Both the position numbers and the translations under genes were made by a program. Below are positions 1-64,000 of a DNA stretch of 64,000 bases, piece after piece (the first letter of the stretch is position 1; each line of letters starts with the position of its first letter). Below the pieces are notes generated by a model. That model did not search any database. It had not been told where the DNA came from and worked only from the letters and a program-made list of their open reading frames with translations. This DNA is from Longitalea luteola (GTDB lineage: Bacteria > Bacteroidota > Bacteroidia > Chitinophagales > Chitinophagaceae). The stretch spans positions 283,368 through 347,367 of the forward strand of contig NZ_JAFIQX010000005.1 in NCBI RefSeq assembly GCF_017356035.1. Reading direction: 5' to 3'.

Positions 1-1
1 T

Positions 2-775
2 GAACCAACCGGTATGGAATTACCGCCCAGAGGTTTTTCTGTAGAAGATCCCGGTTACCAGGCGCCTGCAGCTGATGGCAGCGGCGTTCAGGTAAAAGTG
101 GCTCCTGATTCACAACGTTTGCAGTTACTGGAACCATTTGCTGCCTGGGAAGGCACCGACCTGAAAGGGTTGAAACTGCTGATCAAAGCAAAAGGTAAAT
201 GTACTACTGACCATATCTCTATGGCTGGTCCATGGTTGAAATTCCGCGGCCACCTCGATAATATCAGTAACAACATGCTGATCGGCGCCGTGAACTTCTT
301 TAACGAAGAAACCGATAAAGTCAAGAACCAGCTGACCGGCGAATACGGTCCGGTTCCTGCAACACAACGCGCTTACAAAGCAGCAGGCATTGGTTCTGTT
401 GTAGTAGGTGATGAGAACTACGGTGAAGGCTCCAGCCGCGAGCACGCTGCTATGGAACCCCGTCACCTGGGCGTTCGCGCTATCGTGGTAAGAAGTTTCG
501 CCCGTATTCACGAGACCAACCTGAAAAAACAGGGTATGCTGGCATTGACCTTCGCAAATAAAGAAGACTACGATAAAGTACAGGAAGATGATAGCATCGA
601 TATCGTTGGACTGGCATCTTTTGCGCCTGGTAAACCATTGACCATGGTATTGAACCATAAAAATGGCAGCAAAGACGAAATAACGTTGAACCACACTTAC
701 AATAAACAACAGATCGAGTGGTTTAAAGCAGGTGGTGCATTGAACGTTATCCGTTCACAGTTTGCGAAGAAGTAG
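2..775 (+). CDS. acn: Aconitate hydratase, C-terminal part (5' truncated)
   Basis: The reading frame is open from base 2, so the gene starts before the window and only about 257 C-terminal residues are present. Aconitase interconverts citrate and isocitrate in the TCA cycle in the cytoplasm. This part is the swivel domain of the aconitase superfamily. It carries the block [13 protein letters not shown], then [15 protein letters not shown], whose Ser-Arg contacts substrate in known aconitases, then a '[15 protein letters not shown]' stretch. The [4Fe-4S] cysteines lie upstream and are not visible. The sequence resembles the mitochondrial-type aconitase common in Bacteroidota. A strong hairpin terminator follows. 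Confidence 0.95.
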
Positions 776-798
776 GCAATCGCTTAACTTAATAAAAT

Positions 799-839
799 AA
801 AGAGAGCAAAGTGAGTTCCGTACTCCTTTGCTCTCTTTT
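799..839 (+). terminator. Rho-independent terminator after aconitase
   Basis: A perfect 13-bp inverted repeat (AAAGAGAGCAAAG / CTTTGCTCTCTTT) around a 14-nt loop runs into a T-rich tail, 24 nt after the aconitase stop codon. Confidence 0.85.
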
Positions 840-985
840 ATTTTTGATGATAGGTAAATGTGCCGCAGCAATAAACGATACCTGTGCCCGTGAGCGCTTT
901 TATACGAGTGGTTACCATTCAATGGACGTTCGGCTGTACATTACATTTTTCGCTTTAACAGCACTAATATTTAAAAACATATTTC

Positions 986-2104
986 ATGACCCGCATTGCA
1001 TTAAAAATCCTGTTGCTACTTGTCATATACACCAGCGGTTTTTCACAGGCTGCCTCCAAAAAGAGCGGCAAAGCGCAGCCGCTGAACGTTATTGCCTACT
1101 ATGCCGGCCAGGCTGCCCAGGTTGACAGTTTTGCGGCCGAAAAGCTCACCCACATCATTTTTAGTTTTTGTCATTTAAAAGGCAATCAACTGGTAGTTGA
1201 TAATGCCGGTGACAGCGCCACCATTCAACGGCTGGTAGGGCTGAAGAAAAGAAATCCGCAATTAAAGGTGCTGCTATCTCTCGGTGGATGGGGCGGCTGT
1301 GAAACCTGTTCCGATGTGTTTTCCACAGATAAAGGCAGGGCTGAATTTTCGCGCTCGGTGAAAGGACTGCTCGATCATTTCAAGGCCGATGGAATCGACC
1401 TCGACTGGGAATATCCTGCCATTTCGGGGTATCCCGGTCACCGGTTTGTGCCCGAGGATAAACCCAATTTCACCAAACTGGTCATCGAATTGCGCAAGGC
1501 CATTGGCCCCAAAAATATTATCAGTTTCGCTGCCGGCGGATTTACCCAGTTCCTGCAGGAAAGTATTGAATGGAAAAAAGTAATGCCGGTCATTGACATG
1601 GTTAATTTAATGACCTATGATCTGGTAAATGGGTTCAGCACCGTTACAGGTCATCATACGCCCATTTATTCAACACCTCAGCAAAAAGAATCGGCCGACA
1701 ATGCCATCCGTTTCCTCGATTCTATAGGCGTTCCCCGAAACAAAATGGTGATCGGTGCAGCCTTCTACGCACGCATATTTGAAAACGCAGAAAACGTAAA
1801 TAACGGCCTGTACCAGGCGGCTACATTCAAACGGGGCGTGCCGTTCAGGAATTATCCCAAAGTATTTGCCCCCGACAGTGGTTATGTTTATCACTGGGAT
1901 CCGGTTGCAAAAGCCCCCTGGTTGTATAATGCGGAAAAGAAACTGTTCGTAACGTACGATGATACCACCTCCATGCGGCTTAAAACGGAGTATGCGGTCA
2001 ATCAAAAGCTCAATGGTATAATGTTCTGGCAGTTGGGCGAGGATACTTTCTCTAATGGGTTGTTAGATGTTATTTATAATGAAAAGGTTAAGAATGGAAA
2101 GTAA
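986..2104 (+). CDS. Secreted GH18 chitinase
   Basis: A 372-residue glycoside hydrolase family 18 enzyme, expected to cleave chitin or related beta-1,4-GlcNAc polymers outside the inner membrane. Residues 1-22 form a Sec signal peptide (a leucine-rich core ending GFSQA). The family motif DGIDLDWEYP is at residues 135-144, with E142 as the predicted acid/base. Other GH18 landmarks are LLSLGGW near residue 98, MTYDL (beta-6) and MFWQLGED near the C-terminus (beta-8 Trp). No carbohydrate-binding or sorting domain follows, so it is a single-domain enzyme. It stands alone between a terminator and convergent genes. A role in peptidoglycan or glycoprotein turnover (endo-GlcNAcase-like) is an alternative. 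Confidence 0.92.
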   Translation: MTRIALKILLLLVIYTSGFSQAASKKSGKAQPLNVIAYYAGQAAQVDSFAAEKLTHIIFSFCHLKGNQLVVDNAGDSATIQRLVGLKKRNPQLKVLLSLGGWGGCETCSDVFSTDKGRAEFSRSVKGLLDHFKADGIDLDWEYPAISGYPGHRFVPEDKPNFTKLVIELRKAIGPKNIISFAAGGFTQFLQESIEWKKVMPVIDMVNLMTYDLVNGFSTVTGHHTPIYSTPQQKESADNAIRFLDSIGVPRNKMVIGAAFYARIFENAENVNNGLYQAATFKRGVPFRNYPKVFAPDSGYVYHWDPVAKAPWLYNAEKKLFVTYDDTTSMRLKTEYAVNQKLNGIMFWQLGEDTFSNGLLDVIYNEKVKNGK

Positions 2105-2117
2105 GTGGTAGTCAGGG

Positions 2118-2250
2118 ACAAATGTGATAAATAGCTAATGTGATAATGTGATAATGAAATACAGGTTGACAATTTAAAAAGTTGGATAAAGGATTTGAAT
2201 CCGGTAACCGGTAACTGGTAACCGGTACCCCAGTAACCGGTATTTCATTA
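2118..2250. repeat. Mirrored intergenic array (words A and C)
   Basis: The left part is a degenerate tandem of GTGATAAT ending in TAATGAAATACAG (2152-2164). The right part repeats GTAACCGG and ends GTATTTCATTA (2240-2250), the exact reverse complement of TAATGAAATAC at 2152-2162. It separates the convergent chitinase and phosphoesterase genes. Confidence 0.7.
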
Positions 2251-2262
2251 CTATAAATAAGA

Positions 2263-2769
2263 TTATAAAGTTTGTGTTCTTGCTCCTAATTCGATCACCT
2301 CACAATCTTTCATATTACTTCCATCAATAACAAAGCGGATCAGGGTGCGCACTTTGTGCCAGCCCTGCATTCCTGCTGCCCCGGGATTTATATGCAGGCA
2401 TTGCAATTTGTCGTCGAACATCACTTTCAGAATATGTGAGTGCCCGCAAATGAACAGTTGGGCCGGATCGGTTGTCAATTCTTTTTTTACCGCAGGATTG
2501 TATTTGGGGGGATAGCCGCCAATGTGGATCATGAATACGTTCACGCCTTCGCAGGTAAAGCGCAATTTCTCGGGATAAACCGTGCGGATGTCCTGTCCGT
2601 CAATATTACCATAAACGCCTTTCAATGGCCTGAAAGCAGCCAGTTTATTAGCCAGGGCTAAATTGCCGAAATCACCGGCATGCCAGATCTCATCGCAGTT
2701 CTCGAAGTGTTTGAAAACTGCGTCATCCAGATAACCATGTGTGTCTGAGATCAAGCCGATTCGTTTCAT
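2263..2769 (-). CDS. YfcE/MJ0936-type metallophosphoesterase
   Basis: A 168-residue calcineurin-like phosphoesterase, cytoplasmic, expected to bind two metal ions and hydrolyse phosphodiesters; the natural substrate is unknown. Metal-ligand motifs are seen in order: ISDTHG near the N-terminus, GDFGN, YGNIDGQD (GN-D block), HIGGYPP and CGHSH, then NPGAAG. I chose the ATG at 2769 because the family begins MKRIGLISDTHG. An upstream ATG at 2838 would add 23 residues encoded by a GC-rich intergenic hairpin box and is unlikely. It lies downstream of the AHSA1 gene on the same strand, with that box between them. Confidence 0.9.
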   Translation of the reverse strand: MKRIGLISDTHGYLDDAVFKHFENCDEIWHAGDFGNLALANKLAAFRPLKGVYGNIDGQDIRTVYPEKLRFTCEGVNVFMIHIGGYPPKYNPAVKKELTTDPAQLFICGHSHILKVMFDDKLQCLHINPGAAGMQGWHKVRTLIRFVIDGSNMKDCEVIELGARTQTL

Positions 2770-2797
2770 AAATAATTTTGTGTGCCGCGGCCATTCA

Positions 2798-2829
2798 CCC
2801 CGCCTTCGCTTTGCTAAGGACGGGCAAGC
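2798..2829. repeat. CCGCCTTCGC hairpin box, copy 1
   Basis: GC-rich element with ends CCCCGCCTTCGC and GGACGGGCAAGC that can fold into a short hairpin. Near-identical copies lie at 26951-26983 and 61590-61620, with a related palindrome at 12781-12827. This one sits between two minus-strand genes. Confidence 0.6.
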
Positions 2830-2831
2830 AT

Positions 2832-3269
2832 TCACCATTGCGCTTCCTCTTCTGCCAGCTTTTTTATAGTGTCCATGGTTTCTGCCCAGTTCTTATCGGC
2901 ATGGGCAAACATTACCTGGGAAGGTATATTACTTTGTGTCATTTGTAACAAAACACCATTTCCTTCCGCTGTAATGGTGAAGGTGATCTCTGAGTAATTT
3001 TCCGGACTATCTTCCGTAGCTGAGAACACACTCCAGTAATTATAGGTCAATTTTTTTTCCTTTTCAAAGTGCAACAGCGTGCCCTTGTCTTTCACTTCTT
3101 TATCCTTGTAATTGAAGGTAAAGGCGATTGGACTTCCAATTTGCCAGTCGGTGATCATTTGAACGCCCAGCCATTGTTCAACACTTTGGTTATCGGTCAA
3201 AACATTCCATACTTTCAGCGCGCTGGCATCGATGTGTCTTTCTTTGGTAAGGATTAAATTCTTTTTCAT
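2832..3269 (-). CDS. SRPBCC / AHSA1 domain protein
   Basis: A 145-residue single-domain START/SRPBCC protein of the activator-of-Hsp90-ATPase-1-like (AHSA1) group. The opening strand and helix (KERHIDASALKVWNVLTD) and the central WLGVQMITDWQIGSPI block are typical. The C-terminal helix (MFAHADKNWAETMDTIKKL) closes the hydrophobic cavity. Such bacterial proteins usually bind small hydrophobic ligands; a function cannot be assigned. There is no signal peptide, so it is cytoplasmic. It is the first gene of a likely two-gene minus-strand unit with the metallophosphoesterase. Confidence 0.88.
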   Translation of the reverse strand: MKKNLILTKERHIDASALKVWNVLTDNQSVEQWLGVQMITDWQIGSPIAFTFNYKDKEVKDKGTLLHFEKEKKLTYNYWSVFSATEDSPENYSEITFTITAEGNGVLLQMTQSNIPSQVMFAHADKNWAETMDTIKKLAEEEAQW

Positions 3270-3615
3270 CTGAATTTATTTAGTGTTTCGCCTGGTTTCT
3301 CCTGAATTGGGCCGCAAATTACCGGATTTTCCTTTTTACGGACCAAATTTCGAAATTGCCTGTTTTGTCCGGTATTTATTAACTTTATATCAACGATCAT
3401 TGCCATGCCATTCTTTCGCAACTTTACATATTGGATCGATAAGCGGAGCTGGAAATACGTCTTCCTGCTAAAAACCCTCGAACTTTCCCTGGTAAGGCCA
3501 GAAGCATCTACACTATAATTACTCGTTCCTTAAATAATGCTACTGGTAGCGTGGCTGCCGGCAGGCGGTTAATTAGCACATTAGCCTATTATCTCATTAG
3601 CAAATTGTTATTATC
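3270..3615. other. Gene-free interval between divergent genes
   Basis: 346 bp between the AHSA1 gene (minus) and hmgA (plus). I see no credible gene. The last 50 bp (3565-3612) are an A-type array (TTAATTAGCACATTAGCC...). A GC palindrome GCTGCCGGCAGGC precedes it. Promoters for both flanking genes should lie here, but I could not place a convincing TAnnTTTG element. Confidence 0.5.
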
Positions 3616-4773
3616 ATGCCATACTATTATAAATTAGGGAATATCCCGCATAAGCGTCATACCCAGTTCCGTAAACCTGACGGATCATTGTATGCCGAAC
3701 AATTGTTTTCCACCGAAGGGTTCTCAAATGATTATTCCTTGTTATACCATTGCCATCCACCTACCGATATCATTAAAACAGAACCATCATACGACGTGTC
3801 GCCCAAAATAGCCGAAGAAAAAATGTTAAAGCACCGGAGTTTTGAGGGCTTTCATATAAAACCAGCTATCGATTATTTACAGAGCCGCACGCCGGTACTG
3901 GTGAATAATGATTGTCATATTGTACTGGCCGCGCCACAGGAAGGCATGCACGATTATTTTTTTAAAAATGCCGATGCTGATGAAATGATCTTTGTGCATG
4001 AGGGTACGGGTGTATTGCGTACCATGTATGGCGAGTTGCCATTTGGGTATGGAGATTACCTGATAGTGCCCAGGGGCACCATTTATCAGATACAATTCAA
4101 AGATGATAATAACCGCCTGTTCATTGTGGAATCATTCAGTCCTATCAGGTTTCCCAAAAGATACCAGAGTAAATACGGACAGCTACTGGAACATGCTCCG
4201 TTTTGCGAGCGGGATATCCGGCCACCGCAGAATTTACCCACTTTTGATCAAAAAGGCGACTATCTCATTCGCACCAAAAAGCGGGGAATGATGTACAACC
4301 TGCATTATGGGCATCATCCGTTCGATATAGTGGGGTGGGATGGCTGCTGTTATCCATTTGCCTTCAGCATCCATGATTTTGAGCCTATCACCGGCCGTGT
4401 GCACCAGCCACCACCTGTGCACCAGACATTTGAGGGCAATAATTTCGTAGTGTGCTCATTCTGCCCGCGCCTGTTCGATTATCATCCGCAGTCGGTGCCC
4501 GCGCCGTATAACCACAGCAATATCGATAGCGATGAAGTGTTGTATTATGTAGATGGTGATTTTATGAGCCGCAAAAATGTAACCCGCGGTATGATCACCC
4601 TGCATCCCGGCGGTATTCCACACGGGCCGCATCCTGGCGCCGTGGAGAAAAGCCTGGGCGCCAAAGAAACCAAAGAGCTGGCGGTGATGGTTGACACTTT
4701 TCATCCCTTACAGTTGACCAAGGAAGCATTGCAAATTGAAAATCCGAATTATACAATGAGTTGGGCGGAGTAA
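3616..4773 (+). CDS. hmgA: Homogentisate 1,2-dioxygenase
   Basis: A 385-residue Fe(II) dioxygenase that opens the homogentisate ring to maleylacetoacetate in tyrosine and phenylalanine catabolism, in the cytoplasm. The two-cupin architecture is visible. The N-terminal half contains EMIFVHEGTGVLRTMYGELPFGYGDYLIVPRG. The C-terminal half holds the predicted iron ligands H300 (YNHSN), E307 (DSDEV) and H336 (IPHGPH). The length is shorter than the 430-445 residues of human or proteobacterial enzymes, as I expect for Bacteroidota forms. No hpd or fahA homologue lies beside it, so the pathway is dispersed. Confidence 0.93.
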   Translation: MPYYYKLGNIPHKRHTQFRKPDGSLYAEQLFSTEGFSNDYSLLYHCHPPTDIIKTEPSYDVSPKIAEEKMLKHRSFEGFHIKPAIDYLQSRTPVLVNNDCHIVLAAPQEGMHDYFFKNADADEMIFVHEGTGVLRTMYGELPFGYGDYLIVPRGTIYQIQFKDDNNRLFIVESFSPIRFPKRYQSKYGQLLEHAPFCERDIRPPQNLPTFDQKGDYLIRTKKRGMMYNLHYGHHPFDIVGWDGCCYPFAFSIHDFEPITGRVHQPPPVHQTFEGNNFVVCSFCPRLFDYHPQSVPAPYNHSNIDSDEVLYYVDGDFMSRKNVTRGMITLHPGGIPHGPHPGAVEKSLGAKETKELAVMVDTFHPLQLTKEALQIENPNYTMSWAE

Positions 4774-4774
4774 A

Positions 4775-5001
4775 TCATTATTAGCTAATTAGCTAATGTG
4801 CTAATTAGCTAATTAAAAACGCCCTAATTAAACGTTCCTAATGTAAGTTGGCGCCAATAGTGCTTTTTGTTGTAAATGCATGCCCGCTGCGGGATGACAG
4901 TCAATGGGCAAGGGTATAGAAGGCGAAGGGAGCAGTAAGTAATGATCCATATCGGACATTTCATTAGCTAATTATCAAATAAGCACATTAGCACATTATT
5001 C
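4775..5001. repeat. Mirrored A-type array between hmgA and the efflux operon
   Basis: The left arm (4776-4815) is built from TTAGCTAATTAGCTAATGTGC. The right arm (4961-5001) is CATTAGCTAATTATCAAATAAGCACATTAGCACATTA-like. About 145 bp of ordinary sequence lie between and form the loop. No gene is visible in the 334-bp gap. Confidence 0.7.
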
Positions 5002-5051
5002 TGATCGTCTGCCATTAAACAAGGCAGGCGATTTTTTTTTTACTGAAATGC

Positions 5052-5083
5052 TTGGCAGTATCAACATTTTCGTTATACCTTTG
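5052..5083 (+). promoter_or_regulatory. Bacteroidota-type promoter of the efflux operon
   Basis: A perfect TAnnTTTG -7 element (TACCTTTG, 5076-5083) follows a TTG (-33) at 5052-5054 with a 21-bp spacer. The predicted transcription start falls inside the operator at 5086-5103. Confidence 0.65.
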
Positions 5084-5085
5084 TG

Positions 5086-5103
5086 TTTAACCAAATGGTT
5101 AAA
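5086..5103. promoter_or_regulatory. TetR operator O1, perfect palindrome
   Basis: TTTAACCAAATGGTTAAA is a perfect inverted repeat with 8-bp arms and a 2-bp centre. It starts 3 bp after the -7 element and ends 4 nt before the GTG start of the TetR gene. A close copy (O2) sits at the same distance before the tolC start. Autoregulation by the adjacent TetR is inferred. Confidence 0.7.
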
Positions 5104-5107
5104 CTTC

Positions 5108-5725
5108 GTGGCTAAAGTAACCAAGAACGATACAAGTACCGAAGAGAAGATCCTGGCAGCTGCCAAACAGGTATTTATGGAAAACGGGCTCGATGGCGCC
5201 CGTATGCAGGATATTGCTGACAGAGCAGGTATTAACAAGGCTTTATTGCATTATTATTTCCGCAGTAAGGAGAAGCTGTTCGAGCGGATCTTTATGGAAG
5301 AGGCCCAGAAGTTCATGCCGAAGGTTACAACGATCATGTTGTCGGAAATGCCGCTGTTTGAAAAGATTGAAAAGTTTATGGGTGAGTATATTGATACGCT
5401 GTCGCAGAATCCGCTGCTGGCGAATTTTATCCTGAATGAAGTAAGCCGGAATCCTAAAGAAATGATGAAAAAGATCTGGGGTAACAGCCGGCCGCCGATT
5501 GATAAAGTAGAAGAGCACCTGGCCAAACTGATAAAGAAAGGCGAGATAAAGCCGATCAGGGCGTATGATCTGATGATCAACATGGTTTCGCTTTGCATCT
5601 TTCCTTTTATCGCGAGGCCCATGGTACAATGGGTAACCAAAACGAATGATGAGGAGTTTATAAAAATGATGGAGCAACGTAAAAAGTCAGTGGTCAGGTT
5701 TGTTATTGATTCAATTAAGAAATAA
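5108..5725 (+). CDS. TetR-family repressor of the efflux operon
   Basis: A 205-residue regulator with an N-terminal TetR helix-turn-helix (about residues 12-58; recognition part MQDIADRAGINKALLHYYF) and an all-helical ligand-binding C-terminus (YDLMINMVSLCIFPFIARPM). I chose the GTG at 5108. The predicted transcription start and a palindromic operator lie between it and the upstream in-frame ATG at 5048, so that ATG would be untranscribed. It heads the operon that runs to 12323, like YbiH/CecR before ybhGFSR in E. coli. It probably represses its own promoter and senses a toxic substrate. Ligand unknown. Confidence 0.88.
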   Translation: MAKVTKNDTSTEEKILAAAKQVFMENGLDGARMQDIADRAGINKALLHYYFRSKEKLFERIFMEEAQKFMPKVTTIMLSEMPLFEKIEKFMGEYIDTLSQNPLLANFILNEVSRNPKEMMKKIWGNSRPPIDKVEEHLAKLIKKGEIKPIRAYDLMINMVSLCIFPFIARPMVQWVTKTNDEEFIKMMEQRKKSVVRFVIDSIKK

Positions 5726-5730
5726 ATTTT
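5699..5730 (+). promoter_or_regulatory. Possible internal promoter before tolC
   Basis: TTTG at 5699-5702, then 20 bp, then TAAATTTT at 5723-5730 (one mismatch to TAnnTTTG). It lies upstream of operator O2, mirroring the arrangement before the TetR gene. Weak match. Confidence 0.35.
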
Positions 5731-5742
5731 TTTACCATGCAA

Positions 5743-5759
5743 TTAACTAAATGGTTAAA
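5743..5759. promoter_or_regulatory. TetR operator O2, imperfect copy before tolC
   Basis: TTAACTAAATGGTTAAA matches 16 of 17 bases of operator O1 aligned at TGGTTAAA. Its right arm ends 4 nt before the ATG at 5764, exactly the gap seen between O1 and the GTG at 5108. This fixes 5764 as the likely tolC start and suggests a second control point for the same repressor. Confidence 0.65.
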
Positions 5760-5763
5760 CCTT

Positions 5764-7035
5764 ATGATTAAATTTTGGTTTAATGTAGGGGTGTTGCTGC
5801 TGGCCATCTGCGTGCAGGCGCAGGATAGCAGCCGGCTCACGCTGGAACAGGCATACGACCTGGCCCGGCAACATTATCCGGTGATCAAACAAAAAGACCT
5901 CGTTCGCCAGACCGCCACCCTCACCATTGAAAACCTGAGCAAAGGTTTCCTGCCGCAACTCACCATTTCAGGGCAGGCCACTTACCAATCAGATGTAACC
6001 AGCGTTCCGGTTAGTATTCCCGGCATCAAGATCGATGCGCCGGAGAAAGATCAGTACAAGATCCAGGCAGAAATAAGTCAGCTGTTATATGATGGCGGAA
6101 ATACCGCCGCACAAAAGAATGTGCAGCATGCCAACGCTTTGGTGGAAGACCAGAAAGCGGAAGTAGAGTTGTATAAAGTGAAAGACCGCATCAACCAACT
6201 GTACCTGGGTGTTTTGCTGGTTGACGAACAACTGAAGCAGGTGGAGCTGGTAAAAAAGGACATACAGTTAGGTATTAAACGAATGGAAGCGCAGGTAAAG
6301 AATGGAACAGCATTCCGTTCGAGCCAGTTAACCCTGGAAGCGGAGCTGATGAAGAATGATCAGCGCATCATTGAACTGAACGCCAACCGTAAAGGATTGG
6401 TGGATGTATTATCCCTGTTCCTCAACCGCTCACTGCCTGCGAATATACAACTGGAACAACCGGTAATGCCTGCGCCGCTGGTGAAGGAAACAGTGGTTCG
6501 TCCGGAGTTGAAATTATATAATTATCAAAACGAATTGTATAAAGTGCAAAACCATTTGATCAGTGCCAGGAACCGGCCACGCACCAGTTTATTTGTGCAG
6601 GGTGGTTATGGCCGTCCGGGATTGAACATGTTGAAGAATGAGTTTGATTTCTTTTATATAGGAGGTGTTCGGTTGAACTGGAACCTGGGCAGTTTGTATA
6701 CCACCAGGCGCGAGCGCGAATTATTACAGGTGAACCAGCGGGTAGTGGATGTACAAAAAGAAATGTTCCTGCTAACTACCAATACGCAGCTTAAACAACA
6801 GGAAGCCGAATTGGAGAAACTATCCCGGTTGATAGAAAGTGACCAGCAGATCATCGCCATCCGGGCGCAGGTAAAAGATGCAGCCAATGCACAGCTGTCG
6901 AACGGGGTGATCACTGCCAATGATTTTCTAAAAGAGGTGAATGCCGAAGACCAGGCACGCCAGTCGCTTATTGCGCACCAGTTGCAGCTTATTCAGGCCC
7001 GCATCAATTACCGCACCCTGTCAGGCAACCAATAA
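5764..7035 (+). CDS. TolC-family outer-membrane efflux channel
   Basis: A 423-residue outer-membrane factor with a signal peptide (MIKFWFNVGVLLLAICVQAQ), followed by the opening LTLEQAYDLARQHYPVIKQ and long helical repeats typical of TolC/OprM proteins. It should form the exit duct for the pump encoded downstream. The start at 5764 is preferred over the ATG at 5737: it gives a clean signal peptide and leaves the operator outside the coding region. E. coli ybhGFSR lacks its own TolC gene, so this operon carries a dedicated one. The last residues run straight into an intergenic array. Confidence 0.92.
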   Translation: MIKFWFNVGVLLLAICVQAQDSSRLTLEQAYDLARQHYPVIKQKDLVRQTATLTIENLSKGFLPQLTISGQATYQSDVTSVPVSIPGIKIDAPEKDQYKIQAEISQLLYDGGNTAAQKNVQHANALVEDQKAEVELYKVKDRINQLYLGVLLVDEQLKQVELVKKDIQLGIKRMEAQVKNGTAFRSSQLTLEAELMKNDQRIIELNANRKGLVDVLSLFLNRSLPANIQLEQPVMPAPLVKETVVRPELKLYNYQNELYKVQNHLISARNRPRTSLFVQGGYGRPGLNMLKNEFDFFYIGGVRLNWNLGSLYTTRRERELLQVNQRVVDVQKEMFLLTTNTQLKQQEAELEKLSRLIESDQQIIAIRAQVKDAANAQLSNGVITANDFLKEVNAEDQARQSLIAHQLQLIQARINYRTLSGNQ

Positions 7036-7040
7036 TTATT

Positions 7041-7170
7041 TAGAAAATCTGATAATGAGATAATATGATGCTTTAAAAGCAGCAGTTCCTATAAAGCGGA
7101 GCTCCCACGTAAGCATTCATTAAATTCTGTATTCCATTATCACATTATCGGATTATCACATTATTACATT
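7041..7170. repeat. Mirrored A-type array inside the efflux operon
   Basis: Left arm CTGATAATGAGATAATATGATG; right arm CTGTATTCCATTATCAC followed by further ATTATCNN units (7127-7170). The loop between is about 65 bp. The right arm contains the reverse complement of the core AATGGAATACAG. It lies between co-directional genes. Confidence 0.75.
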
Positions 7171-7182
7171 AAATAAAAGCTC

Positions 7183-8124
7183 ATGAACAAACTTATTGTA
7201 ACCCTTACTGCTACAGCGATGCTTTTTGCAGCCTGTAACCGTAATGCGCAGAAATTCGATGCTTCCGGTACATTCGAAGTAGATGAAGTGATCGTTTCTG
7301 CCGAGCAAACCGGAAGAATATTATCGTTCAACGTATTTGAAGGGCAGGCCATTCCTCGCGAACAGGTCGTGGGCATTATCGATGCTGAAAATCTGTCTTT
7401 GCAAAAGGAACAGATGCAGGCCACTATTGAAGCCCTGCAGGAAAGAACATATAATGTAATGCCGCAGATAAAACTACTGGAAGAACAGCTGGCTGTTCAG
7501 CAATCGCAATTGAAGAACCTGCTGCATGAACGTACGCGTATTGAGAACCTGTTGAAACAGGATGCGGCTACCGGCAAACAACTGGATGATATTACTTCGC
7601 AGATAGAAGTATTGCAAAAGCAAATGGATGTTACGCGCCAACAGATCAATGTGCAGCGAACCAACACCTATACGCAGAACCGGACGGTGCTCAGCGAAAA
7701 AAAGCCATTGGAGAAGAGAGTGGCGCAATTAAACGAGCAGATCGGCAAAGCGCAGATCATTAATCCGGTGGACGGAACTGTTATTACGAAGTATGCCGAA
7801 GCGGGCGAGGTAACGTCGGCCGGCAAGGCCCTGTACAAGATCGCCAATCTCGATACCCTTACCCTGCGCGCTTATATCACCGGTACGCAATTGCCACAGA
7901 TAAAGCTGAACCAGGCTGTAAAGGTGATGATCGACAGCGGCGCAAAAGCTTACAGGGAATACCCCGGAACCATTACCTGGGTGAGTGATAAAGCGGAGTT
8001 CACCCCAAAGACCATACAAACAAAGGACGAGCGGGCGAACCTGGTATATGCTATCAAAGTACGTGTAAAGAATGACGGTTATTTAAAGATCGGTATGTAT
8101 GGAGAGGTGATGTTTGCGAAGTAG
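7183..8124 (+). CDS. HlyD-type periplasmic adaptor (YbhG-like), lipoprotein
   Basis: A 313-residue membrane-fusion protein linking the ABC pump to the TolC channel. It starts with an SPII signal and lipobox (MLFAAC, Cys at about residue 18). A barrel-sandwich half-motif follows (VSAEQTGRILSFNVFEGQAI), then a long coiled-coil hairpin (about residues 65-185, rich in Gln/Glu/Leu heptads), the second lipoyl half (INPVDGTVITKYAEAGEV) and a beta-barrel domain. This matches YbhG/EmrA-like adaptors. It lies third in the operon, between tolC and the ATPases. Confidence 0.92.
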   Translation: MNKLIVTLTATAMLFAACNRNAQKFDASGTFEVDEVIVSAEQTGRILSFNVFEGQAIPREQVVGIIDAENLSLQKEQMQATIEALQERTYNVMPQIKLLEEQLAVQQSQLKNLLHERTRIENLLKQDAATGKQLDDITSQIEVLQKQMDVTRQQINVQRTNTYTQNRTVLSEKKPLEKRVAQLNEQIGKAQIINPVDGTVITKYAEAGEVTSAGKALYKIANLDTLTLRAYITGTQLPQIKLNQAVKVMIDSGAKAYREYPGTITWVSDKAEFTPKTIQTKDERANLVYAIKVRVKNDGYLKIGMYGEVMFAK

Positions 8125-8200
8125 TTGATAAGTTAATAAAGTTGATAGCGTTGATAAAGGAGACTCTATCAACTCTATCAACCCTTTCAACTTTTAATCT
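8124..8200. repeat. Mirrored D-type array (GTTGATAA word)
   Basis: Left arm: repeated GTTGATAA(G) units beginning at the hlyD stop codon. Right arm: TATCAACTCTATCAACCC units. The loop is about 10 bp. It has the same mirrored design as the A and B arrays but a different word. Confidence 0.7.
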
Positions 8201-8206
8201 TTTAAC

Positions 8207-9127
8207 ATGGTTTCAGTAAAAGTAAATAACCTTACAAAGCATTACGGCAAAAAGAAAGAACTGACCCAGGCGCTCAGTGGCGTATCTTTTAACGTAGCGC
8301 CGGGCGAATTATTCGGCATCATTGGACCCGATGGCGCTGGTAAAACTTCTTTATTCCGGATACTCACGACCTTATTATTGCCGGATGGCGGGTCTGCTTC
8401 GGTAGATGGGTTAGACGTGGTAAAGGATTTCAAAGCGATCCGTCATCGGGTAGGGTATATGCCTGGCCGGTTCTCCCTGTACCAGGACCTGACCATTGAA
8501 GAGAACCTGGAGTTCTTTGCCACCATCTTTAACACAAGCATCGAGGAGAATTACGATCTCATTAAAGACATTTATTCGCAGATAGAACCATTCAGGACCC
8601 GGAAAGCCGGTAAACTATCGGGAGGTATGAAACAAAAGCTGGCCCTGAGTTGTGCGCTGATCCATAAGCCTTCGGTTTTATTTCTCGATGAACCAACCAC
8701 GGGCGTGGATGCCGTATCACGAAAAGAATTCTGGGAAATGCTGCGGAACCTTAAAAAGCAGGGTATTACCATCCTGGTTTCGACACCATATATGGATGAA
8801 GCCAGTATGTGCGACCGTGTGGCTTTGATTCAAAACGGAGCCATATTATCAGTAGATAGTCCCGAAGGGGTGATCGCTGCTTTTAAACAACCCCTTGTGG
8901 CCGTTAAAGACGCGAACATGCTGCCCTTGCTGAATCACCTGCACCATTTTGAAGGTACACAGGATGCCTATCCCTTCGGAGAATACCACCATGTTGTGCT
9001 GAAAGACGGCTATGCTGCTGCCGACGTTTCGAATTATTTACAGCATCAGCATGCGCAGGCGGAAGTGCAGTCCATTAAAGCGGATATCGAGGATTGCTTT
9101 ATAGCACTCATGAAGCAAAGCGGCTAG
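8207..9127 (+). CDS. ABC transporter ATPase, YbhF N-terminal-half homologue
   Basis: A 306-residue nucleotide-binding subunit. The Walker A motif is GPDGAGKTS (residues 40-48), with Asp in the form typical of the first ATPase domain of YbhF. The signature LSGGMKQKL lies near 137 and Walker B LFLDEP follows, with a D-loop TTGVDAVS and a switch region near STPYMDEA. The switch His of canonical ABCs is not evident (Pro-Tyr in its place), which hints at an asymmetric ATPase pair. A C-terminal extension of about 80 residues follows. It pairs with the next gene, 34 bp away. Confidence 0.9.
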   Translation: MVSVKVNNLTKHYGKKKELTQALSGVSFNVAPGELFGIIGPDGAGKTSLFRILTTLLLPDGGSASVDGLDVVKDFKAIRHRVGYMPGRFSLYQDLTIEENLEFFATIFNTSIEENYDLIKDIYSQIEPFRTRKAGKLSGGMKQKLALSCALIHKPSVLFLDEPTTGVDAVSRKEFWEMLRNLKKQGITILVSTPYMDEASMCDRVALIQNGAILSVDSPEGVIAAFKQPLVAVKDANMLPLLNHLHHFEGTQDAYPFGEYHHVVLKDGYAAADVSNYLQHQHAQAEVQSIKADIEDCFIALMKQSG

Positions 9128-9161
9128 GAGGACGCGTGAGTTGACCATTAAATTGTAAACA

Positions 9162-9911
9162 ATGACAACAAACAATATCGCTATACAGGCAGTTGAATTA
9201 ACGAAACGTTTCGGCGAATTCACAGCCGTTGACGGCATTTCTTTCGAGGTAAAAAAAGGGGAGATCTTCGGTTTCCTGGGGGCGAACGGAGCCGGCAAAA
9301 CAACGGCCATGCGGATGTTGTGCGGATTGTCGATGCCCACTTCCGGCAAAGCGGCTGTGGCGGGCTTCGATGTCTTTAAACAAACGGAACAGATCAAACG
9401 AAGCATCGGCTATATGAGCCAGAAGTTCTCGCTGTATGAAGATCTGACGGTAAAGGAGAATATCCGGTTCTATGCCGGCATCTATGGAAAAAGCGATGCC
9501 TTTATCAAAGAGAAAACAGCCTTCCTGTTAAAAGAGCTGCACCTGGAAGGCGAGACCAACAAGCTGGTAAGATCATTACCGCTGGGCTGGAAGCAAAAGC
9601 TGGCCTTTTCGGTCGCCATCTTTCATGAGCCGGAGATCGTTTTCCTCGATGAACCAACCGGAGGTGTAGATCCCGTTACCCGCCGCGAGTTCTGGAACAT
9701 GATCTACCAGGCAGCGGAATCGGGGATCACCATTTTTGTGACCACACACTATATGGATGAAGCCGAGTATTGTAACCGTGTATCTATTATGGTGGATGGC
9801 AGAATAGATGCGCTGGATACGCCGGCACAATTGAAGAAGACGTTTGAAGTGAACTCGATGGACGAAGTGTTTTTGAAATTAGCCCGCAAGGCGAAGCGAA
9901 GCACCGACTAA
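9162..9911 (+). CDS. ABC transporter ATPase, YbhF C-terminal-half homologue
   Basis: A 249-residue nucleotide-binding subunit. Walker A is GANGAGKTT (residues 40-48), Walker B IVFLDEP, and the switch region VTTHYMDEAEYC contains the conserved His. The signature is degenerate: LPLGWKQKL in place of LSGGxxQ, as in the second half of fused YbhF. With the preceding gene it probably forms a heterodimer that powers the two permeases. In E. coli these two domains are one polypeptide; here they are separate genes. Confidence 0.9.
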   Translation: MTTNNIAIQAVELTKRFGEFTAVDGISFEVKKGEIFGFLGANGAGKTTAMRMLCGLSMPTSGKAAVAGFDVFKQTEQIKRSIGYMSQKFSLYEDLTVKENIRFYAGIYGKSDAFIKEKTAFLLKELHLEGETNKLVRSLPLGWKQKLAFSVAIFHEPEIVFLDEPTGGVDPVTRREFWNMIYQAAESGITIFVTTHYMDEAEYCNRVSIMVDGRIDALDTPAQLKKTFEVNSMDEVFLKLARKAKRSTD

Positions 9912-9934
9912 AAGATGGTTCGCAGTAAGCACAA

Positions 9935-10050
9935 AGACTTACAGGTTTCAGGTTGCAGGTAGAAAAAGTTACAGGTTGCAGCCTTTAAATATTTGAAGGG
10001 AGCAAAGGATAGGGCCCTGAACCTGTACCCTGTACCCTGTAACAGATACT
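9935..10050. repeat. Mirrored C-type array (ACAGGTT word)
   Basis: Left: CTTACAGGTTTCAGGTTGCAGG and a second ACAGGTTGCAG. Right: GAACCTGTACCCTGTACCCTGTAAC. The loop is about 45 bp. It lies between the second ATPase and the first permease. Confidence 0.7.
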
Positions 10051-10088
10051 TAATATGGAATTAGTTCCACTTATCGACAATCATTTAT

Positions 10089-11195
10089 ATGAAACAATTT
10101 GTTTCTTTCGTAAAAAAAGAGTTCTATCATATAGCAAGGGACAAAAGAACCGTGTTTATTTTATTGGGTATGCCCATTATGCAGATCCTCATCTTTGGAT
10201 TTGCACTTACCAATGAAGTAAAGAATTCGCAGATCGCCATCTTCGATCAGTCGAACGACCTGGCTACACACGCTTTGCGCAGCGAGCTAAATGCCAGCCG
10301 GTATTTCGATGTAGTGCAGGATGTACATGCCTATCCCGAGATCGAGGCGGCCTTTAAAAAGGGTAAGATCAAGCTGGCGGTCATTTTCCCGGAAAATTTT
10401 GCGAATGACCTCGACCATTTCAATGCTGCACAGGTACAGTTGATCGCCGATGCTTCTGACCCGAACGTGGCCAATACGCTCACCAATTATGCCACGGCTA
10501 TCATTCTCGATTACCAGGACCGCATCACCAACAACAGGCGTTTACCCTATACGATCAAAACGGAGATGCGCATGTTGTATAATCCACAATTAAAAGGCGC
10601 TTACAGTTTTGTGCCGGGTGTTATGGCCATGGTGCTCATGCTGGTGTGTACACTAATGACAGCCATTACCATTGTGCGGGAAAAAGAACTGGGCACGATG
10701 GAGATCATGCTGGTATCGCCCATGCAGCCTTTCAAGATCGTAGTGGCCAAAGCGGTTCCCTATCTCTTGTTATCTATCGTGAATGTTACAAGCATCCTGT
10801 TGCTGAGTGTGTTTGTACTGGATGTGCCTATCAATGGCAGTCTGTTGTTACTGATCTTTGAAAGCATCCTGTTCACTCTCACCTGCCTGGCCTTTGGCTT
10901 GTTGATCTCTACGGGAACCGATTCCCAGCAAACCGCTATGTTCATTGCATTGACCGGCATGTTCCTGCCAACCGTCATGCTCAGCGGTTTTATGTTCCCC
11001 ATTGAAAATATGCCTTTGCCGCTGCGGATCATCTCCAATATCGTTCCGGCCAAATGGTTCTATTATATCGTAAAAGAAGTGATGATTAAGGGGCTGGGTA
11101 TTGCAGCCGTTTGGAAAGAGACCCTCATCCTTACTGGTATGCTGTTGTTCCTGCTCGCACTGAGCATCAGGAAATTCAAAATAAGACTGGCTTAA
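10089..11195 (+). CDS. ABC-2 permease (YbhS-like)
   Basis: A 368-residue inner-membrane permease of the ABC-2 class. There is one N-terminal membrane helix (TVFILLGMPIMQILIFGFAL), a large extracytoplasmic segment to about residue 170, then a cluster of five or six helices (VPGVMAMVLMLVCTLMTAITI onward). The conserved EKELGTMEIMLVSPM coupling stretch follows the second helix. It partners with the next gene, 9 bp downstream. The substrate is unknown; drug or bile-salt-type compounds are possible by analogy. Confidence 0.9.
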   Translation: MKQFVSFVKKEFYHIARDKRTVFILLGMPIMQILIFGFALTNEVKNSQIAIFDQSNDLATHALRSELNASRYFDVVQDVHAYPEIEAAFKKGKIKLAVIFPENFANDLDHFNAAQVQLIADASDPNVANTLTNYATAIILDYQDRITNNRRLPYTIKTEMRMLYNPQLKGAYSFVPGVMAMVLMLVCTLMTAITIVREKELGTMEIMLVSPMQPFKIVVAKAVPYLLLSIVNVTSILLLSVFVLDVPINGSLLLLIFESILFTLTCLAFGLLISTGTDSQQTAMFIALTGMFLPTVMLSGFMFPIENMPLPLRIISNIVPAKWFYYIVKEVMIKGLGIAAVWKETLILTGMLLFLLALSIRKFKIRLA

Positions 11196-11204
11196 AATAA
11201 TTAT

Positions 11205-12323
11205 ATGAGAACATTGCGTTTTCTGTTACAGAAAGAGTTCCGGCAAATATTCCGGGATCCGTCTATCCTCCGCATCATCTTTATGATGCCTGCCATACAA
11301 TTGTTGATCTTGCCATGGGCGGCAGATTATGAAGTGAAGAACATCCAGCTCAGCGTGGTAGATCATGACCATTCGCAATACTCCCGCCAGCTGTTAAATA
11401 AAGTAACTTCCTCGGGATATTTCCAGCTGCAGGATTATTCCGGCTCATATTCCAATGCATTGCAACAGGTAGAACACGATAAAGCTGATCTCGTACTGGA
11501 AATACCGGCCGATTTTGAAAAGAAACTGATCAGAGAAAATGAATCTACCTTGTTCATGGCCATCAATGCCATCAACGGGGTAAAAGCCAATCTGGGCGGC
11601 GCCTACCTGCGCAGTATCATCCAGGATTATAACCGGGAAGTACGCCTGAAGTGGGTGCAGTTGCCGCGGTTCAGTCCCGAAGTGCAGATTGAAGTAACTT
11701 CTTCGAACTGGTTCAATGCTGCCATGAATTACAAGTTATTTATGGTGCCCGGCATCCTGGTGGTGCTGGTAACAATGGTTGGTTCTTTCCTGGCATCATT
11801 GAACATTGTACGGGAAAAAGAGATAGGCACCATTGAACAGATCAATGTAACGCCGATCAAAAAATACCATTTCATCCTGGGTAAACTGATCCCTTTCTGG
11901 GTACTTGGACTGCTTATTCTCACTATTGGACTAATCATTGCACGCCTGGCTTATGGTATTATTCCTGCAGGCAGTTTACTTGTAATATATACGTTTGCAG
12001 CGGTGTACCTGCTGGCTGTGCTGGGATTGGGATTGCTGTTATCAACCTACACCAGTAATCAGCAACAGGCCATGCTGTTATCGTTCTTCATGATGATGGT
12101 GTTCATTTTATTGAGTGGTTTGTATACGTCTATCGACAGTATGCCTGCCTGGGCCAGGGCCATCACCAAAGTGAACCCGGTCACTTATTTTATCGATGTA
12201 ATGCGGATGGTGGTGCTGAAGGGGAGTGGTTTAAAAGATATCAGTCCGCATTTGTTTACGGTGCTGGGCTTTGCCGTGGTACTGAATAGCTGGGCAGTTC
12301 TGCACTATAAAAAGCGGTCATAA
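11205..12323 (+). CDS. ABC-2 permease (YbhR-like)
   Basis: A 372-residue second half-permease with the same layout as its neighbour: an N-terminal helix (SILRIIFMMPAIQLLILPWA), an extracytoplasmic domain, then a cluster of helices, with EKEIGTIEQINVTPI as the coupling segment. It ends the efflux operon. The bidirectional hairpin just downstream separates it from a convergent lipoprotein gene. Confidence 0.9.
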   Translation: MRTLRFLLQKEFRQIFRDPSILRIIFMMPAIQLLILPWAADYEVKNIQLSVVDHDHSQYSRQLLNKVTSSGYFQLQDYSGSYSNALQQVEHDKADLVLEIPADFEKKLIRENESTLFMAINAINGVKANLGGAYLRSIIQDYNREVRLKWVQLPRFSPEVQIEVTSSNWFNAAMNYKLFMVPGILVVLVTMVGSFLASLNIVREKEIGTIEQINVTPIKKYHFILGKLIPFWVLGLLILTIGLIIARLAYGIIPAGSLLVIYTFAAVYLLAVLGLGLLLSTYTSNQQQAMLLSFFMMMVFILLSGLYTSIDSMPAWARAITKVNPVTYFIDVMRMVVLKGSGLKDISPHLFTVLGFAVVLNSWAVLHYKKRS

Positions 12324-12360
12324 AAAAAGGTGTGGCCTATTTTCAAAAGATGCCACACCT
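12322..12360 (-). terminator. Terminator of the minus-strand lipoprotein (bidirectional hairpin)
   Basis: Inverted repeat AGGTGTGGC / GCCACACCT (12328-12336 and 12352-12360). The A-run at 12322-12328 reads as a U-tract only on the minus strand, so it best serves the lipoprotein gene ending at 12388. It may also block the efflux operon transcript. Confidence 0.75.
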
Positions 12361-12387
12361 GATTGTATTCAGGATTTTAATGCAGTT

Positions 12388-12762
12388 TTAATAGTACAAG
12401 AACTGGTGCTCGGAATAATTGCAGGAAACAGTAGCAGTTGTTTTGTTGTAACTAATGCCGATGTACAGATCGCCGGGCTGGGCGAATTTCTCCGTTTTTT
12501 CAATATTGCCGTTTACAATGACCCTGATAGTGTGAAGGCCCTCTGTATTGGCTGTTGAAATGCTGGTGGCCAGTCCCAACAAAGGAGATGTAGTTACCTC
12601 AGTATTTAATAACGGTTGGTTATCAATATACACCTGTACATGATCTTTTTCGAAGCCACCCTGCACATCTACCCCCAGATCAAACACCGTCGGGTTGTTT
12701 GCCTTGCGGCAGGCCGCAAAAAGCAGCAATGCCAGCGGGATAGATAAAAGAATTTTTTTCAT
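12388..12762 (-). CDS. Small lipoprotein of unknown function
   Basis: A 124-residue protein with an SPII signal and lipobox (LLLFAAC, Cys near residue 18), so it is probably anchored in the periplasm or on the outer membrane. The mature part alternates beta-prone segments (VQVYIDNQPLLNTEV, LHTIRVIVNGN) and may be one Ig-like fold. I recognise no family. The ATG at 12762 gives a clean signal peptide. An upstream ATG at 12846 would translate a GC palindrome and is rejected. The promoter at 12901-12930 implies a 5' leader of about 130 nt. Confidence 0.75.
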   Translation of the reverse strand: MKKILLSIPLALLLFAACRKANNPTVFDLGVDVQGGFEKDHVQVYIDNQPLLNTEVTTSPLLGLATSISTANTEGLHTIRVIVNGNIEKTEKFAQPGDLYIGISYNKTTATVSCNYSEHQFLYY

Positions 12763-12780
12763 AATATTTTTGAGTTCATG

Positions 12781-12827
12781 GCTGCCTGCTGCGCCTTCGC
12801 AAAGCTTCGGCGAAGCAAGGCCGGCAG
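12781..12827. repeat. GC-rich palindrome related to the CCGCCTTCGC box
   Basis: GCGCCTTCGC, then AAAGCTT, then CGGCGAAGCAAGGC, flanked by CTGCC and GGCAG; it can fold into a long hairpin in the leader of the lipoprotein mRNA. Related to the boxes at 2798, 26951 and 61590. Confidence 0.55.
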
Positions 12828-12900
12828 ACTGACTGCAATACGACAACCGCTGTAAGGTTTTCGTTGCATGTTAATAAGAACGTGACGTTTATTAGACGTG

Positions 12901-12930
12901 CAAAGTTACATTAACTTGCATCATTACAAA
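12901..12930 (-). promoter_or_regulatory. Promoter of the minus-strand lipoprotein
   Basis: On the minus strand TTTG (12930-12927), an 18-bp spacer and TAACTTTG (12908-12901) match the Bacteroidota -33/-7 pattern well. Confidence 0.6.
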
Positions 12931-12972
12931 AACGATAAGCTCAATAAATAGTCACAACCAACAAATTAAGTT

Positions 12973-13974
12973 ATGGAATACAGACAATTGGGTACTTCTT
13001 CTGTAAAAGCTTCGGTAATTACGTTTGGTGCATGGGCCATTGGCGGCTGGATGTGGGGTGGGAGTGACCGCCGCGAGGCCGTTGATGCCATCAAAGCATC
13101 GTATGACAATGGCGTTACTTCTATTGATACGGCGCCGGCGTACGGACAGGGATTGAGCGAAGAAATTGTAGCGGAAGCGATCAGCAGCATTCCCCGCGAC
13201 CGTGTGCAGCTGCTTACGAAATTCGGCTTACGCTGGGATACACAAGGCGGTGAATTCTTTTTCAAAAGCAGGGATAATCATGGCCGTGACATTGACATGC
13301 ATAAGTATGCATCCAAAGAAAGTGTGATACAGGAATGCGAGGATTGTTTGCGCCGCCTGAAAACCGATTATATTGATCTGTTCCAGATACACTGGCCCGA
13401 TAACACTACACCGGTAGCAGAAACCATGGAGGCTTTGGTGCGGTTACAGGAGCAGGGCAAGATACTGGCAGCCGGGGTTAGTAATTATTCACCCGCATTG
13501 ATGCAGGAAGCCGAAAAGACCATCAGCCTCGCTTCTAACCAGGTGCCTTATAGCATGGTGCTGCGGGATATTGAAAAAGACCTGGTTCCTTACGCCATTG
13601 AAAATAAAAAAGCGATCATTGTGTACAGTCCGCTGCAGCGCGGTTTGCTCACGGGTAAAATAAAACCCGGTCATAGTTTCAGTGAAGGCGATACCCGTGA
13701 TGGCAATCGTTTTTACACAACCGAGAACATAACACGGGTGAACGATATGCTCGACAGTTTAAGGCCGCTGGCTGCGGAAAAAAATGCTACCCTGGCGCAG
13801 CTGGTGCTCCGCTGGACCATCGATCAGCCGGGTATTACGATTGCCCTGGCCGGCGCCCGCAATGCCGAACAGGCTGTTCAGAATGCAAAAGCGGCGGATG
13901 TGAAGCTGAGTAAGGAAGAGATTGCATTCATCAATGACAAACTGGATAGGTTGGAGTTGGTGATTCCGGTATAG
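12973..13974 (+). CDS. Aldo/keto reductase
   Basis: A 333-residue NAD(P)H-dependent TIM-barrel oxidoreductase. The catalytic tetrad can be placed as Asp and Tyr in IDTAPAYGQG (residues about 51-60), Lys in LLTKFGL and His in IHWPD. The cofactor-binding C-terminus contains LAGARNAEQAVQNAKA. The form MEYRQLGTSSVKASVITFGA is typical of the YajO/Tas-like branch. There is no signal peptide, so it is cytoplasmic. It is transcribed alone and divergently from the lipoprotein. The physiological substrate cannot be told. Confidence 0.92.
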   Translation: MEYRQLGTSSVKASVITFGAWAIGGWMWGGSDRREAVDAIKASYDNGVTSIDTAPAYGQGLSEEIVAEAISSIPRDRVQLLTKFGLRWDTQGGEFFFKSRDNHGRDIDMHKYASKESVIQECEDCLRRLKTDYIDLFQIHWPDNTTPVAETMEALVRLQEQGKILAAGVSNYSPALMQEAEKTISLASNQVPYSMVLRDIEKDLVPYAIENKKAIIVYSPLQRGLLTGKIKPGHSFSEGDTRDGNRFYTTENITRVNDMLDSLRPLAAEKNATLAQLVLRWTIDQPGITIALAGARNAEQAVQNAKAADVKLSKEEIAFINDKLDRLELVIPV

Positions 13975-14039
13975 TTTCCAGTTCGAAATCGGTTGATAAT
14001 AGTTATTGGCGTCTACATTATAGTTTGACATGGGCTGAT

Positions 14040-14316
14040 AAAAGTTTTTGGCGTAACGTTTATAGCTGGAAATGGTGCTCCAAAAGTTTTTGGAGTATGG
14101 TTTATTGCTGGAAATGGTGCTCCAAAAGTTCTTGGAGTATCGTTTATAGCTGGAAAAGGTGCTCCAAAGGTTTTTAGCGTATGGTTTATAGCTGGAAATG
14201 GTGCTTCAAAAGTTTTTGGCGTAACGTTTATAGCTGGAAATGGTGCTTCAAAAGTTTTTGGAGTATGGTTTATAGCTGGAAATGGGGTGAAAATAATTTT
14301 TAGCGTACCATTTAAA
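14040..14316. repeat. Six-copy 42-bp tandem repeat
   Basis: Units begin at 14065, 14107, 14149, 14191, 14233 and 14275. Each starts GCTGGAAATGGTGCTCCAAA and ends GGAGTATGGTTTATA. A partial unit precedes (14040-14064) and the last copy is diverged. Differences cluster at a few sites (CCA/TCA, GGAGTATGG/GGCGTAACG). The 42-bp period is a whole number of codons, so two plus frames and one minus frame stay open, but none has a plausible start. No unique spacers occur between units. Confidence 0.9.
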
Positions 14317-14463
14317 AGTATAAATGGCATGCTATAAACTTTTATTTTAACCCGGGTAAGGTCATAAAAGATTGTTAATCAATACCAAACAATTTTCCAA
14401 TCCTTGCAGTATCTGACGGATTTGGTAAAACCCTCAAAAAAACCGGCGAAATAGTTATAAGTG

Positions 14464-14477
14464 AATGAATATTCATT
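14464..14477. promoter_or_regulatory. TetR operator, perfect palindrome (second regulator)
   Basis: AATGAATATTCATT is a perfect 14-bp palindrome ending just before the -7 element of the TetR gene, so a bound repressor would block the promoter. A near copy lies at 15106-15119. Confidence 0.7.
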
Positions 14478-14485
14478 TATATTTG
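14478..14485 (+). promoter_or_regulatory. -7 element of the second TetR gene
   Basis: TATATTTG is a perfect TAnnTTTG, 7 nt before the ATG at 14493, implying an almost leaderless mRNA. No clear -33 TTG is seen. Confidence 0.6.
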
Positions 14486-14492
14486 CCCTGCA

Positions 14493-15083
14493 ATGCGTAC
14501 AAGGGACGTCAATAAAGAAAATAGTATCCGGGAAAAAGCGATCGAAATGATCGTAAAGGAGGGGCTCGATGGCTTCAGCATGCAAAAACTGGCCAAAGCC
14601 GCCGCCGTGTCGCCTGCTACGCTCTACATCTATTACAAAGACCGGGATGACCTGATCACCCAGATCGCGACGGAGATCAGCAACCGGTTGATGGAATCGA
14701 GCCTGAAGGGCATGCACCCAAAAATGTCGTTTGCCGACGGTATGGCCCTGCAATGGAAGAACCGGATGGAATTCTTTTTGAATCATCCGCTGGATATGCA
14801 GTTCATAGAGCAGATCAGGTACATGCCCACTTACGATGCCATTAAAAAAACCATCAGGCAGAACTTTGGCGATGTGCTCGGTAAGTTCGTACACAATGCC
14901 ATTAACCGCGGCGAATTAACGCCGCTTCCCTTTGAAGTGTACTGGGCCGTAGCTTTTGCCCCTTTGTATCAGCTGATCAAATTCCACACGCAGGGCGAAA
15001 CGCCGGCCACTGAGCATTTCACGATCAGCAATGAGATAGTGGATCAAACGCTGCAGCTGGTGTTGAAAGCCCTGAAACCGTAA
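14493..15083 (+). CDS. TetR-family repressor of the MFS unit
   Basis: A 196-residue regulator. The N-terminal helix-turn-helix spans about residues 11-55, with MQKLAKAAAVSPATLYIYY as the core. The remainder is a helical ligand-binding domain with a TetR_C-like segment (FEVYWAVAFAPLYQLIKFH). It precedes a small protein gene and an MFS transporter. Matching palindromes before its own start (14464-14477) and before the next gene (15106-15119) argue that it represses both. The ligand is unknown and is probably the exported compound. Confidence 0.9.
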   Translation: MRTRDVNKENSIREKAIEMIVKEGLDGFSMQKLAKAAAVSPATLYIYYKDRDDLITQIATEISNRLMESSLKGMHPKMSFADGMALQWKNRMEFFLNHPLDMQFIEQIRYMPTYDAIKKTIRQNFGDVLGKFVHNAINRGELTPLPFEVYWAVAFAPLYQLIKFHTQGETPATEHFTISNEIVDQTLQLVLKALKP

Positions 15084-15105
15084 TATTTTTTTGCCAAATT
15101 AAGTA

Positions 15106-15119
15106 AATGAATGTTCATT
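15106..15119. promoter_or_regulatory. Second TetR operator copy
   Basis: AATGAATGTTCATT has 6-bp arms AATGAA/TTCATT and differs from the upstream palindrome at one base. It ends 3 nt before the ATG at 15123. Confidence 0.65.
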
Positions 15120-15122
15120 TTT

Positions 15123-15380
15123 ATGAATACCATCGTTAAACCTGCTTCTTATTCTGAACAAAACGTGCAAGTATTCGTCTTCAAGACCAACCTGATATCT
15201 GCTAAAGATATCTGGCGTATTTCACCGGTGATGGGCGAAACGCCCGGAATCCTGAAGTGGAATGTTGATCAGCACGATATTGACAATGTGCTTCGTATTG
15301 AAACAGCCTGGTTAATGCCGGAAGATATAATCCGGCTGGTGACGGCCGTAGGATATTTATGCGAAGAGCTGCCTGATTAA
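15123..15380 (+). CDS. Small HMA-like protein lacking the metal-binding cysteines
   Basis: 85 residues with a pattern suggesting a ferredoxin-like (beta-alpha-beta-beta-alpha-beta) fold: VQVFVFKTNL, an alpha helix, GILKWNVDQHD, NVLRIE, then a helix EDIIRLVTAVGYLCEEL. The C-terminal 'AVGYLCEEL' resembles heavy-metal-associated domains, but the usual CxxC loop is replaced by KTNLISAKD, so metal binding there is unlikely. The ATG at 15123 is chosen because the in-frame ATG at 15111 lies inside the operator. It sits between the TetR and MFS genes and may be co-regulated. Function unknown. Confidence 0.7.
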   Translation: MNTIVKPASYSEQNVQVFVFKTNLISAKDIWRISPVMGETPGILKWNVDQHDIDNVLRIETAWLMPEDIIRLVTAVGYLCEELPD

Positions 15381-15398
15381 CGACCCATAGAATCCCAA

Positions 15399-15437
15399 AG
15401 AAAAATCCTCCCAATGCAATCGGGAGGCTGGATTTTC
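15399..15437 (+). promoter_or_regulatory. Hairpin before the MFS gene
   Basis: AAAAATCCTCCC and GGGAGGCTGGATTTT form an imperfect inverted repeat of about 12 bp, followed by a short T-rich run. It could be a terminator of the small gene or an attenuator of the transporter. Confidence 0.45.
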
Positions 15438-15489
15438 CGTCCCATCGACCTCAGGGCGGGTATTTGTCCAAACACAAATCATACTTTAC

Positions 15490-16788
15490 ATGAACCAAAC
15501 CAATCCAACGAAAATCGCGAAACCATCCTTTTCCAACTATGACGTCTTTGTGATCGCCATACTGGCTTTTTTACAATTCACCGTTATCCTCGATTTTATG
15601 GTGATGTCGCCGCTGGGCGCTATCATCAGACCGGAACTGAACATTTCCCCGGCCCAATTCGGTATGGCCGTTTCGGCCTATGCATTCAGCGCCGGCGCTT
15701 CGGGTTTGCTCGCTGCAGGTTTTGCCGATAAGTTCGACCGCAAAAAGCTGCTGATCTTTTTCTATACCGGCTTTTTGATCGGTACGGCCCTGTGCGCCAT
15801 GGCTACCAGTTACCGGTTTTTATTGGGCGCCCGTATTGTGACCGGTCTTTTCGGCGGGGTTATCGGTTCGGTAAGCATGGCCATTGTAACCGATCTGTTC
15901 AGTTTGGAAGTGCGGGGCCGGGTGATGGGCTTTATACAAATGGCCTTTGCCGCCAGCCAGGTGCTGGGTTTACCTATTGGACTTTTTCTGGCCAATAAAT
16001 TCGCCTGGCATGCCCCTTTCTGGATGATCGTCATTGCAGGAGTGATCCCCGGCATTATTATCGCCCTGAAAATGAAGCCGGTGAATGCCCATTTGGCTTT
16101 GCAGCATGACCGCAACGTCTTTCAGCACATGGGCAACACCATTTCGAATCGGAATTATCTGCTGGCCTTTTTGACCACGACCTTGCTGGCTACGGGCGGC
16201 TTTATGTTAATGCCATTCGGGAGCGACTTCAGTGTAAGGAATCTTGGCATCAGGCAGGAGGATCTGCCGGTCTTATATGGCATCTCGGGAATATTTTCTT
16301 TTGTTTTCGGTCCGCTCGCCGGGTTTTTAGGTGATAAACTGGGTAAATACAATGTTTTTGTAGGCGGGAGCCTGTTGACGATGATCATGGTAGCCATCTA
16401 CACCAACCTGGGCGTTACACCGCTGGCCGTGGTGATCACGATCAATGTGCTCATGTTTGCAGGTATTCTGGCGAGGATGACCACTTCTACAGCGCTTTTA
16501 AGCGCCATTCCGCAACCGCAGGACAGGGGTGCCTTCATGAGTATCAATTCATCGGTTCAGCAGTTTGCGGGTGGTTTGGCGGCGTTTCTGGCGGGGCAGG
16601 TGATCACCGAGGGCCCCGATCAAAAGCTGCAGCATTACAGTACGTTGGGGATCATTGTAATAGCCTCAATGATCGTGGTGATCGTAATGTTGTACTTCGT
16701 TAACCGGCAGGTGAACCGGAAGATAGGGAAGACGAATGCACAAAAGCATGAAAAGGAGTCGGAGACAGCGGCCTTTGTAATAGAATGA
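15490..16788 (+). CDS. MFS drug/metabolite exporter
   Basis: A 432-residue major facilitator protein with about 12 membrane helices. The motif-A loop between helices 2 and 3 reads GFADKFDRKKLL. Helix 1 carries FTVILDFMVMSPLG, and the fifth helix region (AFAASQVLGLPIGLFLA) has the antiporter-like motif C character. It resembles AraJ/arabinose-type efflux MFS proteins, which usually export small toxic or metabolic compounds with proton antiport. Its place downstream of a TetR gene supports an inducible efflux role. The substrate is unknown. Confidence 0.88.
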   Translation: MNQTNPTKIAKPSFSNYDVFVIAILAFLQFTVILDFMVMSPLGAIIRPELNISPAQFGMAVSAYAFSAGASGLLAAGFADKFDRKKLLIFFYTGFLIGTALCAMATSYRFLLGARIVTGLFGGVIGSVSMAIVTDLFSLEVRGRVMGFIQMAFAASQVLGLPIGLFLANKFAWHAPFWMIVIAGVIPGIIIALKMKPVNAHLALQHDRNVFQHMGNTISNRNYLLAFLTTTLLATGGFMLMPFGSDFSVRNLGIRQEDLPVLYGISGIFSFVFGPLAGFLGDKLGKYNVFVGGSLLTMIMVAIYTNLGVTPLAVVITINVLMFAGILARMTTSTALLSAIPQPQDRGAFMSINSSVQQFAGGLAAFLAGQVITEGPDQKLQHYSTLGIIVIASMIVVIVMLYFVNRQVNRKIGKTNAQKHEKESETAAFVIE

Positions 16789-16862
16789 GGTACAGGTTAC
16801 AGGTTGCCCGGAAAAGCCTGAAACCTGTAACCTGTAACCTGTAACTTGTAACCTGTAACTTA
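16789..16862. repeat. Mirrored C-type array
   Basis: Left: GTACAGGTTACAGGTTGCC. Right: GCCTGAAACCTGTAACC repeated to 16860. The loop is about 8 bp. It begins at the MFS stop codon. Confidence 0.75.
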
Positions 16863-16963
16863 AACCCACCCCTTCTTATGAACCGGGAACATTAACTTAG
16901 AACTTAAGTATTGTTATATGGACAGCCTTTTGTAAATTAGAAATCAACTAAAAATGCTGTCAT

Positions 16964-17371
16964 ATGATCAAATTTTCAGAACTTAAATTCGGAGATGTTG
17001 TAATAGCTGAATATGAAGGTCAGCAGAAGGAAGGGATGGTTACGGATATCAACCGGGAAGACAAGGAAGTGTGTGTGGATACGGGTGTGCAGGAATTTTG
17101 GTACTCACCGGAGCAATTGTATCCCATCGCCCTGAATGATGAGCAAATGCGGAAGCTGGGTTTTACCATGACCGAGAACGGAGACGGGAGTGTAAAGTAC
17201 ATGAAAGACTCTTTCCGGGTGCTTTTACCCAAAAAAGACGATTTTTCGGTGATGGAGATCTGGTGGCGCGAAGACCACCGGTATTTGAACCAGCCGATTA
17301 TGGTGCATGAACTGCAAAATCACTATTACCAAATGACCAAGGTAGAATTATTACCTGCCCGTGTGCATTAA
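16964..17371 (+). CDS. Conserved-looking hypothetical protein
   Basis: A 135-residue soluble acidic protein without a signal peptide. The opening (MIKFSELKFGDVVIAEYEG, then EGMVTDINREDKEVCVDTG) looks like a small SH3-like/KOW-type barrel, followed by a helix (LNDEQMRKLGF) and an aromatic-rich end (VMEIWWREDHRYLNQPI...VHELQNHYYQMT). I do not recognise the family. The end resembles small Bacteroidota proteins that stay close to translation genes, but this is only an impression. It is followed by a terminator and then by the infA operon. Confidence 0.75.
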   Translation: MIKFSELKFGDVVIAEYEGQQKEGMVTDINREDKEVCVDTGVQEFWYSPEQLYPIALNDEQMRKLGFTMTENGDGSVKYMKDSFRVLLPKKDDFSVMEIWWREDHRYLNQPIMVHELQNHYYQMTKVELLPARVH

Positions 17372-17397
17372 ATTACTTATTTTCATATTTTTATAGG

Positions 17398-17460
17398 AAA
17401 CAAGGAGTGTCGGATAAGGAGGGTTGAACCATCTTCAGCATTCGGTGCTCCTTGTTTTTT
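17398..17460 (+). terminator. Terminator before the infA operon
   Basis: AAACAAGGAG (17398-17407) pairs with CTCCTTGTTT (17448-17457) across a 40-nt loop and is followed by a T-run. Confidence 0.65.
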
Positions 17461-17545
17461 ATGTCCTTTTGGCCCGGAATTAAAGGGAAAAAAGGCAATT
17501 ATTTTTAATTATTTCTTATTTTTTTCTTTTTTAGGGCGATTATCA

Positions 17546-17553
17546 TATCTTTG
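17546..17553 (+). promoter_or_regulatory. -7 element of the infA-rplQ operon
   Basis: TATCTTTG, a perfect TAnnTTTG, 17 nt before the infA ATG, in an AT-rich region preceded by T-tracts. Confidence 0.6.
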
Positions 17554-17570
17554 CGCCTCCTTAAAATTAT

Positions 17571-17789
17571 ATGGGTAAACAACCGCTGATTAAACAGGAT
17601 GGAGTTATAACTGAAGCTTTATCGAACGCAATGTTTAAGGTAAAACTTGAAAATGGCCATGAAATACTGGCAACGATCTCTGGTAAAATGCGGATGAATT
17701 ACATCAGGATTTTGCCGGGAGATAAGGTGGGTGTGGAGATGAGCCCTTATGATTTGACGAGGGGGAGGATAATCTTCCGTTATAAATAG
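17571..17789 (+). CDS. infA: Translation initiation factor IF-1
   Basis: 72 residues, the standard length. It is an OB-fold protein that binds the ribosomal A site during initiation. Typical segments are [43 protein letters not shown] and a basic end. It is the first gene of the ribosomal/RNA polymerase operon here. The secY and map genes that often precede infA in Bacteroidota are absent, and it has its own promoter. Confidence 0.98.
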
Positions 17790-17815
17790 TAAAGCACTGT
17801 AAATAAATAAATGTT

Positions 17816-17932
17816 ATGAAAGTTCGTGCATCTATCAAAAAGCGTAGCGCAGATTGCAAGATCGTGCGTAGAAAAGGCCGGTTATATGTTATCAACAAAA
17901 AGAACCCTCGCTTCAAGCAAAGACAAGGGTAA
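17816..17932 (+). CDS. rpmJ: 50S ribosomal protein L36
   Basis: 38 residues starting [20 protein letters not shown] and ending [12 protein letters not shown]. The single Cys (position 14) of this form stands where zinc-binding L36 proteins have CxxC, so the zinc-ribbon ligands are incomplete (C minus type). It lies 26 bp after infA in the usual order infA-rpmJ-rpsM. Confidence 0.97.
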
Positions 17933-17970
17933 TCAATCGGCAATGAGCAATCGGCAACCGGCAATTAAAG
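17933..17970. repeat. F-type word array (CAATCGGCAA)
   Basis: Degenerate tandem AATCAATCGGCAATGAGCAATCGGCAACCGGC directly after the rpmJ stop. The same word recurs in the lipB insert (50801-50871) and in variant form at 45721-45760. Confidence 0.6.
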
Positions 17971-18042
17971 CTGTTTGCGGGTTGTAGGACTGATGAATTA
18001 TAAAAACAACAAACTACAAACAACAAACAATAATCAAGAATT

Positions 18043-18423
18043 ATGGCTCGTATTGCCGGTGTAGACTTACCCAAGAATAAAAGAGGCGAAATTGGTCTTA
18101 CCTACATTTTTGGGATCGGCCGTTCAACTGCCCAGTATATACTTACCAAAGCAGGTATTGCGCTGGACAAAAAAGTACATCAGTGGAATGATGACGAACT
18201 GAACGCTATCCGTAATATCATTACCAACGAATTCAAGGTAGAAGGTCAGTTACGTTCTGAAGTGCAAATGAGTATCAAGCGTTTACTCGATATCGCCTGC
18301 TACCGTGGTTTGCGCCATCGTAAAGGATTACCTGTTCGTGGTCAACGTACACGTACCAACAGCCGTACCCGTAAAGGAAAACGGAAAACTGTTGCCGGTA
18401 AAAAGAAAGCACCTAAGAAATAA
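18043..18423 (+). CDS. rpsM: 30S ribosomal protein S13
   Basis: 126 residues, full length. It opens [20 protein letters not shown], contains the helix-hairpin-helix [16 protein letters not shown] and has the basic tail [18 protein letters not shown]13 contacts tRNA in the head of the small subunit and bridges to the 50S. It belongs to the alpha operon. Confidence 0.98.
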
Positions 18424-18429
18424 TAAATG

Positions 18430-18500
18430 CGCTAAGCTACAAGGCACAAGGTACAAGGTTCAATTTTTTGATTCTTGTGCCTTGCCGCTTGTGGCTTGAG
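18430..18500. repeat. Mirrored E-type array between rpsM and rpsK
   Basis: Left: GCTACAAGGCACAAGGTACAAGG. Right: CTTGTGCCTTGCCGCTTGTGGCTTG. A T-rich loop of about 15 nt lies between. It would fold into a strong hairpin inside the ribosomal operon mRNA. Confidence 0.7.
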
Positions 18501-18620
18501 CTTTTATATAATTGCACCAATTATAACAGGTCAGCAACAGATACCAGGTGCAGGTGGAGTGTTGATCTGGTTCCCACTCAAATGGGAGTTATTTTTAAAC
18601 AAGATTACCTGTAAACAATT

Positions 18621-19025
18621 ATGGCAAAAGCACAACAGCCCAGCGCAAAAGCCGCTGCGAAGAAAAGAATTGTGAAAGTGGACACCTATGGTGATGTTCA
18701 CATTTCAGCCAGCTTTAACAACATTATCATCAGCATTACCAACAAGAACGGCCAGGTTATTTCCTGGAGCAGTGCCGGTAAAATGGGTTTCAAAGGTTCT
18801 AAAAAGAACACTCCATATGCCGCTCAGATGGCTGCAGCCGATGCTGCCAAAACAGCTTTCGATGCAGGTGTGAAGAAAGTTGATGTATATGTAAAAGGTC
18901 CCGGCGCCGGTCGCGAGAGCGCTATCCGTGGTCTGGCTCAAAACAGCATTGAAGTAGCTATGATCAAGGACGTAACTCCGCTGCCGCACAATGGCTGCCG
19001 TCCTCCCAAAAAACGCAGGGTATAA
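18621..19025 (+). CDS. rpsK: 30S ribosomal protein S11
   Basis: 134 residues. Typical blocks are [53 protein letters not shown] and the C-terminal [17 protein letters not shown]11 lines the platform of the small subunit near the E site. A 197-bp gap separates it from rpsM, long for this operon. Confidence 0.98.
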
Positions 19026-19027
19026 CG

Positions 19028-19107
19028 AATTTCTGATTTACGATTTCGGGATTTTAGGATTTGAATTTTTAAATCCCAAAATCCCGACATCCGAAATCTC
19101 GAAATAT
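19028..19107. repeat. Mirrored B-type array between rpsK and rpsD
   Basis: Left: TTTCTGATTTACGATTTCGGG and GATTTTAGGATTT. Right: AAATCCCAAAATCCCGACATCC and GAAATCTCGAAAT. The loop is about 6 nt. Confidence 0.75.
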
Positions 19108-19185
19108 ATTTTAACAGGGTGCACGATTGATTTTTAAGATTTTTAGGATCGTGTACCGTCACCAAAAAATCTAATTAATAACAAC

Positions 19186-19791
19186 ATGGCACGTTACACT
19201 GGTCCAAAAACAAGAATCTGCCGCATTTTCGGCGAGCCTATCTTAGGCAATGGTAAATATCTGTCAAAGAACAGTAACCCTCCCGGTCAGCATGGTCCTT
19301 CAAAAAAGCGTAAAGCTCCCGGTGAGTATGCATTACAGTTGAAAGAAAAGCAAAAAGCAAAATACACTTACGGCGTTCTGGAAAAACAATTCCGCAAAAC
19401 TTTTGAAGAAGCTGCGCGTATAAAAGGTGTAACTGGTGAAAACCTGATCAAATTGCTGGAAGCCCGTTTAGATAACGCCGTTTACCGCCTGGGTCTTTCT
19501 CCTTCACGTCCCGGCGCCCGTCAGCTGGTATCGCACAAACACATTACTGTTAACGGAGAAGTGGTGAACATTCCTTCTTTCCAGTTAAAACCAGGCGATA
19601 TCATCAGCATTAAAGAAAAAGACAAGTCGAACACTGCTATTACCAGCGTATTCCGCGGTAAGAACCAGAAGTTCAGCTGGCTCGACTGGAACGAAGCTGA
19701 AATGACAGGTACTTTCGTAGCTTATCCAGAGCGGGAAAGCGTTCCTGAGAACATTAAGGAGCAATTAATTGTTGAGTTGTATAGTAAGTAA
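19186..19791 (+). CDS. rpsD: 30S ribosomal protein S4
   Basis: 201 residues, full length. The N-terminal zinc-finger-like region has a Cys only at CRIFG. The S4 RNA-binding domain runs from about residue 92 ([34 protein letters not shown]). S4 nucleates 30S assembly and in many bacteria represses the alpha operon translationally; no S4 site can be recognised by eye here. Confidence 0.98.
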
Positions 19792-19920
19792 TCGTGAGGC
19801 GTGAAACGGCAAACGGTAAACGTGCAAGGAACCCGCAATGCTGCATTCACTACTGATAATTATAACTCGCCAAGCGCTGCAACTCATTAACAAAGAAGTA
19901 AAAAATCGAAATTTTAAAAT

Positions 19921-20922
19921 ATGGCCATTTTAAATTTCCAGAAACCTGACAAAATAGTTTTACAAAAAGCAACGGAATTCGAAGCCCAGTTTGAGTTTCG
20001 CCCGTTAGAGCCTGGTTACGGTGTAACCATTGGTAATGCTTTGCGCAGGGTATTGTTGAGTTCATTGGAAGGGTTTGCAATTGTAGGTATCCGCATTGAA
20101 GGTGTAGACCATGAGTTTGCTACCATCAAGGGAATTACCGAAGATGTGCTGGAGATCATCCTGAACCTGAAACAGGTTCGGTTCAAGAAGAAGGTAGATC
20201 ATGAAGTGAGCCAGGAAAAAATTACGTTGAGCATCAAAAATAAATCAGAGTTCACAGCCGGTATGATCGGAGAAGCTACACAAAACTTCGACATCATGAA
20301 CCCGGAGCTGCTGATCTGTATTCTGGATTCTTCAGCCAAGCTCGATATCGAGCTGACTGTTTCAAAAGGTCGCGGATACGTTCCTGCTGAGGATAACAAG
20401 GTGAAAGATGCGCCATTTGGCTACATCCCAACCGATGCTATCTTCACACCGATCAAAAACGTAAAGTATGCTATTGAAAACACGCGTGTTGAACAGCGTA
20501 CTGACTACGAAAAACTGATCATGGAAGTTACTACCGATGGCACCATTCACCCTGAAGAAGCGGTGAAACAAGCCAGCCGCATCCTGATCCAGCACCTGAT
20601 GATCATCACCGACGAGAACATCACTTTCGATAACAAGGAAGATAAGAAAGAGGATGTAGTTGATGAGCAAATGCTGCAACTGCGTAAGATCCTGAAAACG
20701 CCGCTTGAAGACCTGGATCTGTCTGTACGCGCTTTCAACTGTTTGAAAGCTGCCAAGATCAACAGCTTGAGCGAGCTGGTTCAATACGAACAGGAAGACC
20801 TGATGAAGTTCAGGAACTTCGGTCAGAAATCACTTGCCGAGATCGAGCAGGTGCTGGCTGAAAGAGGACTGCACTTTGGAATGGATCTTAGCAAACTTGG
20901 TCTCGACAAAGAAGAACTTTAG
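19921..20922 (+). CDS. rpoA: RNA polymerase subunit alpha
   Basis: 333 residues. The N-terminal dimerisation domain (to about residue 240) includes FRPLEPGYGVTIGNALRRVL and SSLEGFAIVGIRIEGVDHEF. An acidic linker (DNKEDKKEDVVDEQ) leads to the alpha-CTD, which contains LDLSVRAFNCLKAAKI and FRNFGQKSLAEIEQVL, the two helix-hairpin-helix segments that bind UP elements and activators. It lies between rpsD and rplQ in the standard order. Confidence 0.98.
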   Translation: MAILNFQKPDKIVLQKATEFEAQFEFRPLEPGYGVTIGNALRRVLLSSLEGFAIVGIRIEGVDHEFATIKGITEDVLEIILNLKQVRFKKKVDHEVSQEKITLSIKNKSEFTAGMIGEATQNFDIMNPELLICILDSSAKLDIELTVSKGRGYVPAEDNKVKDAPFGYIPTDAIFTPIKNVKYAIENTRVEQRTDYEKLIMEVTTDGTIHPEEAVKQASRILIQHLMIITDENITFDNKEDKKEDVVDEQMLQLRKILKTPLEDLDLSVRAFNCLKAAKINSLSELVQYEQEDLMKFRNFGQKSLAEIEQVLAERGLHFGMDLSKLGLDKEEL

Positions 20923-20929
20923 TCAATTA

Positions 20930-21034
20930 AGCTAATGTGATAATTAGCTGATGTGATAATGCTTTTGCGCGGCCTTTGTAAGCGCCGGTTTTTGGATTAT
21001 CAAATTATCGAATTATCACATTATCACATTAATA
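20930..21034. repeat. Mirrored A-type array between rpoA and rplQ
   Basis: Left: AAGCTAATGTGATAATTAGC and TGATGTGATAATGC. Right: GGATTATCAAATTATCG and AATTATCACATTATCACATT. The GC-rich loop is about 40 nt. Confidence 0.75.
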
Positions 21035-21084
21035 ACAGTAGACTGTAATTCCTGACACGGTACAGTCGATAAAACAACAACGTC

Positions 21085-21594
21085 ATGCGTCACGGAGACA
21101 AAATCAACAACCTGGGCAGAACGGCTTCTCACCGGAAGGCGTTACTGAAAAATCTGGCTTGTGAGCTTATCAATCACAAGCGTATCACTACCACTTTGGC
21201 TAAAGCAAAAGCACTGCGCACTTTCATTGAGCCGCTGATCACAAAGTCTAAGGATAACACCACGCATCAGCGCCGTGTAGTGTTCAGCTACCTGCAGAAC
21301 AAAGAGGCTGTTACTGAACTGTTCGGACCTATAGCCGAGAAAGTTGGTGGCCGTCCTGGTGGTTATACCCGCATCATTAAGCTGGGTATCCGCGTGGGTG
21401 ATAACGCTGAAACAGCTATGATCGAACTGGTTGACTATAATGAGATCTACGGTAAAGGAAAAGGTGAAGTAAAAGAAGCTGCGAAGAAAACACGTCGCGG
21501 TGGTAGCCGTAAAAAAGCTGCCGGTGAAGAAGCTGCCGCTCCTGCCGAAGAAACAGCATCAGAAGAAAAATCAGCTAAAAAAGCAGCGAAGTAA
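21085..21594 (+). CDS. rplQ: 50S ribosomal protein L17
   Basis: 169 residues. The conserved L17 core is residues 1-125 ([54 protein letters not shown]). It is followed by a tail of about 40 residues rich in Ala, Lys and Glu, as in other Bacteroidota L17 proteins and absent in E. coli. L17 sits near the peptide exit tunnel. Last gene of the operon, followed by a strong terminator. Confidence 0.98.
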
Positions 21595-21618
21595 AAATGA
21601 TCGAATTGGTTTTTATAG

Positions 21619-21651
21619 AAAAGCAAGACTGTTACCGGTCTTGCTTTTTTT
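21619..21651 (+). terminator. Terminator of the infA-rplQ operon
   Basis: Perfect 11-bp stem AAAAGCAAGAC / GTCTTGCTTTT with an 8-nt loop and a T7 run. Confidence 0.88.
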
Positions 21652-21720
21652 ATGAACCGAATGGCAGGATTTAGCGTTTAGGGACCTTGAGATGGAGAGT
21701 CGGTATGAGAGGCAAAGGTT

Positions 21721-21762
21721 AAAATCCCAAAATCCCGAAATCTCGAAATCCCAAAATCAAAT
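21721..21762. repeat. Single-arm B-type array before carA
   Basis: AAAATCCCAAAATCCCGAAATC and CTCGAAATCCCAAAATC in tandem. Only the right-hand orientation is present. Confidence 0.6.
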
Positions 21763-21770
21763 TATTGTTT

Positions 21771-21778
21771 TATTTTTG
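21771..21778 (+). promoter_or_regulatory. -7 element of carA
   Basis: TATTTTTG, a perfect TAnnTTTG, 19 nt before the chosen carA start. The -33 region is occupied by a B-type array. Confidence 0.55.
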
Positions 21779-21797
21779 CAAAATTTTTTATAGAAAG

Positions 21798-22907
21798 ATG
21801 TCGAATCCGCTTCAAAAACCCGCTGTACTACTGTTGGAAGATGGCACCGTTCATTACGGAAAAGCCTTTGGTAAAATAGGCACTACAGCCGGTGAAATTT
21901 GTTTCAATACCGGGATGACCGGTTACCAGGAAGTTTTTACCGATCCCAGTTATTTTGGCCAGATCGTTATTATGAATAACGTGCACATTGGGAATTACGG
22001 CACCAAAGACACTGATGTTGAGTCGGATAGTGTGAAGATCCGCGGTATGATCGGCCGGAACCTGGAAGAACAATACAGCCGCAAACAGGCTAATGAATCC
22101 CTGGATCAATATCTGATCAAAAATAATATCGTTTGCATTGAAGGGGTTGATACCCGTGCACTGGTAACCCATGTGCGCCAGCAGGGTGCTATGAACTGCA
22201 TCATCTCTTCTGAGATTCTCGATGTTGACCAGCTGAAAGAAGAATTGAAAAAGGTGCCCAGCATGGACGGCCTCGAGCTGGCCAGCAAAGTGAGCACCAG
22301 CGAACCATATACCCTGGGTGATCCCAATTCACCGGTAAAGATCGCCGTACTTGATTTTGGCACCAAGCAGCATATCCTGCAATGTATGGTTGAAAGGGGC
22401 GCTTATGTAAAAGTATTTCCTGCCAAAACACCGGTTAGCGAACTCAAGAAATTTGCTCCCAACGGGTATTTCATTTCCAATGGTCCCGGCGACCCGGCAG
22501 CAATGGACTACGCGGTTGTAACGGTTAAAGAAGTGTTGAAAGAGAAAAAGCCCACCTTCGGCATCTGCCTGGGGCACCAGCTGCTGGCCCTGGCCAATGA
22601 CATCACTACCTTCAAAATGCACCATGGCCACCGCGGTTTGAACCATCCGGTGAAGAACCTGCTTACGGGCAAATGCGAAGTGACCACGCAAAATCACGGT
22701 TTTGGCGTTGATCCCGAATCTGTTAAAAAGGCGAAGAACGTAGAGATCACCCACGTGAACCTGAACGACAATTCGATCGAAGGCATCCGGTTGAAAGACC
22801 AGCCCGCTTTTTCGGTACAATACCATCCGGAAAGCACGCCTGGTCCGCACGACAGCCGCTACCTGTTCGATGACTTCATTAACATGATCAAGGAATACAT
22901 GAACTAA
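21798..22907 (+). CDS. carA: Carbamoyl-phosphate synthase small (glutaminase) subunit
   Basis: 369 residues. It releases ammonia from glutamine for the CarB subunit in arginine and pyrimidine synthesis. The N-terminal CPSase domain contains GEICFNTGMTGYQEVFTDPS. The class I amidotransferase domain carries the nucleophile in GICLGHQLLAL and the His/Glu in QYHPESTPGP. I chose the ATG at 21798: the family starts close to PAVLLLEDGT, and the in-frame upstream start lies before the promoter element. carB is not adjacent. It follows the rplQ operon, as often in Bacteroidota. Confidence 0.97.
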   Translation: MSNPLQKPAVLLLEDGTVHYGKAFGKIGTTAGEICFNTGMTGYQEVFTDPSYFGQIVIMNNVHIGNYGTKDTDVESDSVKIRGMIGRNLEEQYSRKQANESLDQYLIKNNIVCIEGVDTRALVTHVRQQGAMNCIISSEILDVDQLKEELKKVPSMDGLELASKVSTSEPYTLGDPNSPVKIAVLDFGTKQHILQCMVERGAYVKVFPAKTPVSELKKFAPNGYFISNGPGDPAAMDYAVVTVKEVLKEKKPTFGICLGHQLLALANDITTFKMHHGHRGLNHPVKNLLTGKCEVTTQNHGFGVDPESVKKAKNVEITHVNLNDNSIEGIRLKDQPAFSVQYHPESTPGPHDSRYLFDDFINMIKEYMN

Positions 22908-22911
22908 TAAT

Positions 22912-22948
22912 AAGGGCGGGTCACTGTAAAAGAACCCGCCCTTTTTTC
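22912..22948 (+). terminator. Terminator of carA
   Basis: AAGGGCGGGT (22912-22921) pairs with ACCCGCCCTT (22934-22943) and is followed by T-rich sequence. Confidence 0.88.
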
Positions 22949-22959
22949 TCCATAACGTT

Positions 22960-23382
22960 ATGAAAATAGCTATCATTAACGGTCCAAACCTGAACCTGCT
23001 CGGAAAGCGGGAGCCCGGCATTTACGGCAGTACCTCTTTTGAAGATTACCTGGTAACCTTGAAAAGCAAATACCCGCAGATAGAGATCCTCTACTACCAG
23101 AGTAATGTGGAAGGGGAGCTGATCAATGAATTACAACGGGTTGGGTTCGAATATGATGGCATTATTATGAATCCCGGGGGTTATACCCACACTTCTGTAG
23201 CTATTGGCGACGCCATCGCCAGCATTACAACGCCGGTGGTAGAGGTACATATCTCCAATGTACATGCGCGGGAAGAGTTCCGCAAATTAAGCCATGTATC
23301 GGCCAAAGCGGCGGGCAGCATTATCGGCCTGGGCCTCAAGGGCTATGAGCTCGCGCTACAATATCTCATCGACCGGAAGTGA
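22960..23382 (+). CDS. aroQ: 3-dehydroquinate dehydratase, type II
   Basis: 140 residues, the standard length of the dodecameric type II enzyme, which dehydrates 3-dehydroquinate in the shikimate pathway. Motifs are IINGPNLNLLGKREPGIYG (catalytic Arg and Tyr), YQSNVEGELIN, MNPGGYTHTSVAIGDAI and VEVHISNVHAREEFR (catalytic His). It follows the carA terminator by a few bases and so needs its own promoter. Confidence 0.97.
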   Translation: MKIAIINGPNLNLLGKREPGIYGSTSFEDYLVTLKSKYPQIEILYYQSNVEGELINELQRVGFEYDGIIMNPGGYTHTSVAIGDAIASITTPVVEVHISNVHAREEFRKLSHVSAKAAGSIIGLGLKGYELALQYLIDRK

Positions 23383-23383
23383 T

Positions 23384-23515
23384 GTCTGATTTCTGATTTC
23401 GAGATTTCGAGATTTCGAGATTTCGAGATTTAGAGATTTTGGGATTTTGAGATTCATCAGCATGTTCAAGCCTGCGCAATTCCATAATCGCGCAATCCCG
23501 AAATCAGAAATCGTT
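23384..23515. repeat. Mirrored B-type array after aroQ
   Basis: Left: CTGATTTCTGATTTCGAG, then GATTTCGAGATTTCGAG and GATTTTGGGATTTTGAG. Right: CGCAATCCCGAAATCAGAAATC. The loop is about 45 nt. It begins at the aroQ stop. Confidence 0.8.
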
Positions 23516-23635
23516 TTCCAGTCGCGGTAGCCAATTTTAACAAAGCCCCTTATATTCGATCGGCAATGAATTGCGGGGGTTGGCGTTATTATTGCGAAGG
23601 ATAAGTTGTTTATTACCATTATCAAATCTGTTACA

Positions 23636-24289
23636 ATGCGATTGATATTATTTGTGTTCCTGCTGGGGTTTTCGGTATGCAGTTTTGCCCAATGGAAGGA
23701 TTATAAACTTACCTCAAAGGGCGATACCCTGAACCGGATCGACAAACTGGGCCGGAAATGGGGGCCCTGGAAGCACCACCATGACAACGTGCGGGGCGAA
23801 CCTGGCTATGAAGAAGAGGGTTGGTATGAAAAGGACCGCAAGGAAGGGGAGTGGCGCTTATATTCGCTCATGGGCGACCTCGTAGGCATCGAATATTACA
23901 AATGGGGCCTTAAGGACAGCATCTGCCGCTATTTCAACAAGGATGGTGCTTTAAGACTGGAACAGAGCTGGCGCGCCATGAATCCCGATAAGGAATATGA
24001 TACCCTCGAAATTGAAGATCCAGACAAATTCGATACTTACCGCACCGTTATCGTAAAGAATGAAGGCGCTGCCATCAAGCACGGCGTATGGAAATATTAC
24101 GATCCTGTTAGCGGACGGGTGATCCGCTCAGAACTGTACACCCTGGGTAAACTGGAACAGGAAGCAAAAAGCGCCCCCGTAACCACTGAAAAGAAACCGG
24201 TTGCCAAACCAAAAGAAGTGGTGGAGTTTGAAAAAAAGAATTCAGGAAAGAAGAAAGTGAGGTATAAAGATGGAAGCACGGGTGGTTAA
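23636..24289 (+). CDS. Secreted MORN-like repeat protein
   Basis: 217 residues with a signal peptide (MRLILFVFLLGFSVCSFAQ). The mature part has repeated Gly/Trp/Tyr-rich strands (KWGPWKHHHDN, EEGWYEKDRKEGEWRLYS, IEYYKWGLKDSICRYFNKDG, KHGVWKYYDPVSG), like the MORN-variant/YwqK antitoxin-type repeat. A Lys-rich tail follows. Such proteins are common in Bacteroidota and their function is unknown. The start at 23636 is chosen because it gives the clean signal peptide. It converges with the T9SS protein gene, with a strong shared terminator between. Confidence 0.78.
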   Translation: MRLILFVFLLGFSVCSFAQWKDYKLTSKGDTLNRIDKLGRKWGPWKHHHDNVRGEPGYEEEGWYEKDRKEGEWRLYSLMGDLVGIEYYKWGLKDSICRYFNKDGALRLEQSWRAMNPDKEYDTLEIEDPDKFDTYRTVIVKNEGAAIKHGVWKYYDPVSGRVIRSELYTLGKLEQEAKSAPVTTEKKPVAKPKEVVEFEKKNSGKKKVRYKDGSTGG

Positions 24290-24437
24290 TTAGCAAATGT
24301 GATAATGTGCTAATTTGCTAATGAAATACAATTTTAAAAATAGAAGGCCCCGCTTGTTGGCGGGGCCTTCTATTTTTATTAATACTTATAAGAGCTTAAT
24401 TAGCACATCAGCACATTAGCTAATCAGCACATCAGTT
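24290..24437. repeat. Mirrored A-type array enclosing a terminator
   Basis: Left: TTAATTAGCAAATGTGATAA to AATGAAATACAA (24318-24331 holds the core CTAATGAAATACAA). Right: TTAATTAGCACATCAGCAC to CACATCAG. The loop holds the bidirectional terminator at 24336-24377. Confidence 0.75.
24336..24377. terminator. Bidirectional terminator, 18-bp perfect stem
   Basis: AAAAATAGAAGGCCCCGC pairs perfectly with GCGGGGCCTTCTATTTTT around a 6-nt loop. The A and T ends give U-tracts in both directions, serving the convergent genes on either side. Confidence 0.92.
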
Positions 24438-26309
24438 TTTAGTGAACCGGCTTATCAAAGTAGTAGAACCGGCCTGTACTTTCAGGATATAAACCCCTTT
24501 TACCAGTGTGCTTACATCCAGTGGCGTATTCAGGGCATTACCATCAGATGCGAAGTTGTTCCGTTTGATCACACGTCCGTTCATATCGATGATCTGTAAA
24601 CCGATCGTACCGTTCAGTCCATTCGGTATTTGCACCTGTAACACGTCTTTAACCGGATTGGGGAACAGCTGCAGGTTAGCGCTTAACTCATCGTCGAATT
24701 TAATGATGACGGTTTTGCTGTATTTGTAGTTGCCATCAATATCCTGCATCAACAAACGGTAATAGTTGTTTGCAGACATAAAGGGCGACTGATCGGTGTA
24801 TGTGTAATTTTTTGTAGTACTGCTATTACCTGATGCGGCTACCTGGCCGATGGCCTTGTAGGTCTTACCATCATTGCTGCGCTCTACAATGAACTGCTTT
24901 ACATTTTCTTCGCTGGACGTTTGCCATTGCAGCTGAACTTTGTTGCTGAGCTTATTGGCATAGAAATTAGATAATACCAAAGGCAGCGGCGTACCGTCGT
25001 TCTCAAAGGCGGCCAGTATGAAGTTCCTGGGATCGCCGGTGCCGCCAGACAAATAGATGCGGCCATCATATAAATGAACGGCATAGCCGAATTCTTCGTC
25101 GGCTGTAAGATCAGCATTAACGATGCCGTCGCCATCGAAAGAAGCGGCATCGAGGATGCCATTGGTGTTGTAACGTAACAACAAGAACCTGAAGTCTTCG
25201 CCTATGGGCTCCAAACCACCGCCGATAATGATCTTGCCATCGCTTTGCAAAGCTATTGACCGCCCGTCTTCATCAGAATTAACGGTAGGGTTTGTCGCAT
25301 AATCAAATACGATGATGCCATCAGTATTGCCGTCGCCATTAAAAGTGGCATCGGGTATACCTGTTGTGGTTAAACGAATGGTAGCTATATCATTGTTGGT
25401 TACAGCAATGGGATAGGATTCTCCGGTCATAAGGAGTTTTCCATCCACCTGTAAGATCATTGCATAGCATTCATCGTTTGAACCGGCGCCGCCATTGGCG
25501 ATATCGATGGTAGCAATGCCGCCGGTGCCATAACTATTGTCGAGTGTTCCATTGGCATTATACCGTACAGCTGTATAGTCGCCGTTGGGTCCTTTGTTAC
25601 TGGTTCCACCCACAATGATCTTTCCATCCTGTTGCACAGCCACGCCGGCTGCTTCATCGTTACCACTGATAGCAGTTGTTACAATGCCGCCGGTACCAAA
25701 GCCGCCATCGAGATCTCCATCCGCCTCATATCTTACCACGGCAAAATCATTGTTAGTTCCATTGTGACTGAATCCAGCCACGAGGATCTTACCATCGCTT
25801 TGAACCGTTATCGCACGTGCTTCATCGTGGCCTGCACCTATCGGCGTCAATACCCATCCATCAGTACCAAAAGCAGGATCGGGCGTACCGTTTTGTTGCA
25901 ATTTCAGGAGCGCGAAATCTTTCGTGGCGTCATAGGAAAAACCTGCCACCAGTATGGAATTATCATTTAATACTGTAATAGCAAACGGAACGGCGTTGTT
26001 ATTTTCAGCATCATCTTCTCTCAGATTCACAATACCACCGGTTCCAAAGGAAGCATCCAGGGTGCCATTGGGTAAATAGCGCACCAGGGTCATGAATTCG
26101 TTGGTGGTATAGGTGGCTACAACAATCCGTCCATCCAGGTGGGTGGCGATCGCCTTGCCGTAATCGGCGTTGGCAGCATGCAGATTGTTAATGACATAAC
26201 CGGGCGTAGCTGCTGGCGCCGGATTAAACGTTTCGTCCAGCGTTCCCACCTGGGCGCTCAGGTACAGGCATAGGAATAATGCTAAGAGTGTAGAGGTAAC
26301 CTTCTTCAT
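24432..26309 (-). CDS. Delta-60 repeat protein with T9SS C-terminal sorting domain
   Basis: 625 residues. A signal peptide (ending LCLYLSAQ) is followed by at least seven copies of a repeat of about 55-60 residues with the core 'GKI(I/L)VGG ... VRYNANGTLD(N/A)SFGTGGI', the delta-60 repeat that should form beta-propeller-like blades. The C-terminal 80 residues (LFPNPVKDVLQVQIPNGLNG...GVYILKVQAGSTTLISRFTKN) form a type A T9SS sorting domain, preceded by a FN3-like segment (LQWQTSSEENVKQFIVERS). It should be exported across the outer membrane by type IX secretion. Probably a surface or released protein; ligand unknown. Confidence 0.88.
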   Translation of the reverse strand: MKKVTSTLLALFLCLYLSAQVGTLDETFNPAPAATPGYVINNLHAANADYGKAIATHLDGRIVVATYTTNEFMTLVRYLPNGTLDASFGTGGIVNLREDDAENNNAVPFAITVLNDNSILVAGFSYDATKDFALLKLQQNGTPDPAFGTDGWVLTPIGAGHDEARAITVQSDGKILVAGFSHNGTNNDFAVVRYEADGDLDGGFGTGGIVTTAISGNDEAAGVAVQQDGKIIVGGTSNKGPNGDYTAVRYNANGTLDNSYGTGGIATIDIANGGAGSNDECYAMILQVDGKLLMTGESYPIAVTNNDIATIRLTTTGIPDATFNGDGNTDGIIVFDYATNPTVNSDEDGRSIALQSDGKIIIGGGLEPIGEDFRFLLLRYNTNGILDAASFDGDGIVNADLTADEEFGYAVHLYDGRIYLSGGTGDPRNFILAAFENDGTPLPLVLSNFYANKLSNKVQLQWQTSSEENVKQFIVERSNDGKTYKAIGQVAASGNSSTTKNYTYTDQSPFMSANNYYRLLMQDIDGNYKYSKTVIIKFDDELSANLQLFPNPVKDVLQVQIPNGLNGTIGLQIIDMNGRVIKRNNFASDGNALNTPLDVSTLVKGVYILKVQAGSTTLISRFTKN

Positions 26310-26787
26310 ATTTATTTATTGTTCTTTAGAATGATCAGGCCAAGGACATTGCGATCGGATACACGTATTCCACAGACACGCGTTTTCAAAGGATTACAGG
26401 GGAAGCTATAAATGCATAAAGGGATGGAACATCAAGCCGCCAGGCATTCACGTTAGGTTAATGGAATAATGGTACAAATGCAAAGGACGTTGTGTGGAGA
26501 TTGGAGCATCAATAGTGATAGGAAATTCAAAGGAATCGTGGCGCTATATTAGAAAGAAAAATCCAGATTAAGAAATGCGGCCGGATTTTTAATTCCAGGG
26601 GTCGCAAAAATAATATATAAATGTTCAAATAACGTTAATCAGTTATCCCCATCTTGTTTACTTGCGCATAATATATCATTGATAATTGTAATGCTGTTCA
26701 GGGTGAAATGGTATTTTCTATAATATCAGCCGGTTTTTAGCCGGGTGATCAGGCAATATGTGTGATGGATAGTAATTTTACTGAATT

Positions 26788-26865
26788 ATGAAAGATAATT
26801 TTATTTTCTTCTGGATACCTCTTGTTGTCGCTTTTGTCGGTTTTTTCTTTAGGGCATGCCATTAA
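26788..26865 (+). CDS. Possible 25-residue membrane microprotein
   Basis: ATG at 26788 opens a frame of 25 codons: one hydrophobic stretch (FIFFWIPLVVAFVGFFF) with a charged start (MKDN) and a basic end (RACH). This pattern fits single-pass microproteins. TAATTTTA just upstream is only a weak -7 match. There is no homology or neighbour support, so it may be chance in an AT-rich gap. Confidence 0.22.
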   Translation: MKDNFIFFWIPLVVAFVGFFFRACH

Positions 26866-26867
26866 AG

Positions 26868-26935
26868 GCACAAGGCTGAAGGCTAAAGGCTGAGGGCTCA
26901 AAGCTGAAGGCTGAAGGCTCAAAGCTAAAGGCGCA
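26868..26935. repeat. E-type word array (AAGGCTGAAGG / AAAGCTC)
   Basis: Tandem AAGGCTGAAGGCTAAAGGC, TGAGGGCTCAAAGCTGAAGG and CTGAAGGCTCAAAGC. The same word appears at 41925-41990 and, inverted, at 54617-54662. Confidence 0.65.
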
Positions 26936-26950
26936 ACGCACAGGCGTTCG

Positions 26951-26983
26951 GCCCGCCTTCGCTAAAGCTACGGACGGGCAAGC
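26951..26983. repeat. CCGCCTTCGC hairpin box, copy 2
   Basis: GCCCGCCTTCGCTAAAGC followed by TACGGACGGGCAAGC; the ends pair as GCCCG/CGGGC. It matches copy 1 (2798-2829) closely. Confidence 0.65.
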
Positions 26984-27000
26984 GTTAAGCGTAAAAAAAA

Positions 27001-27029
27001 TCGCTCCCTGTCTGGTAACAGGAAGCGAT
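27001..27029 (-). terminator. Terminator of the M1 peptidase gene
   Basis: ATCGCTCCCTG and CAGGAAGCGAT form an inverted repeat, with an A-run on its left (26994-27000) that reads as a U-tract on the minus strand. It lies just downstream of the peptidase stop at 27050. Confidence 0.7.
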
Positions 27030-27049
27030 TTGATATGGGAAGATCTTTA

Positions 27050-29440
27050 TTAGAATCCTTTTTTCTGCTCCTGTGCTTTTTGCATAGGCGTAATACCGGT
27101 TGATTGTCCGCGCGCCTGTTGTTTTTGTTTGAACACCGCAAATTTCGACGGTGCCGGCATGGTACCCCAGGTGTTGTTCCCTTCATTGATATCGGCTGTT
27201 TCCCGCATGGGATCCAGTTTCAGCGCAGCCACCTCCTTATCTTTCATGAACACCTTGCTTACATTCTTTTCATTATAACGCCAAATCTGAACCGGAATGC
27301 GGTCCACTTCTTTGGTGCCGTCTTTAAAGGTCCACTCAACAATAATAGGCATTACCAGTCCGCCCTTATTGCTGAAGGCAACTTCATAAAAATATTTTCC
27401 GGCCACTTTTTGTTTGGCGGCTTCATCTGCCGGTTCGATAGTAGCAGGAACCGGCACCTGGTAGGTAGTGCTGTCATATGGTTCAATGCCCCGTGCATAT
27501 TTCCAGTAAAAATCACGAAGCGTAGTATCCTGGTCGGTGAGGAACTGAATGCTTTTGTCTTCGCGGTTACGGAGTTTCGAAATATCCGGGTTGGTAGAGC
27601 CCATAGGCCGGTCTAACTTTCTAAATATTACGGTATCGCCCTGTTGTGCAGGAGCTGCATTTACATCGGCTTTGAAATATTTTACCGAATCAATGGCCAG
27701 GTCGCAGGGATCGGTGCCAAAGAACCATCCTCTCCAGAACCAGTCGAGGTCTTCGCCGGATGCATCTTCCATGGTACGGAAGAAGTCGGCAGGCTCGGGA
27801 TGTTTAAAGGCCCAGCGGCGCGCATATTCTTTAAAGGCGTAGTCGAACAGTTCGCGGCCCATGATGGTCTCGCGCAACATGTTCAAACCGGTTGCGGGCT
27901 TGGTATAGGCATTGGGACCAAATCCGATGATGTTCTCTGAGTTCGACATAATAGGTTCCAGCTGGTCTTTGGGCAGTTTCATATAATCAACGATAGCCCA
28001 GGCTGGTCCTTTACCGCGAACGGGGAACTTATTATCGTACAGTTCTTCTGTAAGGTATTCGACAAATGAGTTCAGGCCTTCATCCATCCAGCTCCACTGG
28101 CGCTCATCGCTGTTGATGATCATGGGGAAGAAGTTGTGTCCCACTTCATGGATGATCACGCCCAGCATACCGTATTTGGTAGCTTCACTGTAAGTGCCAT
28201 CTTTATCGGTGCGGCCGTAGTTAAAGCAGATCATGGGGTATTCCATTCCATTGGATGCTTCTACACTTTGTGCCACCGGGTATGGGTAGGGGATGGTGAA
28301 TTTGGAATAACTTTTAATGGTATGCGCCACCGCTTTGGTAGAAAATTTACTGTACAGGCCATACGCTTCCTTGCCGTAAAAGCTCATGCACATTACTTTT
28401 TTACTTTCTACATAAGCCGGCATGGCATCCCATACGAACTTGCGGGAAGAGGTCCAGGCAAAATCGCGGACATTATCGGCTTTGAAGATCCAGGTTTTCT
28501 TTGCTTTGCTTTTTTGCGTTTCCGCTTTTTTAGCTTCTTCCAGCGTTACGATCTGTACCGGTTCTTTGGCTGTTGTGGCTTTGGTGTAACGCGCCATTTG
28601 CGTAGGCGTTAATACCTGGGCGTAGTTCTGGCATTCACCGGTGCTGCCCACCATATGATCGGCCGGCACTGTCATCTGCACTTTGAAATTGCCAAAGGTC
28701 AAAGCAAATTCGCCACGGCCGGTGAACTGGTGGTTCTGCCAGCCCTGGAAGTCGCTGTATACGCACAGGCGGGGATACCACTGCGCCATGGTGAACAGGT
28801 AATTGCCATCCTCAGGGAAATACTCATAACCGCCGCGGCCACCATACTTAAAGCGGTCGGCGATCTTGTAATTCCAGCTAATGTTAAAGGTGAATTTTTG
28901 ACCGGGCTTTAATGCAGTGGGCAATTCAACCCGCATCATGGTCTTGTTAATGGTATACTTCAACGGGCTGCCGGCAACATCTGTTATTTTAACGATATTG
29001 AAGCCATAGCCATTGTCCGAATTGGCTTCTTCGAGCCTGTCGACCATTGCAGCATTCAATTGCCGGGGCATGTTACTGCCGTTTTGATAGTTGGCGTTCT
29101 TCGTGGAGCTGTGCTGGTTCTCATCGAGCTGCAACCACAAATAGGTAAGTGTATTGGGTGAGTTATTGAAATAATTAATGGTCTCGCTGCCGGTTAATTT
29201 CAGGTTGGCTTCGTCGAGCTCGCATTTAATATCGTAGTCGCACCGTTGCTGCCAGTACTTCGGACCGGGAGCGCCGCTGGCGGTGCGGTATTCGTTGGGT
29301 GTTGGTAGTATCGTACCCAACTGTTCAAATTTATTTCCGTGATTGGAGCCCGGATTGTTCTGTATATTCTGGCCCTGTACGCCATTATACATACCTGCTA
29401 CAGCCAATACCAGAAACAAGAACTGTTTTTTCTGATTCAT
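27050..29440 (-). CDS. Secreted M1-family metallopeptidase
   Basis: 796 residues with a signal peptide (MNQKKQFLFLVLAVAGMYNG). The zinc site is HEVGH at residues 431-435, with a downstream Glu in MDEGLNSFVEYL, the HExxH-x18-E pattern of M1 (gluzincin) aminopeptidases. The exopeptidase GAMEN-type motif is present as NGMEYP. The N-terminal half is the M1 beta-sandwich. The start at 29440 (29443 is also possible) gives the signal peptide and means a 56-bp overlap with the 3' end of the hupE gene upstream. It probably trims peptides in the periplasm or outside the cell. The HupE and DUF6702 neighbours suggest a conserved functional cluster. Confidence 0.9.
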   Translation of the reverse strand: MNQKKQFLFLVLAVAGMYNGVQGQNIQNNPGSNHGNKFEQLGTILPTPNEYRTASGAPGPKYWQQRCDYDIKCELDEANLKLTGSETINYFNNSPNTLTYLWLQLDENQHSSTKNANYQNGSNMPRQLNAAMVDRLEEANSDNGYGFNIVKITDVAGSPLKYTINKTMMRVELPTALKPGQKFTFNISWNYKIADRFKYGGRGGYEYFPEDGNYLFTMAQWYPRLCVYSDFQGWQNHQFTGRGEFALTFGNFKVQMTVPADHMVGSTGECQNYAQVLTPTQMARYTKATTAKEPVQIVTLEEAKKAETQKSKAKKTWIFKADNVRDFAWTSSRKFVWDAMPAYVESKKVMCMSFYGKEAYGLYSKFSTKAVAHTIKSYSKFTIPYPYPVAQSVEASNGMEYPMICFNYGRTDKDGTYSEATKYGMLGVIIHEVGHNFFPMIINSDERQWSWMDEGLNSFVEYLTEELYDNKFPVRGKGPAWAIVDYMKLPKDQLEPIMSNSENIIGFGPNAYTKPATGLNMLRETIMGRELFDYAFKEYARRWAFKHPEPADFFRTMEDASGEDLDWFWRGWFFGTDPCDLAIDSVKYFKADVNAAPAQQGDTVIFRKLDRPMGSTNPDISKLRNREDKSIQFLTDQDTTLRDFYWKYARGIEPYDSTTYQVPVPATIEPADEAAKQKVAGKYFYEVAFSNKGGLVMPIIVEWTFKDGTKEVDRIPVQIWRYNEKNVSKVFMKDKEVAALKLDPMRETADINEGNNTWGTMPAPSKFAVFKQKQQARGQSTGITPMQKAQEQKKGF

Positions 29441-30032
29441 CATCGTAGTTTTTATGATAAGGGAATCTTTCAAATGCCCAAAAGAGTGAAATGACCAAAA
29501 TTAAGGCAGATGCGGCCTGCAACCATACCTTTCGTGATAATTTTAATAATTGAACAACTAAATAAGACAGCAATAAAACCACCAGCACGATCACCAGCTG
29601 CGCCACTTCGATACCGATATTGAATGCCAGCAGATCTGCCACCAGGTTCTCTTTTCCTTCCAGACTGAGGATCGTTTCAGCATAGGCCAGTCCATGGATC
29701 AGCCCAAAGAACAGGGCAAAGAAATAGATCAACGGCAGCCGCTTTGTTGGTTCTGCTTTGAACTGAATGATATTATTGACGCAGGTAGCGGCAATGGTAA
29801 GCGGAATAAGGAATTCGATCCAGGTAGCGTTTACCTGCATATAACCGAGGGCGCTCAGGGCCAGCGTTAACGAGTGGCCAATGGTGAACGCGGTCACCAG
29901 CACCACTACTTTTTTCCAGTCACGCCAAAGGTAGCGGAGGCACAAAGCGGTTACGAAAAGGATATGATCCAGTGCGTCTGGTGTAAGAATGTGGTCAACC
30001 CCTAATTGAAAATAAATGGTAAAATCCTGCAT
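29385..30032 (-). CDS. HupE/UreJ-family membrane protein
   Basis: 215 residues, about six membrane helices. The motif GVDHILTPDALDHILF matches the N-terminal GxxHIxxxxDHxLF signature of HupE/UreJ proteins, which in other bacteria are nickel permeases or accessory proteins. Further helices carry GHSLTLALSALG and FFGLIHGLAYAETIL. No urease or hydrogenase gene is in view. The C-terminal tail (about residues 198-215, DDESEKTVLVSGIGCSRYV) is encoded in the overlap with the M1 peptidase gene and is not hydrophobic. It is transcribed divergently from the DUF6702 gene. Confidence 0.88.
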   Translation of the reverse strand: MQDFTIYFQLGVDHILTPDALDHILFVTALCLRYLWRDWKKVVVLVTAFTIGHSLTLALSALGYMQVNATWIEFLIPLTIAATCVNNIIQFKAEPTKRLPLIYFFALFFGLIHGLAYAETILSLEGKENLVADLLAFNIGIEVAQLVIVLVVLLLSYLVVQLLKLSRKVWLQAASALILVISLFWAFERFPYHKNYDDESEKTVLVSGIGCSRYV

Positions 30033-30091
30033 ATTGCCGAAATGGTGTTAAAATAATTAAGAGATTTGTAACCTTAAAATTTTCATGTTTA

Positions 30092-30616
30092 ATGGTAATA
30101 CTTCTGTATAAATGGTTGTTCCTGCTTTCGGCTTTCCTGCCAAAAGGCAATGACGGCAGATTGCCGCATGATGCCCGCCATCCATTATATGTAAGTGTTA
30201 CGGAAATCAATCACAATGCAGCCGACAAAAATCTGGAAATAAGCTGCAAGATCTTTACCGATGATTTCGAGAAAACGCTTACCAGTATCTATCATACAAA
30301 GGTAGATCTTACGGCGCCGGCCAATAAACCGTTGGCCGATAAAATGGTAATGGAATATATTAAAAGCCATTTGCTGTTGAAGCTCGATAATAAAGCTGTG
30401 ACCCTGTCATTCGTTGGTTTTGAAAAAGAGAATGATGCCGTATGGAGCTATTTCGAGGTACAGAATACGGTGGCGCCGAAAAAGATCGACGTAGTGAATA
30501 CCATCCTGTACGAATCGTACGAAAAGCAAATGAACATGATGCATGTTACTGTTGGCGGCAACCGCAAAAGTTACCGGCTGAACAATCCCGACAAAGAAGC
30601 TTCCTTTCAATTTTAA
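30092..30616 (+). CDS. DUF6702 family periplasmic protein
   Basis: 174 residues. An N-terminal hydrophobic segment (MVILLYKWLFLLSAFLP) probably acts as a signal peptide. The mature part begins RHPLYVSVTEINHNAADKNLEISCKIFTDDFEKTL, the DUF6702 hallmark, with Asp/Glu-rich strands. In other bacteria the analogous position beside HupE encodes a metal- or peptidase-associated protein, but the function is unknown. It is divergent from hupE with a 59-bp gap. The C-terminus (NNPDKEASFQF) is typical of the family. Confidence 0.8.
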   Translation: MVILLYKWLFLLSAFLPKGNDGRLPHDARHPLYVSVTEINHNAADKNLEISCKIFTDDFEKTLTSIYHTKVDLTAPANKPLADKMVMEYIKSHLLLKLDNKAVTLSFVGFEKENDAVWSYFEVQNTVAPKKIDVVNTILYESYEKQMNMMHVTVGGNRKSYRLNNPDKEASFQF

Positions 30617-30625
30617 CCCCAGGAA

Positions 30626-30675
30626 CTGTATTCAATTATCACATTATCACATCATCATATTATCACATTAGCTAA
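30626..30675. repeat. A-type array at convergent gene ends
   Basis: CTGTATTCAATTATCAC (30626-30642), then ATTATCAC-type units up to the stop codon of the minus-strand CNNM gene. Confidence 0.7.
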
Positions 30676-31989
30676 TTAAGCCTCGTCTTCTTCATTATCC
30701 TCCATCTCTTCCTTAATATCGTCTGAAGGTGTTACCAGCACCTTATCGATCCGCTGTGCATCCATATCAATGATCTCGAATTGAAACCCTTTCCACTCCA
30801 TGCTATCGCCGATGTGAGGAATACGTTCGAGCTGGTGCAGGATGAAGCCGGCGAGCGTATCAAATTCCTGCTCCACTTCACTCATCCATTCGGCTTTATA
30901 AAAATAGCTCAGGAAATTATAGAAAGGGATCTGGGCATCTACCAGGTAGCTGCCGTCTTTACGTCTTACAATTTCATAGTAATCATCATCCGGCTGCGGC
31001 ATTTCGCCAACCAGCGCCGTTAAAATGTCGTTCAGCGTTACCATACCCTGCAGGCTTCCATATTCATCAACGATAAAGCAGGAGTTCACGCGCTGTTGTT
31101 TGAACCGTTCGAGCAGGCGGTAGGCCGTAATGTTCTCCGGCACGAACAGGGCAGGTTTCATAATGGATTTGAAAGCTGTGAAGTCGTTGGTGACGTACAG
31201 GTCTTTCAGGGAAACAATGCCTTTGATATTATCCAGGTCTTTATCGCAAATAGGATATACCGAATGCGGCTCATTGAGGATCTTGTCGCGGATGGAATCC
31301 TCGGTATCGTTCATATCGAACCACATGATATCGCTGCGGTGGGTCATGAGCGAGGTAATGTTACGGTCGCTCAGGTGAAACACCCGTTCAATGATCTCCT
31401 GTTCCACTTCTTCTATGGCGCCCTGTTCGGTGCCTTCGCTGATCATGGCTTTAATTTCTTCTTCCGTTACCGAATTATCGGCAGTCACTTTTACGTTCAG
31501 CAGTTTCAGAAAGAGGTTGCTGGTCTTGTTGAGCAACCACACAAAAGGGTGGGTGGCCCGGGAAAAATAAAGGACCGGTAACGCTACGATTCGGGCAATT
31601 TTTTCAGCCTTTATCAAACCGATGCGTTTTGGGATCAGTTCGCCGAAAACAATAGATAAAAAAGTAACGATTATAACAATGATCGTAGTGGCCACGGTTT
31701 GGGCATACGGCCGCAACACTTCAATTTTTTCGATGGAAGGTTCCAGGTATTTACCAAAGCGTTCGCCCGAGTACACACCCGTAAGGATGGCAATGAGCGT
31801 AATACCTATTTGTGCTGCGGATAAAAAGATCTCAGGATTATTAGCCAGTTGCAGAGCCTTGCGGGCCGATTCATCACCTTTATTGGCCAGGTTCTCTAAC
31901 CGGGCTTTGCGGGCTGATACCAGGGCTATTTCAGACATCGTAAATAAACCATTCAATAAGATCAACGCCAGTAAAATAAATAATTCCAT
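30676..31989 (-). CDS. CNNM/CorC-type transporter (hemolysin family protein)
   Basis: 437 residues. An N-terminal DUF21 membrane domain (helices around LLALILLNGLFTMSEIALVS and IFLSAAQIGITLIAILTG) is followed by a CBS-pair (LMTHRSDIMWFDMNDTEDS, FKSIMKPALFVPENITAYRLLE) and a CorC/HlyC domain. CNNM/CorC proteins transport Mg2+ or Co2+ or control their efflux; the old name hemolysin C is historical. It ends with the acidic tail EEMEDNEEDEA. It is downstream of the PAP2 gene, 21 bp away, likely one operon. Confidence 0.88.
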   Translation of the reverse strand: MELFILLALILLNGLFTMSEIALVSARKARLENLANKGDESARKALQLANNPEIFLSAAQIGITLIAILTGVYSGERFGKYLEPSIEKIEVLRPYAQTVATTIIVIIVTFLSIVFGELIPKRIGLIKAEKIARIVALPVLYFSRATHPFVWLLNKTSNLFLKLLNVKVTADNSVTEEEIKAMISEGTEQGAIEEVEQEIIERVFHLSDRNITSLMTHRSDIMWFDMNDTEDSIRDKILNEPHSVYPICDKDLDNIKGIVSLKDLYVTNDFTAFKSIMKPALFVPENITAYRLLERFKQQRVNSCFIVDEYGSLQGMVTLNDILTALVGEMPQPDDDYYEIVRRKDGSYLVDAQIPFYNFLSYFYKAEWMSEVEQEFDTLAGFILHQLERIPHIGDSMEWKGFQFEIIDMDAQRIDKVLVTPSDDIKEEMEDNEEDEA

Positions 31990-32010
31990 TAGCCGGTTGG
32001 TTTGGTTAAA

Positions 32011-32619
32011 CTAAGATACTGTAAGCATTCCTATTCGCTTATGAAATAGTTTGCTTAGCAGAAAACCTATTCCGCAACCCAGGAGCGCCCCGCAAAATAC
32101 ATCAAAAGGGTAATGCACCCCCACATAAACCTGTGTATAGGCAATAATAAACGCCCAAACGAAGAAAAGACCGGCCCATTTACCTATAGCTGGCCGTAAG
32201 GTGGCAAAAAAGAACATGGCCTGGGCAAAATGGTTGGTGGCATGGGAAGAAGTAAAACTGCTGCTGCGTGGGCAATAATTGATGAAAAAGCGTAATTGCG
32301 GACCCATTATTTCATCGCGGCAGGGCCTTGTTCTTATAATGTTTGGTTTTATTAGCTGGCTGCTGATCAGATCGCTAAGGGCGGCGCACAGGATCACGCC
32401 CATGACCCACCACCAGCCTTTTATACCAAAGTTTCTGGTCACAAATAAGAGCAGGAACAGGTACAGGGGCATCCACGTGAGGGTCTCCCGCATAAACGGC
32501 AAAACGGTGTCTAAAAAAGATGTGCTCCAGTCCTGGTTAATATGGGTGATCAGCCATGCATCGAAGGGCTGAATTAGTTGCCAAAATGTTAATAGGAAGG
32601 CGGGTGGATCAACAATCAT
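32011..32619 (-). CDS. PAP2-family membrane phosphatase
   Basis: 202 residues with about five membrane helices, related to undecaprenyl-pyrophosphate and lipid phosphatases. The three PAP2 motifs are KPNIIRTRP (motif 1, KxxxxxxRP), SSSFTSSHAT (motif 2, with the nucleophile-area His) and TQVYVGVHYPFDV (motif 3). In motif 3 the usual Arg (SRxxxxxH) is Gln, which I have the impression occurs in Bacteroidota homologues. It probably recycles undecaprenyl phosphate or dephosphorylates lipid A. It is the first gene of an operon with the CNNM protein, with a TAnnTTTG promoter at 32625-32632. Confidence 0.85.
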   Translation of the reverse strand: MIVDPPAFLLTFWQLIQPFDAWLITHINQDWSTSFLDTVLPFMRETLTWMPLYLFLLLFVTRNFGIKGWWWVMGVILCAALSDLISSQLIKPNIIRTRPCRDEIMGPQLRFFINYCPRSSSFTSSHATNHFAQAMFFFATLRPAIGKWAGLFFVWAFIIAYTQVYVGVHYPFDVFCGALLGCGIGFLLSKLFHKRIGMLTVS

Positions 32620-32624
32620 AATTG

Positions 32625-32632
32625 CAAAAATA
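32625..32632 (-). promoter_or_regulatory. -7 element of the PAP2-CNNM operon
   Basis: CAAAAATA on the plus strand reads TATTTTTG on the minus strand, 6 nt before the ATG at 32619. Confidence 0.5.
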
Positions 32633-32671
32633 AATACTATAATTTTAGGTCTTATTTGTTATTTATAACGT

Positions 32672-34654
32672 ATGGCGAAAATTCCTAAACTGATCCGGTG
32701 GATATTATGGACTGGCTTGATTTTCCTTGTTCTATTCACGCTCATGAGGCTGGGGTTATTTATTCTTTCCGACCAGCAAAGTTATGGCCTTAGCCAATTA
32801 GGCGGGTCTTTTTTCCTGGGTTTGCGGTATGACCTGCGCATGATCTCCTGGTTACTGATACCCATGCTTGTTTTGGGAAGTATACCCGTATTACATCCCT
32901 TTTCCAGTGGCCGGGGAAAAAAATTCTGGATGATCACCCTGGCGGTGGCCATTTTGTTTGCACTTTTCTTCTTTTCGGTTGACTTTGCCCATTATGCTTA
33001 CCTGGAGCAGCGGCTGAATGCCAGTGTACTGAATTACCTGGAAGATGCCCGCATTTCCATGGATATGGTCTGGCAATCGTATCCGATTGTGCGGATGGTG
33101 CTGGCGGTTTTGCTTGTTGCCGCCGTGTTGATCTGGATCATCCATCGTGCACACCGCACGGTCAGCAAGCAATCGTTTACCGGAACAAAACGCAATCGCA
33201 TTATTTCCTTCGCCGTTTGCTTCGTGGTTTTCGGCTTTTTCATTTTCGGCAGGTTCAACCAGTACCCGCTGCGGTGGAGCGATGCATTTGCACAGGGCAG
33301 CGACTATAAAGCCTACCTGGCACTGAACCCGTTTGAAAGTTTTTTCAGCACGCTGAAGTTCAGGCACAGCACCTATGATGAAAAGAAAGTGAAGGCTTTT
33401 GCCCCGGTCATCGGCGAACATTTTAATTTTCCGACGGACCTGCCTTTTCCGGCGGCCTTTCGGCGAACCGTAAATCCGCGGCCCGGCGCGATCACCACCC
33501 AGCCTAATATTGTACTGGTCATCTGTGAATCGTTCAGCGCCTATAAAAGTTCCATGTATGGCAATCCGTTGAATACCACTCCCTTTTTCGATAGTTTATG
33601 CCGGCAGGGCATCTTTTTCGACCGTTGTTTTACACCTACCTACGGAACTGCCCGCGGTGTTTGGGCAACCATTACCGGCACACCCGATGTGGAAATGCCT
33701 AAGACCGCCAGCCGTAATCCGGCTGCTGTTGACCAGCATACCATCATCAACGATCTTACCGGCTACGAGAAATTTTACTTTTTGGGCGGAAGCACCAGCT
33801 GGGCGAACATCCGCGGGGTGCTTACCAACAATATAGATGGACTTCATTTATACGAACAGGAAGATTATAAGGCAGAAAAGATCGATGTATGGGGCATCAG
33901 TGACAAGAACCTGTTCCTGGAAGCCAATAAAGTGCTGGCCCGGCAGCAGAAGCCTTTTTTTGCCATTATTCAAACGGCAGACAACCACCGGCCATACACC
34001 ATACCGGAGGAAGACCTGAAGGAGTTTAAAAAGATAGAGGCGCCTGCGGATTCCCTGGCGAAATATGGGTTTGAATCCCTGGCGGAAATGAATGCGTTCC
34101 GGTACACCGATTTCGGTTACCAGAAATTTATTGAAGCTGCCCGTAAGGAAAAGTATTTTAACAATACCATATTCGTGTTTATCGGCGACCATGGCATTCC
34201 CGGCAATGCCGATGCGCTGTTCCCCAGATCATGGACGGCCCAGCGGCTGACCAGTATGCATGTGCCCCTGTTATTCTATGCACCCGGGCTGCTGGCGCCC
34301 CGCCGCATCAATACCATCAGTTCACAAACCGATGTATTGCCCACCATTGCCGGATTGTTGAATATCAAATACACCAACAGCACACTCGGCAAAGACCTGC
34401 TGGATTCGGCCACCAAAGGGTTTGCATTTATTTTTGATCCGGATAACAGCATGACCGGTGTGGTGAAGGGTGATTATTTATACCGCAAGCAGCTGGTGAC
34501 CAAAAAAGCAGAACTGGTTTCCATTGTAAATAATGAACCCGTTCCCAACGATGCGGAACATGCCGCCATTGCGCATGATATGCAGGTGCTTACCGATGCG
34601 TTGTATGAGACGGCGAAGTTTATGTTGCTTAATAATAAGAAAGGGGGCAAATAA
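32672..34654 (+). CDS. LTA-synthase-family membrane sulfatase
   Basis: 660 residues. Four or five N-terminal membrane helices (to about residue 190) are followed by an extracytoplasmic sulfatase-type domain. Metal/nucleophile signatures are NIVLVICESFSAYKSSMYG, FFDRCFTPTYGTARGVWATITG (catalytic Thr), FIGDHGIPGN and HVPLLFYAP. LtaS-like proteins transfer or hydrolyse phosphoglycerol-type groups on cell-envelope polymers or lipids. Gram-negative homologues modify lipids or periplasmic glucans (OpgB or phosphoethanolamine-transferase-like). The exact substrate cannot be told. It is divergent from the PAP2 gene. Confidence 0.88.
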   Translation: MAKIPKLIRWILWTGLIFLVLFTLMRLGLFILSDQQSYGLSQLGGSFFLGLRYDLRMISWLLIPMLVLGSIPVLHPFSSGRGKKFWMITLAVAILFALFFFSVDFAHYAYLEQRLNASVLNYLEDARISMDMVWQSYPIVRMVLAVLLVAAVLIWIIHRAHRTVSKQSFTGTKRNRIISFAVCFVVFGFFIFGRFNQYPLRWSDAFAQGSDYKAYLALNPFESFFSTLKFRHSTYDEKKVKAFAPVIGEHFNFPTDLPFPAAFRRTVNPRPGAITTQPNIVLVICESFSAYKSSMYGNPLNTTPFFDSLCRQGIFFDRCFTPTYGTARGVWATITGTPDVEMPKTASRNPAAVDQHTIINDLTGYEKFYFLGGSTSWANIRGVLTNNIDGLHLYEQEDYKAEKIDVWGISDKNLFLEANKVLARQQKPFFAIIQTADNHRPYTIPEEDLKEFKKIEAPADSLAKYGFESLAEMNAFRYTDFGYQKFIEAARKEKYFNNTIFVFIGDHGIPGNADALFPRSWTAQRLTSMHVPLLFYAPGLLAPRRINTISSQTDVLPTIAGLLNIKYTNSTLGKDLLDSATKGFAFIFDPDNSMTGVVKGDYLYRKQLVTKKAELVSIVNNEPVPNDAEHAAIAHDMQVLTDALYETAKFMLLNNKKGGK

Positions 34655-34794
34655 TGTGATAATGTGATAATGTGATGATGTGATAATGTGATGATGTGAT
34701 GATGTGATAATGCGCATATTCGGGAGGTCTGTCAAATAGCAGGCCGCCCGATTATCAATAATTATCACATTATCGAATTATCAAATCATCTAAT
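34655..34794. repeat. Mirrored A-type array, longest left arm
   Basis: The left arm (34655-34715) is about eight units of GTGATAAT or GTGATGAT, beginning with the TAA stop of the preceding gene. The right arm (34755-34794) is AATTATCACATTATCGAATTATCAAAT. The loop holds GGAGGTCTGTC and a GGCCGCCC segment. Confidence 0.85.
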
Positions 34795-35533
34795 TCTTCT
34801 CCGCAATCATGATCATCCGCGGGCTTTGTTTTATATCGTAGCCATTGAGATTATAATCTCCATACACTTCTTTCAGCTGCAGGTCGTAAAAGGCAAACAT
34901 ATCGTTGAAATCGCCGAGGGAGAATTTGGCTACTTTCTCGGTGTATTCCAGCGGCGCCTCCAGGGCCTCGTCTTCGATCTCGATCTTCTTGTAAAAATGC
35001 GTTTCATCGAACCATTTGGTAAGGTAATAGGTAACATCGTCAATTACCTTTTCCTGTTTATGCACCAGGTGGTCCTCGGCAAAATGCACGTTCAGGTAAT
35101 CTATTACCAGGGTACCCTTGTGCACCAGGGAGCCGGCAATGGTGCGGATGGCGTTGTAGTGTTCACGTTCTGTTCTGAAATAGCCAAAACTGGTAAACAG
35201 GTTAAAAGCGTAGTCGAAGTAGTTTATCCAGAAGGGCAGCCGCATGTCATGCTCAAAGAATTGCAGGTGGCCATTCTCCTGTTCCCGGGCAATGGCAATG
35301 CTGTCGGGGGCCAGGTCGATGCCGGTTACATCGAACCCTTTTGAGGCGAGGAATTTAGCATGCCGGCCGCGGCCGCAGGCTACATCGAGCAGTTTGGCAT
35401 GTTCGGCCGGCTTTAGTTTCCCGAGCAGCCTGGTCATAAAGGCGGAGGCTTCCTGCTCGTCGTGTTCAAAATATAATTTATGGTAATAAGGTGAATTGAA
35501 CCACTCTTTGAACCAGTTACTGCTGTTGAACAT
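34790..35533 (-). CDS. Class I SAM-dependent methyltransferase
   Basis: 247 residues. The SAM-binding motif I is LLDVACGRGRHAKFLASKGF, followed by motif II (VTGIDLAPDSIAIA) and motif IV-like LVIDYLN. The N-terminus (MFNSSNWFKEWFNSPYYHKLYFEHDEQEASAF) is typical of a small Bacteroidota group with an unknown methyl acceptor. Cytoplasmic, single gene. Its last codons lie in the right arm of an A-type array. Confidence 0.9.
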   Translation of the reverse strand: MFNSSNWFKEWFNSPYYHKLYFEHDEQEASAFMTRLLGKLKPAEHAKLLDVACGRGRHAKFLASKGFDVTGIDLAPDSIAIAREQENGHLQFFEHDMRLPFWINYFDYAFNLFTSFGYFRTEREHYNAIRTIAGSLVHKGTLVIDYLNVHFAEDHLVHKQEKVIDDVTYYLTKWFDETHFYKKIEIEDEALEAPLEYTEKVAKFSLGDFNDMFAFYDLQLKEVYGDYNLNGYDIKQSPRMIMIAEKN

Positions 35534-35569
35534 GCGCCTGAAAGTTTACGCAAAAGTAGGGCTTAACGA

Positions 35570-35763
35570 TTTTTGATTTCGAGATTTCGGGATTTCGGGA
35601 TTTCGAGATTTTGGGATTTTGGGATTTGGAGATTTTGGCATTTACCCCAAAGCCTTCCTGCTTGCAGGCAGGTTTTGAGATTACGCGGAGGTTCTGGTGC
35701 ATTGGCAAATCTCGAAATCGAAAATCAGCAATCAGAAATCGAAAATCAGCAATCAGAAATCGT
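35570..35763. repeat. Mirrored B-type array (largest)
   Basis: Left: tandem GATTTCGAG, GATTTCGGG and GATTTTGGG units. Right: AAATCTCGAAATCG, then AAAATCAGCAATCAGAAATC twice. The loop contains a perfect-arm hairpin CCTGCTTGCAGG. Both sides are about 70 bp. Confidence 0.8.
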
Positions 35764-35895
35764 ATATTACTCATTGTTTTCCACATCTTTGAACTCATAT
35801 CTAAAATGTCTTTAATTTTCACTTATCTTCACTTTTCGTATTCCCGATCCTGTAAAATACCCGAATCTGATAGCCCCTGCTAACGGCCAAACACT

Positions 35896-35903
35896 TATTT
35901 TTG
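35896..35903 (+). promoter_or_regulatory. -7 element of glmM
   Basis: TATTTTTG, a perfect TAnnTTTG, 27 nt before the GTG start of glmM. Confidence 0.5.
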
Positions 35904-35930
35904 TAATTATTACTGTTAAACCCTGTTATT

Positions 35931-37310
35931 GTGGCATTGATTAAAAGTATATCAGGTATTCGTGGAACGATCGGAGGTAAAACCGGAGAAAATCTCACTC
36001 CCCTTGATGTGGTAAAATTTTCCGCCGCCTTTGGTAGTTGGGTGCTTGAAAAAAATTCGGGCAATAAGATTGTTATCGGCCGGGACGGCCGTATCAGCGG
36101 CGCTATGGTGCAGCAATTAGTTGTTAGTACGCTAACAGGGCTGGGCATAGATGTGGTTGACATTGGCTTGTCTACCACACCAACCGTTGAAATGGCGGTG
36201 GTTTGGGAAAAAGCGGCAGGTGGTATCATTATTACTGCCAGTCATAATCCCAAAGAATGGAATGCATTAAAGCTGTTGAACGAACGCGGTGAATTCATCA
36301 GCGGGGCCGATGGTGCGCTGGTGCTGGAAAAAGCCCAGAATGAAGATTTCAATTTCGCTGTTGTAGACAAGCTGGGCACCTACACCGTAAATGACACTTA
36401 CATCCAAAAGCACATTGATACAATCGTGAACTATCCCCTGGTCGATGTGGAAAGCATCCGCCAGAAACAATACAAAGTGGTTGTTGATGTGGTGAACTCT
36501 ACCGGCGCCCTGGCTATTCCGCCATTGCTGGCTGCCCTGGGTATTGAAGATGTGATCGTGCTGAACGAAGAGATCACCGGGAAGTTTGCACATAATCCTG
36601 AACCATTACCGGAGAACCTGACCGCCCTGAGCGCCGCTGTGCGTAAGCATAAGGCCGATCTGGGCATCGCTGTAGATCCGGATGTTGACCGCCTTTGTTT
36701 CGTTTGTGAAGACGGCAGCATGTTCGGGGAAGAATACACGCTCGTAGCTGTTGCAGATTACGTACTCAGTAAAAAAGTAGGTAATACGGTGAGCAATATG
36801 AGCAGCACAAAGGCATTGAAAGAGATCACTATCAAACACGGCGGACAGTACTATCCTTCTGCGGTGGGTGAGGTGAATGTGGTGAATAAAATGAAAGAAG
36901 TGGGGGCGGTAATCGGCGGCGAAGGCAACGGTGGCATCATCGTTCCTGATCTGCACTATGGCCGTGACGCACTCATTGGGATCGGTTTATTCCTGAGCTC
37001 ACTGGCTACCCACAAAAATGGTATCCGTTCGTTCAGAACCCGGTACCCCGATTATTTTATCTCAAAGAATAAGATAGAACTGCAGAACGGTATCGATGTA
37101 AAAGAGATCTTCGAGAAGATCAAAACAAAATACAAGAACCAGCCGGTGAATACGGAAGATGGTTTAAAGATTGAGTTCGACAGTGACTGGGTTCACTTAC
37201 GAACTTCCAATACAGAGCCGATCATTCGTATTTATGCAGAAAGCAGCTTCGAAACGACCGCCAATAATATTGCGCTGCGTTTGATGCACGATATCAAGGA
37301 GTTTTTGTAG
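35931..37310 (+). CDS. glmM: Phosphoglucosamine mutase
   Basis: 459 residues. It converts glucosamine-6-phosphate to glucosamine-1-phosphate for peptidoglycan and LPS synthesis. Alpha-D-phosphohexomutase landmarks are SISGIRGTIGG, the phosphoserine loop TASHNP, the metal loop DPDVDRL, the substrate loop GEGNGG and the phosphate-binding RTSNTEPIIR. The chosen start is GTG at 35931, because no in-frame ATG precedes SISGIRG nearby. A broader phosphomannomutase/phosphoglucomutase role is possible, but the GEGNGG loop suits GlmM. Confidence 0.92.
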   Translation: MALIKSISGIRGTIGGKTGENLTPLDVVKFSAAFGSWVLEKNSGNKIVIGRDGRISGAMVQQLVVSTLTGLGIDVVDIGLSTTPTVEMAVVWEKAAGGIIITASHNPKEWNALKLLNERGEFISGADGALVLEKAQNEDFNFAVVDKLGTYTVNDTYIQKHIDTIVNYPLVDVESIRQKQYKVVVDVVNSTGALAIPPLLAALGIEDVIVLNEEITGKFAHNPEPLPENLTALSAAVRKHKADLGIAVDPDVDRLCFVCEDGSMFGEEYTLVAVADYVLSKKVGNTVSNMSSTKALKEITIKHGGQYYPSAVGEVNVVNKMKEVGAVIGGEGNGGIIVPDLHYGRDALIGIGLFLSSLATHKNGIRSFRTRYPDYFISKNKIELQNGIDVKEIFEKIKTKYKNQPVNTEDGLKIEFDSDWVHLRTSNTEPIIRIYAESSFETTANNIALRLMHDIKEFL

Positions 37311-37622
37311 TTCTGAGCGCTTAAAGGGTGCGGCACACTTTGAAAGTAGGCCACAGTTCAGAAAGTCTGGCCTTTTGATGGTGCAATGGCCGGTGGAAAT
37401 AATGCAAAGAACAATGGCTTCTTTTGAATAATATCAGTTGAAGAGCGCTGTTTTTTGAACATTTAACGGTGTTACATTGTTTTTGATGCTATGCGTGTAA
37501 TTCAGGTACATTAAAATAACTATTCAAATATTTTTTTGAATTTTGCTCCGCTTTTTTAGCGGAGCTTTTTTTTGGCCTTCCCCTAATTCCTCCGGTGGAA
37601 AGGGGACTTAAACGAATTCTAC
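37311..37622. other. 312-bp gene-free interval with hairpins
   Basis: A weak terminator-like hairpin (AGGCCA 37348-37353 / TGGCCT 37368-37373, then TTT) lies near the glmM end. AT-rich sequence follows, and a strong terminator at 37545-37574. I see no gene. Confidence 0.55.
37545..37574 (+). terminator. Terminator upstream of the cysteine desulfurase gene
   Basis: GCTCCGCT / AGCGGAGC with a 5-nt T loop, followed by nine T. It stands 235 nt after glmM and so may end a long read-through or a small unannotated transcript. Confidence 0.8.
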
Positions 37623-38753
37623 ATGTCAAACCGTATTTATTTTGATAATGCTGCTACCACGCCGCTCGACCCCGCGGTGCTGGAGGCTATGATGCCTTAC
37701 TTTACTGATAAGTTTGGCAACCCGTCTGCCATTTATTCTTACGGGCGGGAAAGCCGGCTGGCCATTGAAAATGCCCGCAAGATCGTAGCAAAGATCCTGA
37801 ATGCGCATCCGGCAGAGATCTTTTTTACATCGGGTGGAACGGAAAGTTCCAACACTGCCATCAACGCTGCGATCCATGACCTGGGTTGCCGGCATATTAT
37901 TACCTCGCCGATCGAGCACCATGCTACTTCCCACACCGTGGAACATTTATACCGCCATAGCGAAGCAACGTTGAGTTTTGTAAAGCTGCTGCCCAATGGC
38001 CATGTTGATATGGAAGACCTGGAACGGCTGCTGGCCGGCAGTACCGAAAAATGCCTGGTAACGCTTATGCATGCCAATAATGAAATTGGTAATATGCTCG
38101 ACCTGCATGCGGTTGGTAACCTGTGTAAAATGTATGGCGCCATATTTCATTCCGATACCGTGCAAACAGTCGGTCATTTCCCCTTCGACCTGCGCAATAC
38201 TCCTGTGCATTTTATCACTGGCGCCGGGCACAAGTTCCATGGGCCTAAAGGCGTGGGTTTACTGTACATTAACGAGAATGTAAAGATCAAACCATATATC
38301 CATGGCGGCGCGCAGGAGCGCAATATGCGGGCGGGTACCGAGAATCTGTATGGTATTGTAGGTTTTGCCAAAGCGCTTGAACTGGCGACCGAACGGTACG
38401 AAGCAGACAGCAGGTACATACAGGAACTGAAAGTATATATGATGGAACAGGTGAAAAAGGCAGTTCGCGGCGTTTCTTTCAATGGCGATCCTTTGGGCCG
38501 CAGTCTTTACACTGTATTGAGCGTTTCATTTCCCAAGACGGAGAAGTCGGAAATGATCCTCTTTAACCTGGATATGAATAATATTTGCGCCAGTGGAGGC
38601 AGCGCCTGCACCAGCGGGGCCGACCAGGGTTCGCATGTCATTCGGGCTATTAATAATAACCCCAACCAGGTTACGGTTCGCTTTTCGTTCAGTAAACATA
38701 ACACCAAAGAAGAAATTGATTTTGTGGTGGAGAAACTGAAGGACATGATCTAG
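37623..38753 (+). CDS. Cysteine desulfurase (NifS/IscS type)
   Basis: 376 residues, PLP-dependent, releasing sulfur from cysteine for Fe-S clusters or tRNA thiolation. The N-terminus YFDNAATTPLDPAVLEAM is typical of class I. The PLP lysine lies in TGAGHKFHGPKG and the mobile catalytic cysteine in CASGGSACTSGA. It stands alone here, without IscU or SufE nearby, so the pathway partner is unknown; IscS-like. Confidence 0.94.
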   Translation: MSNRIYFDNAATTPLDPAVLEAMMPYFTDKFGNPSAIYSYGRESRLAIENARKIVAKILNAHPAEIFFTSGGTESSNTAINAAIHDLGCRHIITSPIEHHATSHTVEHLYRHSEATLSFVKLLPNGHVDMEDLERLLAGSTEKCLVTLMHANNEIGNMLDLHAVGNLCKMYGAIFHSDTVQTVGHFPFDLRNTPVHFITGAGHKFHGPKGVGLLYINENVKIKPYIHGGAQERNMRAGTENLYGIVGFAKALELATERYEADSRYIQELKVYMMEQVKKAVRGVSFNGDPLGRSLYTVLSVSFPKTEKSEMILFNLDMNNICASGGSACTSGADQGSHVIRAINNNPNQVTVRFSFSKHNTKEEIDFVVEKLKDMI

Positions 38754-38812
38754 CGTTCTTTCGTGGTGACTGGCATATATGTTAACGGCTCCTTTTGCTA
38801 ACAAATAAGAAC

Positions 38813-38845
38813 AGACGTCCCGAGTGATCGGGATGTCTTTTTTAT
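38813..38845 (+). terminator. Terminator of the cysteine desulfurase gene
   Basis: AGACGTCCCGA / TCGGGATGTCT (one G:T) with a 4-nt loop and a T-run. Confidence 0.85.
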
Positions 38846-38847
38846 TC

Positions 38848-38905
38848 TGAGGTCTGACTTCCGATTTCGGACTTCGGACTTCCGATTTTCGACTTCTGCC
38901 TTCAT
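38848..38905. repeat. B-related array (GGACTTCCGATTTCGG word)
   Basis: CTGACTTCCGATTTCGGACT, then TCGGACTTCCGATTTTCG in tandem. A single-orientation variant of the B word. Confidence 0.55.
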
Positions 38906-38926
38906 TTTTTTGGTAAATTACTGCCC

Positions 38927-40459
38927 ATGAAAGAATGGTCTCACTCCGGGCAGAATCACATTATCATCGGCGTTGATATTGGAACATCAGGCACCAAAGC
39001 CATTGCCTACACCCGGGAGGGAAAAGTTGTTGCAAATACGTATATGTCGTATAACCCGGTTTCCCGACAGCCGGACTATCACGAACTGGATCCGGAGGTG
39101 TTATACAATGCCGTTATCACCTGTATTGAAAGAACGGCACAACAGGTAATAACCCTGGCGGGTACTTTCGCCGGTATCAGTTTTAGTGCAGCCATGCATA
39201 GTTTGATTGCAGTAGATGCCGGTGGCCAACCGCTTACCAATGTTATTACCTGGGCCGATGCCCGCAGCGCCGCTTATGCAGAAACCCTGAAACAATCACC
39301 TGCCGGCAGGGAGATCTATCGCCACACCGGCACGCCTATCCATCCCATGTCGCCCCTGTGTAAGATCATGTGGTTTCGACACCATGAGCCGGCGATATTT
39401 GCAGCTACCCATAAATTTATTTCCATCAAGGAATTCATCTTTCACCGTCTTTTTCAGGAATACCTGGTCGATTTTTCCATTGCATCAGCTACCGGCTTGT
39501 TCGATATTTTCAATAACACCTGGTATGAACCGGCGTTGGCAGCAGCCGGCATTAGCCCGGCACGCCTGTCGCGGCCCGTACCTGCCACGTATGTTTTAAG
39601 AGGACTCAAAAGGCCTTGTCCTGAACAATTGGAGCTGGTCGCCGACACGCCTTTTATCATTGGCGCCAGTGATGGCTGTCTGGCCAACCTTGGCAGCCAT
39701 GCCACTCAGCCTGGTGATCTGTCGGTGACCATTGGCACCAGCGCCGCTGTGCGTATGATGGCCAGCCAGCCTGCCTGGGATAAGCAGGAGCGCATCTTTA
39801 ATTACATCCTAACCAACGAACGGTACGTATCCGGCGGAGCGATCAATAACGGTATTGTGTTATTGAAATGGTACACCGAGCATTTTTTGCATAAGCCATT
39901 TGCCAGCGCCAAAGACCTGGCTGCGTTTGTTGAGCAGGCTGCCCAGGCGCCGGCGGGCGCCGACGGTTTGCTCTTTCTTCCTTACCTGCTGGGCGAGCGG
40001 GCGCCGATCTGGGACGCTGTTGCAAAAGGCGTTTTTTTCGGCGTGCATGCCGGCCATACGCAGGCGCATTTTATGCGCGCCATTATTGAAGGGATCAACT
40101 ATGCATTGTACCAGGTAGCCACTTCCGTACAGGAAACTGTGGGTACTATACAGCATATATATGCGAGCGGCGGTTTTATCAATGCTCCGTTATGGTTACA
40201 ATGGTTAACTGATCTTTTTGGCAAAGAAATCAAGGTGATCAATAACGACGATGCTTCTTCTGCAGGCGCGGCCATACTTGGTTTGCAGGCCCTGGACCTG
40301 CTGGCCGGCAACCTGTTGATGCCTGAAATCCACAAGCCGCAGCATTATGTACCCGATATGGCGATGCATGACCGCTACCATCGTTATTATGCAGTATATT
40401 CAGGGCTTTATGATAAGTTAAAAGATGATTTTTACCGATTACATAAGATCCGGAGCTAG
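38927..40459 (+). CDS. FGGY-family carbohydrate kinase (gluconokinase-like)
   Basis: 510 residues. The N-terminal ATPase fold has phosphate-1 GVDIGTSGTKAIAY and SFSAAMHSLIAVDAGG. The C-terminal domain has GASDGCLANLGSHA (FGGY signature region), the adenosine-type segment IYASGGFINAPLWLQWLTDLF and AAILGLQALDL. It phosphorylates a sugar or sugar acid. The combination of SFSAAMHS, HELDPE and MSPLCKIMWF resembles bacterial gluconate kinases of the FGGY type more than xylulokinase or glycerol kinase, but substrate choice is only inferred. There is no adjacent dehydrogenase or transporter. Confidence 0.85.
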   Translation: MKEWSHSGQNHIIIGVDIGTSGTKAIAYTREGKVVANTYMSYNPVSRQPDYHELDPEVLYNAVITCIERTAQQVITLAGTFAGISFSAAMHSLIAVDAGGQPLTNVITWADARSAAYAETLKQSPAGREIYRHTGTPIHPMSPLCKIMWFRHHEPAIFAATHKFISIKEFIFHRLFQEYLVDFSIASATGLFDIFNNTWYEPALAAAGISPARLSRPVPATYVLRGLKRPCPEQLELVADTPFIIGASDGCLANLGSHATQPGDLSVTIGTSAAVRMMASQPAWDKQERIFNYILTNERYVSGGAINNGIVLLKWYTEHFLHKPFASAKDLAAFVEQAAQAPAGADGLLFLPYLLGERAPIWDAVAKGVFFGVHAGHTQAHFMRAIIEGINYALYQVATSVQETVGTIQHIYASGGFINAPLWLQWLTDLFGKEIKVINNDDASSAGAAILGLQALDLLAGNLLMPEIHKPQHYVPDMAMHDRYHRYYAVYSGLYDKLKDDFYRLHKIRS

Positions 40460-40623
40460 TTCTATCTCATTGAGTAGCAATAGTATTAATGCCCTTTAAC
40501 ATTTTGTTTCATTTATCTGGCACAACTGGCATATTTTTTAAAGTATATACAGTGAAAGGATGCACAACTCTACCTTTCAATCGCTGTGGTTAAGTTAAAA
40601 CAAGTCATGCGAAAGTGTGATCG

Positions 40624-40657
40624 AGCTGCCCCGAAAGGATCGGGGCAGCTTTTATTT
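40624..40657 (+). terminator. Terminator between the FGGY kinase and DUF1624
   Basis: AGCTGCCCCGA / TCGGGGCAGCT, perfect 11-bp stem with a 5-nt loop, then TTTAT. Confidence 0.85.
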
Positions 40658-40735
40658 ATGCCTGCTGCCGTTAAACCCAAATCATAAGCCATTAAGGGGA
40701 ATAGTTGTACCTTGGAGGACCCTTAAAGAGCCAGT

Positions 40736-41923
40736 ATGAATGAACTAACTGCAGTCAGAAAGCGGGTACAATCTATTGACATCTTGCGCGGTATCGTAAT
40801 GATCATTATGGCGCTGGATCACGTCCGCGACTATTTTCATGTTGATGCTTTTCAAAGTGATCCGCTGAATCCCGACACAACTACTCCCATTTTGTATTTT
40901 ACCCGCTGGATCACGCATTTCTGCGCGCCTACTTTTGTATTTCTTGCCGGAACGTCCGCTTACCTGGTGGGCACCAGGAAAACAAAAGCCGACCTGGGCA
41001 GTTTTTTGATGAAACGAGGACTCTGGCTTATTTTGATAGAAGTGGTTGTAATAACCCTGGGCTGGACCTTCGATCCTTTATACAGAACCACTATACTACA
41101 GGTAATATGGGCCATCGGCATCAGTATGGTGCTGCTTGGACTGGCGGTTCGTTTGCCCTACTGGGTTATTTTCAGTATAGGCGCCCTGATCGTGTTTGGG
41201 CATAATATCCTCGACTATCCGGAAGCTGCCCGTAAAAATGACGTAGGGTTTTTTTGGGACCTGTTACACAACGGGCGTTTTGATACCTATGCCTATGCAC
41301 CGAACAGAATGCTTATCATAGCTTATTCTTTTCTGCCCTGGCTGGGTATAATGCTCATGGGCTATTGTGCCGGAAGATTGTTTGAACCGATTGTAACTGC
41401 GCAAAGCCGGCAAAAGAAACTGCTGTTGACCGGACTGGCATTGATCGCATTATTTGTGGTGCTGCGCCTGATGAACAATTACGGCGATCCTTTTACCTGG
41501 ACGAGCCGGTCAACCGCTTTAGGTAGTTTCCTGGCGTTCATGAACGTACAAAAGTATCCGCCTTCATTGATGTATACGTGTATAACGCTGGGGCCCGCGC
41601 TTATTATGCTGGCCCTGCTCGAAAATGTGCAGAACCGGTTTGCAGAATTTGTAAAAGTATTCGGCCGGGTGCCTTTTTTCTATTACGTACTGCATATTTA
41701 CCTGATCCACCTGGCAACGGTCATTGCATTTTATATAGAGGGATATGGCGCAAAGGATATTGCCGGTCCAACGCCTTTCCTGTTCCGGCCGGTGCAGTTC
41801 GGTTATGATCTGTGGGCGGTATATATCATCTGGATAGCGCTGGTATTGTTATTATACCCTTTATGCCGCTGGTATAACAATTATAAGAACACGCATACGC
41901 AATGGTGGCTGAGTTATTTGTAA
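40736..41923 (+). CDS. DUF1624 / heparan-alpha-glucosaminide N-acetyltransferase-like membrane protein
   Basis: 395 residues with about ten membrane helices. The N-terminal block SIDILRGIVMIIMALDHVRDYF carries the conserved Asp-His of this YeiB/HGSNAT-like fold, and THFCAPTFVFLAGTSAYLVG follows. The family is thought to move acetyl groups or solutes across the membrane. Gram-negative homologues may acetylate envelope glycans, but a substrate is not visible. It stands alone between a terminator and a repeat cluster. Confidence 0.85.
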   Translation: MNELTAVRKRVQSIDILRGIVMIIMALDHVRDYFHVDAFQSDPLNPDTTTPILYFTRWITHFCAPTFVFLAGTSAYLVGTRKTKADLGSFLMKRGLWLILIEVVVITLGWTFDPLYRTTILQVIWAIGISMVLLGLAVRLPYWVIFSIGALIVFGHNILDYPEAARKNDVGFFWDLLHNGRFDTYAYAPNRMLIIAYSFLPWLGIMLMGYCAGRLFEPIVTAQSRQKKLLLTGLALIALFVVLRLMNNYGDPFTWTSRSTALGSFLAFMNVQKYPPSLMYTCITLGPALIMLALLENVQNRFAEFVKVFGRVPFFYYVLHIYLIHLATVIAFYIEGYGAKDIAGPTPFLFRPVQFGYDLWAVYIIWIALVLLLYPLCRWYNNYKNTHTQWWLSYL

Positions 41924-42240
41924 CGCTGAACGCTTAACGCTGAACGCTAAACGCGGAACGCAAAACGCTAAAGGCTCAAGGCTAAATACAAAACGCAAAA
42001 CGCACATCAGCATATTAGCACATCAGCTAATTAGCTAATCTGCACATTTGTGCTGTTCATCATCAAATTATCAAATTATCACATCATCACATCAGCTAAT
42101 CAGCATATTAGCGCTGTTTTTCATTATCACATTATCAAATTATCACATCATCACATTAGCTAATTATCGTTAGCGCTGTATTTCATTAGCACATCAGCTA
42201 ATTAGCTAATCAGCACATTTGTGCTGTTTCATCATCACAT
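41924..42240. repeat. Compound repeat block: E-type, then tandem A units
   Basis: It first holds tandem (T)AACGCTGAACGC and AACGCAAAACGC words (41924-42002). Then four A-type units follow, each opening with CTGTTTTTCATTATCAC or a variant, at about 42053, 42114, 42176 and 42224. The last runs into the mutS stop region. No gene lies in the 316-bp gap. Confidence 0.8.
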
Positions 42241-44858
42241 CATTTCACGAGGTTCCTGATCTCATTCAACTTCAACAACGCTTCCACGGGCGTTAATCTA
42301 TTGATATCGATATCCTGTAACATTTTACGAATGCCTTCGAAGGTTTCGCTGTGGGCGTCAAAAATGGAGAGCTGTACTTTTGCAGTGTCGGGTTGTTTTA
42401 CCTGTTCGGCCAGTTTGCTCTTGGCGTTGGTAGCCGGCTGCTCCTCATGCTTTTTTTCGAGCAGTTTCAGGATCTCATTTGCCCGTTCAATGAGGGCAGG
42501 GGGCATACCCGCCATTTTCGCCACATGAATACCAAAGCTATGGGTGCTGCCACCGGGCGCCAGTTTACGCAGGAAAATGATCTTATTGCCTACTTCCTTA
42601 TTGGTGATATGATAGTTCTTTACCCGCACCAGTTTGTTTTCCAGTTCGTTCAACTCATGGTAGTGTGTGGCAAACAGGGTTTTGGGTGCGTGGGGCGATT
42701 GATGCAGGTATTCTGCAATACTCCAGGCAATGGAAATACCATCGTAGGTTGAAGTACCGCGGCCGATCTCATCGAGCAGGATCAAACTGCGGCTGGAAAT
42801 ATTATTGATAATGCTGGCGGTTTCATTCATTTCCACCATGAAGGTAGATTCGCCGCCGCTTAAATTATCGGAGGCGCCTACGCGGGTGAATATTTTATCA
42901 GTGAGCGGAATACGGGCTGAAGTAGCCGGTACGAAACTGCCCATATGCGCCATCAGGGTGATCAACGCTGTCTGCCGTAATATGGCGCTTTTACCGCTCA
43001 TGTTCGGTCCTGTTAGAATGATCACCTGTTGAGTGGCCGGATCGAGCAAAATGTCGTTGGCAATATAAGGTTCACCCACCGGTAAATTGCGTTCTATCAC
43101 CGGGTGGCGGCTCTCTTTCAGGTCGAGCACACCGTCTTCATGCAGCTCGGGTTTTTTATAATTAAAGTGAAGGGCATTATGTGCAAAACACAGCAGGCAA
43201 TCGAGCACGGCCATTACATGACCATTCACCTGCATCGGCGCAATGTAATCCTGCAATTCGAGCAACAGCTTTTCATAAATGTCGAGCTCAATAGCCAGGA
43301 TCTTTTCTTCAGCGCCTGTAATCTTTTCTTCGTATTCCTTCAGCTCTGTGGTAATATACCGTTCCGCATTGGTCAGCGTTTGTTTGCGCATCCATTCTGC
43401 GGGCACTTTACTTTTATGTGAATTGGTTACCTCAAGGTAATAACCGAACACGTTATTGAAACCGATCTTTAGCGAGGAAATGCCTGTCTTCTCCGATTCC
43501 TTTTGCTGCAGTTGCACCAGGTATTCCTTGCCATTGGTAGCAATATTGCGCAGCTCGTCGAGTTCGGCGTGAATGCCGTTTTGAATGGCGCCGCCTTTGG
43601 CCGCCATGGCCGGCGGGTTATCGATGATCTCTTTGGTGATCTTTTCTTCAATGTAGCGGCAGCCGTTCAATGAATCGGCCAGCCGTTTCAGGTATTCATT
43701 GTCGGTATTGCTGCAGATCTGTTTGATCTCTTCAATATGCCGTAGACCACGGGCAATTTGCAGCACCTCGCGCGGGTTGATCTTTTTTAACGGGATCTTG
43801 CTCACCAGCCGTTCAATATCGCCGCACTGTTTAATGTGCTGTGTCAATTTGGCCCGAAGATCAACTTCTTTTATAAAGAACTCAACCAGGTTCAGCCGTT
43901 CATTAATGCGGGTAGTATCTTTTAAGGGCAGCAAGATCCAGCGTTTCAGCAGGCGGGCACCCATGGGCGATACCGTATTATCGAGCACCTTGTGCAGGTT
44001 GTTGCCTTCGCCATTGCCGTTACTGATGAGCTCGAGGTTCCGAATGGTGAAGCGGTCCATCCACAGGTAATCGTCGCGATCTATGCGTTGGATACTCGTA
44101 ATATGCTGCAGGTTGGGGTGCTCGGTATCTTTCAGGTAGTGTAATACCGCGCCGGCGGCTACGATACCCCGGTGCAACTCTTCTACGCCAAATCCTTTCA
44201 GGGAATGGGTGTTGAAATGTTTGAGCAGACTTTCCGTAGCATACGGTTCGTCAAAGATCCAGCTTTCCATGGTATAGGTATAGAAGCGGGAACCAAACAC
44301 CTCTTTGAAATGCTTTTGGAAGCTGCGCTGAAAGATGACCTCAGCCGGCTTCAGGGTTTGCAGTAATTTATCGATGTATTCCGAATTGCCTTCGGCCACA
44401 AAAAATTCTCCGGTAGAAATATCCAGAAAGGCAATGCCGGCCTGTTCTTCAGTAAAATGAATGCCAGCCAGAAAATTATTGCTGTTATGTTCCAGCATTT
44501 TGTCATTGGTGGCTACCCCGGGCGTCACCAATTCCGTTACGCCGCGTTTCACTATGCCTTTGGCCGCTTTGGGATCTTCGAGCTGATCGCAAATGGCTAC
44601 GCGATAACCGGCCCGCACCAGTTTGTGCAGGTAGGTATCGAGCGAATGGTGGGGAAATCCGGCCAGTTCGCTGCTGAAAGCGGCGCCATTGTTTCTTTTC
44701 GTGAGGGTAATGCCCAGCACCTGCGAAGCAATGACGGCATCCTCGCCAAAAGTTTCATAAAAATCACCTACCCTGAACAACAGTACAGCATCGGGGTACC
44801 GTTGTTTAATGGCCCGGTGCTGTTGCATTAATGGAGTTTCTGTAGTGGCTTTTGACAT
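42240..44858 (-). CDS. mutS: DNA mismatch repair protein MutS
   Basis: 872 residues. The mismatch-binding Phe-x-Glu motif is GDFYETFGED near residue 33. Domains II-IV follow, and the C-terminal ABC ATPase has Walker A GPNMSGKSAILRQTALITL, LDEIGRGTSTYDG (Walker B) and HYHELNEL. I chose the ATG at 44858: the protein then starts MSKATTETPLMQQH as in the family, and a TAnnTTTG promoter sits 7 nt upstream. A longer frame to 44990 translates a B-type intergenic array and is not coding. Confidence 0.95.
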   Translation of the reverse strand: MSKATTETPLMQQHRAIKQRYPDAVLLFRVGDFYETFGEDAVIASQVLGITLTKRNNGAAFSSELAGFPHHSLDTYLHKLVRAGYRVAICDQLEDPKAAKGIVKRGVTELVTPGVATNDKMLEHNSNNFLAGIHFTEEQAGIAFLDISTGEFFVAEGNSEYIDKLLQTLKPAEVIFQRSFQKHFKEVFGSRFYTYTMESWIFDEPYATESLLKHFNTHSLKGFGVEELHRGIVAAGAVLHYLKDTEHPNLQHITSIQRIDRDDYLWMDRFTIRNLELISNGNGEGNNLHKVLDNTVSPMGARLLKRWILLPLKDTTRINERLNLVEFFIKEVDLRAKLTQHIKQCGDIERLVSKIPLKKINPREVLQIARGLRHIEEIKQICSNTDNEYLKRLADSLNGCRYIEEKITKEIIDNPPAMAAKGGAIQNGIHAELDELRNIATNGKEYLVQLQQKESEKTGISSLKIGFNNVFGYYLEVTNSHKSKVPAEWMRKQTLTNAERYITTELKEYEEKITGAEEKILAIELDIYEKLLLELQDYIAPMQVNGHVMAVLDCLLCFAHNALHFNYKKPELHEDGVLDLKESRHPVIERNLPVGEPYIANDILLDPATQQVIILTGPNMSGKSAILRQTALITLMAHMGSFVPATSARIPLTDKIFTRVGASDNLSGGESTFMVEMNETASIINNISSRSLILLDEIGRGTSTYDGISIAWSIAEYLHQSPHAPKTLFATHYHELNELENKLVRVKNYHITNKEVGNKIIFLRKLAPGGSTHSFGIHVAKMAGMPPALIERANEILKLLEKKHEEQPATNAKSKLAEQVKQPDTAKVQLSIFDAHSETFEGIRKMLQDIDINRLTPVEALLKLNEIRNLVK

Positions 44859-44864
44859 GGCAGG

Positions 44865-44872
44865 CAAATATA
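44865..44872 (-). promoter_or_regulatory. -7 element of mutS
   Basis: CAAATATA on the plus strand, TATATTTG on the minus strand, 6 nt before the mutS ATG. Confidence 0.55.
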
Positions 44873-44934
44873 AAAGGTTTGACAGGGGATAAAAAAGCAG
44901 GGATCGGGGATGTGGAGAAAATGGGAAGAAATAA

Positions 44935-45101
44935 GAATTTCTGATTTCTGATTTCTGATTTCTGATTTTGAGATTTTGAGATTTGCTCAAGGGCCATCTT
45001 TCCGATTAATTTAAAATCTCAAAATCCCAGAATCTCTAAATCCCGAAATCTCTAAATCTCTAAATCTCGAAATCCCAAAATCCCGCAATCTCGAAATCGT
45101 G
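44935..45101. repeat. Mirrored B-type array upstream of mutS and the SpoU gene
   Basis: Left: TTTCTGATTTCTGATTTC units, then GATTTTGAGATTTTGAGATT. Right: AAATCTCAAAATCCC, AATCTCTAAATCCCG and GAAATCTCTAAATC units. The loop is about 20 nt. It is placed between divergent genes. Confidence 0.8.
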
Positions 45102-45131
45102 GTGGGTCTGGTAAGAAAGGCCATTTTAAAG

Positions 45132-45139
45132 TAACTTTG
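45132..45139 (+). promoter_or_regulatory. -7 element of the SpoU methylase gene
   Basis: TAACTTTG, a perfect TAnnTTTG, 5 nt before the ATG. Confidence 0.55.
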
Positions 45140-45144
45140 CCCCC

Positions 45145-45687
45145 ATGCGCAAATTGAGCATGGACGAACTGAACCGCAAATCGGTTCATGAATTTAAGGA
45201 AGCCGAAAAAATGCCTGTAGTGGTGGTGCTGGATAATATCCGCAGTATGCACAATGTAGGCAGTGTATTTCGCACGGCGGATGCTTTTTTGTTGCGGGGC
45301 ATTTATTTGTGCGGTTATACGCCTCAACCCCCGCACCGCGATATTCATAAGACCGCCCTGGGCGCTACTGAAACGGTGGAATGGAAATATGCCGAAACAA
45401 CCGTGGAGGCTGTGCAAAAGCTCAAAGCAGATGGCTACCTGGTATATGCGATAGAACAGGTGGAAAAAAGCATTCCCTTACATCAGTTCGATATTAACCA
45501 ACAGGCAGCGGTGGCTGTTGTTTTTGGCAATGAAGTGACGGGGGTAGAGCAGGAAGTGATCAAATTATGCGACGGTTGCATTGAAATTCCGCAACTCGGC
45601 ATGAAACACTCATTGAACATTTCCGTGGCGGCGGGGATCGTGTTGTGGGAGCTGGTCAGAAGCAAATTAGCTAATGTGATGATTTGA
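45145..45687 (+). CDS. SpoU/TrmH-family RNA 2'-O-methyltransferase
   Basis: 180 residues, SPOUT fold with a trefoil knot. The motifs are NIRSMHNVGSVFRTADAF (motif 1), FGNEVTGV (motif 2) and IPQLGMKHSLNISVAAGIV (motif 3, the knot). The probable substrate is tRNA or rRNA ribose; the exact position is unknown. The stop codon lies inside an A-type array: the last residues ANVMI are encoded by its left arm, so the C-terminus may have been reshaped by the repeat. It precedes the UbiA gene. Confidence 0.9.
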   Translation: MRKLSMDELNRKSVHEFKEAEKMPVVVVLDNIRSMHNVGSVFRTADAFLLRGIYLCGYTPQPPHRDIHKTALGATETVEWKYAETTVEAVQKLKADGYLVYAIEQVEKSIPLHQFDINQQAAVAVVFGNEVTGVEQEVIKLCDGCIEIPQLGMKHSLNISVAAGIVLWELVRSKLANVMI

Positions 45688-45708
45688 TAATGTGATAATG
45701 TGATAATG
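45664..45708. repeat. A-type array overlapping the 3' end of the SpoU gene
   Basis: TTAGCTAATGTGATGATTTG, then ATAATGTGATAATGTGATAATGC; the first units supply the last five codons and the TGA stop. Confidence 0.75.
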
Positions 45709-45717
45709 CAGTTTCAG

Positions 45718-45760
45718 CATTGTCGACTGACGATTGTCGACTGACGATTGTCGATTGCGA
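45718..45760. repeat. F-type palindromic tandem (GTCGACTGACGATT)
   Basis: TGTCGACTGACGATTGTCGA followed by CTGACGATTGTCGATT, a short 15-bp tandem of the F-type words. Confidence 0.6.
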
Positions 45761-45811
45761 TGACGATTCCTGCCCAATAAAAAATATACATTCAATATTC
45801 GATAAACAACA

Positions 45812-46753
45812 ATGAGCACCGTCAAAAAATACCTGAGCCTGATAAAATTTTCGCACACCATTTTCGCCATGCCCTTTGCGATGATCGGATTTATGCTGGG
45901 CGTTTTTGCCCTGATGAACACGGGTATAGCCGAGGCCAGAAAATCGCTGGGTCAGCAAGGCGAGTTTGTTACCACTGTTTTCAGGTTCACCCCTAACTAT
46001 TCCCGGTTAGCGTTATTATTCATGCTGGTCATCCTTTGCATGATCTTCGCCCGCAGCGCCGCCATGGCCTTCAACCGTTATCTCGATCGCCACTTCGATG
46101 CGCAAAACCCGCGGACTGCCATCCGCGAAATTCCGGCCGGTATACTGAAAGCAAACAATGTATTGTGGTTTACTATTATCTGCAGTCTATTGTTTGTGGT
46201 ATGCACCTGGTTCATTAACCGCATTTGTTTCTTGTTATCACCCGTAGCATTGTTCGTGATCTTGTTTTACAGCTATACCAAACGCTTTACACCGCTTTGT
46301 CACCTCGTGCTGGGACTGGGTTTATCGCTGGCCCCCATTGGCGCCTATCTGGCGGTGACGGGCGCGTTTGCGTTGCTGCCGATCTTATTTTCATTGACAG
46401 TGATCTTCTGGGTAAGCGGCTTCGATATCATTTATGCCTTGCAGGACGAAGAGTTCGATAAATCAAAACAATTGTATTCCATCCCTGCCTGGCTGGGAAA
46501 GAAGAAAGGACTACGCGTGTCGGAGCTATTACATGTGTTAAGCGCTGCCTGCGTTATTGCTGCCGGTGTATATGGTCATTTTAACTGGATCTACTGGATC
46601 GGCGTGGCTGTTTTCGTAAGCATGCTGCTGTACCAGCATTCCATTGTAAAACCAACCGATCTGCGCCGGGTGAACCTGGCGTTTATGACAGCGAATGGAA
46701 TAGCCAGTGTGGTGTTTGCAATTTTTGTTATTACTGATCTGTTTGTAGGGTGA
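45812..46753 (+). CDS. UbiA-family prenyltransferase
   Basis: 313 residues with about eight membrane helices. The two Asp motifs that bind Mg-prenyl diphosphate are NRYLDRHFDAQNPRT and YALQDEEFDKSKQLYSIP. The N-terminal FSHTIFAMPFAMIGFMLG is typical of UbiA/MqnP proteins. It should prenylate an aromatic quinone precursor; menaquinone synthesis (MqnP-type, futalosine pathway) is more likely than ubiquinone in Bacteroidota, but this is inference. No other quinone gene is adjacent. Confidence 0.88.
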   Translation: MSTVKKYLSLIKFSHTIFAMPFAMIGFMLGVFALMNTGIAEARKSLGQQGEFVTTVFRFTPNYSRLALLFMLVILCMIFARSAAMAFNRYLDRHFDAQNPRTAIREIPAGILKANNVLWFTIICSLLFVVCTWFINRICFLLSPVALFVILFYSYTKRFTPLCHLVLGLGLSLAPIGAYLAVTGAFALLPILFSLTVIFWVSGFDIIYALQDEEFDKSKQLYSIPAWLGKKKGLRVSELLHVLSAACVIAAGVYGHFNWIYWIGVAVFVSMLLYQHSIVKPTDLRRVNLAFMTANGIASVVFAIFVITDLFVG

Positions 46754-46762
46754 TTACACTCA

Positions 46763-47080
46763 AAAGTTACAGGTTGCAAGGTCCAGGTTGCAGGGAAATT
46801 TAGTTACTGGTTACCGGTTCCCTGTCACCAGGCACAAATCAAAAGCATATTTATCAGGTACAGGTTACATGTTACAGGTTACAGGGTACAGGATACAGGG
46901 TGCAGGAAAATTCAGTTACCGGTTACCGGTTCCCTGTCACCGGGTACAAATCAAAAGCATATTAATTAGGTACAGGTTACATGTTACCGGTTACAAGGTA
47001 CAGGATACAAGTTACAGGATGCAGGGACTGGGAAGATATGCCGAGGAACCTGGAACCTGAAACCTGGAACTGCCAGTTAT
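46763..47080. repeat. C-type array with a 112-bp direct duplication
   Basis: ACAGGTTACAGG words fill 350 bp of gene-free DNA. Two tandem copies of about 112 bp (starting 46790 and 46902) share GTTACCGGTTCCCTGTCACC, CAAATCAAAAGCATAT and ACAGGTTACATGTTAC. The right end reads GGAACCTGGAACCTGAAACC, the mirrored word. Confidence 0.8.
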
Positions 47081-47104
47081 AAACAAAGAACTTTTAATTT
47101 TTGA

Positions 47105-47518
47105 ATGGCTCGCATTCTATCTATAGACTACGGAAAAAAACGCACCGGCCTGGCCGTTACCGATCCCCTGCAGATCATTGCAACCGGGTTGACAACGGTG
47201 GAGACGCCCAAACTGATCCCTTTCCTGAAGGACTATTTCCAGAAAGAAGCCGTGGAGCTGATCATTATGGGCGAGCCCAAGAACTGGGACGAAACGGATA
47301 CGCATGCCACACCGCTGGTGAAAAAAGCGGTGGAGCGGCTGAAAAAAGAATTTCCCACCATTCCCATTAAAATGGTCGACGAGCGATACACTTCCAAAAT
47401 GGCCTCCCAGGCAATGATCGATATGGGGCTGAAGAAAAAGCAACGGCAGAACAAGGCCCTGGTCGACGAAATTGCCGCCACCATCATGCTGCAGGAGTAT
47501 CTTCGGAGTATTAGCTGA
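47105..47518 (+). CDS. ruvX: RuvX / YqgF Holliday-junction resolvase-like nuclease
   Basis: 137 residues, standard length, RNase H-like fold. The acidic active site is visible in ILSIDYGKKRTGLAVTD (first Asp), VDERYTSKMA and LVDEIAATIMLQEYL (last Asp). It processes rRNA 5' ends or resolves junctions in other bacteria. It is followed by def after a C-type array. Confidence 0.93.
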   Translation: MARILSIDYGKKRTGLAVTDPLQIIATGLTTVETPKLIPFLKDYFQKEAVELIIMGEPKNWDETDTHATPLVKKAVERLKKEFPTIPIKMVDERYTSKMASQAMIDMGLKKKQRQNKALVDEIAATIMLQEYLRSIS

Positions 47519-47569
47519 TTATCAATGAATAGCAAGTAAATGGCCAATAACCCAGCGGTAAATGAGATA

Positions 47570-47735
47570 GTTGTTACAGGTTACAAGTTTCAAGTTACAG
47601 GGAAACCCGCACCCTGTAACAGCTAAAAAGGTAAGCCGCCGGTTGTAATGATTTATGAAAATGAGCCATATGTCCTGAAACCTGTAACAGGTAAACCGGC
47701 AACTGGTAACCGGTAACCGGCAACAGCCTTCAGCC
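47570..47735. repeat. Mirrored C-type array between ruvX and def
   Basis: Left: GTTACAGGTTACAAGTTTC and AAGTTACAGGG. Right: CCTGAAACCTGTAACAGG and CCGGCAACTGGTAACCGG. The loop is about 70 nt. Confidence 0.75.
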
Positions 47736-47751
47736 ACTCACTTTTTATAAG

Positions 47752-47759
47752 TAACTTTG
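47752..47759 (+). promoter_or_regulatory. -7 element of def
   Basis: TAACTTTG, a perfect TAnnTTTG, 32 nt before the def ATG. Confidence 0.5.
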
Positions 47760-47791
47760 CACCCAAATTTTATTCAAAAGGAACAGATACC

Positions 47792-48370
47792 ATGATTTTA
47801 CCGATCGTAGCATACGGGGCTGAAATTTTGAGGAGCAAGGGTAAGGAAATAACCCCCGACTATCCTAATTTGTCGAAACTGATCGCTGATATGTGGGAAA
47901 CCATGTATGCCAGCAGCGGGGTAGGACTGGCGGCACCGCAGATCAATAAGGACATCCGTTTGTTTGTCGTTGACAGTGCCCAGATCTTCGAGAACCAGGA
48001 GGAGGATGAAAAAGGGAAATATCCCGATGAGCCTGGCATTAAACAGGTATTTATAAATGCCCGGATCAAAGAGCTCAATGGAGAAGAGTGGGCCTATAAC
48101 GAAGGTTGTTTAAGCATTCCCAGGATCAGGGAAGACATCATGCGTAATGAAACGGTAACGCTCAGTTATGTAGATGAGAACTTCGTGCCGCACGAAAGAA
48201 CATTCAATGGCATTACTGCCCGGATCATTCTGCATGAATACGACCATATAGAAGGAAAATTGTTTATCGACTACCTGAAGCCTTTGAAAAAAAGAATGCT
48301 GCGCGGTAAACTGGATGATATTTCCAAAGGTAAAGTGCGGGCCGATTACAAAATGATCTTCCCTAAATAG
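47792..48370 (+). CDS. def: Peptide deformylase
   Basis: 192 residues. It removes the formyl group from nascent proteins. The three conserved boxes are GVGLAAPQINKD (motif 1), NEGCLSIP (motif 2, metal Cys) and HEYDHIEGKLF (motif 3, HExxH). It is slightly longer than E. coli Def because of an acidic loop ENQEEDEKGKYPDEP. Seven bp separate it from the next gene, so they are probably co-transcribed. Confidence 0.96.
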   Translation: MILPIVAYGAEILRSKGKEITPDYPNLSKLIADMWETMYASSGVGLAAPQINKDIRLFVVDSAQIFENQEEDEKGKYPDEPGIKQVFINARIKELNGEEWAYNEGCLSIPRIREDIMRNETVTLSYVDENFVPHERTFNGITARIILHEYDHIEGKLFIDYLKPLKKRMLRGKLDDISKGKVRADYKMIFPK

Positions 48371-48377
48371 TGCCGAT

Positions 48378-49319
48378 ATGTTACCAGCCTGCTGGCGCGT
48401 ACTGATCTTCTTACTGGTTTCATGTCCGCTGTATGCCCAGGACTCCCTGGTGCATTTTGAAAACAAAGCGGTAACCCTGAAAGAAGTAGTGGTGCGCAAT
48501 AACCTGAACGTACAGGCTTTCATCGAGCGCATCAAAAACGACACTACTTTTTACAAAGCGTTCCGTAACCTGAAAGTACTCGGTTATACATCGCTGAACG
48601 ATATCAGGATGCTGGGTAAAAAAGACCAGGTGACGGCTTCGCTCTACAGCCGTACCAGGCAGCATGTAAATAATGGCTGCCGCTATACCCAGGTACTGGA
48701 AGAAACCACCAGCGGCGATATCTACGACAAACATCATCAGTTCAACTATTATACAGCCGGCATGTATGCCGGTTTGTTCTTTGCTGCCGATACCATTTGT
48801 GGGGAAACGAATATTGTAAAAGAGGCAACGTTCAGCACACAGGGTAAAAGCGGACTGGCAAAACATAAAGAGCAACTGAAAATGTTGTTCTTCAACCCCG
48901 GTAAAAAGATCCCCGGCATTCCATTCATTGGCAACAAGGTGGCCTTGTTCGAAGAGGACGTTGCAGAGCGGTACGATTTCACCATTGATATGGAAGCCTT
49001 CAAAGGCGAAATGTGTTATGTGTTCACCTGCAAACCGAGGGCTGATCTGTCGGAAGGTGAAAAGGACAAGATCGTAGTGAACAATATGACCACCTGGTTC
49101 CGTATTGATACCTGGGAGATCGTGGCCCGCAACTACGACCTTAGCTACAATGCCGGCGTGTACGATTTTGACGTACGCATGGAAGTAGAGCTCACAAAAT
49201 TCGGCAATTACCTCGTGCCAAAGCTGCTTCGGTATAATGGCAACTGGGACGTGGTCATGAAAAAGAGGGAGCGTTCAATCTTTACAGCCACGCTCTTTGA
49301 TTTTGGCCTAAGTAAGTGA
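48378..49319 (+). CDS. Secreted protein of unknown function
   Basis: 313 residues. The N-terminal hydrophobic stretch (LIFLLVSCPLYAQ) is a likely signal peptide. The mature part opens with VTLKEVVVRNNLNVQAFIERIKNDTTFYKAFRNLK, a 'TLKEVVV' segment like the plug/carboxypeptidase-like start of Bacteroidota surface proteins. A long soluble domain of mostly beta character follows, without cysteines of note. I recognise no family. It overlaps nothing and lies 7 bp after def. Confidence 0.75.
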   Translation: MLPACWRVLIFLLVSCPLYAQDSLVHFENKAVTLKEVVVRNNLNVQAFIERIKNDTTFYKAFRNLKVLGYTSLNDIRMLGKKDQVTASLYSRTRQHVNNGCRYTQVLEETTSGDIYDKHHQFNYYTAGMYAGLFFAADTICGETNIVKEATFSTQGKSGLAKHKEQLKMLFFNPGKKIPGIPFIGNKVALFEEDVAERYDFTIDMEAFKGEMCYVFTCKPRADLSEGEKDKIVVNNMTTWFRIDTWEIVARNYDLSYNAGVYDFDVRMEVELTKFGNYLVPKLLRYNGNWDVVMKKRERSIFTATLFDFGLSK

Positions 49320-49325
49320 GACAGA

Positions 49326-49485
49326 AAATGTGATAATTTCATAATGTGATAATGTGATAATGAATCCAATTCAGGGAGGTTCGATAGCTCGCAGGCTTCC
49401 CCTAATTTCTAAATTATCTAATTATCTAATTATAGCATTATCGAATTATCACATTAGCAAATCAGCACATCAGCACATTAGCAAA
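49326..49485. repeat. Mirrored A-type array between convergent genes
   Basis: Left: ATGTGATAATTTCATAATGTG, then ATAATGTGATAATGAATCC. Right: ATTATCTAATTATCTAATTATAGC, then CGAATTATCACATTAGC and CAGCACATCAGCACATT. The loop is about 45 nt. Confidence 0.8.
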
Positions 49486-50580
49486 TTACGTTATTGACCG
49501 CGTCTTGGCATAGCCCCTCCACTTCTCGAACAACTGCTGCATATCTTCTGGCATTTCGCTGTTGAACACCACTTCTTTGCGGCTGCGGGGATGAATAAAT
49601 CCGATTGTCTTTGCGTGTAGGGCATGCCGTGGGCAAATGGCAAAACAGTTGTCGACAAACTGTTTGTATTTGCTGAAAACGGTCCCTTTTACAATTCTGT
49701 CGCCACCATATAATTCATCATTGAACAGGGGGTGGCCCAGGTGTTTCATATGTACGCGGATCTGGTGGGTGCGGCCAGTTTCCAGTTCACACTGGATAAT
49801 GGTCACATAGCCCAGGCGTTCGAGCACTTTATAGTGGGTAACCGCATCTTTGCCATAATCCCCATCGGGGTAGGCGTCGAAGATCTTGCGGAAGCGCTGG
49901 TGGCGGCCAATATGCGCCCGAACGGTGCCGCTGTCTTCGGCAACATCGCCCCAAACCATGGCCACATACTGGCGGTGAATGGTATGATCAAAGAATTCTT
50001 TGGCCAGGGAGGTCACCGCTTTTTCGGTTTTTGCCAGCACCATTAAACCGCTGGTATTTTTATCGATCCGGTGCACGAGTCCAAAACGGGGCAGGGTGTC
50101 GGCCGAAATATCGCTGTTCTGCTGCTGTAAATGCCAGGCAACGCCGTTGATGAGTGTACCGCGGGGGTTACCGCTGGCCGGGTGTACTACCAGTCCCACC
50201 GGCTTATTTACGATCAGGATGTCATCGTCTTCGAAAACAATATTCAACGGCATTTTTTCCGGGATGATCTCTTCGCCATGCATTTCCTTGTCGGAGTACA
50301 CGATGATCTCTTCGCCCGGCTTTATTTTGTGATTGGCCTGTACGGTTTTACCATTTACCGTAACCCGGCCGGTTTCAATGGATTGCTGCACTTTATTACG
50401 GGAAGCGCCCTCGATACGGGCTACCAGGAATTTATCGAGGCGCATGGGTTCCTGGCCCTTATCTACCACCAAACTGAATCGTTCATACAGTTCCTCTGCG
50501 CCTTCAGCGCCATCTGCGCTTTCTGCGCCTTCAAAATTTTCGTCCTGCTCATTAAAAGTGTTGGCATCCTTTATAGTCAT
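49486..50580 (-). CDS. RluA-family 23S rRNA pseudouridine synthase
   Basis: 364 residues. An acidic N-terminal stretch (NEQDENFEGAESADGAEGAEE, about residues 8-28, low complexity) precedes an S4 domain (LVVDKGQEPMRLDKFLVARI...VNGKTVQANHKIKPGEEI) and the catalytic domain. The catalytic Asp is in FGLVHRIDKNTSGLMVLAKT (the HRLD/HRID motif), with RTHQIRVHMKHLGHPLFND. RluD modifies helix 69 of 23S rRNA in E. coli; assignment to RluD versus RluC cannot be decided by eye. It is convergent with the upstream secreted protein. Confidence 0.92.
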   Translation of the reverse strand: MTIKDANTFNEQDENFEGAESADGAEGAEELYERFSLVVDKGQEPMRLDKFLVARIEGASRNKVQQSIETGRVTVNGKTVQANHKIKPGEEIIVYSDKEMHGEEIIPEKMPLNIVFEDDDILIVNKPVGLVVHPASGNPRGTLINGVAWHLQQQNSDISADTLPRFGLVHRIDKNTSGLMVLAKTEKAVTSLAKEFFDHTIHRQYVAMVWGDVAEDSGTVRAHIGRHQRFRKIFDAYPDGDYGKDAVTHYKVLERLGYVTIIQCELETGRTHQIRVHMKHLGHPLFNDELYGGDRIVKGTVFSKYKQFVDNCFAICPRHALHAKTIGFIHPRSRKEVVFNSEMPEDMQQLFEKWRGYAKTRSIT

Positions 50581-50648
50581 GTGGTATCACAGTTTCGACA
50601 AAGGTAACAAACGACGGGAGTTGTATAAAGTAGTACATTTGTTTCTAT

Positions 50649-51458
50649 ATGAAAACCAGTATAAAACAGGGTGTTTTATTTCGTGATCTTGGTCAGCTCG
50701 GCTACCAGGATGCCTGGGATCTGCAGGAGAGCCTCTTACAGGAAAATGTTCGCATTAAAACCGAATACCGGAACAGGAAGGCAGCACTGGATTCGGCAGC
50801 AGACAATCGGCAACCGATTATCGCCGGCCAGCCGGCGCAGGCTGATAATCGACAGTCGATCATTGATAATGAGTTAGTTGGGCCAGATACGATCCATCAC
50901 CTGTTATTTGTAGAGCATCCGCCGGTTTATACGCTGGGAAAAAGCGGCGATATTGAAAATGTGCTGATCAGTGAGGCGGAAAGAGCGGCCAAGGGGATCA
51001 GTTTTTACCATACCAACCGTGGGGGCGACATAACCTTTCATGGCCGGGAGCAGTTGGTAGGTTATCCCATTCTCGACCTGGAAAGGTTCTACACGGATAT
51101 TGGCAAATATTTGCGGAACCTGGAGGAAGTGATCATTGCCACTATGGCCGATTATGGCTTGAAAGGAGAGCGGTCGCCCGGCGAAACCGGGGTTTGGCTC
51201 GACGCGGCTATTCCGGGCAAAGAACGGAAGATCTGTGCTATGGGTATTCGCTGCAGCCGCTGGATCACCATGCATGGTTTTGCGTTCAATGTAAATACCG
51301 ATCTGTCTTACTTCAATTACATCATTCCCTGTGGTATTCAGAACAAGCAGGTGACCTCCCTGCAGAAAGAACTGGGCCGAAAGCTCGATATGAATGAGGT
51401 CAAGGACCGGGTGAAAGCGAATTTTGAAAGAGTGTTTGAGGTAGAGCTAATAGGCTAA
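50649..51458 (+). CDS. lipB: Octanoyltransferase LipB with an insert
   Basis: 269 residues, longer than usual LipB (about 215-245). It transfers octanoate from ACP to lipoyl domains. The conserved core is LLFVEHPPVYTLGKSG, NRGGDITFHG, GVWLD and KICAMGIRCSRWITMHGFAFNV, with the active Cys in IIPCGIQ. Two oddities are visible: a palindrome-encoded insert at about residues 51-75 (ADNRQPII...ADNRQSII), placed before the first conserved strand, and GREQ where LipB enzymes usually have GPGQ (HGREQ, near residue 141). The insert is in frame and causes no stop. The start ATG is 50649. Confidence 0.88.
   Translation: MKTSIKQGVLFRDLGQLGYQDAWDLQESLLQENVRIKTEYRNRKAALDSAADNRQPIIAGQPAQADNRQSIIDNELVGPDTIHHLLFVEHPPVYTLGKSGDIENVLISEAERAAKGISFYHTNRGGDITFHGREQLVGYPILDLERFYTDIGKYLRNLEEVIIATMADYGLKGERSPGETGVWLDAAIPGKERKICAMGIRCSRWITMHGFAFNVNTDLSYFNYIIPCGIQNKQVTSLQKELGRKLDMNEVKDRVKANFERVFEVELIG
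50801..50871. repeat. Palindromic element inside lipB
   Basis: It has the arms GATTATC / GATAATC around GCCGGC-CA-GCCGGC, and outer copies ACAATCGGCAACCGATTATC and GATAATCGACAGTCGATCATT. The word matches the F-type intergenic arrays at 17933-17970. It lies entirely within the coding sequence. Confidence 0.75.
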
Positions 51459-51595
51459 TTTGATAATGTGATAATTTGATAATTCGATAATGGAATACAA
51501 GTCCGAAGGAAAGCTTAGCATGGGCTATGGATTTGAAGGGACTGCTTAAATTGAAGCATTATCACATCATCACATCATCACATTATCACATTGCC
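51454..51595. repeat. Mirrored A-type array between lipB and the FN3 protein
   Basis: Left: GGCTAATTTGATAATGTGA through GATAATGGAATACAAG (51486-51501 contains the core). Right: GCATTATCACATCATCACAT and CATTATCACATTG. The loop is about 65 nt. Confidence 0.8.
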
Positions 51596-52510
51596 TTAAT
51601 CCCTCGGTATAAAGAATTTGTGCTTTTCCTTCAGTTTGCCGTCTTCATATAATTCGAACCGGTACCAGCCCGATCGTAGAAAATTTACTTTATCGATCAG
51701 CAGGGTGGATTCTTTTACTTCCATTATATCAAAGAGCGGAACGCTTTTTTCGTCGAAGAATTTGATAGAATACTTGTGTATTGCGATATACGGCAGGTTG
51801 ATGGCGACATTCCCATCCTTTTCGGTGTATATGAATTTGGAAGGCTTGAACACTTCTTTCGGAACAAAAGGTTTTAACAGGATGGTGTCTGCGCTGGCAA
51901 AGGCAATGGTATCTTTTGTTTTGGAAACGACAGAATCGCGGAACTTCTTCAGCTCCCTGGCATTTATGGTAGCCACCAGCGTATCACGTTTCTTTATAAA
52001 GAAGAATTTCTCCGGCTCGGGCGCTTTCACAACGGGTGTGGGTGCGGGGGCTGCCGGTTTCAGCTTTTCCTTTATTTCCTCCGCCTGTGTGGGTGAAACG
52101 CCTTCTGTAATGATCACCCGGCGCGCATTTTCGGGCGTTTGTTGTTTCGCTACTGCAACATGTGCGGTATCCCAGAAAGGCCGTCTTGATTTCGTGAATA
52201 CAAATTTGCCGCTGTCCTGTACAATGAATAACCGATAAAATTGTTTTTCATCCGGCGCTTTGCCGTCAACGATCCCGTTCTGCGGTGCAGTAGGATCTGC
52301 CACTGAGAGAACAGTAACAAAACCTTTGGTGCTGTCTTTAGAGCGTTGAACACTTATTTGCTTAACAACGTGGTAATTGTTGACCCAGCTGATAATGACC
52401 TTTTTGTTTCCCTTGGTTACGACGGTAAAATCAGGCAGCACTTCCTGCGCCCAGCTGTTGGTTATAAATAAGGTACAAGTTAGTATTAGTAATGCTGCCA
52501 GTTTGCGCAT
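51596..52510 (-). CDS. Secreted FN3-like protein
   Basis: 304 residues. A signal peptide (MRKLAALLILTCTLFITNSWA) is followed by a fibronectin III-like domain (KVIISWVNNYHVVKQISVQRSKDSTKGF ... DEKQFYRLFIV, about residues 30-100). A Pro/Ala linker (EKLKPAAPAPTPVVKAPEPE) follows, then a further beta domain ending YRFELYEDGKLKEKHKFF. Such proteins are common in Bacteroidota; the function is unknown. The start at 52510 is chosen over 52552 because it yields the clean signal peptide. It converges with lipB. Confidence 0.78.
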   Translation of the reverse strand: MRKLAALLILTCTLFITNSWAQEVLPDFTVVTKGNKKVIISWVNNYHVVKQISVQRSKDSTKGFVTVLSVADPTAPQNGIVDGKAPDEKQFYRLFIVQDSGKFVFTKSRRPFWDTAHVAVAKQQTPENARRVIITEGVSPTQAEEIKEKLKPAAPAPTPVVKAPEPEKFFFIKKRDTLVATINARELKKFRDSVVSKTKDTIAFASADTILLKPFVPKEVFKPSKFIYTEKDGNVAINLPYIAIHKYSIKFFDEKSVPLFDIMEVKESTLLIDKVNFLRSGWYRFELYEDGKLKEKHKFFIPRD

Positions 52511-52589
52511 GCGCCAATGTTGTATTAGTCGGTAAAGGATTTGGCGTCGCAAATATAATAGTTTTGCGACAGCGGTTTTATATTACAAC

Positions 52590-53531
52590 TTACAGGAATG
52601 TTAATGTTCCTGCGGGCAACGACCTGTTGCCCTGTAAACCACCGCTGTGTACTATTAAAATACGACTGCCGGGTTTAAAATAACCGGATTGTACCAGCTG
52701 CATCATCCCGAATAACAGTTTGCCCGTGTATACAAAATCGGTGGGCAGATCATGTGTTTGATAAATGGTATTCATAAAACGGATCAGCTCATCTGTTTTC
52801 CGCGCATAACCACCGAAATGGTAGTCATAAACAACAGTGTACTGCTGATGAGGCCCGGCGTATTGTTGTACAAAACGGTTGATGCTGTTGTCATCTGCAG
52901 GCAATTTCAGACTGCAAAAGCCCAAAACCTGTTGATGTGGTAATGAACCGCGCACTAAGCCCGCAAGCATGGTGCCGGTGCCGGCTGCGCAGGATATATG
53001 TGAATAACTTTTTATCTGTGTGAGCTGCAGGATCTCGGCAGCACCCTGTACACCCAGGTGGCTTTGTCCGCCCTGGGGTACAATGTAATAATCAGGGTAA
53101 AGGGATTGTAACTGCGGAATGATAGCTGCTTCCTGGCTATAGGCTGTTCGCGCAATGAACTGCAATTGCATATTATATTCCTGCACTTCCTGAAGAGCAG
53201 CAGAGAGCAGCGCCGGCCGTTCTCCCCTGATGATGCCAATGCTGGCCAGGTTAGCCTGCCGGCAGGCGAGGGCAGTAGCTACCAGGTGGTTCGACCATGC
53301 GCCGCCAAAAGTGAGGATGCCTTTTTTGTTTTGTTGCAACGCTTCCTGGATATGGTATTTCAATTTGAACCATTTGTTGCCCGAAATGACCGGATGAATG
53401 CGATCGAGCCGCAATACATCCATGGCAACGTTTTTGTTATGCAAGAGATCGCTGGCAAGTGGCTGTACCACAGCTTTTGTTAAGTCAACCGGTTGATTGA
53501 ATACTTTGTTTATCAAAATTAATTTCACCAC
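52590..53531 (-). CDS. D-cysteine desulfhydrase / ACC-deaminase-family PLP enzyme
   Basis: 313 residues, PLP fold type II. The lysine site is SGNKWFKLKYHIQEA, and FGGAWSNHLVATALACRQANL holds the phosphate-contacting Ser-Asn-His block. The GTGTML loop (AAGTGTMLAGLVRG) binds the PLP phosphate. Family members deaminate D-cysteine or 1-aminocyclopropane-1-carboxylate; a Bacteroidota homologue is usually annotated as pyridoxal-dependent deaminase. The substrate cannot be determined. It is divergent from the nucleotidyltransferase. Confidence 0.87.
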   Translation of the reverse strand: MVKLILINKVFNQPVDLTKAVVQPLASDLLHNKNVAMDVLRLDRIHPVISGNKWFKLKYHIQEALQQNKKGILTFGGAWSNHLVATALACRQANLASIGIIRGERPALLSAALQEVQEYNMQLQFIARTAYSQEAAIIPQLQSLYPDYYIVPQGGQSHLGVQGAAEILQLTQIKSYSHISCAAGTGTMLAGLVRGSLPHQQVLGFCSLKLPADDNSINRFVQQYAGPHQQYTVVYDYHFGGYARKTDELIRFMNTIYQTHDLPTDFVYTGKLLFGMMQLVQSGYFKPGSRILIVHSGGLQGNRSLPAGTLTFL

Positions 53532-53573
53532 ATATTTTTATATTTTCGTGGCTCAATTTTTAAAAATACAATA

Positions 53574-54473
53574 ATGGAACCAACTCTTTTGATTTTGGCA
53601 GCAGGCATGGCTTCCCGCTATGGTAGTATGAAACAGATACAATCATTCGGACCCGGCGGAGAAACGATCATGGACTATTCTATTTATGATGCTATACGCG
53701 CCGGATTTAAAAAAGTGGTATTTATTATCCGCAAGGAATTTGCTGACGATTTTAAAGCCATAGTGGAGCCCCCGTTAAAAGGTAAAGTGCAGATCGATTA
53801 TGTGTACCAGGACCTGAAATCATTTACCGATGGTTTCGAAGTGCCTGCCGACCGTACCAAACCCTGGGGAACTGCGCATGCAGTACTGTGCGCCAAGAAT
53901 ACAATCAACGAACCATTTGCGGTGATCAATGCCGACGATTTCTACGGTCGCGATGCATTTGAGAAGGCTTATACGTTCCTTACAAAAGATGTGAATGATA
54001 ATACGTATTCCATTATCGGTTATGAATTGCTGAAAACATTATCCGACAACGGAACTGTGAACAGAGGTGTTTGTGTGGCCAATGGAAATGGCAACCTGGT
54101 GTCTATTGCAGAACGCCTGAATATTGCAAAAGTGAATGGAAAGATCGTTACCGACGACAACCAGCAACCAAAAGAATTACCGCTCGATTCTCAGGTATCC
54201 ATGAACTTCTGGTGTTTCTCCCCTTCTATTTTCAGCTACTCTGAAAAGCTGTTCAATAGTTTTCTGAAAGAAAATATTTCGAATATTAAATCAGAATTCT
54301 TCATACCTATTGTTGCCGATAAATTCATCAATGAAGGAAAAGGCACCATTAAGGTAATACCAACATCAGCACAATGGTTTGGTGTTACCTATAAAGAAGA
54401 TGCACCTGAAGTGAAAGCGAATTTGGAAGCGCTGGTGAAAGCGGGTGAGTATCCCGCCAAGTTGTGGAAGTAG
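53574..54473 (+). CDS. Sugar nucleotidyltransferase-like protein
   Basis: 299 residues. The NTP-transferase signature is LILAAGMASRYGSMKQIQSF (G-x-G/A-x-R-x-x-K), followed by WGTAHAVLCAK and the metal Asp pair in VINADDFYGRDAF. It resembles NDP-sugar pyrophosphorylases but has an unusual extended middle region. It probably makes or edits a nucleotide sugar or a sugar-1-phosphate. No sugar cluster is nearby, so the substrate is open. Confidence 0.85.
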   Translation: MEPTLLILAAGMASRYGSMKQIQSFGPGGETIMDYSIYDAIRAGFKKVVFIIRKEFADDFKAIVEPPLKGKVQIDYVYQDLKSFTDGFEVPADRTKPWGTAHAVLCAKNTINEPFAVINADDFYGRDAFEKAYTFLTKDVNDNTYSIIGYELLKTLSDNGTVNRGVCVANGNGNLVSIAERLNIAKVNGKIVTDDNQQPKELPLDSQVSMNFWCFSPSIFSYSEKLFNSFLKENISNIKSEFFIPIVADKFINEGKGTIKVIPTSAQWFGVTYKEDAPEVKANLEALVKAGEYPAKLWK

Positions 54474-54483
54474 GTTCGTTCAC

Positions 54484-54549
54484 AGTTGACCACTCGACGA
54501 GTTAACTGGTTAACTAGTCAACTCGTTAACTAGTCAACTCGTTAACTAA
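54484..54549. repeat. G-type palindromic tandem (GTTAACTAGTCAACTC)
   Basis: GAGTTAACTGGTTAACTAG, then TCAACTCGTTAACTAG repeated, so both strands read almost the same. Confidence 0.65.
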
Positions 54550-54574
54550 AGATAGAAGTCCCACCAATAAAAGA

Positions 54575-54604
54575 AGAAGCCTCCCGATATTTCAGGAGGC
54601 TTCT
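54575..54604. terminator. Bidirectional terminator at convergent ends
   Basis: AGAAGCCTCC / GGAGGCTTCT, 10-bp perfect stem, between the nucleotidyltransferase and the protease gene. An E-type array follows at 54617-54662. Confidence 0.75.
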
Positions 54605-54659
54605 GCTTTATAAGTTGTGCCTTTAGCCTTGAGTGTTTTGAGCCTTTAGCTTTGAGCCT

Positions 54660-55754
54660 TTAATAAGATTTCACCATAAACACAGCGTCTTCAATTTTCT
54701 TGATCTGCTGCACCCGGTCCATATTCCTGATAGACGAGTTAAGCGTTAAGCGGATATTCTCGTAGGTAGAATCTTTTTTAATTTCTTCCAGGCTGCGGAA
54801 GATATTTTTGGCGGTAAGAGCAAATACCACCCCTTCGGCTGCTTTCTGGCGGGCATTGATAATGCCGATCACTTCACCGTTCCTGTTGAATACAGGGCCG
54901 CCAGAGTTACCCGGGTTGGCCGATACGCCGATCTGGAAGGAAAGGGTGTCGCCATTGTAGCCGGTTTTGGCGCTCATGTAGCCTTCGTTATAAACGATCT
55001 CTTCGCGCGGGTAACCCAATGTGAACAACTGTTCACCGAGGTCGGTACCACCTTTGCGGATGCCATAGGGCAGGGGGCCGATGCTTCTGAAATCAGCGTC
55101 TTCTATTTTAATGAAGGCCAGGTCTGTTTCGGGATTGGTATAAATGATGCGTGATCTGAATTCCTGTCCTTTGCTGTTTTGTACCACCACAGTAGAGGAA
55201 CCATTCACCACGTGTGCGTTGGTAACAATTACCCCTTTGCCATCTACAAGGAAGCCGGTTCCACCAAATTTGACCGGTGTATTTTCAGGGGCTTTGGTCG
55301 TACGGGCCTGCATGGTATTGATAACCTCGTTGGCTTTCTGGGCAACTTCACGTTTCACTTCTCTTCTCAATCTTTCTATATCGGCGCCGGTTTTCTTTTG
55401 TGAGTAGTAAGTGGCCATACCGGCAATGAGCAGGGTGGTGATACCGGCGATGGAAGCGGCAACAGCCATAACCCGTTTGTATTTTCTCCACATTTGGAAA
55501 ACGGTGGCTTTGGGGGCTTCTTCTTTGATCTCGCCAGACTCGAGCAGTTGGCTGTGTACGTCGTGCAGGGTTAGTTTAAAGTTCTTCCTTTCAGCGAACT
55601 GGTCGATCTGCTGTAAGAACATGGTGTGCTCCACAACTTTTTCATCCACTTCGGGATTCGTTTTTCGCAGCTGCTCAAAAGAAGCCATTTCTTCGGGCGA
55701 CATTTCACCGCGGAGAAACCGTTCAATAGCATCTAATAATTGTAGATCTTGCAT
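54660..55754 (-). CDS. Membrane-anchored trypsin-like (HtrA/S1C) protease with anti-sigma-like N-terminus
   Basis: 364 residues. Residues 1-94 are cytoplasmic and helical, opening LLDAIERFLRGEMSPEEMASFEQLRKTNPEVDEKV, the pattern of Bacteroidota anti-sigma N-terminal domains. A membrane helix (about 95-117) and a short coiled coil (about 122-150) lead to an extracytoplasmic S1C protease. Its triad is H181 (TNAHVV), D211 (ETDLAFIK) and S284 (GNSGGP). No PDZ domain follows. It overlaps the stop of the sigma gene by one base (TAATG), so translation is probably coupled. It may act as an anti-sigma factor whose periplasmic part is itself a sensor or protease. Confidence 0.85.
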   Translation of the reverse strand: MQDLQLLDAIERFLRGEMSPEEMASFEQLRKTNPEVDEKVVEHTMFLQQIDQFAERKNFKLTLHDVHSQLLESGEIKEEAPKATVFQMWRKYKRVMAVAASIAGITTLLIAGMATYYSQKKTGADIERLRREVKREVAQKANEVINTMQARTTKAPENTPVKFGGTGFLVDGKGVIVTNAHVVNGSSTVVVQNSKGQEFRSRIIYTNPETDLAFIKIEDADFRSIGPLPYGIRKGGTDLGEQLFTLGYPREEIVYNEGYMSAKTGYNGDTLSFQIGVSANPGNSGGPVFNRNGEVIGIINARQKAAEGVVFALTAKNIFRSLEEIKKDSTYENIRLTLNSSIRNMDRVQQIKKIEDAVFMVKSY

Positions 55755-56326
55755 TACACGTTGTCGTTTTTAAATTCGGCAAAGAATAATTTCCGAAGTC
55801 TCATCAGACATTTATATTTCTGATTTTTGGCGTTATCAGCGTTCGTGTATCCAAAATGGCCGGCAATATCTGTCATGCTCTTTTTCTGCAGGTAAAAAGC
55901 CTCGATCAAACTTCTGCAGGGCTCGCCCAGATGTAATAAAGCCTTTTCCATCATCTGGAATTCTGAATTTCGCTGGCTGTGGCTTTCAACTTCTTCCTCC
56001 ACCGGCACTGTTTCTTCCAGGTTGTTCATACTGGGAAGAAATTTCTGTTGTTGCTGCAGTTTTTTCAGCCAGAGCCGCCGGCTTACCGAGTAAACAAAAG
56101 TTTTTAGCTGGCAGTTTAACTCGAAGGAACCGGTTTTAGCTTTCTCGTACAGCACAATAACTGTTTCCTGGAATATGTCGCGTGCGTCGTCCGCAGATCC
56201 ATTATTGTTGATAATCAACGATTGAACCATATTATAATACAGTTTATAAATGGTTTCAACGGAGTTGCGGTCGTTCAGTGCCAGTCCTTTTAACAATGCT
56301 TTTTCGTCGGTAGAATCAGTTTTCAC
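55754..56326 (-). CDS. ECF-type RNA polymerase sigma factor
   Basis: 190 residues. Region sigma-2 lies at about residues 20-90 (YKLYYNMVQSLIINNNGSADDARDIFQETVIVLYEK, the DDARDIFQ block of the -10 contact). Sigma-4 lies at about 130-180 (LGEPCRSLIEAFYLQKKSMTDIAGHFGYTN...KYKCLMRLRKLF), with the helix-turn-helix for the -35 element. It belongs to the sigma-70 extracytoplasmic-function class. It is the first gene of a two-gene unit with the membrane protease, which is the likely antagonist. Confidence 0.9.
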   Translation of the reverse strand: MKTDSTDEKALLKGLALNDRNSVETIYKLYYNMVQSLIINNNGSADDARDIFQETVIVLYEKAKTGSFELNCQLKTFVYSVSRRLWLKKLQQQQKFLPSMNNLEETVPVEEEVESHSQRNSEFQMMEKALLHLGEPCRSLIEAFYLQKKSMTDIAGHFGYTNADNAKNQKYKCLMRLRKLFFAEFKNDNV

Positions 56327-56536
56327 GCTTTGAACCTTTAATTAATACCCAATTTAAATAGAAGTAACCCATCCCGGCCGTAAAATTCACGCCAAAAAGG
56401 GCTAAAAACGCCCATTGCCCGAAAGGTTGGACTTTTTTTTAAAAAAAAATAAAAAATCTTAGGGTGACGGGGTTACCTTTTCCCGGATTCTGTATTAAAC
56501 TTCAAATTGATTTGTTAACAAACAAAAAACGGTACA

Positions 56537-56746
56537 ATGAAAAAACTGTTGTTAGTTTTAGCTATTGGTTCTTTATTCGCTGTAGCATGTAATGATGGTG
56601 GAAGCGCTGAAGCAGAAAAAACTGCTGATACTGCCGCTACTGCTCCTACTACTGTAGATACTACTGCTGCTCCTGCTCCTACAGTAGACACTGCCGCTGC
56701 TACAGTTGATACAACTAAGAAAGCAGACACTACAAAGAAGAAATAA
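56537..56746 (+). CDS. Small Ala/Thr-rich lipoprotein
   Basis: 69 residues. An SPII signal with lipobox (LFAVAC, Cys 18) is followed by an Ala/Thr/Pro/Asp low-complexity tail with repeated VDT(T/A)A and a Lys-rich end (TTKKADTTKKK). The tail is disordered and has no enzyme motif. Such short lipoproteins are common in Bacteroidota. It is divergent from the ECF unit. Confidence 0.75.
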   Translation: MKKLLLVLAIGSLFAVACNDGGSAEAEKTADTAATAPTTVDTTAAPAPTVDTAAATVDTTKKADTTKKK

Positions 56747-56828
56747 GTTTTTTTTCATATGGCAAGCAATCGTTAGAGGCCGTCCTGATCCCAGGATGGC
56801 CCTTTGTGATAAGCCATAAGAAATTTAA

Positions 56829-56866
56829 ACCCTTCTGCCCGACTGGTGGAAGGGTTTTCTTTTTAG
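56829..56866 (+). terminator. Terminator after the small lipoprotein
   Basis: AACCCTTC / GAAGGGTT, 8-bp stem with a 13-nt loop, then TTCTTTTT. A second hairpin, GGCCGTCCTG / CAGGATGGCC at 56778-56801, lies before it. Confidence 0.7.
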
Positions 56867-56930
56867 CCCTCCGGCCCCCTGAAGGGGGGATTGCCTTGTT
56901 GCCCTTGTGCCTCGTTGCCTCTTTTTCATA

Positions 56931-56955
56931 AAAAAAGGCTCCCGGTAGGAGCCTT
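56931..56955 (-). terminator. Terminator of the 44-residue lipoprotein gene
   Basis: AAGGCTCC / GGAGCCTT with a 5-nt loop. The A-run on its left gives a U-tract on the minus strand, 25 nt after the stop codon. Confidence 0.75.
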
Positions 56956-56980
56956 ATAGATAATATCAGGGTTAACTAAT

Positions 56981-57115
56981 TTAGCGGTGGCCGTATCCAA
57001 TATACCCTTGCGTTCCCTTACATCCTGTGCCCCTGGCCCCTTTTGATGCCGCGCAGGAGGTAATAGCTGCACTGGCCAAAATAACCATAGCTACGATAAC
57101 GATTGTCCGTTTCAT
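56981..57115 (-). CDS. 44-residue lipoprotein-like peptide
   Basis: MKRTIVIVAMVILASAAITSC is a lipoprotein signal with Cys 21, followed by a short Gly/Lys-rich tail (ASKGARGTGCKGTQGYIGYG). The start at 57115 gives the clean signal. An upstream ATG at 57187 would add a nonsensical extension. The gene has its own terminator, which supports it as real. Function unknown; short lipoproteins of this kind recur in Bacteroidota genomes. Confidence 0.65.
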   Translation of the reverse strand: MKRTIVIVAMVILASAAITSCAASKGARGTGCKGTQGYIGYGHR

Positions 57116-57372
57116 TTTGTGATATTTATTAAATGTTAACAATTGCCTGATGAATACAAGGGCAGAACGATCATCAGGTTCATTCAAAGGTTAACGGACT
57201 TAAGGGAGAGGAAAATTCTGTCGGATTGGATAGTAGAATGATCAAAATAACAAATAATATCCCGCTTGTGCAAGCCCGGTTCGCAAAAAATATCCGGGTG
57301 TATATAAAAAGTTTTTGGTAATCGTTCCACCTTAAATACATTTAGCTGTAAATCCGTTGAATGAAACGCTTG

Positions 57373-57389
57373 TCCCGGTTGCACCGGGA
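57373..57389. promoter_or_regulatory. Hairpin in the mpl leader
   Basis: TCCCGGT-TGC-ACCGGGA, a perfect 7-bp stem, 16 nt before the mpl ATG. It may affect translation; no T-run follows. Confidence 0.4.
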
Positions 57390-57405
57390 TGGTAAATAAT
57401 ATCAG

Positions 57406-58773
57406 ATGAAAGTACACTTTATAGCTATTGGCGGCAGCGTGATGCACCAGCTGGCGCTTGCCTTACACAAGAAAGGTTACCAGGTAACCGGTAGTGACGA
57501 TGAAATATTTGAACCGGCCCAATCGAACCTGCAAAAAGAAGGACTGTTGCCGGCCGCCATTGGCTGGCACCCCGCAAAAATAACGGCCGATCTCGATGCG
57601 GTTATCCTGGGAATGCATGCCAAACAGGATAACCCGGAATTGCAAAGAGCCCGGGAGCTCAACCTGAAGATCTATTCTTTTCCCGAATATATATACCAGG
57701 AAAGCCGCGACAAGACGCGGGTGGTAGTGGGCGGCAGCCACGGTAAAACCACCACGACTTCCATGATCATGCATGCCCTGCGCAAAGCAGGTAAAGATTT
57801 CGATTACCTCGTAGGGGCCAGGCTCGAAGGTTTTGATCAATCGGTACAGGTTACCCACGCACCTGTTATTGTATGTGAGGGCGACGAATACCCGGCCAGT
57901 GTCATTGAAAAACGGCCCAAGTTCCACTTTCTTTTTCCGCATGTAGCCATTCTCACCGGCATTGCCTGGGATCACATAAATGTTTTTCCAACATTTGATT
58001 TTTACCTGGAACAGTTCACCATCTTCATACAGAAGATCGAGCCTGGTGGCATATTAATTTATAATGAAACCGATGAGGTGTTGAAAAAGCTGGTAACCGA
58101 AAATAAACGAACAGACATTCGTTATCAGCCTTACCAGGTTCCGGCACATACTATAGCAAACGGCAGAACGACACTTACCATAGAAGGGCAAACGGGTGAA
58201 TTGCAGGTATTTGGCAATCACAACCTGCTTAATTTACACGCTGCCTGGTATGTATGCCGTGAGCTGGGGATGGATGCGGCCGGTTTTATAAAAGCGGTTT
58301 CATCTTTTACCGGTGCCGCCAAACGGTTGGAGCTGCTGGGCCGCAATGAGCACACGATCGTATATCGCGATTTTGCACATGCGCCTTCAAAAGTAAAGGC
58401 AACTATTGAGGCGGTAAAGCAACAGTTCCCCGACCGTATGTTGATTGCCGTGCTGGAGCTGCATACGTACAGCAGCCTTAATGAACAGTTCATGAATGAA
58501 TACAGGGGCGCTATGGACAGGGCCGACAAAACCGTCGTATTCTATTCGAAACATGCCCTGGAACTGAAGCGGATGCCTGATCTGCCGGCCGAAAAAGTAA
58601 AGGCGGGTTTCGGCAAGGAAGGACTGAACGTGCTGAACGATAAGGGTGAGCTGATGCAATGGCTGCAGCAGCAACAGTATAAAAATGCCTGTCTGCTGTT
58701 AATGAGTTCCGGTAACTATGATGGGGCAGATATACTTACCTTTGCAAAGGATATAACAGCTATTAATAATTAG
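57406..58773 (+). CDS. mpl: UDP-N-acetylmuramate:L-Ala-gamma-D-Glu-mDAP ligase
   Basis: 455 residues, Mur-ligase family. Mpl reattaches the recycled tripeptide L-Ala-gamma-D-Glu-meso-DAP to UDP-MurNAc. The N-terminal domain (FIAIGGSVMHQLALALHKKG, TGSDDEIFEP) binds UDP, and the central ATPase has GGSHGKTTTTSMIMHAL. The C-terminal domain carries FAHAPSKVKATIEAVK and LELHTYSSLN. The length matches Mpl (about 455), and MurC is excluded by the missing DLD-like contacts as far as I can judge. Cytoplasmic, part of peptidoglycan recycling. Confidence 0.92.
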   Translation: MKVHFIAIGGSVMHQLALALHKKGYQVTGSDDEIFEPAQSNLQKEGLLPAAIGWHPAKITADLDAVILGMHAKQDNPELQRARELNLKIYSFPEYIYQESRDKTRVVVGGSHGKTTTTSMIMHALRKAGKDFDYLVGARLEGFDQSVQVTHAPVIVCEGDEYPASVIEKRPKFHFLFPHVAILTGIAWDHINVFPTFDFYLEQFTIFIQKIEPGGILIYNETDEVLKKLVTENKRTDIRYQPYQVPAHTIANGRTTLTIEGQTGELQVFGNHNLLNLHAAWYVCRELGMDAAGFIKAVSSFTGAAKRLELLGRNEHTIVYRDFAHAPSKVKATIEAVKQQFPDRMLIAVLELHTYSSLNEQFMNEYRGAMDRADKTVVFYSKHALELKRMPDLPAEKVKAGFGKEGLNVLNDKGELMQWLQQQQYKNACLLLMSSGNYDGADILTFAKDITAINN

Positions 58774-58965
58774 TATTATATTGTTGACCGGTTGTTGCGA
58801 AGGCTTTCCCTGCAAACAGTGATTTGCTTTCAAAATTTTTAACCGGTAGTAAACCTGATACCCGTTTGATGTGTTTATTGTCAGCAGGAAAGGAATTTTT
58901 ATCAATTTGAATCTTTTTACCCATAGGCCTAATTTTATATAACCATTATCAATTATCATTGCTGA

Positions 58966-59736
58966 ATGTTGCAGTTAAAGAAGCCGCTGGCAATCATTGA
59001 TCTTGAAACTACCGGGGTTAACCTGGGCTCGGATCGTATCGTTGAAATAGCTATAGTAAGAGTTCAACCCGATGGCACCCGCCAGATAAAACGAAAACTA
59101 CTCAATCCGGAAATACCTATTTCGGCTATATCGCGCGATCTACATGGTATAACCAATGAAATGGTGAAGGATGCGCCTACATTTAAACAGGTGGCCAATG
59201 AGATCAAACAGTTCCTCGATAATTGCGACCTGGCCGGTTACAATTCAAACCGCTTCGATATTCCCCTGTTGGCCGAGGAATTTTTACGGGTAGGGCTGGA
59301 GTTTGATTTCAGCAACCGCAGACTGGTTGATGTTCAGAAAATATTCCATATGATGGAACAGCGAACCCTGAGTGCGGCATACAAATTTTATTGCAATAAG
59401 AACCTCGAAGGGGCGCATGGAGCAGAAGTGGATGCTGTAGCCACCTGGGAGATTTTACAGGCCCAGATCGAGAAATATCCGCAATTGGGAAACAGCGTAG
59501 AAACGATCATTACCTGCATTGGCGATGACTGTATCGTAGATTTTGCCCGGCGGATGGTAATGGAGAACGGGGTGGAAGTTTTTAATTTCGGCAAACATAA
59601 AGGTCGTGCGGTAGCAGATGTGTTAAAAGCTGAGCCTCAATATTATGATTGGATGATGAAAGGAGATTTTCCGATGCATACCAAGGCCAAGCTGACCGAA
59701 ATATTTAACAGAACCTTGTTAAAGAAAGGATTGTGA
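58966..59736 (+). CDS. DEDDh-family 3'-5' exonuclease with a C-terminal DUF3820-like tail
   Basis: 256 residues. The proofreading-type exonuclease motifs are AIIDLETTGVNLG (first D-E), AGYNSNRFDIPLLAEEFL (second Asp) and GAHGAEVDAVATWEIL (H...D, DEDDh). The C-terminal third (FNFGKHKGRAVADVLKAEPQYYDWMMKGDF) is a short DUF3820-like nucleic-acid-binding segment seen with such nucleases. It may act in DNA repair or as a DNA polymerase III epsilon-like enzyme. The start codon ATG precedes AIIDLETTG by eight residues. Confidence 0.9.
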   Translation: MLQLKKPLAIIDLETTGVNLGSDRIVEIAIVRVQPDGTRQIKRKLLNPEIPISAISRDLHGITNEMVKDAPTFKQVANEIKQFLDNCDLAGYNSNRFDIPLLAEEFLRVGLEFDFSNRRLVDVQKIFHMMEQRTLSAAYKFYCNKNLEGAHGAEVDAVATWEILQAQIEKYPQLGNSVETIITCIGDDCIVDFARRMVMENGVEVFNFGKHKGRAVADVLKAEPQYYDWMMKGDFPMHTKAKLTEIFNRTLLKKGL

Positions 59737-59830
59737 TCTCCTGTCAATTTATTTAATTGCAAATGTGTAATTTATATAATTGCACAATTTGAATTATTGT
59801 ATTTTCGTATTCCAATATCAATCAATTTGT

Positions 59831-60634
59831 TTGGAAAACATCGTTATCATACCAACCTACAATGAACGGGAGAATATCGGTCATTTGATTGATATCATCT
59901 TTGCCCAATACGATAATTTTCACATTCTTGTTATTGATGATGGCTCGCCCGACAATACCGCTACGCTGGTAAAGGAGCGCCAGGCAAAATATGCCGGCAA
60001 ATTATTCCTCGAAGAACGTAAAGGTAAACTGGGGCTGGGTACTGCCTACATTCACGGCTTTAAATGGGCATTGAAAAAAGGCTATCAGTTCATTTTTGAA
60101 ATGGATGCCGATTTTTCTCACAATCCCAAGGACCTGCAGCGTTTATACGAGGCCTGCAAAACCGGTGGCGCCGATCTGGCAGTAGGTTCACGGTATGTGA
60201 AAGGCGGTGGAACCATCAACTGGCCCCGCAACCGGATTCTGCTTTCAAAAGGCGGCTCATTATATACCCGGCTCATTACCTGGATGCCGGTTAGAGATAC
60301 CACCGCCGGTTTCGTATGTTACTCACGCGAAGTGCTGGAATCGATCAACCTCGATCAGATCCGTTTCCTGGGATATGCGTTCCAGATCGAAATGAAATTT
60401 GCTTCCTGGAAGCTGGGTTTCAAAATAAAAGAAGTGCCCATTATTTTTGAAGACCGTAAATACGGCGTTTCAAAAATGCACAAAGGCATCGTGAAAGAAG
60501 GGATCTGGGGTGTATTGAAATTGCGCTGGCTCAGCCTTTTCAAAGATTACCACAACCGCGTCAAAAACACCGGCACCAACTCTTATGGTACGGTATCCAA
60601 ACCGGGCGAAAAGGTGCTGGCGAAAACAAAATAA
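59831..60634 (+). CDS. Dolichol-phosphate-mannose-synthase-like glycosyltransferase (GT2)
   Basis: 267 residues. It transfers a sugar from NDP-sugar to polyprenyl phosphate at the inner membrane. The GT2 blocks are IVIIPTYNERENIGHLID, LVIDDGSPDNTATLV, EMDADFSHNP (DxD), YTRLITWMPVRDTTAGFVCY and FKIKEVPIIFEDRKYG. I propose TTG at 59831 as the start, because the family begins just before NIVIIPTYNE and no in-frame ATG lies near. Another TTG at 59780 would add 17 unconserved residues. It probably feeds glycoprotein or lipid glycosylation. Confidence 0.85.
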   Translation: MENIVIIPTYNERENIGHLIDIIFAQYDNFHILVIDDGSPDNTATLVKERQAKYAGKLFLEERKGKLGLGTAYIHGFKWALKKGYQFIFEMDADFSHNPKDLQRLYEACKTGGADLAVGSRYVKGGGTINWPRNRILLSKGGSLYTRLITWMPVRDTTAGFVCYSREVLESINLDQIRFLGYAFQIEMKFASWKLGFKIKEVPIIFEDRKYGVSKMHKGIVKEGIWGVLKLRWLSLFKDYHNRVKNTGTNSYGTVSKPGEKVLAKTK

Positions 60635-60653
60635 CTATATAAGACGATCATCG

Positions 60654-60693
60654 GGTGTGGCATCCGCCGGCTGGCGGATGCCACACCTTTTTT
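60654..60693 (+). terminator. Terminator after the GT2 gene
   Basis: GGTGTGGCATCCGCC / GGCGGATGCCACACC, perfect 15-bp stem with a 4-nt loop and a T-run. Its outer part (GTGTGGCAT) echoes the 12328-12360 terminator. Confidence 0.9.
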
Positions 60694-60708
60694 ATACCTT
60701 CGTTTTCC

Positions 60709-61581
60709 ATGCGAAAAGCATTTCTACAGTTGCACACGGCGGTTTTTCTGGCCGGGTTTACAGGTGTTCTGGGCAGGCTCATTTCGCTCAACGAGGCGCT
60801 GCTGGTGTGGTATCGGTTACTGATCACAGTACTTACGCTGTGGGTGCTGTATAGCTTTAAACGCGATGTATACCGCATTACATGGAATGGTGCAGTGCGC
60901 ATAACAGGGGTAGGCATTATTGTAGCGCTGCATTGGGTAACATTTTATGCCAGCATCAAGTACGCGAATGTTTCGGTGGCGCTGGTATGCTTTTCGGCCA
61001 TTGGTTTTTTTACCGCCATCCTGGAACCGCTAATCACCAGCAAAGCCTTTAACAGCACCGAACTGCTGCTCGGACTGTTCGTGATCGGCGGCATCTACCT
61101 CATTTTTCATTTTGACCCGCAGTTCAAAACAGGTATTATCCTGGGGCTTATATCGGCATTACTTGCGAGCCTGTTCCCTGTTTATAACCGGTTATTGGTA
61201 CAGCAATACAAACCTGAATCGGTGACCCTGTACCAGTTGAGCGGCGGTTTTCTGTTCCTTACCCTGTTGTTGCCGCTATACCTGTATTTTGTTCCGGCCG
61301 GTCATGTTATACCCACCCTGGCAGATACCGGCTGGTTGCTGGTGTTAGCCTGGTTCTGCACCGTATGGGCATTTAATTTATCAATGAATGCTTTGAAAAA
61401 GATCTCTGCTTTTACCGTGAATCTCAGCTATAACCTGGAACCTCTCTATGGCATTGCGCTTGCGTTTGTACTCTTCAGGGAAGACAAATACCTCTCCGGC
61501 TCATTTTATATTGGCTTGTTATTGATCTTATTATCGGTCTTCCTGCATACCTTGATTGTTTATCGAAGGCATAAAAGCTGA
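60709..61581 (+). CDS. EamA/DMT-family exporter
   Basis: 290 residues with about ten membrane helices in two EamA halves (AVFLAGFTGVLGRLI...ALHWVTFYASIKYANVSVAL, then GIILGLISALLASLFPVYN). Such proteins export metabolites, amino acids or drugs. I chose the ATG at 60709; an upstream frame from 60655 translates the terminator hairpin. The TACCTTCG just upstream is a near -7 element. Confidence 0.88.
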   Translation: MRKAFLQLHTAVFLAGFTGVLGRLISLNEALLVWYRLLITVLTLWVLYSFKRDVYRITWNGAVRITGVGIIVALHWVTFYASIKYANVSVALVCFSAIGFFTAILEPLITSKAFNSTELLLGLFVIGGIYLIFHFDPQFKTGIILGLISALLASLFPVYNRLLVQQYKPESVTLYQLSGGFLFLTLLLPLYLYFVPAGHVIPTLADTGWLLVLAWFCTVWAFNLSMNALKKISAFTVNLSYNLEPLYGIALAFVLFREDKYLSGSFYIGLLLILLSVFLHTLIVYRRHKS

Positions 61582-61589
61582 AGGCTAAA

Positions 61590-61620
61590 TCCGCCTTCGC
61601 CAGTGCTAGGGCGGACAAGC
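61590..61620. repeat. CCGCCTTCGC hairpin box, copy 3
   Basis: TCCGCCTTCGCCAGTGC followed by TAGGGCGGACAAGC; the ends TCCGCC and GGCGGA pair. Related to 2798-2829 and 26951-26983. Confidence 0.6.
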
Positions 61621-61673
61621 AGATGCAACGGTATTAGCTGCTTTCGTGTCAAGGCAGTAAAATGGTATAGCAC

Positions 61674-62120
61674 ATGAAAAAGGTATTTTACATCCTGGTT
61701 ATTTTTGTAATGTCGGCATTCGTGGCCTGCAAAAAAGACAAAACCGACAATGGTTTGGCGCAAGACCTTATTGGAAGCTGGGAGCTGGCTGCTACCTCGG
61801 CCTCTATTACACCAACGGTGTCGCATCCCCCGGGCCAGGGCAATTTTTTGTCGTTTAATGACAATAAATATTTCATCTACGAAAATCATGAGCTGGTTAA
61901 GGAAGGCAGCTACACGGTTGTGATAGATACCACTCATTCTGAGAATGTTTGCCTGACTTCGCCGGGAGGTGAATTCGCCCGTCGCATTATCTTCGACAAT
62001 GATGGGTCGGCCAATAAAACATTCTTTAATGTAGCTGCTCATAAGCTCGTGTTACGCTCAGGATGTTTTGCTGTTGATGCGGGTGTGGAGAAGGTATACA
62101 ATCGCGTCTTTGCGCACTAA
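61674..62120 (+). CDS. Lipocalin-like lipoprotein
   Basis: 148 residues. An SPII signal with lipobox (SAFVAC, Cys 19) is followed by LIGSWELAATSASITPTV, then FLSFNDNKYFIYENHELVKEGSYTVV and a C-terminal strand pair, a lipocalin-like (DUF4595/META-like) beta-barrel pattern. It is probably periplasmic or outer-membrane anchored. Function unknown. It is separated from the S9 gene by a mirrored A-type array. Confidence 0.75.
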   Translation: MKKVFYILVIFVMSAFVACKKDKTDNGLAQDLIGSWELAATSASITPTVSHPPGQGNFLSFNDNKYFIYENHELVKEGSYTVVIDTTHSENVCLTSPGGEFARRIIFDNDGSANKTFFNVAAHKLVLRSGCFAVDAGVEKVYNRVFAH

Positions 62121-62136
62121 CTTTGGCCCCAACTAA

Positions 62137-62218
62137 ATGTGATAATTCGATAATGTAAATACACTTTCCATGCATTATCACATTATCAAATTATCACATC
62201 ATCACATTAGCTAATTAT
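62137..62218. repeat. Mirrored A-type array, short loop
   Basis: Left: ATGTGATAATTCGATAATGTAAATAC. Right: GCATTATCACATTATCAAATT and ATCACATCATCACATTAGC. The loop is about 10 nt, giving a good hairpin. Confidence 0.8.
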
Positions 62219-62299
62219 TATAAGCGGTTATTCTGCAGGATAGCAGTTGCGGTAGAAATAAAGTTTGTATTAATTTTATTTTTTAACCGACTACAACTC

Positions 62300-64000
62300 A
62301 TGAGAAGAATACTCGCGCTCCCTGTATTGTTGCTGGCAGCAGTAACCGCTTCCGCCCAAAAAAAGCCCCTTACGCATGCCGTGTACGATGGCTGGCAAAA
62401 TATTAATGAACGTTATATCAGCAACGATGGAAAATGGGTGGTATACACCATCACGCCGCAGGAAGGAGATGCCACCCTGGTGATCCAGGCTACCGATAAT
62501 TCCTACAAAAAAGAAATTCCCCGTGGCTATGCAGCCGCTATTACCGAAGACAACCGTTTCGTGATCTGTAAGATCAAACCGCTGTTTGCGGCTACCCGCG
62601 AGGCTAAGATCAAAAAGAAAAAAGCCGAGGATATGCCGAAAGACAGTCTGGCCATTGTTGAAATGGGCAAAGACAGCGTGTTGCGATTACCACGTGTACG
62701 ATCATTTAAATCACCCGAAAAAGGAACCGGTCAATGGATGGCGTATCTGCGGGAGAAAGCACTGCCGGCGCCGCCGAAACAGCCGGACTCGCTTGCCCGG
62801 TTGACGGATCTGGTGCGCATGGCCGATAGCCTGGCCCGCGTGGCCGACAGTTTGCGCAACAAGGCGAATGAAGCAAAAACAAAAGGCCTGCTTGCCCTGC
62901 AGGCGCCGAAGAAAGAGAGTAAGTCAAAGGGTGAAACAATTGAAGAAGGCACTGAACTGGTGCTCAGGAATTTATATACCGGGGAAGAAAGGACCTTTCC
63001 GCTAACAAATGATTATTATTTCAGCAAGGCCGGTAATACGCTCGTTATAGAAACCACGCGCAGCAATGCCGATACCCTGAAAAAAGCAGCCATCCTTTGG
63101 CACCAGGTGACCAATGGAAGAACCGATACGGTGCTGCGCGGCTTCAATGTAGCAAAAAGCTTTGCGATCGACGAGGCCGGTACACAACTGGCGTTTATTG
63201 CCGAACGCGACAGCAGCACGAAAGCGCTGCAGAAATTCTATAAATTATATTATTACCGGCCCGGTATGGACAGCGCCCGGTTACGGGTCGACAGAACTAC
63301 TGCCGGCGTTGCCAAAGGCTTAACACTGAGCGAAACGCAGGCGCCTGAGTTCAGCAGGAATGGTCAGAAATTATATTTCGGATTAATGCCGATCCGCAAG
63401 CCAAAAGATACCACACTCGTTGATTTTGAAACAGCCAAACTCGACATCTGGCATTATAAAGACGATTACCTGCAGCCGCAGCAGCTGGTGCAACTGAACA
63501 CGGAATTACAGCGAAGTTTCCGGGCTGTGCTGAATGGAGATGATCACAAGGTGATCCAGTTGGGCGCCGAAGATGCAGAAGTAGTTCACCTGGCAGATGA
63601 GGGCAATGCAGATCATGTGCTGGCCGCGACCTCCAAAGGCAATCGTGTTGAATTCCAATGGCTGGGTCATTCGAAATACAATGTGTACATCATTTCAACC
63701 ATCGATGGCTCGCGTAAAGCAGTCAAGGACAAAGTACGCTCGCCGATAGCTATCTCGCCAAAAGGCAAATATGTGATCTGGTACGATGCGGTACAACGTA
63801 ATTATTTTACCTATAACGTGAGCAGCGGCGTCATTACGAATATCACTAAAAGCATCGCCGTTCCCTTATATCAGGACGATGATGATCATCCAGACGATCC
63901 GCCTGCTTATGGCATCATGAAATGGCACCAGGACGACAGGTTTGTATATGTGTATGATAAGTATGATGTATGGCAATGCGATCCCGATGGCAAGACCCAG
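62300..64000 (+). CDS. S9-family (prolyl oligopeptidase) peptidase, N-terminal part (3' truncated)
   Basis: 567 residues are visible and the frame is open to the window end, so the gene continues. The signal peptide is MRRILALPVLLLAAVTASAQ. The rest looks like the S9 beta-propeller: WQNINERYISNDGKWVVYTITPQEG, LAFIAERD, FSRNGQKLYFGLMPIRKPKD, HSKYNVYIISTIDGS and MKWHQDDRFVYVYDKYDVWQ. A Lys/Asp-rich insert with a helix (about residues 150-220) interrupts the early blades. The catalytic alpha/beta-hydrolase domain and Ser are beyond the window. Expected to cleave peptides in the periplasm. Confidence 0.85.
   Translation, partial: MRRILALPVLLLAAVTASAQKKPLTHAVYDGWQNINERYISNDGKWVVYTITPQEGDATLVIQATDNSYKKEIPRGYAAAITEDNRFVICKIKPLFAATREAKIKKKKAEDMPKDSLAIVEMGKDSVLRLPRVRSFKSPEKGTGQWMAYLREKALPAPPKQPDSLARLTDLVRMADSLARVADSLRNKANEAKTKGLLALQAPKKESKSKGETIEEGTELVLRNLYTGEERTFPLTNDYYFSKAGNTLVIETTRSNADTLKKAAILWHQVTNGRTDTVLRGFNVAKSFAIDEAGTQLAFIAERDSSTKALQKFYKLYYYRPGMDSARLRVDRTTAGVAKGLTLSETQAPEFSRNGQKLYFGLMPIRKPKDTTLVDFETAKLDIWHYKDDYLQPQQLVQLNTELQRSFRAVLNGDDHKVIQLGAEDAEVVHLADEGNADHVLAATSKGNRVEFQWLGHSKYNVYIISTIDGSRKAVKDKVRSPIAISPKGKYVIWYDAVQRNYFTYNVSSGVITNITKSIAVPLYQDDDDHPDDPPAYGIMKWHQDDRFVYVYDKYDVWQCDPDGKTQ

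Follow-up and report, generated by a model that had tools for sequence, protein, structure and literature searches.

Mirrored arrays of degenerate 7- and 8-nt units at gene ends in Longitalea luteola and its relatives

The DNA stretch analyzed here (the window) comprises 64,000 nt of Longitalea luteola and lies on contig C39 of a 7.30-Mb genome that is akin to Niastella and Longitalea; its RpoA shares 99% identity with the RpoA of N. caeni and of three others. Two convergent genes (32672-34654 on the plus strand and 34790-35533 on the minus strand) flank the gap 34655-34794, which holds a mirrored pair of degenerate tandem arrays whose arms touch both stop codons. The left arm (34656-34711, plus strand) starts at the stop codon of the plus-strand gene and consists of seven NNGATRAT units. 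It is followed by a 49-nt loop with a short GC hairpin of its own (34712-34760) and by a right arm of four inverted units (34761-34792, minus strand), which reaches the stop codon of the minus-strand gene.

A sequence-only reading of this DNA had listed eight gaps of this kind, and all of them carry a GTGATAAT-like left arm and a ATTATCAC-like right arm. In the others the arms, left on the plus and right on the minus strand, are located at 4782-4813 and 4963-4994 (GTGATAAT/NNGATRAT unit family); at 7049-7064 and 7136-7159, with GGAATACAG at the inner side of the right arm; at 20929-20960 and 20996-21027, in the rpoA-rplQ spacer in the interior of the alpha operon; at 24283-24322 and 24399-24430; at 49330-49361 and 49413-49484, the latter with nine units, eight of which match the family pattern given below; at 51444-51491 and 51558-51589; and at 62139-62154 and 62174-62213. 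The left arms at 7049-7064 and 62139-62154 are short, with just two units each. The left arm at 51444 overlaps the 3' end of the gene 50649-51458, and the gene 23606-24289 uses the first TAA of the one at 24283 as its stop codon; the loop of the latter pair contains a terminator-like hairpin with 19-nt perfect arms (24335-24378). Blocks of GTGATAAT-family units also form a higher-order array with a period of about 64 nt on the minus strand (42006-42216).

The mirrored layout in the window is not confined to GTGATAAT and is also built from other families of 7- to 9-nt units. These include the 8-nt unit GATTTCGG in the rpsK-rpsD spacer (approximately 19035-19105), an AAGGCAC-like 7-nt unit in the rpsM-rpsK spacer (approximately 18440-18510), the 8-nt unit GATTTCGA (23395-23505), the 7-nt unit TTACAGG at two places (approximately 16801-16860 and approximately 9950-10041), and a GTTGATAAA-like 9-nt unit (8123-8192). 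No Rfam family matched the window at its gathering score, and no tRNA genes were found there. A 42-nt tandem repeat of about six copies lies at 14018-14314, inside a 105-codon reading frame of the minus strand.

Counts beyond the window are based on a sample of 1.264 Mb (the window plus 1.2 Mb of other contig stretches, approximately 17% of the genome), in which 1017 genes were called by a purpose-written hexamer script and tandem repeats by TRF with relaxed penalties (2 3 5) and a score of at least 40. Arrays of period 6-10 are present in 276 of the 778 gaps of at least 40 nt, compared to 4-7 in five dinucleotide shuffles. Period-7 and period-8 clusters number 256 and 153 in gaps and 12 and 9 in genes; periods 6, 9, and 10 account for 1, 4, and 5 gap clusters, and periods of at least 13 for 167. 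The arrays are tandem 7-nt units with conserved and free positions (examined for the GTGATAAT family) and are mainly intergenic, the 8-nt half being an extension of this form. The pattern is real and wider than first described, with many unit families beside GTGATAAT. Families were told apart by their TRF consensus units, a large share of these being variants of each other; common units are GTGATAAT, TTACAGG, and GATTTCGG. The check for recurrence that the sequence-only reading had proposed found arrays to be numerous elsewhere in the genome.

The arrays lie at gene ends, mostly with the G-rich strand running from the gap edge to the center, and roughly one in two is matched in its gap by an inverted arm from its own family. 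Counted by cluster, 66 of 134 convergent, 176 of 496 same-strand, and 35 of 148 divergent gaps bear arrays (49% of convergent vs 24% of divergent gaps). Stop-proximal arrays start a median of 3 nt (convergent) or 6 nt (same-strand) past the stop codon, which bears out the proposed placement at gene ends, and start-proximal arrays end a median of 35-46 nt ahead of starts. There are 58 sense GTGATAAT arrays close to a stop; 18 of them overlap the end of the frame, and among the 40 that do not, the gene's stop is in register with the TRA of the unit in 18 (expected 5, 1 in 8; p=4e-7).

Among the 409 arrays, 55.7% share their gap with an inverted match (score of at least 10), with hairpins possibly counted via both arms, compared to 8.1% when gaps were swapped and 10.8% for direct matches; approximately 44% of the arrays have no inverted partner at this threshold. 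Arrays of the GTGATAAT family were defined by runs of at least three units of the pattern ..G[ACT]T[AG]AT. The 1.264 Mb contain 111 of these, of which 109 lie in gaps, and the reversed-sequence control contains none. The GTGATAAT orientation comes first in all 36 non-overlapping opposite pairs (26 gaps); overlapping matches were excluded from this count because TAGCTAAT is nearly palindromic. Thirteen hand-chosen array regions were folded as RNA against 100 shuffles each, giving z-scores of -3.1 to -11.4 on the plus strand and -1.8 to -10.9 on the minus strand. Together with the inverted-partner test, this folding-energy check agrees with the long imperfect stems predicted by the sequence-only reading.

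G outnumbers C in the 5' arm of 120 of 152 hairpins taken from all families, and C outnumbers G in 27; this bias is stronger for period 8 (61 vs 2) than for period 7 (59 vs 25). The G-rich strand points inward from the nearest gap edge in 270 of 382 arrays and outward in 91, and a few families are reversed in polarity (for example AACGCTT, 0 inward vs 6). Arrays after stops have G>C (89:43 and 73:16) and those before starts G<C (74:23 and 34:9). The location of the G-rich strand, sense after stops and antisense before starts, is a preference with exceptions. General base skew of gene flanks was rejected as the source of this polarity, with G at 0.206 and C at 0.203 in array-free gaps after stops; array-free gaps before starts have more C (0.192) than G (0.153). 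A fence of stop codons (T[AG]A every 8 nt, in all frames) was also considered. It fits period 8, in which the 5' arm has more stops in 51 hairpins and fewer in 7, but is not general, since period 7 is reversed (more in 31, fewer in 50). Asymmetry of G/U wobble at unit position 6 was not significant (p=0.09).

The single-base variation that had been noted among GTGATAAT units is present but is not random. In 192 units sandwiched between matching ones, G, T, A, and T occupy positions 3, 5, 7, and 8 in 95-99%. Apart from two units with T, position 4 is limited to A and C, with G absent, and 187 units have A or G at position 6. Adjacent units share position 4 in 80% of 325 comparisons (50% expected), and position 6 is at expectation. 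The loops had been described as unrelated, which is the case for most of them but not for all: some contain an intrinsic terminator (for example at 24335-24378), and 32 of 109 GTGATAAT-family arms lead straight into GRAATAC (GRAATACAG in 16 of these). AATACA was rejected as a universal junction motif, since it belongs mainly to the GTGATAAT family in the L. luteola genome (17 of 74 GTGATAAT TRF arrays vs 8 of 308 arrays of other families; 1.3% in background windows). Similarity searches among 90 loops gave 46 edges, approximately 35 of them via one 20-nt palindrome, compared to 0-4 in shuffles, and some loops within one unit family are alike.

Arms match by family, rather than unit by unit. 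For the GTGATAAT family, the best-register score summed over 26 gaps is 90, compared to 95.1 +/- 3.3 when units were permuted (1886 of 2000 permutations reached at least the real score) and 88.5 +/- 7.4 when arms were swapped between loci. On the permutation test, inverted duplication of one arm was rejected for this family. Among 135 hairpins of all families there is a weak excess (mean rank 0.643), which is biased upward by preselection of the hairpins for their best match; the mean rank is 0.761 for loops of up to 20 nt (n=20) and 0.623 for longer ones (n=115).

Within the GTGATAAT family the unit core is conserved and the order of units is not, and the family and number of units turn over rapidly between species. 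In ten congeneric genomes, inspected by eye, the gap at 34655-34794 contains an array pair in six, a terminator-like hairpin alone in one, and only 0-3 nt between the stops in three. The six filled versions use GTGATAAT (three) or a GTGCTGAT, GTGAGTG-like, or AATTTGAA-like unit (one each). At gap 51459, three of eight genomes (including the window) have GTGATAAT, four have other units, and one is empty, and the orthologues of gap 46754 are 0, 0, and 4 nt long in three genomes. The central hairpin of gap 24290 is kept as the arms change, with a GC-rich hairpin of this type in all eight congeners with data (by eye). In the rpoA-rplQ spacer, arms are of the GTGATAAT type in the window and in RpoA loci L012, L013, and L015 and of the GATTTCGG type in L011; L014 uses another unit, and L016 has no arms. 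In congener G005 the orthologue of gap 45688-45811 is 465 nt long and contains long, nearly pure GGCAGTA/GGCAGAA arrays that resemble a recent expansion. Congener G008 has 3 arrays in 40 kb, compared to 11 to 28 in seven others and 5 in 24 kb in G006; it is array-poorer and not array-free, as the adjacent 17 kb (L016) has 4.

Comparison with the related genome G001 covered 456 orthologous gap pairs, with arrays in both genomes in 118, only in the L. luteola genome in 49, only in G001 in 21, and in neither in 268. Gap lengths differ by a median of 39.5 nt if either gap has an array and of 3 nt if neither does. The unit family is the same in 57.6% of the 118 shared gaps, compared to 13.6% in swapped gaps. 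In 167 aligned GTGATAAT-family units from 27 gap pairs, differences at positions 1-8 are 37, 22, 3, 36, 7, 31, 2, and 4%, where the L. luteola units were selected by pattern, those of G001 were not, and the alignments may pair non-orthologous units; the remaining DNA of these gap pairs differs by 23%. Predicted base pairs are kept no better in array gaps than in non-array gaps: 74.4% of 3806 still pair in G001 in array gaps (control 73.0%) and 79.6% of 5120 in non-array gaps (78.5%), with 111 compensated double changes in array gaps (78 expected) and 89 in non-array gaps (70 expected). Hairpin status is common to both genomes where the unit family is the same (two-by-two counts 9, 4; 6, 46) and weakly kept where it differs (18, 6; 6, 8; p=0.08).

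The range of the arrays was examined in 80 RpoA loci (L011-L090, for the most part Chitinophagaceae, with others bearing only Bacteroidota or something else in the title), which have 147 period-7 and 69 period-8 clusters, and 4 and 29 of periods 6 and 9, with genes included in these counts; 18 of the loci have no period-7 or period-8 cluster. With L011-L016 left aside, an inverted partner lies near 86 of 179 arrays (5.0% when swapped) and polarity is 64:3. In twenty 20-kb RpoA regions from across the phylum, three of the same family have 6, 0, and 1 arrays and the 17 others have 9 in total. The GTGATAAT unit itself is found in three of 60 genomes of the family, at 211 places in L. luteola and at 5 and 1 in the other two.

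Cyanobacterial STRR heptamers form intergenic arrays, as those described here do, and REP/BIME elements sit at gene 3' ends. In the arms studied here, degenerate tandem arrays of many families take the place of a conserved 20-40-nt palindrome such as that of REPs, which are described, in the part of the literature drawn on, as intergenic palindromic repeats of 20-40 bp proposed to act in termination and mRNA stabilization (PMC3733652). TAACTGA direct repeats have been reported in Beggiatoaceae, Cyanobacteria, and five Bacteroidetes (MacGregor 2015, PMC4679880). According to the sections of that report considered, these heptamer arrays also occupy gaps, including those of putative ribosomal protein operons, and relatives have shorter, repeat-free gaps; but their unit is exact, they lie mostly just upstream of start codons, and one inverted repeat occurs in 170 sets (PMC4679880), whereas the present arrays are degenerate, stop-proximal, and frequently paired in inverted orientation. 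The GGGGAYT repeats of Nostoc likewise form intergenic heptamer arrays but, as far as they are described in the excerpted account, with few paired inverted repeats (PMC4692102), unlike those here.

The closest counterpart is in Xanthomonas, where the portions of the report considered describe G-rich heptameric GGGANTN arrays (186 and 183 repeats in two genomes, of one unit family picked for G-quadruplex capacity), including 70 and 75 convergent inverted pairs (PMC4692102). They favor the 50 bp or less after stops (sense) or before starts (antisense), some overlap the stop, they are rare between divergent genes, and their length and sequence differ among related species; RNA-seq found transcript starts and stops more frequently at G4-capable repeats than at controls, with function left open (PMC4692102). 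The Xanthomonas GGGAATC/GGGANTN heptamers, as characterized there, share with the present arrays degenerate and mostly intergenic units, inverted pairing, placement, strand preference, and scarcity in divergent gaps. They differ in that here there are many families, of 7- and 8-nt units, and that roughly one-sixth of the genome contains 409 arrays. The G-quadruplex-capable unit is also not found here as a rule, with at least four GGG runs in 13 of 382 arrays and at least four GG runs in 132. The mirrored arrays are of the same kind as the Xanthomonas heptamers, and in Niastella and its relatives they have diversified into many unit families. The sequence-only reading knew of no described family with this architecture; this is partly incorrect, since inverted heptameric pairs with a like placement have been described in Xanthomonas (PMC4692102). 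No account of such arrays in Chitinophagaceae or Niastella was among the literature matches listed, which were mainly open-access.

We tentatively favor the explanation that these are fast-turnover gene-end arrays that form register-tolerant stems and serve as generic 3'-end structures. Arrays would start out at stop codons and lengthen as units are duplicated, and a second inverted arm of the same family would then provide a stem. Such a stem may be a generic 3'-end structure, independent of sequence, at which exonucleases are blocked, processing is marked, or polymerase coming from either direction is slowed; it would be useful on average but dispensable at any single locus. Because every unit of one arm can pair with every unit of the other, the stem would survive gain or loss of units, and conserved cores without a unit-by-unit match between arms are as expected if only register-free pairing matters. 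Inverted partners in the gap, in L. luteola and in loci of relatives, and the gene-end placement speak for this reading, as do the in-register stop codons for seeding, the sharing of position 4 by adjacent units for a local spread of units, and the smaller number of intrinsic terminators in array gaps, which fits partial substitution. Its weak point is that the conservation of predicted pairs does not support a pairing function: pair retention is not above that in non-array gaps, and hairpin status is weakly kept after a change of family. Also counting against it are the empty gaps of some congeners, the approximately 44% of arrays that are unpaired, the 91 of 382 with outward polarity, and the restriction to A/C at position 4 and A/G at position 6, which is not predicted by pairing alone. 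The register-tolerant stem leaves the origin of the second arm and the inward direction of the G-rich strand unexplained.

The lack of pair retention above background speaks for a neutral by-product, in which replication slippage in steps of 7-8 nt in promoter-free gap DNA, with arms arising by fold-back template switching, produces the arrays and selection is not involved. Fast turnover, dispensability, distance from starts, and the local homogenization of units at position 4 all point the same way, and a polymerase-footprint origin of heptamers has been discussed, within the part of the text considered, in Rehm et al. 2015 (PMC4692102). We nevertheless regard this as doubtful. Pure slippage is insufficient because of the frozen unit positions and the polarity: slippage is position-blind, yet four of eight GTGATAAT positions are near-fixed, and the polarity shared by most families is not predicted. 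Further, a templated arm should match its partner unit by unit, which the score of 90 vs 95.1 and the weak all-family excess do not show. The near-fixed core with its alphabet-limited positions, together with each GTGATAAT-family arm being an independent draw from a genome-wide unit pool, would suit arms to which a sequence-specific protein or RNA binds, with a separate one for each family. This is very unlikely, as the many unrelated families would need many readers and replace one another in orthologous gaps. Most speculative, and hardly probable, is a dedicated strand-directed process that adds 7-8-nt G-strand units 5'->3' from both gap edges inward, in the manner of telomere-type templated addition. 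If true, it would account for the same family in both arms, the independent unit order, the inward G-strand, the 7-8-nt ruler, and the fixed and free positions, and it would also have produced the known heptamer arrays in Xanthomonas and in Nostoc.

The sequence-only reading had itself proposed that the arrays end transcripts or insulate neighboring genes, that is, a dedicated bidirectional terminator or insulator element. Arrays are commonest between convergent genes and have strong stems, and classical terminators are rarer in array gaps: in a strict perfect-stem scan of gaps of 60-400 nt, intrinsic terminators are present in 6 of 61 convergent gaps with arrays vs 12 of 48 without (p=0.04), and in 7 of 151 vs 24 of 241 same-strand gaps. 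However, arrays lie within the spacers of the alpha operon rpsM-rpsK-rpsD-rpoA-rplQ (S13, S11, S4, RpoA, and L17 named via NCBIfam), orthologous gaps of some congeners have no arrays, and at 24290 a classical terminator in the loop persists while the arms change. As a class the arrays do not match intrinsic terminators, defined by a GC-rich stem followed by a T run. A dedicated terminator or insulator is unsupported, given the operon-internal copies and the fewer intrinsic terminators in array gaps, and a terminator role is insufficient because copies are operon-internal and dispensable; we consider it unlikely. Equally unlikely is a dispersed mobile repeat (MITE- or REP-like) inserting at stop codons, with the arms as its subterminal repeats. 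The inner motif GRAATAC at 32 of 109 GTGATAAT arms, the likeness of some loops within families, the filled and empty orthologous sites, and the nearly genus-limited GTGATAAT family are in its favor, and, of MITE-type features, filled and empty sites are seen while arms vary in length and family. It is insufficient because loops are unrelated and families change in place; most loops are without common sequence, approximately 35 of the 46 edges being due to the one palindrome. A single strong Y1_Tnp match is present in each of ten genomes, including the array-poorest, and RVT_1 is above cut-off in nine, the exception being a 61%-complete genome. Machinery identified by presence or absence was rejected, as neither set of matches is related to array numbers. 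A search for an autonomous partner between arms 1150 nt apart at C39:236355 found no called genes.

Placement, pairing, and G-strand direction recur in another phylum with many units that have no GGG tracts, which suggests that G-quadruplexes are not the main point of the heptamer architecture in Xanthomonas. With filled, swapped, and empty versions of the same gaps available in ten congeners, the purpose of bacterial 7-nt intergenic arrays becomes testable. Caution is warranted as well, since fast-changing gene-end hairpins may be mistaken for conserved RNA elements or terminators.

Several other elements were observed. The single RAYT-like Y1 transposase gene of the L. luteola genome (G000:C39:257213-257668) is followed by a reading frame 10 nt downstream; GTGAATG and ATTGACC arrays lie just before it and a GTGATAAT-family array approximately 1.2 kb upstream. 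The perfect 20-nt palindrome CCTGCCTGCCGGCAGGCAGG has 29 exact copies genome-wide (for example G000:C11:213876-213895) and is also present in G002; it or a near copy links ten of the 90 array loops. This palindrome is a REP-like element separate from the arrays. In the alpha operon, the region before rpsM (17972-18075) has a weak Alpha_RBS match (20 bits, below the cut-off of 38). A conserved leader-like hairpin around ATTCCTGACACGGT precedes rplQ (21028-21084, and in L011-L014). Its stem shows paired changes between relatives (GACTGTA/TACAGTC vs GGTTACA/TGTAGCC), and it had no Rfam matches up to E 0.5; it is a candidate L17 autoregulatory leader. Before rpsD (19090-19185), a conserved element GTGYACGAT...ATCGTGTACCGTCACCAAAAAATC is found in Niastella relatives and is also predicted to form a stem.
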